IMG/VR virus record: IMGVR_UViG_3300035438_000334
Location: 1 to 47,036 of that record
Length of the DNA: 47,036 bases
Source: a virus
Reading direction: 5' to 3' (one strand)
Shown: positions 1 to 47,036 of the stretch, piece by piece
Layout: each line of letters opens with the position of its first letter
How positions within the stretch are numbered: position 1 is the stretch's first letter
Made by a program: the position numbers and the translations under genes
The notes under the pieces: model-generated
What the model saw: only the letters and a program-made list of their open reading frames with translations
Databases searched by the model: none
What the model was told of the DNA's origin: nothing

Positions 1-183
1 AGAGAAGTTCGCACATACGGTATATATGAAGGCGGGCCTAAATTTCTTTCAGCCCGACGCAAGATCACAGACGAAGAGTTTGCAGAACAAGAACAAAGAC
101 TTAGATGGGGTCTAGTTCCAGATCCTCTAGATATTGGAAATTATAAAGACGAAATGAAAAATTTGAGGGCAGAGGGACAGTAA
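1..183 (+). CDS. 3' end of an unrecognised gene upstream of portal
   Basis: The reading frame is open from the first base and ends in TAA, which shares a base with the portal ATG (TAATG junction). The 60 visible residues are charged and hydrophilic, ending in a Lys/Glu-rich helix-like tail (NYKDEMKNLRAEG). I do not recognise the family. Tight coupling to the portal suggests a head-morphogenesis or packaging-related gene whose start lies outside the window. It is not the large terminase, which is at 42.9 kb. Confidence 0.75.
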   Translation, partial: REVRTYGIYEGGPKFLSARRKITDEEFAEQEQRLRWGLVPDPLDIGNYKDEMKNLRAEGQ

Positions 184-1766
184 TGATTAAATACGAAGAA
201 GATGATAACTCACAAGAGATAGCAATATCTAATGTTGCCGACTGGATGAAGTTTAATACTCCAAGAGAGCAAACAAGTACAGACCTATTTAAAGTAAGCG
301 GAGAAGACCTCACAAAAATATCAGGACTAAGTCCTGCATTCCGTCGTAAGATAGGCAGAGAATTACAAAAGAGATTCCAGGGTATTGAGGGAGTCGAAAC
401 ACAACAGAATTTATTAGCACAAGCAATTACTGGCTATGCCATGTTCGATCTTATCGAACCCCCATATAACTTAGATTATCTTTCAACCATCTATGAAATT
501 TCACCATACAACTATGCAGCAATTAATGCTAAGGTTTCAAACATCGTAGGACTTGGTCACGACTTCATTGAGACAAGAAAAACAAACGAAGCGTTTGATA
601 ATATCACAGACGAGAAAGCATTAGACCGTGCACGTAGAAAGCTAAATAGACTTCGCCAGGATTTATATGATTGGCTAGAACAATGCAACGAAGAAGAAAC
701 ATTTACAGAAACACTTATTAAGGCCTACACAGATGTTGAAGCAACAGGAAATGGATATATCGAAATCGGCAGAACATCTGCTGGACGAATTGGATATATC
801 GGACATATTCCTGCAAAGACAATGCGTGTGCGTCGCCTTCGTGACGGCTTCATTCAATTACTATACGGCAAGGCAGTATACTTCCGTAACTTTGGAGATC
901 AAGAAACAGAGAACCCAATTGCGGGCGGACTGGATAGACCAAATGAAATTATTCATCTAAAGAAATACACACCAACAAATAACTACTATGGTATTCCAGA
1001 TATCGTAGCATCATCAAATGCTATGGCTGGAAACGAGTTTGCTGGAAAGTATAACCTTGACTACTTTGAGAACAAAGCGGTTCCAAGATATATTATCACC
1101 GTAAAGGGTGCTAAATTATCAACAGAGTCTGAGCGTAAATTGCTCGAGTTTTTCCAGGTAGGCCTAAGAGGTAAGAATCACAGATCCCTTTATATTCCTC
1201 TTCCACCAGATTCACCAGACTCAAAAGTTGAATTTAAGATGGAGCCAATTGAGGCAGGAACTCAAGAGTCCTCATTTAACGTGTATCGTAAATCTAATAG
1301 AGATGAAATTCTATTATCTCACCGTGTCCCAATTAATAAAATTGGAACTCCTGAAGGAGTTAATTTAGCGGTGGCTAGAGATGCCGATAAAACATTTAGA
1401 GAGCAAGTATGCCGTCCAGCCCAAATGAATTTGGAAAAGAAATTAAATAAAATTATTGAGGAAATGACAGATGCCCTAATAATTAAATTTAATGAGCTTA
1501 CTTTGACCGACGCCGATACCCAGTCCAAAATTGATGAAAGATATTTGAGGATGCAGGTTGTTACCCCTAATGAGGTAAGAATTAGAATGGGTATGGTCCC
1601 ACTTGACGGCGGAGATAAAGTCGTTGAATTAAAACCACAGCAACAGGCAGAGGCAAGAGCACAGGCAGGAAAAACCAGAACTAGAGATTCTGAAAGGTCT
1701 GCAAATTCCCCAGATATTTCTGGAGAAGGCCGAAATGCTCAGGGCGACGGAAGACAAGTCGACTAA
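183..1766 (+). CDS. Portal protein
   Basis: Predicted portal, the dodecameric ring at the capsid vertex through which DNA is packaged and to which the tail connects. The 527 residues fit the HK97/SPP1-type range. A 'YNLDYLSTIYEISPYNYAAI' segment near residue 95 and a later stretch about not-before-seen residues followed by 'LLSHRVP' and 'IGTPEG' (around residues 380-395) are typical of phage portals. The C-terminal 50 residues are polar and Gln/Arg/Glu-rich, as in many portals. It is followed directly by protease-scaffold and capsid genes, the classic order. The ATG overlaps the preceding stop. The family call rests on motif and context, not on a search. Confidence 0.88.
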   Translation: MIKYEEDDNSQEIAISNVADWMKFNTPREQTSTDLFKVSGEDLTKISGLSPAFRRKIGRELQKRFQGIEGVETQQNLLAQAITGYAMFDLIEPPYNLDYLSTIYEISPYNYAAINAKVSNIVGLGHDFIETRKTNEAFDNITDEKALDRARRKLNRLRQDLYDWLEQCNEEETFTETLIKAYTDVEATGNGYIEIGRTSAGRIGYIGHIPAKTMRVRRLRDGFIQLLYGKAVYFRNFGDQETENPIAGGLDRPNEIIHLKKYTPTNNYYGIPDIVASSNAMAGNEFAGKYNLDYFENKAVPRYIITVKGAKLSTESERKLLEFFQVGLRGKNHRSLYIPLPPDSPDSKVEFKMEPIEAGTQESSFNVYRKSNRDEILLSHRVPINKIGTPEGVNLAVARDADKTFREQVCRPAQMNLEKKLNKIIEEMTDALIIKFNELTLTDADTQSKIDERYLRMQVVTPNEVRIRMGMVPLDGGDKVVELKPQQQAEARAQAGKTRTRDSERSANSPDISGEGRNAQGDGRQVD

Positions 1767-1820
1767 CCCTACTCAACTGATTATTTGCCTTATATACAAT
1801 AACGTTATAAAATTAAGCAT

Positions 1821-3149
1821 ATGAACATTGAGAAATCACTTTGGTCTTCGCATGGCGATAACATCACGTTATCCGTGCCATTCACTAAAGTTAACCGTGA
1901 AAAACGCACAGTCTCAGGATTTGCAACACTTGATAATGTTGATCAGACTGGTGATGTAGTCACCTCTGAAGCAAGCATTAAGGCATTCGAAAATTTCCGT
2001 GGAAATCTTCGTGAAATGCATCAGCCAGTTGCAGTAGGTAAGATTGTTTCTTTTAAACCAGAAACTTATTACGATCCAGCATCAAAGGAATTCTATAACG
2101 GAGTTTATGTAGATGCATACATCTCAAAGGGCGCACAAGATACATGGGAAAAAGTTTTAGACGGAACCCTCGCAGGTTTCTCTATCGGCGGAAAGATTAT
2201 TGAATCAGATAACGAAGTTAATAAGTCAACAGGTAAGACTGTAAGGTTTATTAAAGACTATGCTCTAATGGAGTTGTCAATTGTAGATTCGCCAGCAAAC
2301 GAACTATGTAACATATTGTCAATCTCTAAGATGAACGGTCAGCTAGTATTTAAAGGAATGGCAGCAGATATCGTAACAGAAAATATTTTTTATTGTAACG
2401 AATCTGATTCAGTATTCATTTCCACAGAGTCATCATATGATTCCCCAGTTACAGGTAAGCCTGCAACATTGATCGGATGGGTAGAATCAAACGATGTTAA
2501 CAAAGCAAAAGAAATAGATAAGATTCTTGATTTACATAAAAAGTCAAGATTGTCGACGCCTGAAACACAAATTGCAAAACAGGCAGACATAGAAGGAGGT
2601 AAAGAAGTGTCAGATAATACAGAAAACGTAGTTGCAGAAGATGCAGTAGCACCAGAAGCAACCGTAGAAGACACAGCAGTAGATGCTCCCGTAGAGGAAG
2701 CACCAGCTGTTGAAGAAGCTCCTGCAGATGCAGTAGCAGACGCTTCTGCCGAATCTCTAGAAAAAGCAGCCGACGTATCAGAAGTTATGGTTGATGAACC
2801 TGATTTTGCAAAGATGCTTGGCGATCTTAAAGGCTTTTTCTCAGAAACACTAAATAAGGCTTCAGAAGCAAATGCTGCTCAAGTTTCACTTATCAAAGAT
2901 ACAGTTGAAACATTCAGCAAGAGCGTTGATGGTCGTATTTCAGAATTGGCAGAACAACATACAGCACTTTCAAAGGCTGTAGAAGATATCAAGAACACGA
3001 TTGATGGCGTAGAGAAGCGTGTCGATGCAGTAGAATCAGAGACTGCAATTAAGAAGTCCTCAGACCTTGGCGGGTCTCAGGAAGTAACAATCAAAAAATC
3101 AAAGTGGAACGGTTCTTTCCTCGGTTCCGTAACAGAATTAATTAAATAA
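1821..3149 (+). CDS. Prohead serine protease fused to a scaffold domain
   Basis: Residues 1-180 look like the HK97-type prohead (U35/S78-like) protease. There is an early 'TVSGFATLDNVDQTGDVV' strand pair, a candidate catalytic His67 in 'REMHQP', a candidate nucleophile Ser121 in 'LAGFSIGG', and the family-typical 'MELSIVDSPAN' segment. Residues 260-320 are an Ala/Glu/Val/Pro-rich low-complexity linker. Residues 330-425 form a predicted coiled coil (repeated E/A/K heptads), as in delta/scaffold domains. Protease-scaffold fusions are known in siphoviruses: the scaffold guides capsid assembly and is then cleaved away. It lies between portal and capsid genes. The start has only a weak ribosome binding site. 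Confidence 0.88.
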   Translation: MNIEKSLWSSHGDNITLSVPFTKVNREKRTVSGFATLDNVDQTGDVVTSEASIKAFENFRGNLREMHQPVAVGKIVSFKPETYYDPASKEFYNGVYVDAYISKGAQDTWEKVLDGTLAGFSIGGKIIESDNEVNKSTGKTVRFIKDYALMELSIVDSPANELCNILSISKMNGQLVFKGMAADIVTENIFYCNESDSVFISTESSYDSPVTGKPATLIGWVESNDVNKAKEIDKILDLHKKSRLSTPETQIAKQADIEGGKEVSDNTENVVAEDAVAPEATVEDTAVDAPVEEAPAVEEAPADAVADASAESLEKAADVSEVMVDEPDFAKMLGDLKGFFSETLNKASEANAAQVSLIKDTVETFSKSVDGRISELAEQHTALSKAVEDIKNTIDGVEKRVDAVESETAIKKSSDLGGSQEVTIKKSKWNGSFLGSVTELIK

Positions 3150-3166
3150 GGTAGGTGAAATATAAT

Positions 3167-4216
3167 ATGAGTAACGAAACATTACAAAAGGCAATCGAAG
3201 CAGGCACAACTGCTACAGGTACCTTTGCTTCTACCACAGGTGGAGCAGGAGTTCACGTAGCTAGCGAAGCTGGCAACGGTGGTCTTCTAAATGCAGAACA
3301 ATCAGCCCGCTTTTTAGATTATATGTTCGACGCAACCGTAATTGGAAAAGTCGCCCGTACAGTCAGAATGAGAAGCGATACATCAGAGATTGATCGTATG
3401 TCCGTTGGTGAGAAGCTTATGTCTCTCGCAACAGAAGGAGATGCAACTGGTGCAAACGCAGCAGTTACTTTCTCAAAGATCTCTCTTACAACAAAGAAGC
3501 TTCGTTTGAATTGGGAGCTTTCAACTGAGTCTCTAGAAGACAATATTGAAGGTCCAGATCTAGAAGATCACATTGCTCGCTTGATGGCAACACAAGCAGG
3601 TAACGACATTGAAGATGTAGTCCTTAACGGAGATACATCACTAACAGGCGATGCCCTGTACAAGTCATTTGATGGTATTGTAAAGAAGGCAAAGGCTAGC
3701 GGTCACGTTGTAGCAGGTGCAGGCGCAGGAGTATCTCGTGAGCTTTTCAATAAGGCTCTAAAGGCACTTCCACGTAAGTACAAGCAACGCCGTGGTGATC
3801 TACGCTTCTTGGTAGGTTCAAACCTAATCCAGGACTTCCTATATGCTAACAGCATTGGAACAAACCAGACAATCCCACAAGATATCGCATCAGGCGTTAT
3901 CCGTGGAGCAACTCCAGGACTTGGTGGTCCAGCAGGATACGTAGCACCATTCGCATTTGGTATTCCAATTGTTGAAGTTCCTATGCTAAAAGAAGCACAG
4001 GATGGTACATATTCAGGCCAGACTGGCGATCACGGAGATATCCACTTGACATTCCCAAATAACGTAGTTATTGGTATCAAGCGTGATGTAACTGTTTATC
4101 GTTTCTTCCAGCCACGTAAGGACTCAATCGAGTACACAATGTATACTCGTGTTGGCGTTCAAATCGAGCAGGCAGACGCATGGGTAGTTGTTAAAGACGT
4201 TAAGGTCGCTTCCTAA
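3167..4216 (+). CDS. Major capsid protein
   Basis: Predicted HK97-fold capsid subunit of 349 residues. It follows the protease-scaffold gene and is followed by a strong terminator, as expected for the most highly expressed gene. An N-terminal flexible region leads to 'LLNAEQSARFLDYMFDATVI' and then the E-loop/P-domain-like 'KLRLNWELSTESLEDN' with 'DLEDHIARLMATQAGNDIED'. This pattern is familiar from actinophage and Gram-positive phage capsids. I prefer the ATG at 3167 because AGGTAGGTG lies about 10 bases upstream; an in-frame GTG at 3155 is inside that site. Codon choice (cgt, ctt, aag) is more biased than in neighbours, consistent with high expression. Confidence 0.9.
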   Translation: MSNETLQKAIEAGTTATGTFASTTGGAGVHVASEAGNGGLLNAEQSARFLDYMFDATVIGKVARTVRMRSDTSEIDRMSVGEKLMSLATEGDATGANAAVTFSKISLTTKKLRLNWELSTESLEDNIEGPDLEDHIARLMATQAGNDIEDVVLNGDTSLTGDALYKSFDGIVKKAKASGHVVAGAGAGVSRELFNKALKALPRKYKQRRGDLRFLVGSNLIQDFLYANSIGTNQTIPQDIASGVIRGATPGLGGPAGYVAPFAFGIPIVEVPMLKEAQDGTYSGQTGDHGDIHLTFPNNVVIGIKRDVTVYRFFQPRKDSIEYTMYTRVGVQIEQADAWVVVKDVKVAS

Positions 4217-4237
4217 TAAATAGGATTTAGATCTGCT

Positions 4238-4276
4238 AAAAGCCCCCTAAATTAATTTTTGGGGGGCTTTTCATTT
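4238..4276 (+). terminator. Intrinsic terminator after the capsid gene
   Basis: A 10-bp perfect stem, AAAAGCCCCC (4238-4247) with GGGGGCTTTT (4262-4271), encloses an AT-rich loop and is followed by a T-rich tract. It lies 20 bases after the capsid stop and separates the capsid unit from the next promoter. Confidence 0.92.
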
Positions 4277-4287
4277 TAATTTAGTAA

Positions 4288-4296
4288 TGCTATAAT
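4288..4296 (+). promoter_or_regulatory. Extended -10 promoter
   Basis: TGC-TATAAT directly downstream of the capsid terminator. No good -35 is visible, so recognition would depend on the extended -10. The predicted start near 4303 leaves a short leader with GGAGA before the ATG at 4324. Confidence 0.65.
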
Positions 4297-4323
4297 TGTT
4301 TAGAGTAGAAATAGGAGATATAT

Positions 4324-4719
4324 ATGTCATTTGAGACATTAAAAGTATCTGAAGTAAAAAAGATTGCAGAAGACTTTGCAGTTGATACAGATGGTCTAAA
4401 AAGTAAGGCCGATATTATTGCCGCCCTCGCAGAAGAAGGCGTAACTTGGTCTGTATATAACAAGACCTTGGATAAGATGGAAGAAGAAGATATGTCAGTA
4501 GAAATCTTGCCTAAGTTTGATCCAAAGGCGGAACAGCCAGAAAACACAGTATTAGTAAGAATGACTAGAGATAACTTTAGGTATGATATTATGGGATTTA
4601 CGTTCACAAAAGAGCACCCATTTATTGCAGTTAGTAGTGAGACAGCGCAAGCAATTTTTGATAAGGAGGAGGGCTTTAGATTAGCAACTCCAAGGGAAGT
4701 CCAGGAGTATTACAACTAG
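4324..4719 (+). CDS. Small head-associated protein with a SAP-like N-terminus
   Basis: A 131-residue protein. Residues 1-40 (LKVSEVKKIAEDFAVDTDGLKSKADIIAALAEEGV) resemble the short helix-extended-helix SAP/Rho-N-like fold often found just after the capsid gene in siphoviruses. The C-terminal half has 'MTRDNFRYDIMGFTFTKEHPFIAVSSETAQAIFDKEEGFRLATPREVQEYY', a small beta domain resembling capsid accessory domains. The likely role is a head decoration or head-completion protein. It has its own promoter and GGAGAT ribosome site and lies 14 bases before the connector gene. The function is inferred from position. Confidence 0.6.
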   Translation: MSFETLKVSEVKKIAEDFAVDTDGLKSKADIIAALAEEGVTWSVYNKTLDKMEEEDMSVEILPKFDPKAEQPENTVLVRMTRDNFRYDIMGFTFTKEHPFIAVSSETAQAIFDKEEGFRLATPREVQEYYN

Positions 4720-4732
4720 TCTAGCCTTTTAA

Positions 4733-5719
4733 ATGGCAGAGATATTAGTAGGTTCACAATCTCCAGTAACGCATAAGGTGTTCTGGAATGGAGACGTTGC
4801 AAGCGCAACCTCTGCACCAATTGTCAAAATTTATGATGTGACAAATGATCCAGCAGTAAGTCCTGCCGTTCTTCCAACCACACTTTTGACAACTATTACT
4901 TCAACGCTGGATGAAAATAATCCAGGAACATATACCGTTAATGTGCCCTATGCCTATACAGATAGAAATAGAACATTGAGATTAAAGTGGGAATATGCCG
5001 TTGATGGAACATCTGTTGTTAAAACAGAAGATGTGTTTGTTATAACCCCTTATGTTGATTTTAACCATATTCAAGATATGGGATTTGCATCAGATTCATC
5101 TGACCCAGGATATAAATCATATTCAGATTTAATTAAAGCAGAAAAATATGCTCGTAAACAAATTGAAGGTTATACAGGACAGTACTTTTATCTATATGAT
5201 GACGTGTATGTTGTATACGGATATGAGTCAGATACTCTACCACTTCCCGCCAAGATCAACTCTTTGCAAAAGCTATTTGTAAAAGATATTTTACTTATAG
5301 ATAATTTGTCTAACCCAGCAGTCAACAACTGGGGATTAGCAGTAAATATATCTGAAACAAAATTTGGTCTTAGAGTTGACAGGTCTAGCACACTAGACAA
5401 CGCTGTCTATATCGCAAACGGAATGGTGCCTCCAAGCATTCATGATTACTCTGGAATATTCCAGTCTGGTATTCCTTATAAAGTTCAAGCAAGATTTGGA
5501 TGGGACTCTGTTCCTGAGAATGTAGAACAAGCGGCAGCAGAATTAATGAAAGACTACTTCTCTAAGGATACAATGTGGAGAAACAAATACGTAAAGAACA
5601 TATCTACATTTGACTGGGACTTTGAATATACAGGAAATGCCTACACTGGAACAGGTAATGCATATGCAGACAACCTATTAGCAGATTACGTCTTAACAGC
5701 TAAAGCAGAGATTATATAA
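4733..5719 (+). CDS. Head-tail connector/adaptor with N-terminal Ig-like domain
   Basis: A 328-residue protein with two parts. Residues 1-110 are beta-rich and look like an Ig/FnIII-type module ('SPVTHKVFWNGDVASATSAP' through 'TLRLKWEYAVDGTSVV'). Residues 120-328 look like the alpha-helical adaptor that sits under the portal (gp6/gp15-like): 'YSDLIKAEKYARKQIEGYTGQ' and 'PENVEQAAAELMKDYFSKDTMWR'. The position between head protein and stopper supports this. The fused surface-type domain on a neck protein is uncommon. The stop overlaps the start of the next gene. Confidence 0.65.
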   Translation: MAEILVGSQSPVTHKVFWNGDVASATSAPIVKIYDVTNDPAVSPAVLPTTLLTTITSTLDENNPGTYTVNVPYAYTDRNRTLRLKWEYAVDGTSVVKTEDVFVITPYVDFNHIQDMGFASDSSDPGYKSYSDLIKAEKYARKQIEGYTGQYFYLYDDVYVVYGYESDTLPLPAKINSLQKLFVKDILLIDNLSNPAVNNWGLAVNISETKFGLRVDRSSTLDNAVYIANGMVPPSIHDYSGIFQSGIPYKVQARFGWDSVPENVEQAAAELMKDYFSKDTMWRNKYVKNISTFDWDFEYTGNAYTGTGNAYADNLLADYVLTAKAEII

Positions 5720-6147
5720 TGAATAGCATCGTAGACTCTGTCTTGTCTATGAACTTGGATGTATATAGACAGTCTGAGATTCAAGATCCTGATACAGGCG
5801 CAATAGTTAGAGAATGGAATTTTTATAAGACCGTTCCCTGCCACGTTAAAGGAGTTATTAGTAACTCTGCTACTACCCGCTCTAGCGATAAACAGATATT
5901 TTCAAATAAGTATTTAAACGATCAAGTTGTTCAAGTTAGAACATCAGAAAAGTTAACTGCTAGAGAAAAAGTTACAAACATCAGAGACTCCGAAGGTAAC
6001 ACTATTTGGAATGAAATTAACTACCCAAATGAAACCCCTACAGTATTTGAAGTCATGGGAACAACTCCAGTCACAGACCCATTTGGCCGTGTGATTGCAT
6101 ACAACTCATCTATGAAGAGATCGGAGAACCAGCAAATTGGACAATAG
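5719..6147 (+). CDS. Head closure (stopper)-like protein
   Basis: A 142-residue protein placed between the adaptor and the neck/tail genes. 'MNLDVYRQSEIQDPDTGAIVREWNFYKTVPCHVKG' resembles the start of head-tail joining proteins (SPP1 gp16/HK97 gp7 type), which have short beta-barrel folds. The ATG overlaps the previous stop (TAATG). The call is based mainly on gene order and size. Confidence 0.55.
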   Translation: MNSIVDSVLSMNLDVYRQSEIQDPDTGAIVREWNFYKTVPCHVKGVISNSATTRSSDKQIFSNKYLNDQVVQVRTSEKLTAREKVTNIRDSEGNTIWNEINYPNETPTVFEVMGTTPVTDPFGRVIAYNSSMKRSENQQIGQ

Positions 6148-6919
6148 CGGACTACTGGTTCAAGCAGCAAGCGGACTCGAAAGAATGATGTACGCAAATC
6201 AAAGCGGACCTTTAAAAGATAGCACAGTAGCTCAGATATCAGCATTTGTATATTATGAGGCAGCAGTAATATCTAAACTTACAACCAATGCTCAATTTAG
6301 GGCATTGTTCACAAAAACTATCTTTGATCAGATAAACACAGATTTTGGAAATTATGTAGATGCATTAGCAAGGTCAAAACCAAAGTCGTTGCATCATGTG
6401 TATGAATGGAAGAAGTCTGGAAATAAAACTGCAAGGCTTTTTAAGTTAAATAAAATTTCAGAAGACGGATTATCGTTTAGACTAAATTATGAATTTATAC
6501 CTTCAAGATCTATGGTGCCTTCTTCAGGTGGAAGACGTAGACACATGTTTGCAAATAAAGCTTCTGTGATGGAGGCTGGTAAGCCTTTAGTTATTAGGCC
6601 TAAAAATGCAGAACGTTTAGTTTTTGAAATTGATGGAGAAACTGTTTTTATGCCAAAAGGTAAATCTGTAACGGTTAGACGGCCTGGAGGATCAGGCGCT
6701 ACAAATCAATTTACTCTGGCACACTCAAGATTTTTTAGTGGAAGACTAGTAAATGAATCAATTAAGAAGTCTGGCTTTCAGAGAATATTTAACTCAAGTA
6801 TTACAAAAGCACTTAGAGTTCCTTCTAATATCAAGAAAGTTCAATATTCCTTTTCTCCAAATCTTATTAGGTCTCAAGCAGATGCCGCATTAGTAGCATC
6901 ATTTGGAGGTGCAATGTGA
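6137..6919 (+). CDS. Neck/tail-completion protein, gp10-like position
   Basis: A 260-residue basic protein in the slot usually held by the HK97 gp10-type tail-completion gene. An N-terminal helical part ('LERMMYANQSGPLKD') leads into a beta-rich C-terminal part ('PKNAERLVFEIDGETVFMPKGKSVTVRRPGGSG'). The TTG start at 6137 overlaps the stopper by 11 bases; no earlier ATG or GTG keeps this frame in a sensible place. It ends in GCAATGTGA, overlapping the next GTG. Confidence 0.5.
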   Translation: MDNSGLLVQAASGLERMMYANQSGPLKDSTVAQISAFVYYEAAVISKLTTNAQFRALFTKTIFDQINTDFGNYVDALARSKPKSLHHVYEWKKSGNKTARLFKLNKISEDGLSFRLNYEFIPSRSMVPSSGGRRRHMFANKASVMEAGKPLVIRPKNAERLVFEIDGETVFMPKGKSVTVRRPGGSGATNQFTLAHSRFFSGRLVNESIKKSGFQRIFNSSITKALRVPSNIKKVQYSFSPNLIRSQADAALVASFGGAM

Positions 6920-7428
6920 CGGCTAATTATAAATTAGATGCAATGCTAGAGCTTCGCAAGTATCTATGGAAAGAACTATATACCCGTAATATATTTGACG
7001 AAGAAGAGTATTGGTCAGACAATCTAAATGAGAACATTGTCCCAATTATCCCAGTTCAACAAGCGGCGGAAATGAATCAATTCTTAAGCGGCAAGAAGCA
7101 TATAGTCTATGACAAGATAGGAATGTCATACGAGGACAACTGGTTAATATGCTGTGAGCAAATCCTGTTTACCCTATATTCAACATCGGTGGCGGATATA
7201 AATGAGATTCGAAACTATATGACTGATGAATTCAGAAGGATGGATGAGTCTGCCAGAGACATAAACAAATGGTCAGATCTGTCAGATAAATTTAAATTCC
7301 ATAGCATATGGATAGCAGATATCTCTCCAACCGCCCCGTCAGAAGAACTTCAAGGATTCTTTTCAGCAGAGGTTATACTAGAAATCAAGTATTCTCGAAT
7401 TACAGACGATACGGGCAGGTTCCTCTGA
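6916..7428 (+). CDS. Tail terminator-like protein
   Basis: A 170-residue protein immediately before the major tail protein, the usual place for the tail terminator that caps the tube at the head-proximal end. It has mixed alpha/beta composition with a helix 'LDAMLELRKYLWKEL' and strand-like 'SYEDNWLICCEQILFTLYS', consistent with that fold class. It starts at GTG within the preceding stop region (4-base overlap). I infer the function from position. Confidence 0.5.
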   Translation: MTANYKLDAMLELRKYLWKELYTRNIFDEEEYWSDNLNENIVPIIPVQQAAEMNQFLSGKKHIVYDKIGMSYEDNWLICCEQILFTLYSTSVADINEIRNYMTDEFRRMDESARDINKWSDLSDKFKFHSIWIADISPTAPSEELQGFFSAEVILEIKYSRITDDTGRFL

Positions 7429-7442
7429 GGGTTTGCCTTTTT
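7414..7442 (+). terminator. Weak intrinsic terminator before the major tail gene
   Basis: GGCA (7414-7417) pairs with TGCC (7434-7437), with an inner CCT/AGG pairing, followed by TTTTT. The left arm lies inside the end of the preceding gene. The stem is short and interrupted, so this is tentative. Confidence 0.35.
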
Positions 7443-7476
7443 ACCTATTATGGAATAAACTTATCCTAAGAGGAAA

Positions 7477-7537
7477 GAAGCCTAGCCAGCTTCGATTTAA
7501 GATTTTAAAATATATATATATTAAAATATAGGAGGTA
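7477..7537 (+). promoter_or_regulatory. Leader of the major tail gene with two hairpins and a strong ribosome site
   Basis: The 117-base gap before the major tail gene holds a 5-bp hairpin (GAAGC 7477-7481 with GCTTC 7489-7493). It also holds an AT-only inverted repeat (ATTTTAA 7502-7508 with TTAAAAT 7521-7527 across an alternating AT loop), then AGGAGGT at about 7531-7537. A long, structured AT-rich leader before a highly expressed gene could stabilise the mRNA. No convincing promoter could be picked out. Confidence 0.45.
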
Positions 7538-7545
7538 ACAAAACT

Positions 7546-8256
7546 ATGGCACAATCCGTAGGTAATGCTAAAAATATTCTCGTTGGTGCATCTCCGTTGT
7601 TCTTGTCATCTATTGACGTAAACGACGCAGATTACATCGCAAACGCAGAAGCAGGCGTAGCAATTGCATCAGGCTCAGGAACAGTAGGAGTCCCAGCATT
7701 TGCATCAGGCGTATCATATACAACTACGCTAAATAACGTAAACCAAACAGCAGGACTATTTGGATACCGTAACGTTGGTTTTACTAACAATGGTCTTCAA
7801 ATTACATACAACCCAACATATGATTCAGTAACTGTAGATCAGTTGCTTGATACAGCTAAGTTGTTCAAGTCTGCGATGGAAGTTATGATCGCAACAGAAA
7901 TGTCAGAAGGTACTCTCGAGAACATCGCAGCAGTATTCGGACAGGCAGCATCGACTCTTTCAGACAACGGTTTGACTGGAGCACAAAATAAGAAGGAACT
8001 CGGTCTAGAGGCAGGTGCACTTGGTGCAGCTCCAACAGAGCGTCAGTTAATTGCAGTTGGACAGGCTCCAACAGCAACCTCAACAACATCTGAGCGTGTA
8101 TATTATGCACGTCGTGTATTGTCAGTACAACAGTCACAATTCTCACTTGCTCGTACAACTCCAACCACATTCCCAGTAACATTCCGTCTTCTACCAGACG
8201 CCAGCTATGCAGGCTCTGAATACGGTAAGATTATTGACCGTGTCTTGGTAGCATAA
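7546..8256 (+). CDS. Major tail (tube) protein
   Basis: A 236-residue protein of the size and composition of siphovirus tube subunits: rich in Ala, Thr, Ser and Val, beginning 'AQSVGNAKNILVGASPLFL'. It has an AGGAGGT ribosome site and biased codons, and is followed by a 13-bp-stem terminator, all signs of strong expression. It lies directly upstream of the tail chaperones and tape measure, the conserved order. The tube is built of stacked hexamers of this protein. Confidence 0.85.
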   Translation: MAQSVGNAKNILVGASPLFLSSIDVNDADYIANAEAGVAIASGSGTVGVPAFASGVSYTTTLNNVNQTAGLFGYRNVGFTNNGLQITYNPTYDSVTVDQLLDTAKLFKSAMEVMIATEMSEGTLENIAAVFGQAASTLSDNGLTGAQNKKELGLEAGALGAAPTERQLIAVGQAPTATSTTSERVYYARRVLSVQQSQFSLARTTPTTFPVTFRLLPDASYAGSEYGKIIDRVLVA

Positions 8257-8280
8257 TAGATTTAATTTATTAGCTATTCA

Positions 8281-8310
8281 GTAAAACCCCCAATTTATTG
8301 GGGGTTTTAC
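8281..8310 (+). terminator. Strong terminator after the major tail gene
   Basis: A perfect 13-bp stem, GTAAAACCCCCAA (8281-8293) with TTGGGGGTTTTAC (8298-8310), with a four-base loop. The symmetric A/T flanks could work in both directions, but all genes here read on the + strand. Confidence 0.93.
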
Positions 8311-8312
8311 GT

Positions 8313-8341
8313 TTGTATTAGTATATTCTTTTTAGTATAAT
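8313..8341 (+). promoter_or_regulatory. Promoter of the tail chaperone-tape measure operon
   Basis: TTGTAT (8313-8318), a 17-base spacer and TATAAT (8336-8341) lie just after the terminator. The predicted start is near 8348, and the chaperone ribosome site AGGAGG follows at 8359. Confidence 0.7.
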
Positions 8342-8371
8342 GATTATGAATAGATCCTAGGAGGACCTAAA

Positions 8372-8704
8372 TTGGCAACAACAGTATATGACGTAGAAGA
8401 GGTACAGCTACAAAACGGGCAGACCGTAAAGCTTAAGCCACTTTCAATTAAAGAACTTCGTAAGTTCATGATCGCAATTAAGAAAACTGGGGAGTCTCAG
8501 ACAGAGGATGAAACACTAAACATCCTTATTGACGCTTGTGCAATTGCACTAGAAAAACAGCTACCAGAATTAGTAGCAGACAGAGAAGCATTTGAAGATG
8601 CAATCGATGTTCCAACAATGAATCGCATACTTGAAGTTTGCGGAGGAATTAAACTTGACGACCCAAACCTTCTAGCGGCAGCGGTTCTGGCTGGGCAGAA
8701 CTAG
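8372..8704 (+). CDS. Tail assembly chaperone, short form (G-like)
   Basis: A 110-residue acidic protein between the major tail and tape measure genes. By analogy with lambda gpG it should bind the tape measure and recruit tail tube subunits. The start is TTG, fixed by AGGAGG seven bases upstream; no ATG occurs nearby. 'VEEVQLQNGQTVKLKPLSIKELRKFM' followed by mainly helical sequence matches this family's style. A slippery heptamer near the 3' end lets a fraction of ribosomes shift -1 into the downstream frame and make a longer G-T fusion. Confidence 0.85.
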   Translation: MATTVYDVEEVQLQNGQTVKLKPLSIKELRKFMIAIKKTGESQTEDETLNILIDACAIALEKQLPELVADREAFEDAIDVPTMNRILEVCGGIKLDDPNLLAAAVLAGQN

Positions 8705-8720
8705 ATTTAGCCGCTTTAGA
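8662..8720 (+). promoter_or_regulatory. Programmed -1 ribosomal frameshift signal
   Basis: The heptamer C-CCA-AAC (8662-8668) is in the correct X-XXY-YYZ phase for the upstream frame. Five bases later a stem begins: AGCGGC (8674-8679) pairs with GCCGCT (8710-8715), and it can be extended by the flanking TCT/AGA. Nested inside is a second perfect hairpin, GTTCTG (8684-8689) with CAGAAC (8696-8701). The target frame is open only from 8659 to 9036, so the shift must occur here, before the stop at 8702-8704. Confidence 0.88.
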
Positions 8721-9036
8721 AGGAGAACTTTTTCTTTTAGGACATTGGAAGAATTACGATGAACTTGAAGAAAACTTATCAATGCCAGAGCTTATAAATA
8801 CTTTCCAGGCTTTAAAGAAAAAGGAACACGGAGATAGAAAGTTCGTTGCATCTTTAAAGGGAGTAGATATAGGGGAGTTTGAAGAAAACAGTAACAAGGG
8901 TTCTAGTTTTGAAGAGATAGAGTTGAGAGCAGCAGGAATACATGCTAATCCCAACGATGTTGTTTCACTGCAAGGAAGATTCGCAGCTCAGGCTGGATTC
9001 GGAATTGGAGAAGGACTAGGATACATTAAGGAGTAA
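8668..9036 (+). CDS. Tail assembly chaperone, frameshift extension (T-like)
   Basis: This part is read only after the -1 shift. From 8668 the frame continues 'PSSGSGSGWAELDLAALEGELFLLGHW' for 122 residues to the stop before the tape measure, giving a fusion of about 221 residues with the 99 preceding residues. The joint is Gly/Ser-rich, suitable as a flexible linker. The T part is thought to bind tube subunits while the G part binds the tape measure. An internal ATG at 8782 exists but has no ribosome site, so separate initiation is less likely. Confidence 0.85.
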   Translation, partial: PSSGSGSGWAELDLAALEGELFLLGHWKNYDELEENLSMPELINTFQALKKKEHGDRKFVASLKGVDIGEFEENSNKGSSFEEIELRAAGIHANPNDVVSLQGRFAAQAGFGIGEGLGYIKE

Positions 9037-9047
9037 CCTGAATACAA

Positions 9048-12000
9048 ATGGCTGACGAAACAATCAGTACACGAATAGTCGCTAATGCCGACTTCTCAGC
9101 TCTTATTGCCGATGTGCATAGGGTTACTGCAAGCCTATCGAAATTACAGCAAGAATTAGCTAGCTCAAATAAGATGCTGGCAAATCAAATTGCCGTAATG
9201 AATCGTTCGTTTTCTGATACCCTTAGAAGCACTGGTCAATACTCCACACACTTTGTAAGCCTTCAATCAGATGTTGAAAAGTTTGGTAAAAATCTTGACG
9301 GTGGAAAATTAAAGTTAAATCAATACTTTAATACATTTAGAGATCAAGCAAGAACATCTGGCGGACTTATAAGAGATTTAGCAAAACAGCAAGTAGCCTT
9401 ACAGAACGCAGTGTTACAACCGCTAGGCAGAAACGCACAAGGACTTATGCAGTTCAATGTGCATGTTCCAAGAGGGCTAGATGAAGTAAAAAATAAAACC
9501 GCCATAGCAAGACAAGAGCTTCAAATCATGAATAAGGTAATCCAGGATGGCGCTGGACAACTTATTAACTGGGGTAAGAATACTCAGTGGGCAGGTCGTC
9601 AGTTAACAGTTGGTTTAACAGTACCACTCGTAGCATTTGGAGCACAGGCTGCTAAAGCATTTAGAGAAGCAGATCAGGAATTAGTTCGTTTAACTAAGGT
9701 GTATGGAGATGTTGCAGGAACATCAGCGGCAGAACTGGGTAAAGTTAGAGACGATGTAGCGAAAACAGCAAAAGAAATATCTTCAGCTATGGGTGTTTCA
9801 TTTAAAGAAACAATCGGCCTCGCAGCGGATATTGCAGCAACTGGTAAAACTGGAGACGAGTTACTGGGTTCAATTAAAGAAACAACCAGACTTGCGGTTC
9901 TCGGTGAAGTAGATAGACAAGAAGCCATGAAGGCCACCCTTGCAATTCAATCAGCATTTAAGCAAAATACAGATGAACTTTCAGAATCAATTAACTTTCT
10001 TAACGCAGTTGAAAACCAAACCTCAACAACTCTTAACGATTTAGTAGAAGCAATTCCAAAGGCTGGTCCAGTAATTAAGGGACTTGGCGGAAGCGTACAA
10101 GATCTTGCCTTATACCTAACTGCTATGCGTGAAGGTGGTATTAATGCATCTGAAGGAGCAAACGCTTTAAAGTCAGCACTCGCATCTTTAATTAACCCAA
10201 CAGATGTTGCAGTAGGTAAATTTCAAACTTTAGGAATAGACCTTTTAGGAATTGTAAATAATAACGCTGGAGATTTAACTGGAACATTAATGACGCTACA
10301 AGCAGCGTTAGATAATTTAGACCCACTTCAAAAACAACAGGCAATTGAGCAGTTGTTTGGTAAGTTCCAGTTTGCTAGACTAAATGCTTTGTTTGAGAAT
10401 CTAGGAAGACAAGGAAGCCAGACCCTACAAGTACTTGATCTAATGAAGGCATCTTCAGAAGATTTGGCGGCAGTAGCTGGTCGAGAATTATCAGCAGTAA
10501 CAGAATCAGCATCTGGTAAATATCGTAGAGCGATAGAAAGTTTAAGGGCATCTTTGGCTGAGGTCGGAGAACAATTCTTAACAATTAACACTGTGCTTAT
10601 TCAAGTAATTGATAAAGTTGTTCAATTTGCAAATAATTTACCAGGCCCCGTAAAACAAGTACTAGCATTGGCAGGCGGATTTACAGCAGTAATTGGTCCA
10701 GTAATTATGTTAACTGGTGTTCTTGCAAACTTCTTTGGATATATATTAAAGGGTGTATTTCATCTAAAATCTTTCTTTAAGGGTAATGAAGGATGGAAGT
10801 ACTTAACTCCAGAGATGCTTGCTGCAGAAAAAGCAGGTAAGCTAGTTGAACAATCATTTTACAGCGATGCTAAAGCAGCAGCAGTATTAAAACAAGCACT
10901 AGGAAACTTAATTGATGAATTTTCAATACTAGAAGCAAAAGCCAAATCTGGTGCTATGAGTGTTAATCCAGCAGTATCAACAATGGCTGGAAACCTTGTT
11001 ATGGCGGCAGGTGGTTCAAGAGTAGTAGATCCAAATAATCCATTAGCAGGAACAATGGGAACACGAGCAAGTTCTCATATGGTTCCAAGATCTGGAATGA
11101 CAGAAGCGCAAAGACTACAGCAGACTATGTTTGGTATGGTTCCAGGATCAATTCCAGTAAATCAAAGAATTGGTCAAAATCCACAAATTTATATGGACGA
11201 TGCTTTGCCAAATGTTCCTGGGCTTACAACAGTTAAGGGTGTGTCTACTGGTATAGTTTCTGGAGAAGCCGCTAGATGGCATTCAATGATGGCTACACTG
11301 GGAATGCAATCAAAGGCAGAAATTGAAAATCTAAAGAAAACAATTGCAGCAACGGGCACAGTAAGCAAAGAATTTATGATGCAGTTTGATGACATTCTTC
11401 CAGCAGTTAGCGTGTTAACAAAAAATGCTGCAGTAGAGTCTAGCCTAATCGTTGCAGAACTTCGTGCAGGTAAAATAAACCTAGATGCGGCTAGAGCTAA
11501 AATTGTTGCATTAAATTTAGAAACAGAAAGATTAATTGCTGCTACAGTTCAGGCACAAGCAACTGCTATGGGCAGAACAATAAACCCAACAATGGTTCCT
11601 ACATTAAATCAGCCAGTTGTTGACCCTACTGGCAAGTCTAATATGAGAGAGTTATTTAAAAAGGGCAAAACAAGAGATTTTATAAATAAAATTGCTGGCA
11701 CACTAGGAGTAAGAACTTCTGGCGCAGGATATAATATTGAAACAACCAAGCCTAGAAGAATGGCTAGTGGTGGAATGGTTTATAGGAAAAAGGGTAGCGA
11801 AGGACCAGAGTTTGCTCCAATGGGAACAGATACGGTTCCAGCAATGCTTACTCCTGGAGAGTTTGTTGTTAAAGCCAGTTCCGTAACTCCAGAGACACTA
11901 CCAATTTTGAAACAAATGAATGAGGGTTATATTCGTGGACCAGAAACAGAAACAGTTCAAGTCCCAAGAACAAGAATGAGTGGTTCTGAAGTAAAATCTA

Positions 12001-15000
12001 TAGATCCATCATTTAGAGGTTCAAAACCTTCGTATGAAATAAAAGGAACTTCTGGTTTATATGTTGGTAACATAACAGATCCAGCAATTGTTGACAAGTA
12101 CCCTAGGCTTGCTAAGGACGGAATGATTACCAGAGAAATGATTAATAAAGCTTTAGAAGCTGATGTTCCTGGAAAACAATTACCAGCAGAAGTAATGTTA
12201 GCAGGTATTGCTGCAAGAACAAGTCCGTACAGAAGCACTACAGAGCAATTTCTTTATGAGCTTGCAGAGCAAGGACAAATAACTAAAGCTGATGCAAGAA
12301 TGGCATCTAACGACATCCATAATTTTTATGAAAGAACTATAAAAAGCAAAGCAATTTTAAGCGACAAGTCTAATCCTTTTTATGGAGCTTCAAATGCTGT
12401 ACTAAAAGCCAAGTTCGGACACAATGCAAACTTAATGAATTTATGGGAACAATTTTCTTCTTCAATTGGTGGTCATACAGCAGTTGCTGCACCAGGTGCT
12501 CGTCGAAGTGGCACAACCGCAAGGGTTTTATCTTTAAATGCATTAGATGGATCTAAAGTTAAAATTTCTAAATTACAAGGAAATTCATCAACAACAATGG
12601 TTCACGGATCTACCCCAGGTCCTCTTCTTAATAGAATTGGTGCAGCTGGTATAACTAGATCTATTTCAAGAGCGCTACCTTTTGTTTTTTCTAGAGGTAG
12701 AATAAGAATGGCTAATGGAGGCATGGTTCCAAATGTTCAGTATATGGAAGATGGCTCTGACGGTCCAGTAAAACCTTCATTCTCTTCAGGATTCCAGGCC
12801 GCTAGAAATAAGCCATCAGGCGGTGGCGGAATGAGCGCAATGGGCTCTACTGGAATGTTTATGGGTGGCATGGGTCTATCAATGGCAGGAAGTGCAGTTG
12901 GTGGAACTGCTGGCACGGTAATGAATTCTGCTGGTATGGCTATGCAATTTCTTCCTATGCTTAGTGGACTTAAGAGCGTTATGGGCGGATTGACTAAAGT
13001 AACAGCATTAGCAAAAACATTTGGTTCTATCGCTGGAACAATATTTAGAGTTGCTGGAACAGCAGTTAAATTCTTTACAGGACCAGTTGGATTAGCCGTA
13101 TTAGGAATTACTGCATTAGTGCAAGTATTTAAATTCTGGAGAAAAGGAATAGAAGATACTAGAAAAGAACAAACAGCTCTTTATGGTATGTCTGAAAAGG
13201 GTGCAAAAGAATTAGGAATTAGCTATACCTCTGTAACAGATAAAATGAAGGCATTAAAAGAAGAACAGAAGCTTGCAGCAGATAAGGCTAAAGCCTACTT
13301 TGAATCTTATTCTATGGCAGGTGGCGGATTAACACTTACTATTAAACAATTAAAAGAATTAAAAGAACGTGTTAAAACAGATATGCCAGACACATTAGCA
13401 ATCCTTAATAACATAGACTCTTCAAAGGTAAATGATTGGGCGGCTAATCTTAAGGCTCAAATGATATCTAGTGGTAAGTCTGTAGAGGAATCAACTAATT
13501 TAATTTATGCATTGATTGAAGCTTCTGATAAAGCTGGTCAGGGAGTGGGAGCAATTTCAAGTAAATTGTTTGCTGGAATTACTGATCAATCTCAGGCTGC
13601 AGACTACATATTAAAAAATTTAGCAACAAATATTAAAAATATAAATGATATTGACCCCTCAGCATTTGCTTCAAATCTAGATACAGCAATTTCATCCTTA
13701 GACAATATAGTCAAGTCTTTGGTAGGAACTAAAGACGCAAGCGGAAATATAATTGATGAACAAAAAGCAATAGCTATGCAATATGAACAAATTGTTGCTT
13801 CTGGAGTAAAAAATAATCAAATAGGAAAAGACACTCTTAAGGTTTTGCAGTCCCAAAGACCAGAGTTTGCAAACATATTAAATTCATCAGATACCATAGG
13901 CGGGATGATTGCTAAATGGAGAGTTCATACTGAAAACGTTTATTTAGATTTAAAAAAGATTACATCAGAACAAGCCGAACTGTTAGCTGGATTCTATGAT
14001 GCCATGGATGCGGCTGCAGATGCTGCATTAACATTAGGCGGCGGAGTTGATGGTCTAAATGATGCTGCTAAAGTATTAGATACTCTTTCTACAAAAGAAA
14101 AAGCTCAAAGATCTTTTTCTGAAAACGGAGCAAAATCAGTTGAAAAGTATAGTAAAACAAAAATAAAAGCTCTTCAGGATGAATTAAAAGAAGTAAAGAA
14201 ATTAGCAGACGCTAAAAGAAAAGCACTAAATGATTCTTTTAACAAGGAAAATGCGGAGCTTGAATTACAAAAAGCTAAATTAGAATTACAAAGTGCTGTT
14301 GCTCGTGGAGATAATGAAGCCATAGCTATGAGTCAAATTAAAATACAGCAAATACAAAAAGAACAAAGCGTAGAGGCGGCAATAGCTAAAATAAATGAAA
14401 ATGAAAAAAAGAAAGAAGAGTCTATTAATGCAAAAATTGACGCTGAAAATGCAAAAAGAGACAAGAAGATGGAAGGCGTTTCTGGAGCTGGAGCAACAGC
14501 AGACAAAATTGGCGCATCAGCATCTTTAGTTAGGACTATTGGAGAAGAGATTACAAAAGCCTCGGCATTAAAAAAGGCATTTGAGGCGACTCCCACAAAA
14601 GAAAACAAAGAGGCTTATGAATTAGCAGCTAACAATGTTTTAAGAAAAATAGCAGAAAATGCTTCTAAAGATAAAAATGTACTAGACGCATACGGTAAGT
14701 TCTTGCAAAAAGATGATAAAGGTAATTTTAAAAAAGATAAAAAAGGAATGTTCGTTCCCCAAACAATAGATAAGCAAGCTTTATTTATGAAAGATGGAGT
14801 TCTTCCTGGAACTGGAGCAGATACATTGTTTTCAGATATCGGCTCAAACCTACAAAAATTTGCATTAGATTTAATGGGCAAAGATAAAAAAACTTTGTCT
14901 GATATATATGGAATTATGGCAAAGGCGTTTCCTGGTGCAGCAAAGCCCACCCCAATGTCATCACCTGGTCCTGCTGTTCCTGGAGCAAGAGGTGGAAGAC

Positions 15001-15563
15001 CTGGCCAAACAGATTCTACTTATTCTGGTTCATGGGGATCATATGGAGATGCCGTAAGCAATAAGCCTGGAAGACTTTACACCCCTCCAGGACAAGCTAG
15101 ATACATTATGGATGAATCAGGTGTTAAAGTATTTGAAAACATGGATCCGAAACGATTTAAAGAAATTGCAAAAAAGTATGGCACAAAGCTTTCAATGGGC
15201 GGGCCCGTTAGAAATTATGTAGATGGGTCAATGGGCGGAGTTTGGGGTCCTGGGACTTCTACATCTGATTCAATTCCAGCCATGCTTTCAAATGGTGAGT
15301 ATGTTTTAAATGCAGCAGCAACCCAAAAATTTGGAATCCCTCTGCTTGACAGAATGAATGGATCTTATAATATTCCAAGCGGATCAATTAGCGGAGTTAA
15401 CAGCACGAGCAATGCTTCTTCAAACAATATTGTTTATAATATTGATATAGATTTAAATGGCACAAATGTGACTGCAGATGATATAATGAGAAAGTTCAAA
15501 TCAGAGCTGGCGCTAATTGGTGCCAAAGAAGGAAGAGTCAGAAACTTGGGAGGTAATTACTAA
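9048..15563 (+). CDS. Tape measure protein
   Basis: A 2171-residue protein whose length sets tail length. It has an N-terminal coiled coil (residues 10-60), an alpha-helical core and hydrophobic stretches near residues 532-567 and 1323-1364 that may help DNA cross the membrane. A second long coiled coil lies around 1700-1810. A 'GTDTVPAMLTPGEFVV' element (from about residue 905) recurs as 'TSDSIPAMLSNGEYVL' near residue 2065, and a truncated 'MANGGMVPN' copy is near 1221. Residues about 980-1205 form a non-repetitive, globular-looking insertion. The start is a plain ATG 11 bases after the chaperone stop. At roughly 1.5 angstroms per residue the tail would be of order 300 nm, less if the insert is compact. 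Confidence 0.95.
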   Translation: MADETISTRIVANADFSALIADVHRVTASLSKLQQELASSNKMLANQIAVMNRSFSDTLRSTGQYSTHFVSLQSDVEKFGKNLDGGKLKLNQYFNTFRDQARTSGGLIRDLAKQQVALQNAVLQPLGRNAQGLMQFNVHVPRGLDEVKNKTAIARQELQIMNKVIQDGAGQLINWGKNTQWAGRQLTVGLTVPLVAFGAQAAKAFREADQELVRLTKVYGDVAGTSAAELGKVRDDVAKTAKEISSAMGVSFKETIGLAADIAATGKTGDELLGSIKETTRLAVLGEVDRQEAMKATLAIQSAFKQNTDELSESINFLNAVENQTSTTLNDLVEAIPKAGPVIKGLGGSVQDLALYLTAMREGGINASEGANALKSALASLINPTDVAVGKFQTLGIDLLGIVNNNAGDLTGTLMTLQAALDNLDPLQKQQAIEQLFGKFQFARLNALFENLGRQGSQTLQVLDLMKASSEDLAAVAGRELSAVTESASGKYRRAIESLRASLAEVGEQFLTINTVLIQVIDKVVQFANNLPGPVKQVLALAGGFTAVIGPVIMLTGVLANFFGYILKGVFHLKSFFKGNEGWKYLTPEMLAAEKAGKLVEQSFYSDAKAAAVLKQALGNLIDEFSILEAKAKSGAMSVNPAVSTMAGNLVMAAGGSRVVDPNNPLAGTMGTRASSHMVPRSGMTEAQRLQQTMFGMVPGSIPVNQRIGQNPQIYMDDALPNVPGLTTVKGVSTGIVSGEAARWHSMMATLGMQSKAEIENLKKTIAATGTVSKEFMMQFDDILPAVSVLTKNAAVESSLIVAELRAGKINLDAARAKIVALNLETERLIAATVQAQATAMGRTINPTMVPTLNQPVVDPTGKSNMRELFKKGKTRDFINKIAGTLGVRTSGAGYNIETTKPRRMASGGMVYRKKGSEGPEFAPMGTDTVPAMLTPGEFVVKASSVTPETLPILKQMNEGYIRGPETETVQVPRTRMSGSEVKSIDPSFRGSKPSYEIKGTSGLYVGNITDPAIVDKYPRLAKDGMITREMINKALEADVPGKQLPAEVMLAGIAARTSPYRSTTEQFLYELAEQGQITKADARMASNDIHNFYERTIKSKAILSDKSNPFYGASNAVLKAKFGHNANLMNLWEQFSSSIGGHTAVAAPGARRSGTTARVLSLNALDGSKVKISKLQGNSSTTMVHGSTPGPLLNRIGAAGITRSISRALPFVFSRGRIRMANGGMVPNVQYMEDGSDGPVKPSFSSGFQAARNKPSGGGGMSAMGSTGMFMGGMGLSMAGSAVGGTAGTVMNSAGMAMQFLPMLSGLKSVMGGLTKVTALAKTFGSIAGTIFRVAGTAVKFFTGPVGLAVLGITALVQVFKFWRKGIEDTRKEQTALYGMSEKGAKELGISYTSVTDKMKALKEEQKLAADKAKAYFESYSMAGGGLTLTIKQLKELKERVKTDMPDTLAILNNIDSSKVNDWAANLKAQMISSGKSVEESTNLIYALIEASDKAGQGVGAISSKLFAGITDQSQAADYILKNLATNIKNINDIDPSAFASNLDTAISSLDNIVKSLVGTKDASGNIIDEQKAIAMQYEQIVASGVKNNQIGKDTLKVLQSQRPEFANILNSSDTIGGMIAKWRVHTENVYLDLKKITSEQAELLAGFYDAMDAAADAALTLGGGVDGLNDAAKVLDTLSTKEKAQRSFSENGAKSVEKYSKTKIKALQDELKEVKKLADAKRKALNDSFNKENAELELQKAKLELQSAVARGDNEAIAMSQIKIQQIQKEQSVEAAIAKINENEKKKEESINAKIDAENAKRDKKMEGVSGAGATADKIGASASLVRTIGEEITKASALKKAFEATPTKENKEAYELAANNVLRKIAENASKDKNVLDAYGKFLQKDDKGNFKKDKKGMFVPQTIDKQALFMKDGVLPGTGADTLFSDIGSNLQKFALDLMGKDKKTLSDIYGIMAKAFPGAAKPTPMSSPGPAVPGARGGRPGQTDSTYSGSWGSYGDAVSNKPGRLYTPPGQARYIMDESGVKVFENMDPKRFKEIAKKYGTKLSMGGPVRNYVDGSMGGVWGPGTSTSDSIPAMLSNGEYVLNAAATQKFGIPLLDRMNGSYNIPSGSISGVNSTSNASSNNIVYNIDIDLNGTNVTADDIMRKFKSELALIGAKEGRVRNLGGNY

Positions 15564-16042
15564 TGCCGCAACCAGTTGTAAATTTACCTAGAGGCTCAAT
15601 TTTATATATTGAGGCTAAGGATCTTGGGGCCACACCCGCTGGAACGACTAAGACTTGGAATAAGGTTACAGAGCACAATAGAAGTGCTTTTCAGATAAGC
15701 ACAGAGCGAATTGAAAAAGTTGTTCGAACATCAAATGGAACCCTTCGTAAAAACCACATTGCAGATAAGAAGAAGTTTCAGCTATCATGGGACATGCTTC
15801 CTTCATACAGAACCCTTACAGTTGACGGCGGATGGGGAGCGGAAGACCTAAGATCCTTCTACCTTGGAGATGAAGGCAAACAAAGTTTTAATATCAGAGT
15901 CAACCTTGCTAAGACAGGATCAGATCAATCAACATCTGGATATGAAGCCTACACTGTAGTCTTTTCATCATGTGATTTTACGGTTGTTAAGAGAGGCTTG
16001 CAACCCCACTGGAGCGTTTCATTATCGCTGGATGAGGTATAA
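15563..16042 (+). CDS. Distal tail-type minor protein
   Basis: A 159-residue beta-rich protein directly after the tape measure, in the slot of the distal tail protein that joins the tube to the tip. 'LPRGSILYIEAKDLGATPAG' and 'KKKFQLSWDMLP' with alternating strands resemble tube-fold tail proteins. The ATG overlaps the tape measure stop (TAATG), and its own stop overlaps the next ATG. Function is inferred from position and fold impression. Confidence 0.55.
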   Translation: MPQPVVNLPRGSILYIEAKDLGATPAGTTKTWNKVTEHNRSAFQISTERIEKVVRTSNGTLRKNHIADKKKFQLSWDMLPSYRTLTVDGGWGAEDLRSFYLGDEGKQSFNIRVNLAKTGSDQSTSGYEAYTVVFSSCDFTVVKRGLQPHWSVSLSLDEV

Positions 16043-17967
16043 TGATTCCTTTAAGCCCAACCGCTAAGAATACTATAGAGCAAAATACATCTGTTACCTA
16101 TGGCACATCTTTAATATTTGAATATAGCATGAACTCTATGATTGACGGTATTACCGTAACTGGAGCAACAATAACAAAGACAGATTCTTCTGGCGCTTCG
16201 TACACCCCATTTAAAAAACTATTCCCTGTCGATTCTATTGTTAAACCATTTAGACCAATAGGCGCAGGATTAAAATACGCTATATCTGGAGATGTTGATT
16301 CGGGATGGAAGAACCCAAAGTCTTTAACGTATACCCCAAACTTTAGAGTATATTATCCTGGATCAGACACATTTTACAAGTACTACGTATCTGCAAAGGG
16401 AGTAGGACTTGATGTAACTGTAACATATCCTAAGACTATATTAACAAATAAGATAGTCGCAAAGTTTGAACTAGGACATTCTACGCCTACCACTTGGACT
16501 ATATACGGAAATGGAACAGCCTTAGCAAGCGGGACTAATTCTGATATTGTTCCATTTACAACGACTACAGTTGTCGATGGAGTTACAACAGTAATAAAAA
16601 ATTATGATGCTGGAACTGTAACAATATATTACAATGGAACATCATGGGTAAAGACAGAGCCTACTGCAATTTCTGCCCCCGTAAGTTTAACTAGTACTAG
16701 AATAACAACTGGGGCGGTCTCTGGAAAGTATGTTGGATTAATTGAACTATCGCCTAAGTGGTATGTAGATGCAACAGATCACATGGTATCCTTTGATATA
16801 TCTAAAGAGTCATCTACAAGCTCAGAAGACCTTATGCCAGTTGGCAAGATATCAGCAAACTCTATATCATTAAGCCTTATTTCATATGAAGCCACTAGAA
16901 AAATCGTATCTTTTGACAAGACCTTTACATTTGATGCTAGCAAGATTTACCTATACAAAAATACAGAAATTAAGCCATACATTAAATTGTATAATTCTAG
17001 CGGTACCTTATCTGACTCTCAAGGAGCATATGACAGAATACTGCAGGGAACATTCTATGCAGATACATGGTCATTCTCAGAGTTTGGAGATATATCTTTA
17101 AATGCTCTAGACGGAGCCAAAGTATTGCAAGAAACAATAGCAACTAAATTGTTATGTCAAAATTTTTCAGCTACTGCTATCATTAGAAGACTATTGGATT
17201 CAGTAGGATTCACCAACTATAATTTTAATATTAAAGAAACAGACACTTCTATTATAACTCCGACATACTGGTGGACTGAAAATGATAAAACTGTATGGGA
17301 TTGCCTGCAAGAGCTATGCAGAGATACTCAAATGACTGCCGTATTTGGATATAACAATGTGCTTCAGTTCTATAGCAGAGAGTGGATATTTGATTCGGCA
17401 AGAACATCTAACTGGGACTTCAGAAGCGAAACATCTGGAGCTAACCTGTCTAACATACTTTCTTTCAATAAGAACGACTTGCCATCAGCAAATCAAGTAA
17501 AGGTATTTTGGAATAGCGTTTTAACATCTAATTATATTCAAAGTGCTCAAGCTCCATGGGTTTCAGACACATACTTCTTATCAGCATTTACTTTAAATCA
17601 AAATATTTTAACCACTGCTACGGCTGGACAATATATGAACCTTACCCCAGCAGTTGTTAATGAAGAAGAGCTTGGAACAACAGCGTACAACTACACTGGC
17701 TATCTTGCTATTGGATCTGAAATTATAGAGTATGATGCAGTTCAATTTCAGTATGATGATCAAAACGGAACTAGGCAGTTTGTTGATTTAGTAAGTAAAA
17801 CAGACAACAATAAATACTTAGGAATAGGCCAACAGGGTACATTAAAACCAAGCGGCAGATACAGAATTAAAACACGAGGAGCATTTAATACACCCGTATT
17901 AAATCATTATATTGACGCACAAGATATAGTTAACTCTTGGAGCGGACATGAGGTGGTGTGGACATGA
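16042..17967 (+). CDS. Tail hub/tip minor protein
   Basis: A 641-residue beta-rich protein in the position of the tail-associated hub (Tal/gp27-like) protein. The middle ('DSVGFTNYNFNIKETD' near residue 390 and 'KTVWDCLQELCRDTQMTAVFGYNNVLQFYSREW') strongly resembles siphovirus hub proteins, which contain a module that processes 'one element of tail per time'. It is coupled to the genes on both sides by overlaps. It probably forms the trimeric tip of the tail tube that contacts the cell. Confidence 0.6.
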   Translation: MIPLSPTAKNTIEQNTSVTYGTSLIFEYSMNSMIDGITVTGATITKTDSSGASYTPFKKLFPVDSIVKPFRPIGAGLKYAISGDVDSGWKNPKSLTYTPNFRVYYPGSDTFYKYYVSAKGVGLDVTVTYPKTILTNKIVAKFELGHSTPTTWTIYGNGTALASGTNSDIVPFTTTTVVDGVTTVIKNYDAGTVTIYYNGTSWVKTEPTAISAPVSLTSTRITTGAVSGKYVGLIELSPKWYVDATDHMVSFDISKESSTSSEDLMPVGKISANSISLSLISYEATRKIVSFDKTFTFDASKIYLYKNTEIKPYIKLYNSSGTLSDSQGAYDRILQGTFYADTWSFSEFGDISLNALDGAKVLQETIATKLLCQNFSATAIIRRLLDSVGFTNYNFNIKETDTSIITPTYWWTENDKTVWDCLQELCRDTQMTAVFGYNNVLQFYSREWIFDSARTSNWDFRSETSGANLSNILSFNKNDLPSANQVKVFWNSVLTSNYIQSAQAPWVSDTYFLSAFTLNQNILTTATAGQYMNLTPAVVNEEELGTTAYNYTGYLAIGSEIIEYDAVQFQYDDQNGTRQFVDLVSKTDNNKYLGIGQQGTLKPSGRYRIKTRGAFNTPVLNHYIDAQDIVNSWSGHEVVWT

Positions 17968-19775
17968 GTCCTTGGTTACCAGAATGGTATATGATTAATG
18001 GAGGATACACTGCTCCAACTGCTGCAGTTCCAGCAAACTATACAATCCCATTTGTTTCTGTTATTGTAACCTCTCCAACAGAAGCAACAATAGTTGCTGG
18101 ATCTCCAACAACTACCCCAGGAAGTTATTCTGGAGTTGCTTCTACTTCAGGAAATTTTAGCGGATTTAGTGCTATTGATCATAGGCCATTTACAAACGCA
18201 GACGGCATTGTATTTTTAACTGGGCTGCTTCCTGGAACAAAATATTATTTAAGAGTACGAGCTCATAGCGGCACAAATGCGACTGGCACTTATGGTGAAT
18301 ATATCTATGAGGCATTTACCATGCCAAAGGCTGCCAGCGTTTCTTCTCCAAGTTCTTCAACAAGTGGCACAACCACTCCAACAACTCCTACATACACAGA
18401 CGAGTTAACAAAATCAAAACTAGCAAAGATACTGGAGCAAGAAGCTCTAGATTTATCAAATAGCGTAGTATCTCAAGTAGAAAAAACAGGAACCTCAACC
18501 GCTTTTTCTGGCAACAGAGAACTACAAAGATCTTACTTAAAGGTTACTAGCACAAACAAGGATACAAATTCTTATTCCGTAGCAATTAAAAATACAGGAA
18601 TTTCTACTTCGTACACCAAGTATTCCTTTGGCGCTGGAATACTGTTTGCCAGCACTCTGACTAATTTAAGGTCTAGCGGTGGAATAGGATTCTTTACTAA
18701 TTCTACTGGCACAAATGGTTACTATATTGAATTGCAAACAGACCAAAGCCAGTCAAATGATAAAGACAAGTCTTTAAAAATATACAAAATTGTAAATACA
18801 AAAAGAATATATTTACAAGACTCTCAAGATAAAGATTCAGGTAGATTGCTAGGCGGAGTTCTTACATCAACCCTATATAAGTTAGATATTGATGTTACAG
18901 TAGATACTTCGGCAGGAGTTGTAGCAATTGATGTTTATGTAAATAATTTTAAAGTTAGTGCCGTAGATATTAGTACTCCCAATACTACTGATCCAAAGAA
19001 AAAAATAATTTCTCCAACTGCTAATATGGCTCTATTTTCTAAACTGCACACGACAGCCTTTGACTATGTTTATGCAAATCCAGTTAGCGCAACACAAATT
19101 ACAGACACATCCTCAAGAAAGATTTATGACGGACAGTACTCTTCATCAACTATAGACTTTACCTTTGGAGAAAAGGTAGCACAGAATTTTAATTCTCCAG
19201 ACAATAAGGTTTCTTTTATAGAAGAGTTTGGTAAGACTGTTAGAGAAATAAGACACGTTAAGGCAAACTTTGCTCAATCTGCCGCCATACCTTTATATGC
19301 AAGTACAGGTATAAATAAGTTTGCAACAATTTTGGGAAGTAAATTTTCTAATCATACCGCAGAAATATTTGTAATAAATAATGCAAGCTCATTTATTCCA
19401 TTGTCCGTAGGAAACGAACAACAATTTTTTGTATTAGGAAACTATGTAGACAATGGCTCCCAGCACGAATATACCGAACCAGTAGACCAGTCTACCCCAT
19501 TAGAGCCAGCCACATTTCAATCTATGTGGATTCAGTCTGAGTCAGACGCAAAGGCTTTATACGGATGGATTAAAAATCAATGGTCTAAGCAGCAGCAGTC
19601 AGTTAATATGGAAGTTTTTGGCAACCCAGCAATAGAGGTTGGCGATATAATTACAATTAATTATCCAAAGAATGATTTAGACGGGACTAAGAAATTCCTA
19701 GTCACAAATGTAAACACATCTTTTGACGAGGGGGTCTCTACCAACATAACCGCTAGATCTATTTATAGCGCATAA
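17964..19775 (+). CDS. Minor tail protein with FnIII and LamG-like domains
   Basis: A 605-residue protein. An FnIII-like region ('VIVTSPTEATIVAGSP' to 'LPGTKYYLRVRAHSGTNATG') occupies about residues 25-120, followed by a Ser/Thr/Pro linker (130-150). Next is a concanavalin/LamG-like sandwich ('KYSFGAGILFASTLTNLRSSGGIGFFTNS') and a C-terminal hub-like part ('GNPAIEVGDIITINYPKNDL'). I chose the ATG at 17964, which overlaps the previous stop (ATGA) behind AGGTGGTG; a GTG at 17958 is also in frame. It is likely a tail-tip adhesin that binds surface carbohydrate. Confidence 0.6.
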   Translation: MSPWLPEWYMINGGYTAPTAAVPANYTIPFVSVIVTSPTEATIVAGSPTTTPGSYSGVASTSGNFSGFSAIDHRPFTNADGIVFLTGLLPGTKYYLRVRAHSGTNATGTYGEYIYEAFTMPKAASVSSPSSSTSGTTTPTTPTYTDELTKSKLAKILEQEALDLSNSVVSQVEKTGTSTAFSGNRELQRSYLKVTSTNKDTNSYSVAIKNTGISTSYTKYSFGAGILFASTLTNLRSSGGIGFFTNSTGTNGYYIELQTDQSQSNDKDKSLKIYKIVNTKRIYLQDSQDKDSGRLLGGVLTSTLYKLDIDVTVDTSAGVVAIDVYVNNFKVSAVDISTPNTTDPKKKIISPTANMALFSKLHTTAFDYVYANPVSATQITDTSSRKIYDGQYSSSTIDFTFGEKVAQNFNSPDNKVSFIEEFGKTVREIRHVKANFAQSAAIPLYASTGINKFATILGSKFSNHTAEIFVINNASSFIPLSVGNEQQFFVLGNYVDNGSQHEYTEPVDQSTPLEPATFQSMWIQSESDAKALYGWIKNQWSKQQQSVNMEVFGNPAIEVGDIITINYPKNDLDGTKKFLVTNVNTSFDEGVSTNITARSIYSA

Positions 19776-19776
19776 A

Positions 19777-19785
19777 TGGTATAAT
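19777..19785 (+). promoter_or_regulatory. Extended -10 promoter for a leaderless start
   Basis: TGG-TATAAT ends only six bases before the ATG at 19792, so transcription would start at or next to the A of the start codon. No ribosome binding site precedes that ATG, which fits a leaderless message. Confidence 0.6.
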
Positions 19786-19791
19786 AAAAAT

Positions 19792-20208
19792 ATGGTAACC
19801 AAAAATCCAAGAATTTCTAAGTCAGGAGTTACGACTACTGGTAGATTCCCGCTTTTTTCAAACTCGCCAGAAATTAATGATGCCGATCCGTCCCTTGTTA
19901 GGCTAGTAGCAGGAAATTCTCTATCAGCCCTGTACTTGTCTAATGGTTCAGATCTTCTGTCTGAAGACGTCGATCTTCTGGACGGCACCCTTGTCCAGGG
20001 AGAAGGAGATGTCGGATCTGATGGTGATAAGGTAGTAGACGGAGATGTGTTTAGAAGGGGTGTTCCAAATGTTTCAGATATATCTATTGTTTCAAATACA
20101 GTTGTATATGATGCTGCAGGAAACCCAAGCGTAACATTGGTCTTTAAAGTAAAAAATTCAAGCGGGGAAACTCTAAAAGGAATGAATGCGAAGGTTGAAC
20201 TAGTATGA
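19792..20208 (+). CDS. Hypothetical tail-region protein
   Basis: A 138-residue Ser/Asp/Val-rich protein ('PRISKSGVTTTGRFPLF' at the N-terminus, 'SVTLVFKVKNSSGETLKG' at the C-terminus), with a beta-type pattern. I do not recognise the family. Apparently expressed from its own leaderless promoter, it overlaps the next gene by four bases (ATGA-type). It is probably a structural or accessory tail protein. Confidence 0.6.
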   Translation: MVTKNPRISKSGVTTTGRFPLFSNSPEINDADPSLVRLVAGNSLSALYLSNGSDLLSEDVDLLDGTLVQGEGDVGSDGDKVVDGDVFRRGVPNVSDISIVSNTVVYDAAGNPSVTLVFKVKNSSGETLKGMNAKVELV

Positions 20209-21101
20209 TAACTAAATTTGGTAAAAGATTTTTAACAAACTATCTGGCAGGAAATATTTCTTTCTCAGAAAAAGAACTTGCGCTTGGAATAGGAAATACT
20301 GCAGCCAACGTAGATGGCAACGATACTAGGCTTGAGTTTGAGTTTTATAGAGTTCCAGTAAAGCTTACTAGCATAGATATTGCAGAGGTAAGCGGAAACT
20401 TCGTTTACAAGGCAGTTTTTGTTGCAACTATTCCACAGGATGTGGCAGGAGTGGTATCTGAGATAGCCTTGTATCCAGCAAGTAGAACTTCAATAAATAA
20501 CTTTGATAGCAAGTTCATTACATCATTTGAAAACAATGTTTTGTGGGAAGACTCAACTGGGTCTAATCCTCAAATAGCATTAAATGATTCTACTTATACT
20601 TTTAAAATTGGCGAAAATGCTGTTTTAATTCAATCACCTTTATCCACAGCAAAAGAATATAAAACTGCTACGGGAACCTTAGACCTGTCTGGGTATAGCA
20701 TAAATGACAGTCTGTCTATTGCTTACAAAAAAATAGATGCAAATCTTTCTAAAATACGTGTTAAGCTATATAGCTCTGAGACACAATATTGTTATGTAGA
20801 TTTTACTCCAGCAAGTGGAACTGGAGACAGAATTCAATCTGCAAGTTTAAATACACTATTTTCAAATACATCAACAACTCCACCAGACTTTAAGAGTATA
20901 ACCAACCTTGGAGTTGAGGTAACTGCAACAAGCGGCGGAACAACATCAGTTTACTTTGATGGAATTAGAATAAATGACGAGGACACATTTGATCCTTCAT
21001 ATGGAATGATTAGTAGATCTGTTTTAACTGGAGGAGACATAATTACCAAGCCTTCTGGTAGACAAGTAGACGTAGAATATAAGTTGCAGTTAGGGTTCTA
21101 A
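20205..21101 (+). CDS. Minor tail protein, beta-rich
   Basis: A 298-residue protein. The N-terminal half ('KFGKRFLTNYLAGNISFSEKELALGIG') resembles tail-fibre-connector domains of actinophages that begin with 'ITKFGKxxL'. The C-terminal half is a jelly-roll-like sandwich ('YCYVDFTPASGTGD', 'SVYFDGIRINDEDTF') of the kind found in carbohydrate-binding modules. It lies between tail-tip and fibre genes with overlaps on both sides. The exact role is unknown; receptor binding or fibre attachment is plausible. Confidence 0.55.
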   Translation: MITKFGKRFLTNYLAGNISFSEKELALGIGNTAANVDGNDTRLEFEFYRVPVKLTSIDIAEVSGNFVYKAVFVATIPQDVAGVVSEIALYPASRTSINNFDSKFITSFENNVLWEDSTGSNPQIALNDSTYTFKIGENAVLIQSPLSTAKEYKTATGTLDLSGYSINDSLSIAYKKIDANLSKIRVKLYSSETQYCYVDFTPASGTGDRIQSASLNTLFSNTSTTPPDFKSITNLGVEVTATSGGTTSVYFDGIRINDEDTFDPSYGMISRSVLTGGDIITKPSGRQVDVEYKLQLGF

Positions 21102-23068
21102 TGTCTAATCCAGCCGATCTAAATACAGTACCTCAACCAGATACCGATAAAAACTATTTTAATTTTAAGGCTACTGGTCTTAAGATTGATACAAATTATG
21201 CAATTAAATTTCAATGGGTGTATTCTGACGGAACAGTAAGTGATTGGTCTCCAGGAAAATTTGTAAATACAAGTACAGAAAGTGTGCCTGTGGCTCCAAC
21301 AGCTACAGTGACTGGCGGCGCTGGATTTATTAAAGTTGAATTACCTACTTTCCCTGCAAATGCTCTTCGTGTTGATATAAGAATAGCTGGAGGCACATTT
21401 GGAAGTGGAACCGTTGTAGTAGATTCTTTTACATCTGCTGGAGTAAAAACAATTGCAGCTTTAGGAGCGGCAAGTCCAGGAAATGCGTATGTTGTTACAT
21501 TATTAACAGTAACTCCTAGTAAAATAAATGGAGATGCTTCTACTCCAACGACAGTTTATGTAACAGACCCATCAGCAGCTTTAGTGGTAACAGCCCCGCA
21601 AGATCCTTTTGCCCCAGTCGTAAAAGCTGGGTTAGCTTCTGTAATTGTAGAATGGAGCGGCAAAAAATCTGACGGTACAGATTTAACGCTTACAGGATTT
21701 AGTGGCGCAAAGGTTCACATTGGAACATCTTCTGGATTTACTCCTTCTGCAGACAATTGGGTTCACACTTTAAACTTTGCCAACGGATCTAACAGAGTTT
21801 CTATAGGAGTCGGATCTGTAATAGACAAAACGGCTGGGACAACATTACAATATGGAACTGCATATCATGTTAAACTAGTTGCAGTAAATGCTAGCGGAAG
21901 TTTAAGTAGTGCAGTCTCAGCTTCTAATAATCCAGTAACGGTTTTAAGATTGCCCGCAAGCGAAATTGATGCTGGTATATTAAGAGCAGATGCTTATATA
22001 CAAGCAGGAGCAGATGGCGGACAGAGAGCAGTTTTGTCTGGCAGCACTTCTCCTTTTATAATCTATGGAACAGACGGAACCACCAAACTATTAGAATTTT
22101 TAACAAGCGGAACCACAGGTACGCTTGCAATAAAAGGCTCTGGTACGTTTAGCGGAGACATAAGCGCTGCAAGTGGAACATTTACTGGTAACGTAACAAC
22201 TAGCGGCAATATTTCTTCAAGTAATGGATTGTTTACAGTAAATAATGGAGTGTTAACCGCATTAAGCGGAACAATTGGTGGTTGGAGTATTGGATCAACT
22301 TTAACTGCTACAATAAGCAATAATACAATAACTTTAAATCCAGCAACGCCTAAAATTGCATTGCTTCAATCAGGTGTTGAAAAAATTACAATTGATCCTG
22401 TAAACGGCATTGTTGGCCCAAGCGTAACTATTGCTGGAAATACTGGTCCTGGATTTTCATTTAGTCCAAATGGCACTGCTGTTATAAGAGGAACTATATA
22501 TGCAGATAGTGGTATATTCAGTGGAACCCTGCAAAGAATTTCTGGTTCAAATTCTATTACATTAGATGGCACTAGCTTTAGGGCAGTAGGGTCTAGCAGT
22601 TCAGTAACTATAGGATATGACGGAACAATTACGGCACAAGAGACAGCTAATGGTATTGCATCAAGCTCAGCATCAATTAAGGTGCAAAGTCCTGATTATG
22701 CAGCATACTTATCTGCAGGCGGACTGTTTATTTCACAAGGTTCTATTTTTGGTAGCTCGGTATTTAATTTTTATCAATACATATGGAACAATACTTTAAA
22801 TTATGCTGTTGATGGCGGCGGCATTGCTTGGACAAATTATTACGTTACAGCAGGTGTTAGCACATACACTACTGCTAGAATTACTACAGCGTCAAGCGGC
22901 GGAAACCATGACTTCAGACCCCTGGGCTTAAGTCCAGATGGAGGACAATGGACAGGGCCAAGATTATATTATGGATCATCAACAACAAGCTCTGCAATAA
23001 ATTCAGAACTGTCTGGAGGCTACGGAGGTAGTTCTCAAAACGGCGATTTTTATTTTAGTACAGCGTGA
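21101..23068 (+). CDS. Tail fibre protein with FnIII domains and a beta-helix shaft
   Basis: A 655-residue protein. FnIII-like modules cover about residues 1-290 ('YAIKFQWVYSDGTVSDWSPG', 'YHVKLVAVNASGSLSSAVSA'). A shaft follows at about residues 340-520, made of repeated short strands with Gly/Ser turns ('FSGDISAASGTFTGNVTTSG', 'GTIGGWSIGS'), as in triple-stranded beta-helix fibres. A Gly/Ser/Tyr-rich tip (570-655) may carry the receptor-binding surface. It is a likely receptor-binding fibre. The N-terminal ATG overlaps the previous stop. Confidence 0.72.
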   Translation: MSNPADLNTVPQPDTDKNYFNFKATGLKIDTNYAIKFQWVYSDGTVSDWSPGKFVNTSTESVPVAPTATVTGGAGFIKVELPTFPANALRVDIRIAGGTFGSGTVVVDSFTSAGVKTIAALGAASPGNAYVVTLLTVTPSKINGDASTPTTVYVTDPSAALVVTAPQDPFAPVVKAGLASVIVEWSGKKSDGTDLTLTGFSGAKVHIGTSSGFTPSADNWVHTLNFANGSNRVSIGVGSVIDKTAGTTLQYGTAYHVKLVAVNASGSLSSAVSASNNPVTVLRLPASEIDAGILRADAYIQAGADGGQRAVLSGSTSPFIIYGTDGTTKLLEFLTSGTTGTLAIKGSGTFSGDISAASGTFTGNVTTSGNISSSNGLFTVNNGVLTALSGTIGGWSIGSTLTATISNNTITLNPATPKIALLQSGVEKITIDPVNGIVGPSVTIAGNTGPGFSFSPNGTAVIRGTIYADSGIFSGTLQRISGSNSITLDGTSFRAVGSSSSVTIGYDGTITAQETANGIASSSASIKVQSPDYAAYLSAGGLFISQGSIFGSSVFNFYQYIWNNTLNYAVDGGGIAWTNYYVTAGVSTYTTARITTASSGGNHDFRPLGLSPDGGQWTGPRLYYGSSTTSSAINSELSGGYGGSSQNGDFYFSTA

Positions 23069-23073
23069 TATAA

Positions 23074-25866
23074 ATGCCTAAAGTATTTCATAGAAGAAGC
23101 GGTTCTTGGACGGAAGTCAAATCAATATTTCATAAAAGAAATGGCGCATGGACTGAGGTTTTAAATGTATTTAGAAAAACAAGTGGGAGCTGGGTAAAAG
23201 TTTTTGCAGCAGCAAAAATACCAGGCAATACCGTACCCCCAACAATAACTGGAAGCGGATACTTATTTGGAACATTAACAAATACAAACCTGGGAACCTG
23301 GACTAATACTCCTACATCTTATGCTAGACAATGGAGAAGAGGAACCCCTCCATCTGGTGGAGGTTTACCAACATCTTACTCAAACATATCTGGAGCAACA
23401 TCTAGTACTTATGTAACAACATCTAGCGATAATGGGAAATATGTAGTCTGTCAAGTAACAGCAACTAATGCTGTAGGTAATAATATAGCAGTATCAAATG
23501 AAATATATATAAGTAAATACGCACCAGTATCTTTACTGCCATACACTTTTTCTGGCACTCCAATAGTAGGTGCAACATTGACAGCACTTGAACAAATTGG
23601 TTCATGGAAAAGTACAACAACTAATACAGACGATACATACCCAGACACCTTTGAGTATGAATGGAGTTACGCAAACGGAACAATTATTCAATCTACCGCT
23701 TTAAATGGTATAAACCAAAACACATATTTGATTGTTAATGCAGATTTAAATCAACAAATTCGTGTTAGGGTTACTGGAACAAATACTGGAGGATCAGCAA
23801 CAAGTGGATATACAACCTCTGGAACCGTTACAACCACATACTCCTTCTCCTTTGGAAATACTTTATACGTTGGGTCTAATGGTTACATAGGTTTAGATAA
23901 TGGCGGAAGCGTAGCTGGAACAGCGGGCAATGGAAGAAATATTAATATATGGAATGAAGATTTAGTTCAATACAGACTTCAAGAGTATTCTGATAGCAGC
24001 AACTATCATTTATATTTTAGAGCATATAGGTACCAGTCACCTCTTGTACGATCTGCAATAAATGCTTTAGATTATCAAATTAAATTTTATACAGGACAGC
24101 CGTATTGCGATGTTTATTTAGTAAGAAAAGGCAGCAGCGTTCCTACATACATAGACAATCCAGGTTACTACTCAAATGGTCTAAATGGAGGAACAGGAAT
24201 TGTTGGCCCATTTGCCTGGACTGCAGGATCAGTTCTAAGAGTATATTTTAATGGAACTTTAGCAAGTACTTCTGCAGCAAGCTGGACTTCAATATCAGAT
24301 ACATTATGGAAAGATATTACAACTTCTGATATAGATGATAGCTTTACATCTGTGGTTACATCTGCAAATCAACAAGCTCCAATTTTAACTGCACCAACAA
24401 TTACATCTGTAAGTTCTGGTCTTGAAGGGGCCCCAGTAAGTGCTTTTTTTACTGGTGGATCTGGTCCAGCTTATCAAATATATTGGACAACGGCTTCATC
24501 ATTGTCAACAACTGTACAATATACACCAGACGGATCAGGTTCTTCTAGTCCAGTAACGGACTCAACGGGTCCATCTTCTGCAGGCTCTACATACTATATG
24601 TATGTTAGATCTGTTGCATCTACTGGAGAAACTAGTGTAGGTCCGTCAACAGTAGCAAGCTCTTGGAGTGCTGGATTTCCATTTACCGTAACATCTTCAG
24701 CTGTTTCACAAAACTCTGCACCAACAGCAACGGCAACAAGTACTGGTTCTACCTCAATAGTTAAGTATCTTGATAGCATTACTTGGTCTGCTGGAACTTA
24801 TAATAATGCGGCATCAGTAACATCCGTACTACTTTATTCTACAAATACATCAAACCTTGTGTCTCCGTCAGGAAATACATTATCATCATTTAGAACAGCA
24901 AATCCATATACATTAACAACAACAGATCCAGCAGGAACTCCTTATGTTTTTTCAGTAAGAGACACAGTAGTTGGAACTAATGGAACAACGTATTATTTTT
25001 ACAGTAATCAGATTACTTCTGCTAATGCAGATGCAGTTTCATTTTCATATGGAACAGCAACATCAGCAGCTGGAGGCTGGACAGCCTCAGTGAATTCTGG
25101 AACACAATCAGGCGCTTCTTACTCCCTGTCTTCGGGAACTGGCACTGTAAACTCATCAACTGGACAAGTAACAGTAACAGGCTTGGGCTCTAACACTACC
25201 ACTTCAGTCATAGTTACTAAATCTGTTTCTGGATATAATAGCACTAACGCAACTGCCACTGGAACTTCTGCTACAGTTGTTACTTATAGCCTTAACTATT
25301 CTGCAAACGGTGGATCAAGTACTCCAACAACTCAGACTGGAGCTCAAGGTTCTTCAATAACATTGGCTGCAAATGCTGGAACTAGATCTGGATTCACATT
25401 TGGTGGATGGAATATTGGAGGAACTACATATTCAGGATCATCATCTTACACATTTGGTGCTGCCGATGCAACAGCAACAGCAATTTGGAACGCAGTATTT
25501 GTAGTACCAACTTCACCAGCACCTTCATGGACATCGGGTGGAAACTTTCAGAGAATTACTGGATCTTCAATACTTAGATGGTACACAGATTATCCATCAA
25601 TTTCTGGATCAGGATCAATAACTGGAATGGATTTTGAAATTAGAACAACAGCTGGAGGAGGCACCCTTCTTGCTTCTGGCACAAGGGCCTACCCAGGAGC
25701 GGGATCTTATCCTTATTCTGGAGGAGGAACTGTTTGGGCTTTTCGATGTGGAACTTCAGATGGAGATATATCTTATAGCTCATCAGCCAGATTTGCCCGT
25801 GCTAGAGTAAGAATGCTAGGTACCAATGGAACAACATATTTTGGAACATGGACGGGATGGATCTAA
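23074..25866 (+). CDS. Large modular tail fibre/adhesin
   Basis: A 930-residue protein. Residues 4-44 hold three 14-residue repeats of the form xF-[HR]-[RK]-xxGxW-xxV. Two Ig-like modules follow (about 50-145 and 150-260; 'GATSSTYVTTSSDNGKYVVCQ'), then a nidogen/lectin-like sandwich (about 265-420, 'LYVGSNGYIGLDNGGS'). FnIII-like modules occupy about 440-730. An InlB-type B-repeat lies near residues 740-810 ('LNYSANGGSSTPTTQTG', 'FGGWNIGGTTYSGSS'), and a Gly-rich C-terminal domain completes it. Such modules mediate surface adhesion. The gene starts five bases after the fibre gene before it and likely encodes a second receptor-binding protein. Confidence 0.72.
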   Translation: MPKVFHRRSGSWTEVKSIFHKRNGAWTEVLNVFRKTSGSWVKVFAAAKIPGNTVPPTITGSGYLFGTLTNTNLGTWTNTPTSYARQWRRGTPPSGGGLPTSYSNISGATSSTYVTTSSDNGKYVVCQVTATNAVGNNIAVSNEIYISKYAPVSLLPYTFSGTPIVGATLTALEQIGSWKSTTTNTDDTYPDTFEYEWSYANGTIIQSTALNGINQNTYLIVNADLNQQIRVRVTGTNTGGSATSGYTTSGTVTTTYSFSFGNTLYVGSNGYIGLDNGGSVAGTAGNGRNINIWNEDLVQYRLQEYSDSSNYHLYFRAYRYQSPLVRSAINALDYQIKFYTGQPYCDVYLVRKGSSVPTYIDNPGYYSNGLNGGTGIVGPFAWTAGSVLRVYFNGTLASTSAASWTSISDTLWKDITTSDIDDSFTSVVTSANQQAPILTAPTITSVSSGLEGAPVSAFFTGGSGPAYQIYWTTASSLSTTVQYTPDGSGSSSPVTDSTGPSSAGSTYYMYVRSVASTGETSVGPSTVASSWSAGFPFTVTSSAVSQNSAPTATATSTGSTSIVKYLDSITWSAGTYNNAASVTSVLLYSTNTSNLVSPSGNTLSSFRTANPYTLTTTDPAGTPYVFSVRDTVVGTNGTTYYFYSNQITSANADAVSFSYGTATSAAGGWTASVNSGTQSGASYSLSSGTGTVNSSTGQVTVTGLGSNTTTSVIVTKSVSGYNSTNATATGTSATVVTYSLNYSANGGSSTPTTQTGAQGSSITLAANAGTRSGFTFGGWNIGGTTYSGSSSYTFGAADATATAIWNAVFVVPTSPAPSWTSGGNFQRITGSSILRWYTDYPSISGSGSITGMDFEIRTTAGGGTLLASGTRAYPGAGSYPYSGGGTVWAFRCGTSDGDISYSSSARFARARVRMLGTNGTTYFGTWTGWI

Positions 25867-25867
25867 T

Positions 25868-26029
25868 ATGGAAATACAAAAAGTATATAAAGAGTATTTG
25901 ATTAACTCTAGAATTAAATCTTTAAATGGTAGAATTAATTTAATAGGAACAGAAGAGGATTCTGGAGAGTCTTTAGAAGACTTACAGGCTCAAATTCAGG
26001 TATTGACTAATTTACTTGAAATGCTATAA
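25868..26029 (+). CDS. Short coiled-coil protein
   Basis: A 53-residue protein starting one base after the preceding stop. 'YLINSRIKSLNGRINLIG' followed by a Leu/Ile heptad ('LQAQIQVLTNLLEML') indicates a helical coiled coil. It resembles the protein encoded next door at 26048 in layout ('INS[RK][IM]K[SN]L' then a heptad), suggesting duplication. The function is unknown. It could be a tail-fibre chaperone or minor structural subunit, given its position behind the fibre genes. Confidence 0.65.
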   Translation: MEIQKVYKEYLINSRIKSLNGRINLIGTEEDSGESLEDLQAQIQVLTNLLEML

Positions 26030-26030
26030 T
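26003..26030 (+). promoter_or_regulatory. Sigma-A-type promoter
   Basis: TTGACT (26003-26008), a 16-base spacer and TATAAT (26025-26030) preceded by TGC. It overlaps the end of the short coiled-coil gene. The predicted start near 26037 lies just before the AGGAGG-like site of the gene at 26048. Confidence 0.72.
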
Positions 26031-26047
26031 ATGAGAGGAGGAACAAA

Positions 26048-26272
26048 ATGACAACATTAACAAATTCAGATAGAGTTACTATTATTAACTCTAAGATGAA
26101 AAATCTAGCTTATACCAAATATAATCTAGATCTAGATATTATTATTGAGAATGCTAAAGTTACCCCTTCGGCAGCATCAGTTTCAGCGTTGAATTCTTCA
26201 GTTGCTGAAATAGTCGCTCAGATTGCAGTACTGCAGACAGAGTTAGACAAGTATCCAGTAGAAGAGGCATAA
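26048..26272 (+). CDS. Short coiled-coil protein, paralogue of the preceding one
   Basis: A 74-residue protein. 'VTIINSKMKNLAYTKYNLDLD' and a C-terminal heptad ('VAEIVAQIAVLQTELDKY') match the preceding small gene in layout. GAGAGGAGG gives a strong ribosome site, and a promoter lies just upstream. Small helical proteins of this type are common behind siphovirus fibre genes, but I cannot assign a function. Confidence 0.7.
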   Translation: MTTLTNSDRVTIINSKMKNLAYTKYNLDLDIIIENAKVTPSAASVSALNSSVAEIVAQIAVLQTELDKYPVEEA

Positions 26273-26273
26273 A

Positions 26274-26459
26274 TTGGCAGAGAAAGCAGAATTAATTATC
26301 ACCGCCCTACAACAGCGTATAGGAGAAATCGTATCAAGTTATGAAACTCAAATTGCAATACTTAGGGCAGAAATTACAAAGCTTATGGAAGAAAAAGAGG
26401 CTAAGGTTGAGGCTATTAAAGAATACGAAACCCACCTTAACGATATCACAGCCAACTAA
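26274..26459 (+). CDS. Short coiled-coil protein, possible front part of a split gene
   Basis: A 61-residue helix-forming protein ('ELIITALQQRIGEIVSSYET', 'ILRAEITKLMEEKEAKVEAI'). The TTG start two bases after the preceding stop is the only sensible one; AGAGGC-like purines precede it. Its 3' two thirds overlap the +1-frame gene at 26341. The amino-acid composition of this frame in the overlap looks natural, whereas the other frame there is Arg/Lys/Leu-rich. It may therefore be the N-terminal half of a frameshifted fusion with the following domain. Confidence 0.6.
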   Translation: MAEKAELIITALQQRIGEIVSSYETQIAILRAEITKLMEEKEAKVEAIKEYETHLNDITAN

Positions 26460-26805
26460 TTTTCCTTCAGGTATTTCTGTTAAAACAGATAAAGATACAT
26501 ATTGGATTAAAGACGGAAAGAGATACAGATTGATTTCAGACAGGGCCGCCCAGTCTTGGTGCTTTACTACGGTATTGGCAACTGAGGCGGCATTATCAGG
26601 AATTAAACTAGTAGGTAAATTAGGCTTTCGAGACGGCACCTTGATTAAGAGTGTTGCAGATGGTAAAATGTATCTAGTATCACAGAATAAACTAAGACAC
26701 ATTGTAGACCCAGATTCGTTTAATCGATATGGTCTAGATAGGTCAAAAATGATCGAGGTATCTGAAAAAGAAATCTCGGCACACGATTTAGGAGAAAACA
26801 TATAA
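26341..26805 (+). CDS. Putative surface-binding domain protein
   Basis: A 154-residue frame whose convincing part starts near residue 40: 'SVKTDKDTYWIKDGKRYRL' then 'DGTLIKSVADGKMYLVSQNK' and 'RHIVDPDSFNRYGLD'. This layout (x-YLV-x-[NG]-K-x-R-x-I-x-x-x-x-F-x-x-x-G) resembles a small repeat found in bacterial surface proteins. The first about 38 residues overlap the preceding coiled-coil gene and look like a shadow. The ATG at 26341 has AGGAG 15 bases away, which is too far. Either it overlaps as annotated, or it is joined to the preceding gene by a +1 frameshift. Confidence 0.6.
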   Translation: MKLKLQYLGQKLQSLWKKKRLRLRLLKNTKPTLTISQPTNFPSGISVKTDKDTYWIKDGKRYRLISDRAAQSWCFTTVLATEAALSGIKLVGKLGFRDGTLIKSVADGKMYLVSQNKLRHIVDPDSFNRYGLDRSKMIEVSEKEISAHDLGENI

Positions 26806-27224
26806 TGCCATTTGTAGACGGAGAACCGATTGATGCAGCCAAGCTTGGCGCATTGGAAACTAAATTAAATCAATTGGAATCAAAAATTCCTACCTTTGGT
26901 GGAAGCAATACAAACATTAGTATAGATGGCAGCACAACTACTATATCTACTGGACCAGAAATAGAGGCTGGAGAAATTTCTGGAGTTAGTGTTAGCACTT
27001 CTAAAAAAACTCATGAGTACACATTTAAAAAAACATTTACTAAAAAACCAATCGTAGTTATTTCTATGAGAGGTGGAGAGTCTTCACATGTGATGAGTGT
27101 GAGAGTTTTAAGCAACTCTGTATCAGAAAATGGATTTAAATACGTGGTCTCTGCATTAGAAAGCGCATATACCGCAAAGACTACACCGCAAATAGGAATT
27201 AACTATATAGCCATAACCTATTGA
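26805..27224 (+). CDS. Small tail protein with an H-type lectin-like domain
   Basis: A 139-residue protein. A short coiled coil (residues 10-28, 'AAKLGALETKLNQLESK') leads to a linker and a C-terminal beta domain. In it 'HEYTFKKTFTKKPIVVISMRG', 'NGFKYVVSALE' and 'GINYIAITY' follow the H-type lectin pattern (F-x-x-x-F-x-x-x-P-x-V, then GF, then W/Y-x-A). It would form a small trimeric carbohydrate-binding spike. The ATG overlaps the preceding stop, and the gene ends the tail cluster before a promoter and terminator. Confidence 0.58.
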   Translation: MPFVDGEPIDAAKLGALETKLNQLESKIPTFGGSNTNISIDGSTTTISTGPEIEAGEISGVSVSTSKKTHEYTFKKTFTKKPIVVISMRGGESSHVMSVRVLSNSVSENGFKYVVSALESAYTAKTTPQIGINYIAITY

Positions 27225-27248
27225 CAGTCTGGCTAAATATGCTACAAT
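27221..27248 (+). promoter_or_regulatory. Strong promoter at the start of the replication region
   Basis: Consensus TTGACA (27221-27226), a 16-base spacer and TACAAT (27243-27248) preceded by TGC. It overlaps the stop of the lectin-like gene. The predicted start is near 27255, only about eight bases before a terminator-like hairpin. Confidence 0.82.
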
Positions 27249-27262
27249 TTAGATAATATCAA

Positions 27263-27287
27263 GGTCACGACTCCGTGACCCTTTTTT
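27263..27287 (+). terminator. Intrinsic terminator or attenuator in the leader
   Basis: GGTCACG (27263-27269) pairs with CGTGACC (27274-27280) around a four-base loop, followed by C and six T. It can end the late tail transcript. Because a strong promoter fires just upstream, it may also attenuate the replication operon. A ribosome site (AGGGAAG) follows at about 27292. Confidence 0.85.
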
Positions 27288-27302
27288 ACGCAGGGAAGTT
27301 AA

Positions 27303-28103
27303 ATGACAAACGATTTAAAATGGATGTTGTCATCCGATCAGCAGTTCCCTTATCAAGATGATAAGATGATTGCGCTATGGTTTAAGGTCATGAAATGGTT
27401 TAAGCCAGATGTAGTAGATTATCTAGGGGACACGGACGATCAGGCTTGCTACAGTAAATATACAGAGGGAAGATCTGCAGAGTTTCTTCAACTTCATAAA
27501 GACGATAGCCGTGATTTAATTGTTCCTATGATGAGACATGAAGCAAAAGGTGCAAGAGACTTTTATGCCAAGACTCGTGAGATGCTTCCAGATGCACAAT
27601 TGTTTTCAGCATTAGGAAACCACGACATACGTATCTTTGATTACATAGATAAGAAGCTTCCAGATTATGCAAAGGACGTTACCCCAGAATCACTATGGTC
27701 ATTAGACTCTCTAGGTTATGATTATATTTATTATGACTCATTGCCTAAGCGCCGTTTTGGTGACGTTCACGTACACCACGGAATCTCTATTGCAGCAACT
27801 GGTTCTGTTCGTAAAGACATGGAAGACTTACAGGTATCTTTAATTAGAGGACACTCTCACAGAATTGCTTCACATATGGTAACGTATGAACTTAGAAACG
27901 GTGGCGAAGGAGAAACACTTCGTGGATATGAGATTGGCCACATGTGTGATGAAAAGGGACCAGGAATGAAATATACCCAACATCATGATTGGCAAAAGGG
28001 TTTTGCAATTGCCCATATTGTAAATGATTACCCACATATTCAGATGATCCATATTGCTCCAGACTACTCATGCGTCGTGGACGGAAAGACATTCTCTCTA
28101 TGA
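27303..28103 (+). CDS. Calcineurin-like metallophosphoesterase
   Basis: A 266-residue protein with the ordered metal-binding blocks of this superfamily: 'SSDQQFP' near residue 11 (Asp12, with Gln where His is usual), 'LGDTDD' with Asp43, 'GNHD' at 105-108, 'HVHHG' at 156-160 and 'GHSHR' at 183-187. Such phage enzymes may act on nucleic-acid ends, nucleotides or signalling phosphates; the substrate cannot be read from the sequence. It is the first gene after the promoter/attenuator and overlaps the next by four bases. Confidence 0.87.
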   Translation: MTNDLKWMLSSDQQFPYQDDKMIALWFKVMKWFKPDVVDYLGDTDDQACYSKYTEGRSAEFLQLHKDDSRDLIVPMMRHEAKGARDFYAKTREMLPDAQLFSALGNHDIRIFDYIDKKLPDYAKDVTPESLWSLDSLGYDYIYYDSLPKRRFGDVHVHHGISIAATGSVRKDMEDLQVSLIRGHSHRIASHMVTYELRNGGEGETLRGYEIGHMCDEKGPGMKYTQHHDWQKGFAIAHIVNDYPHIQMIHIAPDYSCVVDGKTFSL

Positions 28104-28288
28104 TGAAATGTCAAAAGTGTAATGGTAGAGTATTTGTTGATAGAGTATTCTCTCAAAAATTACATACAGAACTATTTTGCATCCTTTGCGGTAAGCGATG
28201 GATGATTAACAAAGAAACAAGTGCGTTTGGTAAATGGCTAGAGAAAACAGACAGAGACTACGCAAAAAATTCGTCTATTTCTTCTTAA
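28100..28288 (+). CDS. Small zinc-ribbon protein
   Basis: A 62-residue protein beginning 'MMKCQKCNGRVFVD' with a second 'CILCGKRW' knuckle, so CxxC-(about 22)-CxxC would bind one zinc. I start at 28100 in the ATGA overlap with the phosphoesterase stop. It may be a nucleic-acid-binding or adaptor protein; the role is unknown. Confidence 0.75.
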   Translation: MMKCQKCNGRVFVDRVFSQKLHTELFCILCGKRWMINKETSAFGKWLEKTDRDYAKNSSISS

Positions 28289-28716
28289 ACGGGAAAGTAC
28301 ATAAAGTACTTCGTTTATCAAGAGCTAAGGATGAAGTTATTGCGTGGTCCTACTTAGACAGCAAAAGAGTCATGTACTCATATGCACAGGTAGACAAGCA
28401 TATGGAACGGGCTTATGGAATTGTAGAAGTAAGTAAAATTCTAGGCAGACACAGAGTTACTATAGAAGAATATATTTTGCAGGGTAAGGTAAAGCAACCT
28501 CAAAAAGTATATCCAATTAGTAATCCAGACAGCAGTTGGTCTAAGTATATGTTTAGCGAATCGGACATTCTGGACATTCATCAATTTATTATTGATGCTG
28601 GACATATCAGAGACCTGCCTTCAAGATCAGAATTGCAGGCTATTCTCAAACACAACTTAATATTGTATACTAAGACCGATGACGGTAAATTTGTACCTGT
28701 ATGGAAGGCGGAGTAA
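28234..28716 (+). CDS. Putative DNA-binding protein with a MerR/excisionase-like helix-turn-helix
   Basis: A 160-residue protein. An N-terminal basic beta hairpin ('RQRLRKKFVYFFLNGKVHKV') is followed by 'GIVEVSKILGRHRVTIEEYILQG' near residues 70-92. That is an excisionase-style helix-turn-helix with the wing 'FSESDILDIHQFI'. It could regulate phage genes or assist recombination. The ATG overlaps the previous gene by 55 bases, long for this genome, but no other start codon is suitably placed. Confidence 0.6.
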   Translation: MARENRQRLRKKFVYFFLNGKVHKVLRLSRAKDEVIAWSYLDSKRVMYSYAQVDKHMERAYGIVEVSKILGRHRVTIEEYILQGKVKQPQKVYPISNPDSSWSKYMFSESDILDIHQFIIDAGHIRDLPSRSELQAILKHNLILYTKTDDGKFVPVWKAE

Positions 28717-28922
28717 TGGCAGAAACAAGAGTTAAAGTAGACCTATCTTTTACACGTAACCTCGGAAATTACGAAAGCATTAGAATTAATGTTGGCGTTG
28801 AAGACGATGTTCGTAAAGGTGAAAATGTAGAGACGGCTACCGAAAGAGTATACGCCTTTGTAGAGAACAAGCTTATTGAAAAGACTCGTGAAGTCGAAAA
28901 GGAATTAAAGAATGGCAAATGA
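28716..28922 (+). CDS. Small acidic hypothetical protein
   Basis: A 68-residue protein beginning 'AETRVKVDLSFTRNLGNYES' and ending in a Lys/Glu-rich helix. The TAATG overlap with the preceding stop favours 28716 over an upstream in-frame ATG at 28701. The strand-then-helix pattern resembles small phage proteins found near helicases. I do not recognise a function. Confidence 0.7.
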   Translation: MAETRVKVDLSFTRNLGNYESIRINVGVEDDVRKGENVETATERVYAFVENKLIEKTREVEKELKNGK

Positions 28923-29229
28923 AAAACAGCCATATGTTTTAATTGGTTTATATGAATCTCTTTACTTAGAGAAATATAATAAGAAGCCTAGGCTAAATAA
29001 GTTTAGAGAAAAGTGGGCTATGCAGGATGTTATAGATAGTGTAGGATTTGAAAGAGCCAAACAGCTTTTGATATACTATTTTAAAACATCTAAGTATGGG
29101 CACCCTCTACAATTCTTTTATTATAATTTTGATAAGATTGATAGGGTTCAGCACGATACGGAAAAAGATAAACTACACAGGAGTATCTTAAGAGAAGAAA
29201 CAAAGAGAATGGTTGAGGGAGATAAATGA
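28912..29229 (+). CDS. Hypothetical protein upstream of helicase
   Basis: A 105-residue basic, helical protein ('YLEKYNKKPRLNKFREKWAMQDVIDSVGFERAKQLLIYYF'). It ends where the DnaB-like helicase begins (ATGA overlap). The size and place are those of a helicase loader or primosomal helper, but there is no diagnostic motif. It overlaps the preceding gene by 11 bases. Confidence 0.6.
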   Translation: MANEKQPYVLIGLYESLYLEKYNKKPRLNKFREKWAMQDVIDSVGFERAKQLLIYYFKTSKYGHPLQFFYYNFDKIDRVQHDTEKDKLHRSILREETKRMVEGDK

Positions 29230-30476
29230 ATACAGAGGCGGAACTAATCTCTGCAGTATGTAAGAATAAAGATATCAGTACACTGCTTGCAGATAACGTA
29301 GACGATATCTTTACATCACACCGTGACATTTGGAATTCTTTAAAGTCATATTACTATAAATTTAAGGCTGTCCCAGAAGTAGGAATATTAGTAGAGCGTT
29401 TCAAAGACTTTGAGCCAGTTGCCACTAAGGGAGAGACTGGTTATTATTTAGATAAACTTAAGAATGAATATCTTTCTAGTAGATTGAAATCAATTCTTAT
29501 TCAATCTGGATCAGCATTAAAAGAAGATGCAGCAGCCCGTGTACTTGCAGAAATGCAAATGAAGCTTGCATCCCTAACAAAGTTTACAAACAATGTTCGT
29601 GACGTAGATGTTATTGATTTAGAAGCAGCAGAGAATCATTTTCTTTCAGTTAAAGAACGTTCTGCAGCAATGGGAGGAAGCCCAGGAATCCTAACAGGCT
29701 TTGAAGCAATCGATGCTGCCTATCCTACAGGTATGGCTCCAGGACATTTAATTGTTGCTATTGGTTGGCCAGGAAAGGGTAAGACATGGTTTACCTCATA
29801 CCTAGCGTGTAAGGCTTGGGAGCAAGGCTTTAAGCCAATGATTGTATCTCTTGAAATGTCTCCAGAAAATATGCGTGACCGTATTTATACAATGCTTGGC
29901 TCTGGTTTATTCCGTGCCAGCGATTTGTCAAAAGGTGATATCGACCTAGATACATTTAAGTCTTGGGGTAAAAAGAAGTTTGAAGGTAAGAGTTCTTTCG
30001 TTCTAGTTTCTAATGAGGGAACGGCAGAGGTAACACCTGCAACCATTCAGGGTAAGATTGATCAGCATAAGCCAGACTTGGTTATCCTTGATTACCACCA
30101 GTTGTTTAATGACAATAAGAGAAGTAACTCTGAGGTAGAGCGTAACCGTAATATCTCTCGTGAGTTTAAACTTCTTGCGGTATCAAATAACATCCCCGTA
30201 ATAGATATTACTGCAGCCACAGCAGATGACATTTCAGATCAAGAGAATCCTCCAATGATGAGCCAAGTTGCTTGGTCAAAGGCGATTGAATATGATGCAG
30301 ATATGGCTATGGCTATTCACCGATACCCAGGAACAAATATGATTGAAGTTGTTTCAAGAAAGAATCGTCACGGCCAAGATTTTGATTTCTATCTCGATTG
30401 GGATATTAATCGAGGTATTATTACCCCGATTTATGAAAACCTACCATCTATAAATAATGACTCATCGAAAAATTAA
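29226..30476 (+). CDS. DnaB-like replicative helicase
   Basis: A 416-residue hexameric 5'-3' helicase, the motor of the phage replisome. The N-terminal domain is short (residues 1-125, 'AELISAVCKNKDISTLLADN'). The RecA-like motor has Walker A 'GWPGKGKTW' at 180-188, H1a/H2-type 'IVSLEMSPENM' and Walker B 'LVILDYHQLF' near 287-296. 'NRNISREFKLLAVSNNIPVI' and 'SRKNRHGQDFDF' are later motor motifs. It lies directly upstream of the primase gene. It is smaller than cellular DnaB (about 470) but typical of phages. Confidence 0.92.
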   Translation: MNTEAELISAVCKNKDISTLLADNVDDIFTSHRDIWNSLKSYYYKFKAVPEVGILVERFKDFEPVATKGETGYYLDKLKNEYLSSRLKSILIQSGSALKEDAAARVLAEMQMKLASLTKFTNNVRDVDVIDLEAAENHFLSVKERSAAMGGSPGILTGFEAIDAAYPTGMAPGHLIVAIGWPGKGKTWFTSYLACKAWEQGFKPMIVSLEMSPENMRDRIYTMLGSGLFRASDLSKGDIDLDTFKSWGKKKFEGKSSFVLVSNEGTAEVTPATIQGKIDQHKPDLVILDYHQLFNDNKRSNSEVERNRNISREFKLLAVSNNIPVIDITAATADDISDQENPPMMSQVAWSKAIEYDADMAMAIHRYPGTNMIEVVSRKNRHGQDFDFYLDWDINRGIITPIYENLPSINNDSSKN

Positions 30477-30759
30477 AAGATTTCAAATTGAAGTACAGTT
30501 TCATGACAATTCTCAATTAATAAGTTTAAGACCGCAGTATGAAAATTTATTAATTCATGACATGAGAGGTAAAGGATATGTCAGGGTACTTGACATAGAC
30601 CCTGCCTTTTCGGTAGAATTTACGGGCGAGACATGGAAGTTCTTAATGAGCATTCATGGTGTTTATGTGGGAAAGAAGAAGGCATGGCAATCAGAGGGTA
30701 TAACGCAAGGGAAGTCGATACCACGCAGTACACGCCAGCACATATCAAGTCAATCCTAA
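30457..30759 (+). CDS. Small hypothetical protein overlapping the primase start
   Basis: A 100-residue frame. Residues 1-77 look like a natural beta-rich protein ('KIKRFQIEVQFHDNSQLISL', 'YVRVLDIDPAFSVEFTGETW'). The last 25 residues overlap the primase gene by 76 bases and look like a shadow. The 5' end overlaps the helicase by 20 bases. The function is unknown; it fits the replication operon by position. Confidence 0.6.
   Translation: MTHRKIKRFQIEVQFHDNSQLISLRPQYENLLIHDMRGKGYVRVLDIDPAFSVEFTGETWKFLMSIHGVYVGKKKAWQSEGITQGKSIPRSTRQHISSQS
30590..30619 (+). promoter_or_regulatory. Candidate internal promoter for primase
   Basis: TTGACA (30590-30595), an 18-base spacer and TAGAAT (30614-30619) inside the small preceding gene. 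A terminator-like hairpin, CAGGGT (30582-30587) with ACCCTG (30599-30604) followed by CCTTTT, overlaps the -35. Either could be chance inside coding sequence. Confidence 0.4.
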
Positions 30760-31682
30760 AATCAATAGGGTTGAACGTGACTGGTGAAACTAGCAATGAC
30801 TTTCTATGCTACTGCCCATTTCATTCAAACAGACATACATCTAGCTTCAGCGTAAGCCGTGAAAAAGGCGCTTTCATTTGCTTTAACCCAGCATGTGGAG
30901 AAGCGGGAACTCTTCAAGAATTAGTTAAGCGTGTAATGAATAAGACTGAGTTTGAGGCAATGAGGTTTATATCTTCAAAGGAGGCGGAAGCCCTAGAAAA
31001 CTTTGACGAGTTACTCGCAGAGACAATGGCAGACAAACCAGTGTTTGAAGAATTTTCTAAAGACACATTAGATAAATTACACAGTGGATTAATGTCAAGT
31101 GACAAAGCTAAAGAGTATTTTAAATCTCGTGGAATATTGTCTGAGGCATTATCCTATTTTGAATTAGGATATTCAGAAAATATGGGAATGGTAACTGTTC
31201 CAGTTCATAGCCCAGACGGAATGCCTATTGGAATTGTAGGAAGATCTATAGAAGGTAAAGTATTTAAGAACAGCACAAACTTGCCAAAGAGCAAAACGTT
31301 ATTTAATATTAACCGTGCCAAAAAAATTGGTGATCAGGTTATAGTAGTGGAGTCCAGTTTTGATGCAATCCGTGTGCATCAGGCTGGGTTTCCGAATGTC
31401 GTAGCAACATTAGGTGGCTTCTTGTCAACGGAACAACATAATTTATTAAATAGACATTTTAATAAAATAACTATAATGACAGATAGCGATGTTGCTGGCA
31501 GGGAATTGGGGTATAGCATAGCCAATAAATTAAAGTTCAAGGACCTCTTGTGGGCTTCGTGCGAATATGGTAAGATATATCCTCATGGTGCAAAAGATGC
31601 TGGCGATTTAACCGATGAGGAAATAAAAGCTTGTATTAAAAATTCTGTATCCGACATGGAATACAGATCCTGGAACTCGTGA
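30684..31682 (+). CDS. DnaG-like primase
   Basis: A 332-residue primase with a CHC2 zinc finger (Cys44, His47, Cys66 and Cys71 in 'CYCPFHSN' and 'ICFNPACGEAG') and a TOPRIM core ('VIVVESSFDAIRV', 'IMTDSDVAGRELG'). It lays down RNA primers for the polymerase. I start at 30684, 'AIRGYNAREVD', behind GAAGAAGG; an upstream in-frame ATG at 30633 adds an unlikely N-terminus. It lacks the long C-terminal helicase-binding domain of cellular DnaG. Confidence 0.88.
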   Translation: MAIRGYNAREVDTTQYTPAHIKSILKSIGLNVTGETSNDFLCYCPFHSNRHTSSFSVSREKGAFICFNPACGEAGTLQELVKRVMNKTEFEAMRFISSKEAEALENFDELLAETMADKPVFEEFSKDTLDKLHSGLMSSDKAKEYFKSRGILSEALSYFELGYSENMGMVTVPVHSPDGMPIGIVGRSIEGKVFKNSTNLPKSKTLFNINRAKKIGDQVIVVESSFDAIRVHQAGFPNVVATLGGFLSTEQHNLLNRHFNKITIMTDSDVAGRELGYSIANKLKFKDLLWASCEYGKIYPHGAKDAGDLTDEEIKACIKNSVSDMEYRSWNS

Positions 31683-31688
31683 TATAAT
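31680..31688 (+). promoter_or_regulatory. Extended -10 promoter for the SSB-like gene
   Basis: TGA-TATAAT overlaps the primase stop codon. The predicted start is near 31695, giving a leader of about 40 bases with AAGGAGAT before the ATG at 31737. Confidence 0.65.
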
Positions 31689-31736
31689 GAAAACACAGAT
31701 GGATATATACCATCAACTACAAACAAGGAGATACAT

Positions 31737-32408
31737 ATGAGTATAGTAAAGGGTCTAAAGGACCTAAACAAAGCACTCGATAAGCCGTCATATTCTGGCG
31801 GAGATGAAAACAAAGGCCGTTGGCTAAAAGTTGAAGACGGCGAAAGCGTAAAGATTAGATTCCTTCAGGAGCTTGATCCAGATTCACCAACATATAACGA
31901 TAAGCTTGGTTGCGGATTTATCGCATTAGAGCACACCAACCCAAAAGATTATCGTCGCAAGGCTCTAGATACAATGGAGTCAGAGGGACGTGACTGGGCA
32001 AACGAACAACATCGCAAGGATCCAAAGGCTGGCTGGAAGGCCAGGACCCGCCTATATATCAACGTCTTGGTAGACGATGGTAAAGAAGAGCCATATGTTG
32101 CAATTCTTTCACAAGGTACAAGCGGTAAAACAATTACACCTACCTTAATTGAATACGCTGGCGAGATGGGAAGCATCACTAACCTGATGTGGAGAATTAA
32201 GCGCAATGGTTCAAAGACAGACACAAGTTATACAATTATTCCATTAGCAAAAGACGAAACACCATTTGATTTCACTGCGCTAGAATTGTATGACCTAGAA
32301 AAAACAGCAGTGCGCCACGTTCCATATGCAGAGCAAGAAGCTTTCTATATGGGCGAAGCAGGTAATGCAGAAGAGTCTTCAGCTTCAAGTAGCAGCGTAG
32401 ACTGGTAA
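31737..32408 (+). CDS. Single-stranded DNA-binding protein, phage type
   Basis: A 223-residue protein. An OB-like core ('GRWLKVEDGESVKIRFLQEL', 'RLYINVLVDDGKEEPYVAIL', 'TLIEYAGEMGSITNLMWRIKR') precedes an acidic Ser-rich tail (residues 205-223) that ends in Asp-Trp. Acidic tails of phage SSBs bind partner proteins and usually end with an aromatic. Its own promoter and good ribosome site suggest it is made in quantity. It sits between primase and polymerase. The exact subfamily (T4 gp32-like or T7 gp2.5-like) is not settled. Confidence 0.72.
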   Translation: MSIVKGLKDLNKALDKPSYSGGDENKGRWLKVEDGESVKIRFLQELDPDSPTYNDKLGCGFIALEHTNPKDYRRKALDTMESEGRDWANEQHRKDPKAGWKARTRLYINVLVDDGKEEPYVAILSQGTSGKTITPTLIEYAGEMGSITNLMWRIKRNGSKTDTSYTIIPLAKDETPFDFTALELYDLEKTAVRHVPYAEQEAFYMGEAGNAEESSASSSSVDW

Positions 32409-32432
32409 GTTCAGATTAAAGGCGGAGAGTTA

Positions 32433-35400
32433 ATGTCATTCACACATTTGCATGTGCATTCTTACTATTCATTAATGGATGGTCTTAACTCTCCTGCCGA
32501 ACTTGTAAAGGCAGCAAAGGATGCTGGTCAGACAGCATTAGCAATTACAGATCATGGAACGCTATCTTCACATCGTGAAATGCAGATAGCATGTAAAGAT
32601 CAAGGCATAAAGCCTATACTTGGGGTTGAGGCATACATATCCCCCACAGATAGATTTGATCGTTCATCTAAAACAGATAAATCAATTCAGGCATACAATC
32701 ACATTATCCTATTAGCAAAAAATAAAAAGGGATTAGAAAACATAAACATTTTGCAAGAGCTTGCATGGAACGAAGGCTTTTATCATAAGCCACGTATTGA
32801 TAGGGAGATATTAAATGAATACTCGGAAGGCATTATTGTATTGTCTGGATGCCTTAATGGTCTTATCTCTAAGTGCATCGAGAAGAATGAGTTCTCTGAA
32901 GCTAAACTCATTCTCAAAGACTTTAAGAAAATTTTCGGTGAAGATTTTTATATTGAGGTTCAGGCTCACAATCCGAAAGAAATAAATGAAGGCTTGCTAT
33001 CTCTAGCAGATGAACTTAAAATTAAGGCGGTGGCAACAGGAGATGCCCACTTTGCTAAAGAAGAAGATCGTATATTAGAAGAGGCTATGCTTATTTTATC
33101 TACATCTCCAAAAGCAGACAAAGAGGCAGACTTTGAAATGTCTCGTCAGATGAAGGATATGTTAGATAGATTTAACTATCTTTATCCTGACAGAAAGATA
33201 TCATTTGTAGACTATAACCTATTTATTCAGACTAGGGCTGAAATAGAGGCGGACTTTAATAAGGCTAAAATAAATAGAACCGATATATATACCAATACTA
33301 TGGAGATAGCCGATAAAATTGAGGAATACGACTTTTACCAGGGTCTAGACCTTCTCCCTGTCCCTAAGACCAATGCCGACCAAAAGCTCCGCCAAATGGC
33401 CTTAGAAGGCCTTAAAAGGCTAGATCTGGAGAAAGAGCAGGTCTATATCGACAGAATTGAAGAAGAGTTATCTATAATTAAAGATAAATCATTTGCCTCA
33501 TACTTCCTAGTTGTGGCTGATATGGTTAATTGGGCTAAGGATAATAATATTATGGTTGGGCCAGGTCGTGGTTCCGCCGCTGGCTCCCTTGTTTGCTATG
33601 CCCTAGGGATTACAGATGTAGATCCAATTGAGTATGACCTTTTGTTTTTCCGATTTATTAATCCTGAGCGTAATGACTTTCCAGATATTGATACAGACTT
33701 TGAAGACCGTCGTCGTAAAGAGGTTAAAGATTATTTAAAGAAGAAGTTTAAGCATGTGGCTTCTATTTCCACCTACACTTATTTTAAAGACAAGGGTGTG
33801 ATTAGAGATGCTGCCCGTGTATTTATGGTTCCATTGTCCGATGTTAATCGTGCACTAAAACAGATAGATACATTTGAAGATTATATGGACTCTCCTAATA
33901 CAAAAGAGTTTAGATTAAAGTATCCAGAGGTAACTTGGCTAGCAGAAAAGCTAAGAGGAAAGATCCGTAGCGTTGGAGTTCATGCTGCAGGAGTTGTTGT
34001 TGCTAAAGACGACTTGAGAAAATTTGCACCAGTAGAGTCTAGAGCAGACTCAGATGATGATGTTTCTGGAAGAATACCAGTGGTTGCATATGATATGGAT
34101 ACCGTTGCAGACATAGGATTAATTAAGATGGATGCTCTAGGCCTTAAAACATTGTCGGTTATAGCAGACACATTAAAGTCTATTAAAGATCGTTCTGGTA
34201 AGCAGATTAATCTTTCTGAGATACCTTTAGATGATAGTAAGGTGTACAAAACACTTAGCGAAGGATATACCAAGGGTGTGTTTCAGGCTGAAGCAACACC
34301 TTATACTAATCTTTTAATTAAGATGGGCGTAGATAAGTTTGAAGATCTAGCAGCCTCTAACGCTTTGGTTAGACCAGGAGCAATGAATACAGTGGGCGCT
34401 TCATACATTAAAAGAAAGCACGGTCAGGAAGCGGTTCAGTATGTTCACAACATAATGAAGCCTTTTACAGAGAATACTTATGGCGTTATTATTTATCAAG
34501 AACAAGTTATGCAAGCTTGCGTACACTTGGGTGGAATGACTTGGGCAGAAGCCGACAAGGTTCGTAAAATTATTGGAAAGAAGAAAGATGCAAAAGAATT
34601 CGATCAGTTCAAAGATAAGTTTATACAAGGGGCTGAGAAGCATATTAGTAAAAAGGAAGCTCAACATCTATGGCATGATTTTGAGGCTCACGCAGGTTAT
34701 TCTTTTAATCGTTCTCACGCTGTTGCTTATTCCATGCTTAGTTATTATACAGCTTGGCTTAAAACTTATCACCCTCTTGAGTTTATGTTTTCGATTCTTA
34801 AAAATGAAAATGATAAAGATGTTCGTACGGAATACTTAATTGAGGCTAAGCGTTTAGGACTTAAAGTTCTTCTGCCACATATTAATGAGTCAGATATTTA
34901 TTTTTCTTTGCAGAAGGACTCAATTAGATTTGGATTAGCTGAAGTTAAATTTATATCAGACAGTATTGCTAATAAGATTATGGAAAAAAGACCTTATGCA
35001 GACTATGCTGAGTTTATACAAAAGGCTTCCGTAAAGGGTAGCGGTATTAATAGTAGAGCCATCTCTGCATTAAATGCAATTGGCGGGGCGGCATTTGATG
35101 ATAACCTACGAGACGGTAAAGAGAAAGAGAATTACTATGAGTACCTTGGTATACCTACATTCAACTTAGATCTTCCACCAAGAATTAAATCTCAAGCCAG
35201 ACCCATATCTGAGTTTGATGACCTTGGGGCATTCGTAATGTTTGGAATGGTTAAATCAATCAAGCGTGGAACTGGATGGGCGAGAGTAGAACTTGTAGAT
35301 GAAACTGGTGCCATAGGACTATTCCATAATGAGCAAACCCCTATAGAGACTGGACAGATGTATTTTATTTTGGTCGGAGATAATAGAATTGCTAAGTATG

Positions 35401-35699
35401 TAAAGGTTCAGGATATTACTCCCGACTCAACTAATACATTTGTAGACTTTTTATATAGAAAAGAATATGACTTAGATGAAAAAGAATATATGGTTGTCGA
35501 CTTTACACCTTATAAAACAAAGGCTGGTAAAACCATGGCACATATAGTACTATCTGATAAGGACAAAAACCTAACTAGAGCAATTGTTTTTTCTAGTCTA
35601 TATAAGATCGCCCTAGCTAAAATGCGTGAGGGAATGAAGTGTCAGGTTATCATATCAAAACTTGATGACGGTACTTTAAATATTAAGGAGATAAAGTGA
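32433..35699 (+). CDS. dnaE: DNA polymerase III alpha subunit
   Basis: A 1088-residue C-family replicative polymerase. The N-terminal PHP domain appears intact, with 'HVHS' at 7-10, 'TDHG' at 39-42, 'GVEAY' at 64-68, 'SGCLNG' at 138-143 and 'GDAH' at 203-206, so metal-dependent 3'-5' proofreading is possible. The palm carries 'GPGRGSAAG' at 376-384 and 'PDIDTDFEDRR' at 417-427 with the catalytic aspartates. A helix-hairpin-helix and an OB domain follow near 860-1080. It is shorter than cellular DnaE (about 1160). No epsilon exonuclease is seen nearby. The start follows GGCGGAG. Confidence 0.95.
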   Translation: MSFTHLHVHSYYSLMDGLNSPAELVKAAKDAGQTALAITDHGTLSSHREMQIACKDQGIKPILGVEAYISPTDRFDRSSKTDKSIQAYNHIILLAKNKKGLENINILQELAWNEGFYHKPRIDREILNEYSEGIIVLSGCLNGLISKCIEKNEFSEAKLILKDFKKIFGEDFYIEVQAHNPKEINEGLLSLADELKIKAVATGDAHFAKEEDRILEEAMLILSTSPKADKEADFEMSRQMKDMLDRFNYLYPDRKISFVDYNLFIQTRAEIEADFNKAKINRTDIYTNTMEIADKIEEYDFYQGLDLLPVPKTNADQKLRQMALEGLKRLDLEKEQVYIDRIEEELSIIKDKSFASYFLVVADMVNWAKDNNIMVGPGRGSAAGSLVCYALGITDVDPIEYDLLFFRFINPERNDFPDIDTDFEDRRRKEVKDYLKKKFKHVASISTYTYFKDKGVIRDAARVFMVPLSDVNRALKQIDTFEDYMDSPNTKEFRLKYPEVTWLAEKLRGKIRSVGVHAAGVVVAKDDLRKFAPVESRADSDDDVSGRIPVVAYDMDTVADIGLIKMDALGLKTLSVIADTLKSIKDRSGKQINLSEIPLDDSKVYKTLSEGYTKGVFQAEATPYTNLLIKMGVDKFEDLAASNALVRPGAMNTVGASYIKRKHGQEAVQYVHNIMKPFTENTYGVIIYQEQVMQACVHLGGMTWAEADKVRKIIGKKKDAKEFDQFKDKFIQGAEKHISKKEAQHLWHDFEAHAGYSFNRSHAVAYSMLSYYTAWLKTYHPLEFMFSILKNENDKDVRTEYLIEAKRLGLKVLLPHINESDIYFSLQKDSIRFGLAEVKFISDSIANKIMEKRPYADYAEFIQKASVKGSGINSRAISALNAIGGAAFDDNLRDGKEKENYYEYLGIPTFNLDLPPRIKSQARPISEFDDLGAFVMFGMVKSIKRGTGWARVELVDETGAIGLFHNEQTPIETGQMYFILVGDNRIAKYVKVQDITPDSTNTFVDFLYRKEYDLDEKEYMVVDFTPYKTKAGKTMAHIVLSDKDKNLTRAIVFSSLYKIALAKMREGMKCQVIISKLDDGTLNIKEIK

Positions 35700-35899
35700 C
35701 AGATGATATACAGGGCTTAGTTACCTCAATAAGCATTAACCAAGTATTGGTTGCTGTTTTAGAAGAATACGGAAAGCTAACTGTTCCTACTCTAAGGTTT
35801 TTAGACGCAGGAGCATCAGAAAAAGAATTAGTAATAGATTATGATGAGGAAGGCCCATCATTTACATTTAGTTTAAGGGACAAAATTGAACAGCAATGA
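35696..35899 (+). CDS. Small acidic hypothetical protein
   Basis: A 67-residue protein starting at GTG inside the polymerase stop (GTGA), preceded by AAGGAG. 'IQGLVTSISINQVLVAVLEEYGKLTVPTLRFLDAG' is helical, followed by two strands. I do not recognise it. A replisome accessory or a protein co-translated with the polymerase is plausible. Confidence 0.68.
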   Translation: MTDDIQGLVTSISINQVLVAVLEEYGKLTVPTLRFLDAGASEKELVIDYDEEGPSFTFSLRDKIEQQ

Positions 35900-36233
35900 T
35901 ATTTTAGCAGACTACGGACTTGATGCATTAGCAGCAATGCTTCATGAAATAGCAAGAGAGAAGGGGTTTTGGGATGGAGAATATTCTCATGACAAGATTG
36001 GAAACAAGCTTGCACTTGTACATTCAGAAGTTACTGAAGTACTAGAAGCAATTAGAAAATCTAAAGGAAGTGAGCAGGTAGTTGAAGAAATGGCTGACGT
36101 TATTATTCGATTATTAGATGTTTACGCAGCAATGAGGAATGAAGAACAAATTCTTCATAGCCTAGATGAAGTATTAGAAGCAAAAATAAATAAAAATAAA
36201 GAGCGTCCAAGACTTCACGGCAACCTATTTTAA
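35886..36233 (+). CDS. MazG-like nucleotide pyrophosphohydrolase
   Basis: A 115-residue all-helical protein with the MazG/dUTPase-like signature: 'LALVHSEVTEVLEAIRK' (ExxE-like) and 'VEEMADVIIRLLDVYA' (ExxD-like), which bind Mg2+ and the NTP. Such enzymes clear non-canonical nucleotides or lower (p)ppGpp-type signals during infection. The TTG start at 35886 is fixed by AAGGGA five bases upstream, and the gene overlaps the preceding one by 14 bases. Confidence 0.82.
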   Translation: MNSNDILADYGLDALAAMLHEIAREKGFWDGEYSHDKIGNKLALVHSEVTEVLEAIRKSKGSEQVVEEMADVIIRLLDVYAAMRNEEQILHSLDEVLEAKINKNKERPRLHGNLF

Positions 36234-36242
36234 TGATATAAT
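36234..36242 (+). promoter_or_regulatory. Extended -10 promoter for recA
   Basis: TGA-TATAAT lies directly after the MazG-like stop. The predicted start near 36249 leaves a leader of about 18 bases with AGAGAGAAG before the ATG. Confidence 0.65.
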
Positions 36243-36266
36243 AAGCAGAGAGAAGAAAGAATAATA

Positions 36267-37271
36267 ATGAAAATTGAATTAGATGGTATATTAGCAAAAT
36301 TAGATCCAAAAACAAGAGCAAGAGTTCAATCAGCAGTAGATGTAAATGTAGATAAGCAACCAACACCCAGCATAGGATTAAACCTTGCCCTTAAGGGTGG
36401 ACTTGCTTATGGAAGACAGATTCTTGTTTGGGGAAATAAGTCTGCTGGTAAATCTTCTTTCTGTTTACAGATGATCGCATTGGCTCAAAAAGAAGGAAAG
36501 ACATGTGCTTGGATAGACGCAGAGCATTCTTACGACCCTTCTTGGGCAGAACAATTAGGAGTTGATTCTAATAAATTAATTTATTCTCCAGCAAAAACAG
36601 TTAACGATATGGTTGATGTTGCAACTAAACTTATGGATGCAGGCGTTGATATGATTGTAGTAGATTCAATCTCAGCGTTGCTTCCAGCTATTTACTTTGA
36701 AAAAGATGGAAATGAAATGAAAGATTTGCAAGACACAAAGCAAATCGGCGCTGAAGCAAAGGATATGACCCACGCAGTCAAGATGTTAAACTATGCAAAC
36801 AAAAACACACTACTTGTTCTCATCTCACAACAACGAAATCAGTTTGGATCTATGCATGCTTCGCACATCCCCACTGGTGGAATGGCAGTCAAGTTCTTTT
36901 CTTCCACAGTCGTTAAGCTTTGGTCGTCTGAAGCTGAGGCTAATGCTATTAAGGCTGGCGTTAAAGTTGGCGACAAAATTATCGAGCAGAGAGTCGGAAG
37001 ACCAGTTAACTGGATTATTGATTACAACAAAGTCGGCCCCCCTAATTTATCGGGACAGTACGACTTTTATTACCAAGGGGACACTCTCGGTATAGATGCC
37101 GTTGGAGAGTCACTAGATGTTGCAGAGATGTGTGGCATTGTAGAAAAGGGTGGCGCTTGGTATACAGTTAATGGAGAAAGATTTCAGGGAAGAGCAAAGG
37201 CAGTACAGTACCTTCGTGATAACCCTAAAGTAGTTGAAGAACTACAGGAGGAAATTCGTGCCAGATCTTAA
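36267..37271 (+). CDS. recA: RecA-type recombinase
   Basis: A 334-residue recombinase with Walker A 'GNKSAGKS' at 56-63, Walker B-like 'MIVVDSISALLP' around 126-137 and the L2-region 'GSMHASHIPTGGMAVKFFSS'. It catalyses strand exchange on ssDNA during phage replication and repair. It lacks most of the long cellular C-terminal domain. It has its own promoter and overlaps the next gene by 14 bases. Together with the Cas4-like nuclease and two resolvase-like genes downstream it suggests recombination-dependent replication. Confidence 0.92.
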   Translation: MKIELDGILAKLDPKTRARVQSAVDVNVDKQPTPSIGLNLALKGGLAYGRQILVWGNKSAGKSSFCLQMIALAQKEGKTCAWIDAEHSYDPSWAEQLGVDSNKLIYSPAKTVNDMVDVATKLMDAGVDMIVVDSISALLPAIYFEKDGNEMKDLQDTKQIGAEAKDMTHAVKMLNYANKNTLLVLISQQRNQFGSMHASHIPTGGMAVKFFSSTVVKLWSSEAEANAIKAGVKVGDKIIEQRVGRPVNWIIDYNKVGPPNLSGQYDFYYQGDTLGIDAVGESLDVAEMCGIVEKGGAWYTVNGERFQGRAKAVQYLRDNPKVVEELQEEIRARS

Positions 37272-37443
37272 TGAATTTTTTCATAAAGAAGAAATAAAGC
37301 CAGTAGAACTCGAAAAGTTTGGTGGTAAGAAGCCTTGCGCTAAATGCGATAAGGATGCAGAAGAATATTTTTGGGATGCAGTGTTGTTGACTATGAGTTG
37401 GGAATGTCCAGATGGTCATAAAAATTCATTTAAGGTTAACTAA
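37258..37443 (+). CDS. Small zinc-binding protein
   Basis: A 61-residue protein. I use the GTG at 37258, which has AGGAGG seven bases upstream; an in-frame ATG at 37234 has none. 'PCAKCDKD' and 'WECPDGH' supply Cys, Cys, Cys and His for one zinc. The function is unknown. Confidence 0.7.
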   Translation: MPDLNEFFHKEEIKPVELEKFGGKKPCAKCDKDAEEYFWDAVLLTMSWECPDGHKNSFKVN

Positions 37444-37757
37444 TGTCAGAAAGATCTGAAGTTAAAAGAGATGGCGCTAAAGCACAAAAGAACAGTGGGC
37501 GTGGCGATTACCAAAAAGGTGATGCTAAATGGAAACAGTTCCTAGTTGATTATAAAGAAGCCTCATCTTCTTTTACTTTAAACAAACCTGCTTGGTCTAA
37601 GATTTGCACAGACACATTCAGAGTAAGCAGAGATATGCATCCAGCTTTAAAGATTATTATTGGAACTGAGTCTAAAGTTAGACTTGGTATTATTGAGTGG
37701 GCAGTGTTAGAAGAGCTGATCCAATTTTGGGAGGACAACAATGGCGAACAAGCGTAG
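37443..37757 (+). CDS. PD-(D/E)XK nuclease-like protein, possible resolvase
   Basis: A 104-residue protein. 'NSGRGDYQKGDAKWKQFLVDYKE' (about residues 17-39) fits a Holliday-junction-resolvase-type PD-(D/E)XK core, with Asp in 'KGD' and 'DYKE' as the E-x-K-like strand. 'SFTLNKPAWSKI' and 'HPALKIIIG' follow as expected of later strands. Its position after RecA supports a recombination role. The ExK spacing is not exact, so activity is uncertain. Confidence 0.6.
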   Translation: MSERSEVKRDGAKAQKNSGRGDYQKGDAKWKQFLVDYKEASSSFTLNKPAWSKICTDTFRVSRDMHPALKIIIGTESKVRLGIIEWAVLEELIQFWEDNNGEQA

Positions 37758-37869
37758 GTTTAACGACACCATTATTAAGAATGGAATGATTGTAAAGATT
37801 CGTAAAGATGGCACAATACGATCAGTAGTTGGTCCTTATACAGTAAAGCATAAAAAGGAAAAGCAATGA
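37741..37869 (+). CDS. Small basic hypothetical protein
   Basis: A 42-residue Lys/Arg-rich protein beginning 'ANKRRFNDTIIKNGMIVKIRK'. It overlaps the stop of the nuclease-like gene and ends in ATGA, which starts the next small gene. It has no recognised family; such peptides often bind nucleic acid or act as regulators. Confidence 0.6.
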   Translation: MANKRRFNDTIIKNGMIVKIRKDGTIRSVVGPYTVKHKKEKQ

Positions 37870-38021
37870 GAGAAATATTTTTAACAACAGTAGTTGGTGC
37901 AGCAGTAGGTGCAGTGTTTAGTATATTTAGACTACCCATTCCTGCTCCTCCAGTGTTTGCTGGATTAATGGGAATCGTAGGGCTTTGGATAGGCTACGGT
38001 ATAGTTCAGAGGTTTATCTAG
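37866..38021 (+). CDS. XapX-domain small membrane protein
   Basis: A 51-residue protein with two hydrophobic segments, 'IFLTTVVGAAVGAVFSIF' and 'VFAGLMGIVGLWIGYGIV', joined by the 'RLPIPAPPVF' turn typical of XapX/DUF1427 proteins. That family is found in bacterial genomes and has no established function. It is coupled to the genes on either side by overlaps. A two-segment hairpin of this size could also behave like a holin or anti-holin. Confidence 0.7.
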   Translation: MREIFLTTVVGAAVGAVFSIFRLPIPAPPVFAGLMGIVGLWIGYGIVQRFI

Positions 38022-38134
38022 TGGAAATTTTTTTAATTTCGGGAATTGCAATAGGATTTTTAATTGGATATCCTTTAGGATTATTCATAGATAAATTAGA
38101 TAAGAAAGAGAAGGATAAAAATGGCGGAAGATAA
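38021..38134 (+). CDS. Single-pass membrane mini-protein
   Basis: A 37-residue protein starting at GTG. One hydrophobic segment ('IFLISGIAIGFLIGYPLGLFI') is followed by a Lys/Asp-rich tail ('DKLDKKEKDKNGG'), consistent with N-out or N-in single-pass insertion. It follows the XapX gene directly, sharing one base, and overlaps the next gene by 14 bases. The two may function together, but nothing shows their role. Confidence 0.6.
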   Translation: MEIFLISGIAIGFLIGYPLGLFIDKLDKKEKDKNGGR

Positions 38135-38459
38135 GAATACCCTAGAGTTAATTAGCTCTATCACAGAGTTTAATGACCTGCATGAGTATATGGGCGATGA
38201 TCAGTTGGACAAGGCCTTGGCTATTGTGGTAAAGCTATTGATGAATCCAGATGTTCCTTCAGCCAAGGCTCCCTATCTAATTATTGAACTTCAAGCAATG
38301 TCCACTAAGTTTTCAATGATGGCATCTTACTATTCAACAATTGCAAAGGATAAGGCTGGAACCACTAACAATAACAAAAAGAACATTTACTATTCCGCAA
38401 AAGAATCTATAGATAAACTAGTAGATGCACTTAAGTATGTTGTTAGGTATAACTCATAA
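38121..38459 (+). CDS. Hypothetical helical protein
   Basis: A 112-residue mainly helical protein ('LELISSITEFNDLHEYMGDDQLDKALAIVVKLLMNPDVP'). I do not recognise a family. It lies between the membrane mini-proteins and the cobalamin adenosyltransferase gene, with an ATG in the overlap on both sides. Related phages often have such a protein near RecA; its function is unknown. Confidence 0.65.
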   Translation: MAEDKNTLELISSITEFNDLHEYMGDDQLDKALAIVVKLLMNPDVPSAKAPYLIIELQAMSTKFSMMASYYSTIAKDKAGTTNNNKKNIYYSAKESIDKLVDALKYVVRYNS

Positions 38460-38956
38460 TGGTTATCCTAAGTAAAATTTATACTAAGACAGGTGACGAT
38501 GGTCAAACATCTAATGCTAGTAACGAAAGAGTGTCTAAGACTAGCCCCATAATGGAAGCCATAGGTGCCGTCGACGAAGCTAATTCGGCTATTGGAATGG
38601 CAACTGATGAGTATAATGATGTTATCGAAAGAGTTCAAAGCGACCTGTTTGATCTTGGCGCAGAACTTGCTGGTGCTTCAACAATAACAATATCTGAAAA
38701 CAGAGTGACATATTTAGAGAATGTAATTGATGACTATAATGAATACCTAGAACCACTTAGATCTTTTGTTTTACCAACAGGTCCTCTGCATAATGCAAGA
38801 ACTGTTGTAAGAAGGGCAGAGCGTGAGGTTTGGAGAATAGAAAATGTAAATCCAAACATTGCTAAGTATTTAAACCGTCTATCAGACCTATTGTTTGTTA
38901 TGGCTAGATATCACAATAAAGGAAAAGAAAAGCTATGGGTGCCAAATAATGGGTAG
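38459..38956 (+). CDS. ATP:cob(I)alamin adenosyltransferase, PduO type
   Basis: A 165-residue protein with the diagnostic blocks of PduO/MMAB enzymes in order: 'TKTGDDGQT' at 9-17, 'RVSK' at 24-27, 'GAVDEANSAIG' at 36-46, 'RTVVRRAER' at 114-122 and 'YLNRLSDLLFVMAR' at 137-150. It makes adenosylcobalamin from cob(I)alamin and ATP. It has no other cobalamin gene next to it. A likely use is to feed a class II ribonucleotide reductase, which needs this cofactor. Family length is usually about 180-190, so it is slightly short, mostly in loops. All main motifs look intact. Confidence 0.88.
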   Translation: MVILSKIYTKTGDDGQTSNASNERVSKTSPIMEAIGAVDEANSAIGMATDEYNDVIERVQSDLFDLGAELAGASTITISENRVTYLENVIDDYNEYLEPLRSFVLPTGPLHNARTVVRRAEREVWRIENVNPNIAKYLNRLSDLLFVMARYHNKGKEKLWVPNNG

Positions 38957-39734
38957 AGATATTGTAAAGAATCTTAAGTTTAAGAAACATTCTGGAAAGC
39001 ATTTCGATCCAGAAAAATTTGCTCAGTTGCTTGATGAGTCATATCGTAATACTAAACGTGCAGACGGAGAGATGACAAAGAAATCATTTAGCCCCAGCAC
39101 ACTTGGATACGGTCATGGAACGTGCCCAAGGTATTGGTATATGGCTTTTAGCGGTGCTATGTTTATCGATGATAACGATGCCGTAGCGGTTGCTAATATG
39201 GCTCAGGGTACACAGGCTCACGAGAGACTGCAGAATTTAATTAAGACTATGCCAGAGTGGAGAGCGGAAGAAGAAGAGATTATAAATGAATACCCTCCTA
39301 TTCGTGGCTTTATAGATTTAATTATGGAGTATGATTCTGAGACCGTAATTGGCGAAATCAAAACGGCAAAGCAAGAAGTTTGGGATGCAAGACAGGCTGA
39401 GATGAAGCCTACAACAAATCACCTTCTTCAACTACTAACATACATGAAACTAAAGAATGCCAAAGAAGGCTTCTTCTTGTATGAAAATAAAAATACACAA
39501 GAGCTAATTGTTATTCCAATATCTATGAATGAAAAAAATACAGAGATTATTGAAGAAGCATTTACGTGGATGTGCGAAGTGTGGGACAACTTTAAGGAAG
39601 GCGACCTTCCAATGCGTCCAGCAGGAGCATCTAAATCTAAGATGCCTTGCACATATTGTCCAGTTAAAAAAGAATGCTATGCGGGACTTATCGGAACCGT
39701 TCAGATAGAATCATATAAGGTGCCGAAGCTGTGA
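38949..39734 (+). CDS. Cas4/RecB-like nuclease with four cysteines
   Basis: A 261-residue nuclease. I start at the ATG at 38949, overlapping the adenosyltransferase stop. The PD-(D/E)XK core shows His91, Asp123 in 'RGFIDL', Glu136-x-Lys138 in 'GEIKTAK', and Gln161-x3-Tyr165. One cysteine (59) and a C-terminal trio (234, 237, 243 in 'CTYCPVKKEC') could bind an iron-sulphur cluster, as in Cas4 and AddB. In phages it probably makes 3' ends for RecA. No cas1, cas2 or array is present, so CRISPR involvement is unlikely. Confidence 0.83.
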   Translation: MGRDIVKNLKFKKHSGKHFDPEKFAQLLDESYRNTKRADGEMTKKSFSPSTLGYGHGTCPRYWYMAFSGAMFIDDNDAVAVANMAQGTQAHERLQNLIKTMPEWRAEEEEIINEYPPIRGFIDLIMEYDSETVIGEIKTAKQEVWDARQAEMKPTTNHLLQLLTYMKLKNAKEGFFLYENKNTQELIVIPISMNEKNTEIIEEAFTWMCEVWDNFKEGDLPMRPAGASKSKMPCTYCPVKKECYAGLIGTVQIESYKVPKL

Positions 39735-40015
39735 TTTGTGCAAACAAAGACTGTCTAAACGGTAAGGAGTTTAATCCTAAAACTCATAATCAAAAATATT
39801 GTTCTGATGAATGCTGCAGGATTGCAACAAACAAAAGGATTATGGAAAAGTATTATGAGAAAAAGGCTATTAGAAATGGTGCTAGTCGTGGATGCAAGAA
39901 GTGTGGCGCACAATTAAGTAGATACAATGACACTACTTTGTGTGCTTCCTGCCAAAAGAAAATAGATATTACTACAAAGTCTAAGATAAAAGGAATGATA
40001 GATGAAATTAGCTGA
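39731..40015 (+). CDS. Zinc-finger protein, two CxxC-type sites
   Basis: A 94-residue Lys/Cys-rich protein. 'ICANKDC' with 'KYCSDECC' forms one likely zinc site, and 'CKKCGAQ' with 'CASCQKK' the other. The GTG start is inside the stop of the nuclease gene. The first half resembles a zinc knuckle often seen in HNH-associated or recombination proteins, but there is no HNH core. It overlaps the RuvC-like gene by 14 bases. Confidence 0.7.
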   Translation: MICANKDCLNGKEFNPKTHNQKYCSDECCRIATNKRIMEKYYEKKAIRNGASRGCKKCGAQLSRYNDTTLCASCQKKIDITTKSKIKGMIDEIS

Positions 40016-40568
40016 TTTGGTAAAGACTAAAGCCAATAGAGTCTTAGGCATAGATGCGTCTACAAACTCCGTAGCCTTCTGCTTAATGGAAAATGATAAG
40101 CCATTAAAGTGGGGCAAGATCAATTTTGTGGGTCAAGATATCTATGAAAAGATTCATGACGCTAAAGTTAAAACCAGTTCTATGTTAGATGAATTAAAGA
40201 GTGATTACATTGCTGTAGAAGGAGCAATCCTTGTCAGATCGCCAGATGCTGTGATAAAATTATCATATGTTTATGGCGTTGTCATTGCTGAACTTATGTC
40301 TACGGGTGCTTCAGTTATTACTATATCTCCGAGCTCTTGGCAAGCGTATATTGGTAATAAGAACCCGACTAAAGAAGAGAAGGCGGGCATTAGAGTAAAG
40401 AATCCAGGATACGCAGACTCTTGGTATAAAACTCAGTTAAGAAATATGCGTAAGCAAAGAACGGTAGATTACTTTAATAATAAGTATGATTTATCTATAA
40501 CAGATTTTGACGTAGCAGATGCATTCGGCATTGCTCATTATGCTAACAAGGTGCTAACGGAACGATGA
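40002..40568 (+). CDS. RuvC-like Holliday-junction endonuclease
   Basis: A 188-residue RNase H-fold protein. 'RVLGIDASTNSVAF' carries Asp18, 'YIAVEGA' carries Glu73, and 'DVADAFGIA' carries Asp170 and Asp173, the usual acidic tetrad of RuvC-type resolvases. The middle 'ISPSSWQAYIGNK' is also typical. It would resolve recombination junctions and branched DNA before packaging. It lies near recA, with the Cas4-like gene upstream. Confidence 0.82.
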   Translation: MKLADLVKTKANRVLGIDASTNSVAFCLMENDKPLKWGKINFVGQDIYEKIHDAKVKTSSMLDELKSDYIAVEGAILVRSPDAVIKLSYVYGVVIAELMSTGASVITISPSSWQAYIGNKNPTKEEKAGIRVKNPGYADSWYKTQLRNMRKQRTVDYFNNKYDLSITDFDVADAFGIAHYANKVLTER

Positions 40569-40711
40569 AGCTATATCAAAGCCAGACCTGGCTATACAGA
40601 AGGTATGTTGTTCAAAAGAAAACGGTAACAGAAATTGCCGATGAGTGTAAGGTATCTGCTATGACTATACAGAGATACTTAGATAAGTTTGGATTAATTA
40701 AAAAAAGATGA
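40565..40711 (+). CDS. Small helix-turn-helix protein
   Basis: A 48-residue protein. 'KKTVTEIADECKVSAMTIQRYLDKFGLIKK' is a compact helix-turn-helix of the type also found as a tail in homing endonucleases. The ATGA overlaps on both sides are clear. It could be a small transcription regulator or a remnant of a larger protein; its target is unknown. Confidence 0.7.
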   Translation: MKLYQSQTWLYRRYVVQKKTVTEIADECKVSAMTIQRYLDKFGLIKKR

Positions 40712-41409
40712 ACCTTAACAAGTTTTGCTATAAAATTTTTCACATTCCAGAATATGGTGAGTCGCACAAGCAAAGATCGGAACTTTTTAAAAGGTTAGAT
40801 GATTTTCTTTCCATAAGAATGGATAGACTGAATACCGATTCTGTATTGATTAGCAACGAAGATCAGTATTTTGATTTTAATGAAAAGCATAATCTTATTA
40901 AAACTCAGCGTGAGTTTAAGTGGGGAGAGCTGGGTATATGGGCAAGCAACTTACTAGCAATTAAAAATTTCTTAAAGACAGATAAAGAGTATCTTATGCT
41001 AATGGAAGACGATATTGATGTTCCAAATCAAGAAAGGTTTATAGAGCTTTTAGATTATTACATTAGCATTATGCCTGAAGATTGGGAAGTATTTAGCTAT
41101 TTCGTACACGAAAATCAATTTGTTAGGTTCCAAGATAAACACGGTCATTCTGAAATAGTCCCAGCCTATCAAGACTGGTCCATGCTTTGCTATGTATTAA
41201 ATAAAAAATCTGCAGAAAAAATGCTTAACTTGTGTTTAATTAATGGAATAACTATGCCAATAGACTGGTATATTTATAGGCAGCCAGAGGTATTTAAATC
41301 ATATACCCTCAGCCCTATTGCAGAAAAAGGATGTAAATTGTATAATATAGTATCAACCTTTCAAGAAAAAGAAACAGGCCATCCAGTGCCAGAAAAGAGA
41401 ACAAAATGA
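40708..41409 (+). CDS. GT25-like glycosyltransferase
   Basis: A 233-residue protein. 'FKWGELGIWASNLLAIKNFL' followed by 'YLMLMEDDIDVP' matches the family 25 pattern (GE-x-G, then EDD-like metal/sugar-nucleotide site). 'PEDWEVFSYFV' and 'PIDWYIY' are later motifs. Such enzymes add sugars to surface polymers or proteins. Its targets could be virion proteins, phage DNA or the host envelope. It is next to a methyltransferase gene, with ATGA overlaps on both sides. Confidence 0.75.
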   Translation: MNLNKFCYKIFHIPEYGESHKQRSELFKRLDDFLSIRMDRLNTDSVLISNEDQYFDFNEKHNLIKTQREFKWGELGIWASNLLAIKNFLKTDKEYLMLMEDDIDVPNQERFIELLDYYISIMPEDWEVFSYFVHENQFVRFQDKHGHSEIVPAYQDWSMLCYVLNKKSAEKMLNLCLINGITMPIDWYIYRQPEVFKSYTLSPIAEKGCKLYNIVSTFQEKETGHPVPEKRTK

Positions 41410-42023
41410 GCAGAGAATTAGCAGACAAGTTACCAAATTGGTTTCTAGGAAATAAAACTCAAGATGACTTTGATAGACTACTAAATGAGTTTAGAGGTAA
41501 GCCAAATCTTAAATTTTTAGAGATAGGTTCGTTTTGCGGAAACAGTGCAGCATGGACTATTGAAAACATTCTTACTGATAAAACATCAAAGCTAACATGT
41601 GTTGATCCATGGAATGGAAACATTGTCCACGAAGCATTTGATTTCTCAGACGTAGAGTCGGCATTTGATCAGCAACTTGAACCATTTAAGGATCAACTTA
41701 TTAAGCATAAGGCATACAGCGATGAGTGGCTTATGAAGAATCGTTCTAAGCAGTATGACTTTATTTATATTGATGGAGACCATATGCCCCAGGCATTTAT
41801 GATGGACGCTCTGCTTTCGTGGGAACTTTTGAAGCCAGGCGGAATTATGGCTATTGATGATTATGGATGGACACATCCACGAGGATCTCAGTATAACCCA
41901 GGACCAGCAATTGATATGTTTGTAAGCATGTATTCAGAACATCTAACTGTTATCGAAAAGGGATGGCAAGTTTGGGTACGTAAGAATCCAGATTATGTTC
42001 GCCCAGAACATATTCACGAATAA
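41406..42023 (+). CDS. Class I SAM-dependent methyltransferase
   Basis: A 205-residue Rossmann-fold protein. 'FLEIGSFCGNSAAWTI' is the SAM-binding motif I, 'LTCVDPWNGN' motif II, 'YDFIYIDGDHMPQ' motif IV-like, and 'LLKPGGIMAIDDYGW' motif post-IV. This resembles the small Methyltransf_24 type that acts on sugars or small molecules rather than DNA. It is coupled to the glycosyltransferase gene by a four-base overlap, so the two may modify the same glycan. Confidence 0.78.
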   Translation: MSRELADKLPNWFLGNKTQDDFDRLLNEFRGKPNLKFLEIGSFCGNSAAWTIENILTDKTSKLTCVDPWNGNIVHEAFDFSDVESAFDQQLEPFKDQLIKHKAYSDEWLMKNRSKQYDFIYIDGDHMPQAFMMDALLSWELLKPGGIMAIDDYGWTHPRGSQYNPGPAIDMFVSMYSEHLTVIEKGWQVWVRKNPDYVRPEHIHE

Positions 42024-42034
42024 AAGGCGGATAA

Positions 42035-42358
42035 ATGTTAAAGCCAGTATTTGAAGATGTAACAAACTTTAATTGCAGTGACTTGTATTTAAGATCTGTT
42101 GGTGCACCAGCAGGTAATAAGATTTGGGGAACCTGTCATGAAATTGCTCACATGCTTATTGAAAAAAATATATCCTATGGCAACTCTGCCCTTGAGCCAG
42201 CAAGAATATTTTCGACGGCGGATTCAGCAGAACAATTAAAAGTTCGTATAGATGATAAACTAAATAGAGTAAAGAATAACCAAGGATACGCTGGGGATAA
42301 TGATATTGATGATTTAATTGGATACCTTATTCTATATAAAATAGCTAAATCCAGTTGA
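42035..42358 (+). CDS. DUF1599-like (nucleotide-modification-associated) protein
   Basis: A 107-residue protein. 'EKNISYGNSALEPARIF' with 'LKVRIDDKLNRVKNN' and 'DNDIDDLIGYLILYKIA' follows the pattern of small helical phage proteins annotated as nucleotide-modification-associated domain 1. That family is found beside DNA base-modification genes, but its role here is not shown. The ribosome site AAAGGCGG lies before the ATG. Confidence 0.62.
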   Translation: MLKPVFEDVTNFNCSDLYLRSVGAPAGNKIWGTCHEIAHMLIEKNISYGNSALEPARIFSTADSAEQLKVRIDDKLNRVKNNQGYAGDNDIDDLIGYLILYKIAKSS

Positions 42359-42383
42359 TTTTTTAGTCGACTAAGAGTATACT
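42355..42383 (+). promoter_or_regulatory. Sigma-A-type promoter for the terminase operon, leaderless
   Basis: TTGATT (42355-42360), a 17-base spacer and TATACT (42378-42383). The small-terminase ATG at 42391 lies at the predicted start site, and no ribosome site lies between, so a leaderless message is expected. Confidence 0.78.
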
Positions 42384-42390
42384 CTACTAT

Positions 42391-42930
42391 ATGTCCGAAA
42401 TTGAATTAGCCGATCACTTTGATCGCATGAACGTAGTAGTCTCAGAACTGCTTAAGGGAAACAACCCAACCCAAATTGCCACCGTAACAGGCTTTAAGAG
42501 AGCCGAAGTGGTCGAGTTGATAGGTGAGTGGAAGAGCGTCGTTCACAACGACACAGCGGCCCGTGAAAGGGCTAAAGAGGCTATCTCTGGAGCAGACCAA
42601 CACTATGCAATGCTTATTAAAGAAGCGTGGAAAACCGTTGAAGATGCAGATCAGGCGGGACAACTAAATGTTAAATCAGGAGCACTAAAGCTTATTGCCG
42701 ATATCGAAGGTAAAAGAATTGGAATGCTTCAAGAAGTAGGCTTGCTAGATAATGCTGAGTTAGCAAATCAAATTGCAGAGACAGAACGCAAGCAAGATAT
42801 CCTAGTTAAAATATTAAAAGAAGTTACAGCCTCATGTCCTAAATGCAAGATGGATGTTGCAAAGCGCTTATCACAAATTACTGGAGTGGTAGAGCCTATA
42901 GAGATTATAGAGGAAGTTAGTGGATCTTAA
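42391..42930 (+). CDS. Small terminase subunit-like protein
   Basis: A 179-residue protein immediately before the large terminase gene. An N-terminal helix-turn-helix ('NPTQIATVTGFKRAEVVELI', residues 25-45) would recognise DNA, and a helical middle ('DQHYAMLIKEAWKTVEDADQ') could form the oligomer. The C-terminus has 'CPKCKMDVAKRL', a possible two-cysteine metal site. It would recognise packaging sites and stimulate the large subunit. It starts without a leader. Confidence 0.75.
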   Translation: MSEIELADHFDRMNVVVSELLKGNNPTQIATVTGFKRAEVVELIGEWKSVVHNDTAARERAKEAISGADQHYAMLIKEAWKTVEDADQAGQLNVKSGALKLIADIEGKRIGMLQEVGLLDNAELANQIAETERKQDILVKILKEVTASCPKCKMDVAKRLSQITGVVEPIEIIEEVSGS

Positions 42931-44710
42931 TTTTAATGATTTAATTGATATGCTGGACGGCGAAGAGTTTGATGAACGCCCAGTAGATCTAAGAACATTT
43001 GTCCAAAGCCCAGAATATTTAGGCCTTCCACCACTATCTGAATATCAATATACCCTTATTGAAAAGAGTTCGCAAATTTATAAAGAGTCCACTCTTGTAA
43101 AATTGTTTGGCGAAGAAGAAGGCGTTAGAATGTTTAAGCAAACAGCCAATGAGGTCGTTGCTCAGCTAGGTAAAGGATCTGGAAAAGATTACTGCTCAAC
43201 CATATCGGTTGCCTATATAGTATATTTACTATTGTGTCTTAAAGATCCAGCATCGTATTATGGAAAGCCTCCTGGAGACTCAATTGATATTATCAATATT
43301 GCTATTAACGCACAGCAGGCAAACAACGTATTCTTTAAAGGGTTTAGAACACGCATCGATAAGTCTCCTTGGTTTGTTGGAAAGTACACAGAAAAAGCTT
43401 CTGAAATTAAATTTAATAAAAACATTACAGTTCACTCAGGTCACTCAGAGCGTGAAGCATGGGAAGGGTATAACGTAATCGTTGTTATCCTTGACGAAAT
43501 TTCTGGCTTTAGCGTAGAAAATACCACTGGTCATGAGCAAGCAAAGACTGGAAGTCTTATCTATGAGATGTATCGTGCCTCTGTAGACTCACGTTTTCCA
43601 GACTATGGAAAGGTTATTCTTCTATCATTCCCTAGATATAAGAACGATTACATACAGCAAAGATATGATGACGTTGTGGCGGAAAAAGAAGTTATAACTA
43701 GAACTCATCACTTTAAGCTAGACGATCTGCTTCCAGACGGAACAGAAGGCAATGAGTTTGATATAGAGTGGGAAGAGGATCACATTATCTCCTACAAGTA
43801 TCCTAGAATGTACGCCCTGCGTAGACCCACATGGGAAATTAATCCAACAAGAAGCATAGATGACTTTAAAGTTGCTTTCTATAAGAATGCTCCAGATGCC
43901 CTAGGAAGATTTGCCTGCATGCCATCAGAAGCAATTGATGCATTTTTTAAGTCCCGTGAAAAAATTGAAAAAGCATTTAGTAATATGGCATTAGCCGTAG
44001 ATGACTTTGGAAGATTTGAAACCTGGTTTGCACCAGATCCAGACAAGGAATACTTCTTACACGTTGACCTTGCACAAAAGCATGACCATTGCGCTGTTTC
44101 TATGGCTCATGTACAGAAGTGGGTAAATGTAAAAGTAACTGATACATATTCTCAGCCAGCCCCTATTGTTGAAGTAGATGTTGTTAGATACTGGACTCCT
44201 ACGCCAGACAAGTCTGTGGACTTTACAGAAGTTAAAGACTACATTCTGTCTCTTAGGACAAAAGGGTTTAAGATTCGTGTCTGTACGTTTGACCGATGGA
44301 ATTCACACGACATGATGCAGCAATTAAAACAATACGGCATTCACACAGAAACATTGTCGGTTGCAAAGAAGCATTACGATGATATGGCCATGGTTGTTGC
44401 AGAAGACAGGTTAAGCGGACCAGCAATTAAATTGCTTATAGACGAATTGCTTCAATTAAAAATTATGAGAGATAAGGTTGACCACCCAAGAAAAGGTTCT
44501 AAAGACTTGGCTGATGCTGTTTGCGGTTCTGTTTACAACGCAATTAGTAGAAGCAGGCCACAAAACAATGAAGAGATAGATATACATACCTATAGCTCCT
44601 TGAAGTGGGATAGAGAAAAAGAAGAAGATGAAGTAGTAATGAACATGATAAGACCACCGAGGATGCCTAAAAACTTATCAGATGTATTAGACGGAATGGA
44701 AATAGTATGA
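42920..44710 (+). CDS. Large terminase subunit
   Basis: A 596-residue packaging motor. Walker A is 'GKGSGKD' at 84-90, with 'VVAQLGKGSGKDYCS' as the surrounding adenine-binding region, and Walker B 'VIVVILDE' lies near 186-193. The C-terminal nuclease has 'HVDLAQKHDHCAVS' near 382-395 and 'SKDLADAVCGSVYNAI' near 528-543, with RNase H-like metal-binding aspartates. It translocates and cleaves phage DNA. The start is GTG, overlapping the small subunit by 11 bases. Confidence 0.93.
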   Translation: MDLNFNDLIDMLDGEEFDERPVDLRTFVQSPEYLGLPPLSEYQYTLIEKSSQIYKESTLVKLFGEEEGVRMFKQTANEVVAQLGKGSGKDYCSTISVAYIVYLLLCLKDPASYYGKPPGDSIDIINIAINAQQANNVFFKGFRTRIDKSPWFVGKYTEKASEIKFNKNITVHSGHSEREAWEGYNVIVVILDEISGFSVENTTGHEQAKTGSLIYEMYRASVDSRFPDYGKVILLSFPRYKNDYIQQRYDDVVAEKEVITRTHHFKLDDLLPDGTEGNEFDIEWEEDHIISYKYPRMYALRRPTWEINPTRSIDDFKVAFYKNAPDALGRFACMPSEAIDAFFKSREKIEKAFSNMALAVDDFGRFETWFAPDPDKEYFLHVDLAQKHDHCAVSMAHVQKWVNVKVTDTYSQPAPIVEVDVVRYWTPTPDKSVDFTEVKDYILSLRTKGFKIRVCTFDRWNSHDMMQQLKQYGIHTETLSVAKKHYDDMAMVVAEDRLSGPAIKLLIDELLQLKIMRDKVDHPRKGSKDLADAVCGSVYNAISRSRPQNNEEIDIHTYSSLKWDREKEEDEVVMNMIRPPRMPKNLSDVLDGMEIV

Positions 44711-44964
44711 GTATATATCAAGAGAGAGCAAAAGAGTGTAAGTGTTGTGGAAAGCATGTGCCACTTCCTACAGTTTTAAAAGAATATAACGGCACCCCGC
44801 TATGCCCTACAACCTTTTCTAATGTTGTAGAGTATAAGAGAATATGGAAATCTTCTGGGTCTAGGCCAATGGGTAGTGTCAGAAAACATTTTTCTGAATA
44901 TGTCCAGCAATTAGTAGAAACAACTATAGATAAGAATGAAGATGGAACCGTAAATGAGTCTTGA
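44707..44964 (+). CDS. Small zinc-finger protein after terminase
   Basis: An 85-residue protein. 'ECKCCGKHV' and 'PLCPTTF' supply three or four cysteines near the N-terminus for a zinc site, followed by basic helices. The ATG overlaps the terminase stop (ATGA). HNH-type endonucleases often sit here in siphoviruses, but no HNH residues are visible, so I leave the function open. Confidence 0.65.
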   Translation: MSIYQERAKECKCCGKHVPLPTVLKEYNGTPLCPTTFSNVVEYKRIWKSSGSRPMGSVRKHFSEYVQQLVETTIDKNEDGTVNES

Positions 44965-45286
44965 AGACAAAAACGATGACGAAGTTCTTGCGTACTATCT
45001 AGAAATAGGAGTTGTTAATCTAGAGGGTATGGATGAAAATGGCGAACTTATTTATTCTATTGATCAAGAAATGGCTAAGGAGTATGCTCCTGAGCTATGG
45101 CAGTCCCATATTGATTATGTTGATAAATCCTTAATGAATTTATATGAGGCGGGACTTGCAGAAATTGAGTACGATGAAGATTTGCAGGCAACAATACATT
45201 TGAGTCCAGAAGGACAAAAGTTGGCTAAAGAAATGGGCATGATAGAAATAGACCCTACTACATTTAGGGATATTCCAAACGATTAA
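44954..45286 (+). CDS. Hypothetical winged-helix-like protein
   Basis: A 110-residue acidic protein. 'DYVDKSLMNLYEAGLAEIEYDEDLQATIHLSPEG' looks like a helix followed by a winged beta hairpin, as in small winged-helix regulators. It overlaps the preceding gene by 11 bases and is the last gene of the packaging operon. Regulation of the next promoter is possible but not shown. Confidence 0.6.
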   Translation: MSLEDKNDDEVLAYYLEIGVVNLEGMDENGELIYSIDQEMAKEYAPELWQSHIDYVDKSLMNLYEAGLAEIEYDEDLQATIHLSPEGQKLAKEMGMIEIDPTTFRDIPND

Positions 45287-45292
45287 AAATTA

Positions 45293-45328
45293 TGATATAA
45301 TTATATTAGGATGCCCATTAGGGGTCCT
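45293..45328 (+). promoter_or_regulatory. Promoter with a hairpin starting at its transcription start
   Basis: TGA-TATAAT (45293-45301) is followed about seven bases later by a hairpin: AGGAT (45308-45312) with GTCCT (45324-45328), and CCC (45314-45316) with GGG (45321-45323), one base bulged. Ribosome site AGGAGG follows near 45352. Confidence 0.65.
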
Positions 45329-45362
45329 ATAAATTAACTTATTCGCTTGAAGGAGGAATAAT

Positions 45363-45782
45363 ATGGTAACAACATATACATGGGATCTTTTCAAGGATCC
45401 CTTTTTTATTGGCTTTAATCGTGAAATTGAAAGAATGGCTAACGTGCACAATGCTGCATCACGCCAATCATATCCACCATACGATGTACTAAAGCTAGAC
45501 GAAGATACATATCAGGTATCTCTTGCGGTTGCAGGATTCACAAAAGAAGACATTAGTCTATCTGTAGATAACGGAACATTGGTTATTTCTGGAGAAATTA
45601 CCGAGATCACCGACGCAGAAGTTTTGCATAAAGGAATCGCTGCACGTAAATTCACAAGGTCTTTTGCTCTAGGAGAGTACATGGAAGTATCCAGTGCATC
45701 TCTTAAGGACGGAATGCTTAATATTAATATTATTAGGCTGGTTCCTGAAGACAAGAAGCCAAAGACTATCAAGATCAAATAA
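45363..45782 (+). CDS. Hsp20/alpha-crystallin small heat-shock protein
   Basis: A 139-residue chaperone. The N-terminal arm ('TWDLFKDPFFIGF') resembles the 'WDPF' start of this family. The alpha-crystallin core runs from about residue 35 ('YPPYDVLKLDEDTYQVSLAVAGFTKEDISLSVDNG') to 125, including 'LKDGMLNINI', with an I-x-I-like end ('KTIKIK'). It prevents aggregation of unfolded proteins and is a known auxiliary gene in some phages. It has its own promoter, a hairpin leader and a terminator-like hairpin inside codons 7-15, so its expression may be conditional. Confidence 0.88.
   Translation: MVTTYTWDLFKDPFFIGFNREIERMANVHNAASRQSYPPYDVLKLDEDTYQVSLAVAGFTKEDISLSVDNGTLVISGEITEITDAEVLHKGIAARKFTRSFALGEYMEVSSASLKDGMLNINIIRLVPEDKKPKTIKIK
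45382..45407 (+). terminator. Intrinsic terminator inside the first codons of Hsp20
   Basis: GGGATCTT (45382-45389) pairs with AGGATCCC (45394-45401) around a four-base loop, followed by six T. The stem is eight pairs including one G-T. It lies about 80 bases after the promoter and inside codons 7-15. It may work as an attenuator that moving ribosomes suppress. Confidence 0.82.
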
Positions 45783-45786
45783 ATAG

Positions 45787-45792
45787 TATAAT
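45787..45792 (+). promoter_or_regulatory. -10 promoter driving a structured leader or small RNA
   Basis: TATAAT directly after the Hsp20 stop, without a clear -35. The predicted start is near 45799, essentially at the first base-paired position of the structure from 45797. Confidence 0.55.
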
Positions 45793-45796
45793 AGAT

Positions 45797-45868
45797 ATCT
45801 GCACCCCGTCACTGGGGAGTCGCAGATTTGGGCATCGCTGCCCAGGATAGTCGGGGGAGACAGCGACT
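45797..45868 (+). ncRNA. Candidate structured RNA with alternative folds
   Basis: No good open frame lies here. Three hairpins can form: ATCTGC (45797-45802) with GCAGAT (45822-45827) enclosing CCCC/GGGG; TGGGCA (45829-45834) with TGCCCA (45839-45844); and AGTCG (45849-45853) with CGACT (45864-45868). Competing pairings exist: TCGCTG (45835-45840) with CAGCGA (45861-45866), and AGTCGC (45818-45823) with GCGACT (45863-45868). Together they look like a switch or a compact small RNA in front of the nuclease gene. It matches no tRNA, and no known RNA class was recognised. Confidence 0.6.
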
Positions 45869-45877
45869 TTAAATAAC

Positions 45878-45886
45878 TGGTATAGT
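45878..45886 (+). promoter_or_regulatory. Second extended -10 promoter before the nuclease
   Basis: TGG-TATAGT lies just after the structured region. It would allow transcription of the nuclease with or without the structured leader. No -35 is evident. Confidence 0.45.
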
Positions 45887-45933
45887 CCTGAGTATGACTG
45901 TAAAAAACTGCTCATTTAAATTAAGGGAGAGAT

Positions 45934-46341
45934 ATGTTTGAATACAGAGTTAAGCAAGTACTAAAAGTAGTAGACGGAGATACAATTGACGTTGACATCG
46001 ATCTTGGGTTCAGCATATCATACTCTCAAAGATTAAGATTGGCTGGTATTGATACACCAGAATCTAGAACAACAGATAAGTTTGAAAAAACATTAGGGTT
46101 AGAGTCAAAAGAGTATCTTAAGTCTAAGCTAAAAGATTCTAAAGACATTGTTGTAAAAACAGAAAAGCCAGATAGCTCGGAAAAGTATGGCAGAATACTT
46201 GGATGGGTTTATGTTAATGGAGACACAAAGTCTCTTAATGAGCAGATGATTGAAGATGGATATGCGTGGGGATACATGGGGGAAACTAAAGTCAAAGACT
46301 TCTCGGCTTTAGCTGAAAAGAGAAAAAATAGCGGTAAGTAA
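45934..46341 (+). CDS. Thermonuclease-like (SNase) endonuclease
   Basis: A 135-residue nuclease of the staphylococcal thermonuclease fold. It has 'VLKVVDGDTIDVDIDLGF' with Asp residues for Ca2+, 'RLRLAGIDTPESR' with the key Arg and Glu, and 'EKYGRILGWVYVNG' with the second Arg. No signal peptide is visible, so it should act in the cytoplasm. A role in degrading host or competing DNA is plausible. Ribosome site AAGGGAGA precedes the ATG. Confidence 0.88.
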   Translation: MFEYRVKQVLKVVDGDTIDVDIDLGFSISYSQRLRLAGIDTPESRTTDKFEKTLGLESKEYLKSKLKDSKDIVVKTEKPDSSEKYGRILGWVYVNGDTKSLNEQMIEDGYAWGYMGETKVKDFSALAEKRKNSGK

Positions 46342-46526
46342 TGCCTATATACGAATACAGGTGTGAATGTTCACCAGAAATCATTGTTGCAAAAGAAAGA
46401 TCTATAACTTCTATCGAACCCAGTTATCTATGTAACGAATGTGGTAAAAGATTACAAAGACATTACGGCTCATTTGGTATACAGTTTAAAGGTAACGGGT
46501 TTTATAAAACAGATAATGTTAAGTAA
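46341..46526 (+). CDS. FmdB-like zinc-ribbon protein
   Basis: A 61-residue protein. 'PIYEYRCECSPE' and 'YLCNECGKR' form a zinc ribbon, and 'IQFKGNGFYKTD' matches the conserved end of FmdB family regulatory proteins. The ATG overlaps the nuclease stop (TAATG), so the two are co-transcribed. The usual role of this family is unclear; regulation is suggested by the name only. Confidence 0.8.
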   Translation: MPIYEYRCECSPEIIVAKERSITSIEPSYLCNECGKRLQRHYGSFGIQFKGNGFYKTDNVK

Positions 46527-46541
46527 TTTAAACTAACATTC

Positions 46542-46550
46542 TGCTATAAT
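46542..46550 (+). promoter_or_regulatory. Extended -10 promoter of the secreted-protein gene
   Basis: TGC-TATAAT without a clear -35. The predicted start near 46557 is at the base of a long hairpin. Confidence 0.65.
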
Positions 46551-46552
46551 AT

Positions 46553-46582
46553 CTAAGTAAGCAAAAGTATTGCATTACTTAG
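46553..46582 (+). promoter_or_regulatory. Leader hairpin overlapping the ribosome binding site
   Basis: CTAAGTAAGCAA (46553-46564) pairs with TTGC (46570-46573), then, after one bulged base, TTACTTAG (46575-46582). The right arm reaches into the AGGAG at 46581-46585, so folding could mask the ribosome site. The first bases lie before the predicted start, so the true start decides how much of the stem is made. Confidence 0.62.
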
Positions 46583-46593
46583 GAGATACCTAG

Positions 46594-47036
46594 TTGACTA
46601 GAAAGTTAAAGTACTTTTTAACCAGCCTCTTTATTGTGGGCTGGCTTTTTCTTTTTAGTCCTAACCTTGCTAATGCCGATGAGCCTCCAGCGCCTTCAGA
46701 GCAGGTTGTTGTAAGCCCTGCACAGCAAGCAGTAAATACAGCCATTGCAACTGCAACTACAGAAGTTGCACAGGCCATAGCAGCATCAGATACGGCCACT
46801 GTCACAACAGCAACAGCTGTACAGGCAGTAACAACATCTAATACGGCAGTAACTGAGGCAACAACGGCTGTGACTGCAGCAACCACCGCAGTGGCGGAAG
46901 TATCTAATGTATCCACAGCGGTAGAGACAGCAACAGCAGTTGTTCAAACAATTACTTCAACGGTAGCATCCGTTACAGAAGCCGTAGCAGCAATCCCAGT
47001 AAGCGCTACAACTCAAACACCAGAGGTTGTAGCAGC
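46594..47036 (+). CDS. Secreted Ala/Thr/Val-rich protein, open at window end
   Basis: The frame opens at TTG, nine bases after AGGAG, and stays open to the last base (147 complete codons). Residues 1-28 form a signal peptide: basic 'TRKLKY', a hydrophobic 'FLTSLFIVGWLFLF' core, and 'NLANA' before 'DEPP', a good signal-peptidase I site after residue 28. The mature part is almost only Ala, Thr, Val, Ser and Glu, with seven-residue units such as 'TAVTEAT' and 'TAVTAAT', suggesting a long coiled-coil rod. The function is unknown; exported superinfection, adhesion or envelope proteins are candidates. No ATG is available nearby. Confidence 0.75.
   Translation, partial: MTRKLKYFLTSLFIVGWLFLFSPNLANADEPPAPSEQVVVSPAQQAVNTAIATATTEVAQAIAASDTATVTTATAVQAVTTSNTAVTEATTAVTAATTAVAEVSNVSTAVETATAVVQTITSTVASVTEAVAAIPVSATTQTPEVVA
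46622..46656 (+). terminator. Terminator-like hairpin inside the signal-peptide codons
   Basis: CCAGCCT (46622-46628) pairs with GGGCTGG (46638-46644), with one G-T pair, around a nine-base loop, followed by CTTTTTCTTTTT. It encodes part of the hydrophobic core of the signal peptide. Its place, about 65 bases after the predicted transcription start, fits attenuation. Confidence 0.7.

Follow-up and report, generated by a model that had tools for sequence, protein, structure and literature searches.

A structured RNA of modular design lies in the gap between the hsp20 and nuclease genes of a phage, and its last module, D, is by the comparative evidence a real H-type pseudoknot. Sequence comparison supports the modular architecture of this unit, its register to a -10-like box, the helices of modules A and D, and the placing of D at gene 3' ends. 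The window (the whole stretch of DNA analysed) is a 47,036-base IMG/VR virus fragment with a GC content of 38%. It carries phage genes for portal, capsid, tape measure, DnaB, PolIII-alpha, RecA and large terminase, and an SSB-family gene was also found. The order in the gap is TAGTATAAT, six bases, modules A, C, B and D, and an AU-rich stretch with a ribosome-binding site (Table 1).

Table 1. Features of the hsp20-nuclease region, in window coordinates
Feature	Coordinates	Strand	Description
hsp20 gene	45363-45782	+	phrog_432, E 3.8e-36; Pfam HSP20; conserved neighbour upstream of the RNA unit
Noncoding gap hsp20/nuclease	45783-45933		151 bases
Extended -10-like box	45784-45792	+	TAGTATAAT, just 3' of the hsp20 stop codon; TATAAT at 45787-45792
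Module A, putative 5'-terminal hairpin	45797-45827	+	CUGCA-YYYY-nUnAnn-RRRR-AGUC-GCAG; invariant internal loop A/AGUC
Module C, hairpin	45828-45845	+	GGGCA-UCGC-UGCCC, then AGGAU
Module B	45849-45879	+	(A)GUCG-GGGGAGA-CAG-CGAC(U)-UUAAAUAA-CUG; stem and proposed 3-bp pseudoknot CAG/CUG, A-rich loop
Module D, H-type pseudoknot	45882-45913	+	P1 45882-45887/45896-45901; P2 45890-45894/45909-45913
Loops of module D	45888-45889; 45895; 45902-45908		L1 (CU); L2; A-rich L3
AU-rich spacer and ribosome-binding site	45914-45933	+	AAGGGAG, before the nuclease start codon
SNase-type nuclease gene	45934-46341	+	phrog_452, E 8.4e-49; Pfam SNase; variable downstream neighbour

Searches of the window found no tRNA or tmRNA and no further copies of the RNA elements. 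Ordinary intrinsic terminators (GC hairpin and T-run) were present at 4217-4323, 8257-8371 and 27225-27302 and none behind hsp20, so the phage also uses standard terminators. At 46527-46589 another promoter-like TATAAT leads directly into a strong hairpin (TAAGTAAGC..GCATTACTTA), the 3' arm of which adjoins GGAGAT before the next gene. The 45 window ORFs scanned included a cobalamin adenosyltransferase (PF01923, E 2.9e-50).

Module order and helices of the unit

Protein-guided searches gave 159 loci, and pattern searches for A and B added many more. In close relatives the gap was homologous and highly structured, not filled with unrelated sequence, and the modules occurred in the combinations A-C-D, A-C-B-D, A-B-D, C-B-D, C-D and D alone, with B-D and B-E as further combinations. 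Module order was constant over 156 distinct units (A, C, B, then D or E), and the first module stood exactly 6 nt 3' of TATAAT in 149 of the 156 (121/127 A-first and 28/29 B-first units); such unit counts are not independent events, since close relatives share features by descent. This fixed register would place the first module at the expected transcription start, in agreement with the earlier note, where the RNA begins at the transcription start predicted from a -10 box. The modular architecture is well supported by comparison of the loci.

Upstream, an hsp20 gene lay within 300 nt of A in 119/132 occurrences, of B in 81/104 and of E in 11/13. Downstream, the neighbour varied and could be the nuclease, a Zn-ribbon ORF, a new promoter, a convergent gene or a tRNA. 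The unit stays with hsp20 while the gene behind it changes or is absent, and this speaks against a dedicated cis-regulator of the nuclease, as had been suggested from the sequence. Reading the unit as a phage small RNA, the other suggestion made there, is possible, and a leader of whichever gene follows is equally possible.

In B-E units, module E, in which a U-rich stretch comes after a long stem, replaces D at the same 3' position. E is about 85 nt long, has a long closing stem (e.g. GCCTCACGTAGG..CCTACGTGAGGC) and a conserved GGATGGATTAGTTACC..GTGCTTGAAT, and was seen downstream of hsp20 in L040, L047, L066, L485, L502, L507 and other loci. It gave no match against Rfam and seems to be a small RNA family in its own right that can take the place of D.

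The earlier note had described a structured RNA in the 72 bases 45797-45868. Its stems are indeed in the sequence at ATCTGC/GCAGAT (45797-45802/45822-45827), CCCC/GGGG (45804-45807/45814-45817), GGGCA/TGCCC (45830-45834/45839-45843) and GTCG/CGAC (45850-45853/45864-45867); a real structured RNA is present, although its boundaries need correcting, since those 72 bases take in A, C and B and end before D, to which the element extends. The folding energy was marginal (MFE -29.4 kcal/mol, z -1.89, with 5/200 shuffles as good), and the comparative evidence for structure is much stronger than energy alone. Compensatory changes in homologues were looked for and found, clearly so for A and D. In 42 distinct A sequences, 92.4% of cells were paired with 28 double-sided changes (0/500 shuffles), and the covariation score was 0.237 compared with 0.156 for the best slid register. 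The inner stem of A swaps CG and UA pairs, and its outer flank pairs as AU, GC, UA or CG. By inspection, and given here without counts, the C stem was rewritten in relatives with pairing kept (UUCGGGU/ACCCGAA, AUGGGU/ACCCAU and UUGAGC/GCUCAA). The loop of B was invariant in 67/75, and its fifth stem pair varied between TA, AT, CG and GC. The CAG/CUG pseudoknot proposed for B is invariant and for that reason unproven. The strong invariance of the A internal loop and of the GGGGAGA loop of B suggests recognition by something, beyond a requirement for stability alone.

Two competing 6-bp pairings had also been reported, and both exist as strings, but they were unsupported as conserved mutually exclusive folds. 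The C-B pairing (45835-45840/45861-45866) kept 6, 5, 5 and 4 of its 6 pairs in four distinct C variants, with an invariant B strand and no compensation. The sixth pair of the A-B pairing (45818-45823/45863-45868) was present in only 21/54 units with A and B, and A, B and C were each found without the proposed partner. We rejected a two-state switch based on these pairings, as no two conserved mutually exclusive folds were found.

Pseudoknot D and its genomic setting

Covariation in D was measured in loci retrieved without using D, with a motif that fixed only the loops. Both P1 and P2 were fully paired in 68/208 distinct strings, and the remainder had about one pair each, as by chance. At the commonest spacing, both helices were fully paired in 50/73 strings and nearly so in 66/73. 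From these 66 nearly paired strings 48 sequences were drawn, which slightly favours the resulting figure of 97% of cells paired; they held 61 double changes (0/500 shuffles), and the covariation score was 0.466 compared with at most 0.113 in slid registers. The conserved loops were CU, N and nnAAAC.

An IMG/VR-wide compensation test was then applied to P2, with no pairing requirement on P1. Wild-type P2 (CCTGAGCATG..AACTGCTC) and compensated P2 (CCTGGACATG..AACTGTCC) each matched at least 120 stretches, compared with 10 stretches for mismatched P2 (CCTGGACATG..AACTGCTC) and 4 for the reversed control pattern. P1 was paired in 82/102 compensated-P2 matches and in 1/8 distinct mismatched ones, and the mismatched matches mostly resembled coding sequence. 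As P1 and P2 each show covariation in loci that were retrieved independently of D, we regard D as a real H-type pseudoknot; the compensation test is decisive.

The genomic context was examined in 130 D occurrences with full flanks, taken from IMG/VR loci that the D pattern had retrieved. In 122/130 a same-strand ORF ended no more than 150 nt 5' of D, and in 74/130 no more than 25 nt; the opposite-strand controls gave 39 and 8. The distance from stop to D was never below 4 nt and most often 5, with a peak at 5-9 nt and an abrupt cut-off below 4-5 nt; D was also found far from stop codons. It lay between convergent neighbours in 13 cases and between divergent ones in 4, which are small numbers. 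The genes before D were unrelated to one another: DUF932 accounted for 17/92 and Hsp20 for 7/92, while RNR, SSB, helicase, methyltransferase, rIIB and capsid had 1-3 cases each of the 92. D is associated with gene 3' ends, on the coding strand behind a stop codon, across unrelated genes and apparently unrelated phages, and in most phages it stands alone, without A, B or C.

The D pattern was present in 39/46 whole records, 30 of which had been chosen because of D, with up to five copies per record and zero for the reversed control; it was found in 10/10 records chosen by hsp20 or nuclease similarity. Among six named phages chosen for distant similarity there was no exact match, and under looser criteria Synechococcus phage S-EIV1 (KJ410740; 29147-29167 and 42990-43010 minus strand) was the only one with D-like elements, all of which had a P2 of 4 bp. 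When D-bearing loci were compared with named phages by BLAST, few relatives were returned. In GTDB genomes 94 stretches matched the D pattern, and P1 was paired in 44/96 GTDB matches compared with 113/135 in viruses. In at least three matches (L306, L325 and L364) the spacer of a CRISPR-like array in a cellular genome contained D, which fits a phage origin and suggests that D is targeted repeatedly, as DNA or as RNA. One phage contig with D also carried a pistol ribozyme match (RF02679, 49.4 bits, L241:5749-5818, minus strand).

Possible functions of the unit

We tentatively favour a promoter-driven modular phage leader or small RNA whose 5' hairpin and 3' pseudoknot would protect RNA ends, while holding this reading with somewhat less than even confidence. 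A modular structured RNA of about 115 nt would arise from a promoter of its own located at the end of hsp20, start at +1 with hairpin A, continue through C and B, and close with pseudoknot D. Hairpin A at the 5' terminus would shield the RNA from 5'-end-dependent decay. D, stabilised by the A-rich L3, would act as a roadblock to 3'-to-5' exonucleases or as an insulator between cistrons. The hsp20 mRNA and the short RNA or leader would thereby keep defined, stable ends, and the downstream nuclease would gain a structured leader as a by-product. Given how little the genes upstream of D have in common, a general role at the RNA level is a better fit than a single regulon. The taking of D's place by E, with its long stem and U-rich tail, is consistent with a 3'-end role.

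Some observations count against end protection. A same-strand ORF start lay within 40 nt 3' of D in 74/130 (19 in the opposite-strand control), and D could thus be acting on the next gene. Within the hsp20 group, a ribosome-binding site and ORF usually followed the unit (100/127 D-containing units), the position expected of a leader. The loops of A and B are strongly invariant, and neither a consistent U-tract nor a consistent cleavage site was found after D. We also considered D as an intrinsic terminator (a GC hairpin with a U-run) and rejected it, as no consistent U-run lies behind it.

The hsp20 leader (45287-45362) likewise begins with a conserved hairpin, placed a few nt 3' of its TATAAT (AGGATGCCCATTAGGGGTCCT; GTACCTGCCAAAAGGGGGTAC and GTGCACCTGCCAAATGGGGGTGCAC in relatives), with the stem rewritten and pairing kept. 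A conserved CTTATTCGCTTGAAGGAGGAATAA follows the hairpin, and its TTATTC is complementary to a GAATAA around the Shine-Dalgarno sequence. This leader may act as an RNA thermometer for the phage hsp20.

Among the rival readings the strongest is that of a protein operator like the one of T4 gene 32; we think it unlikely. D and the AU-rich stretch would be bound by a phage RNA-binding protein, such as the phage SSB, which would nucleate on D, spread over the ribosome-binding site and repress the nuclease and other genes. The topology is that of T4 gene 32, an H-type pseudoknot upstream of an AU-rich, UUAA-containing ribosome-binding site (PMC3014915); the leader in the window reads ..UGCUC-AUUUAAAUUAAGGGAG. 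The window has its SSB-family gene, and the invariant loops suggest a binding partner. However, D lies 3' of very diverse genes, no same-strand ORF start was found within 60 nt 3' of D in 53/130, many phages lack an AU-rich sequence after D, and SSB accounts for only 2-3/92 upstream genes.

We give a similarly low probability to A-C-B-D as a trans-acting phage small RNA (a decoy, sponge or anti-defence RNA) whose invariant modules would bind host factors, with the genes after the unit placed there by chance of genome compaction. The fixed promoter and 5' register and the near-invariant sequences of A and B agree with such an RNA, as does the new promoter, convergent gene or tRNA after the unit in L495, L508, L513, L410, L439 and L522. 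However, the ORFs with plausible ribosome-binding sites close behind most D-containing units speak against it, no target or terminator was recognisable, and D mostly occurs without the other modules.

A ligand- or temperature-sensing riboswitch that controls the nuclease by alternative folds, as the earlier note proposed, is improbable. Invariant loops in A and B, and a CUCCUU..AAGGAG complement around the ribosome-binding site in some leaders (L090), would suit a riboswitch, but no Rfam riboswitch matched and the modules are freely gained and lost. The changing neighbours and the unsupported alternative pairings argue against any gene-specific riboswitch or regulator of the nuclease.

Recoding pseudoknots typically lie 5-9 nt from the stop codon, which is also the peak spacing of D. 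Stop-codon readthrough stimulated by D is nevertheless very improbable, as D also occurs far from stops and the stops before it were mainly UAA (41/56, compared with 363/729 in the background) with UGA depleted. We looked at D-linked stops for a leaky stop and an open in-frame extension and rejected this candidate: the extension had a median of 7 codons, as did the background, and an immediate second stop followed in 7/56.

For end protection, a wider version is conceivable and to our mind rather doubtful, in which D would guard mRNA 3' ends phage-wide, independently of the host and across many host phyla, and would form a two-end capping kit with the +1 modules. D occurs in well over a hundred phage contigs, with several copies in some, and may be an overlooked, widespread phage means of finishing or protecting RNAs. 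If D controls RNA stability or translation, it would give phages a general means of gene control that does not depend on the host.

Comparison with known systems

The element had been described as an RNA of no recognised family, and covariance-model searches bore this out. Rfam at gathering thresholds gave no relevant match, STAXI included, for the window and 21 other loci, and no known riboswitch or sRNA of Rfam matched the window. With lax thresholds on three stretches nothing relevant appeared, the hits to rhtB, astro_FSE and PK-IAV being weak and far below the cut-offs. D is absent from Rfam 15. A literature search on the D sequence and on phage pseudoknot families gave no description, within a mostly open literature that left the 224-motif catalogue (10.1093/nar/gkx699) outside its scope. 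Phage mRNAs with H-type pseudoknots have been known before; one that recurs phage-wide behind stop codons is new as far as could be checked.

In T4, the gene 32 pseudoknot lies 67 nt ahead of the start of the single gene for which it serves as 5' operator (PMC3014915). D resembles the gene 32 operators of T4, T2 and RB69 as a compact H-type pseudoknot in phage mRNA, as its covariation indicates, and in the window an AU-rich stretch likewise runs up to the ribosome-binding site. It differs in adjoining many unrelated genes, mainly behind stop codons, and in its conserved loops; the window D is not in the leader of the phage's own SSB gene and lies between hsp20 and the SNase gene.

STAXI (RF01728) forms 2-3 tandem repeats in Enterobacteriales (PMC2864571). 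It shares with D the character of a bacterial or mobile-element pseudoknot motif near DNA-manipulating genes, whereas D is mostly single and falls outside the STAXI family, with no Rfam match. The L17 downstream element (RF01708) is tied to one ribosomal protein gene and is not of phage origin (PMC2864571). Like D, it is a structured element in 3' UTRs, often with no gene behind; unlike it, D is a phage element without attachment to a single gene.

Exonuclease-resistant RNAs of eukaryotic RNA viruses block 5'-to-3' exonucleases by a ring fold. D would resemble them in proposed function only, as a viral RNA fold that blocks an exonuclease, and would differ as a plain H-type knot acting mainly on 3'-to-5' enzymes. 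In the wider, phage-wide version of end protection, D would be a DNA-phage counterpart of these exonuclease-resistant viral RNAs.
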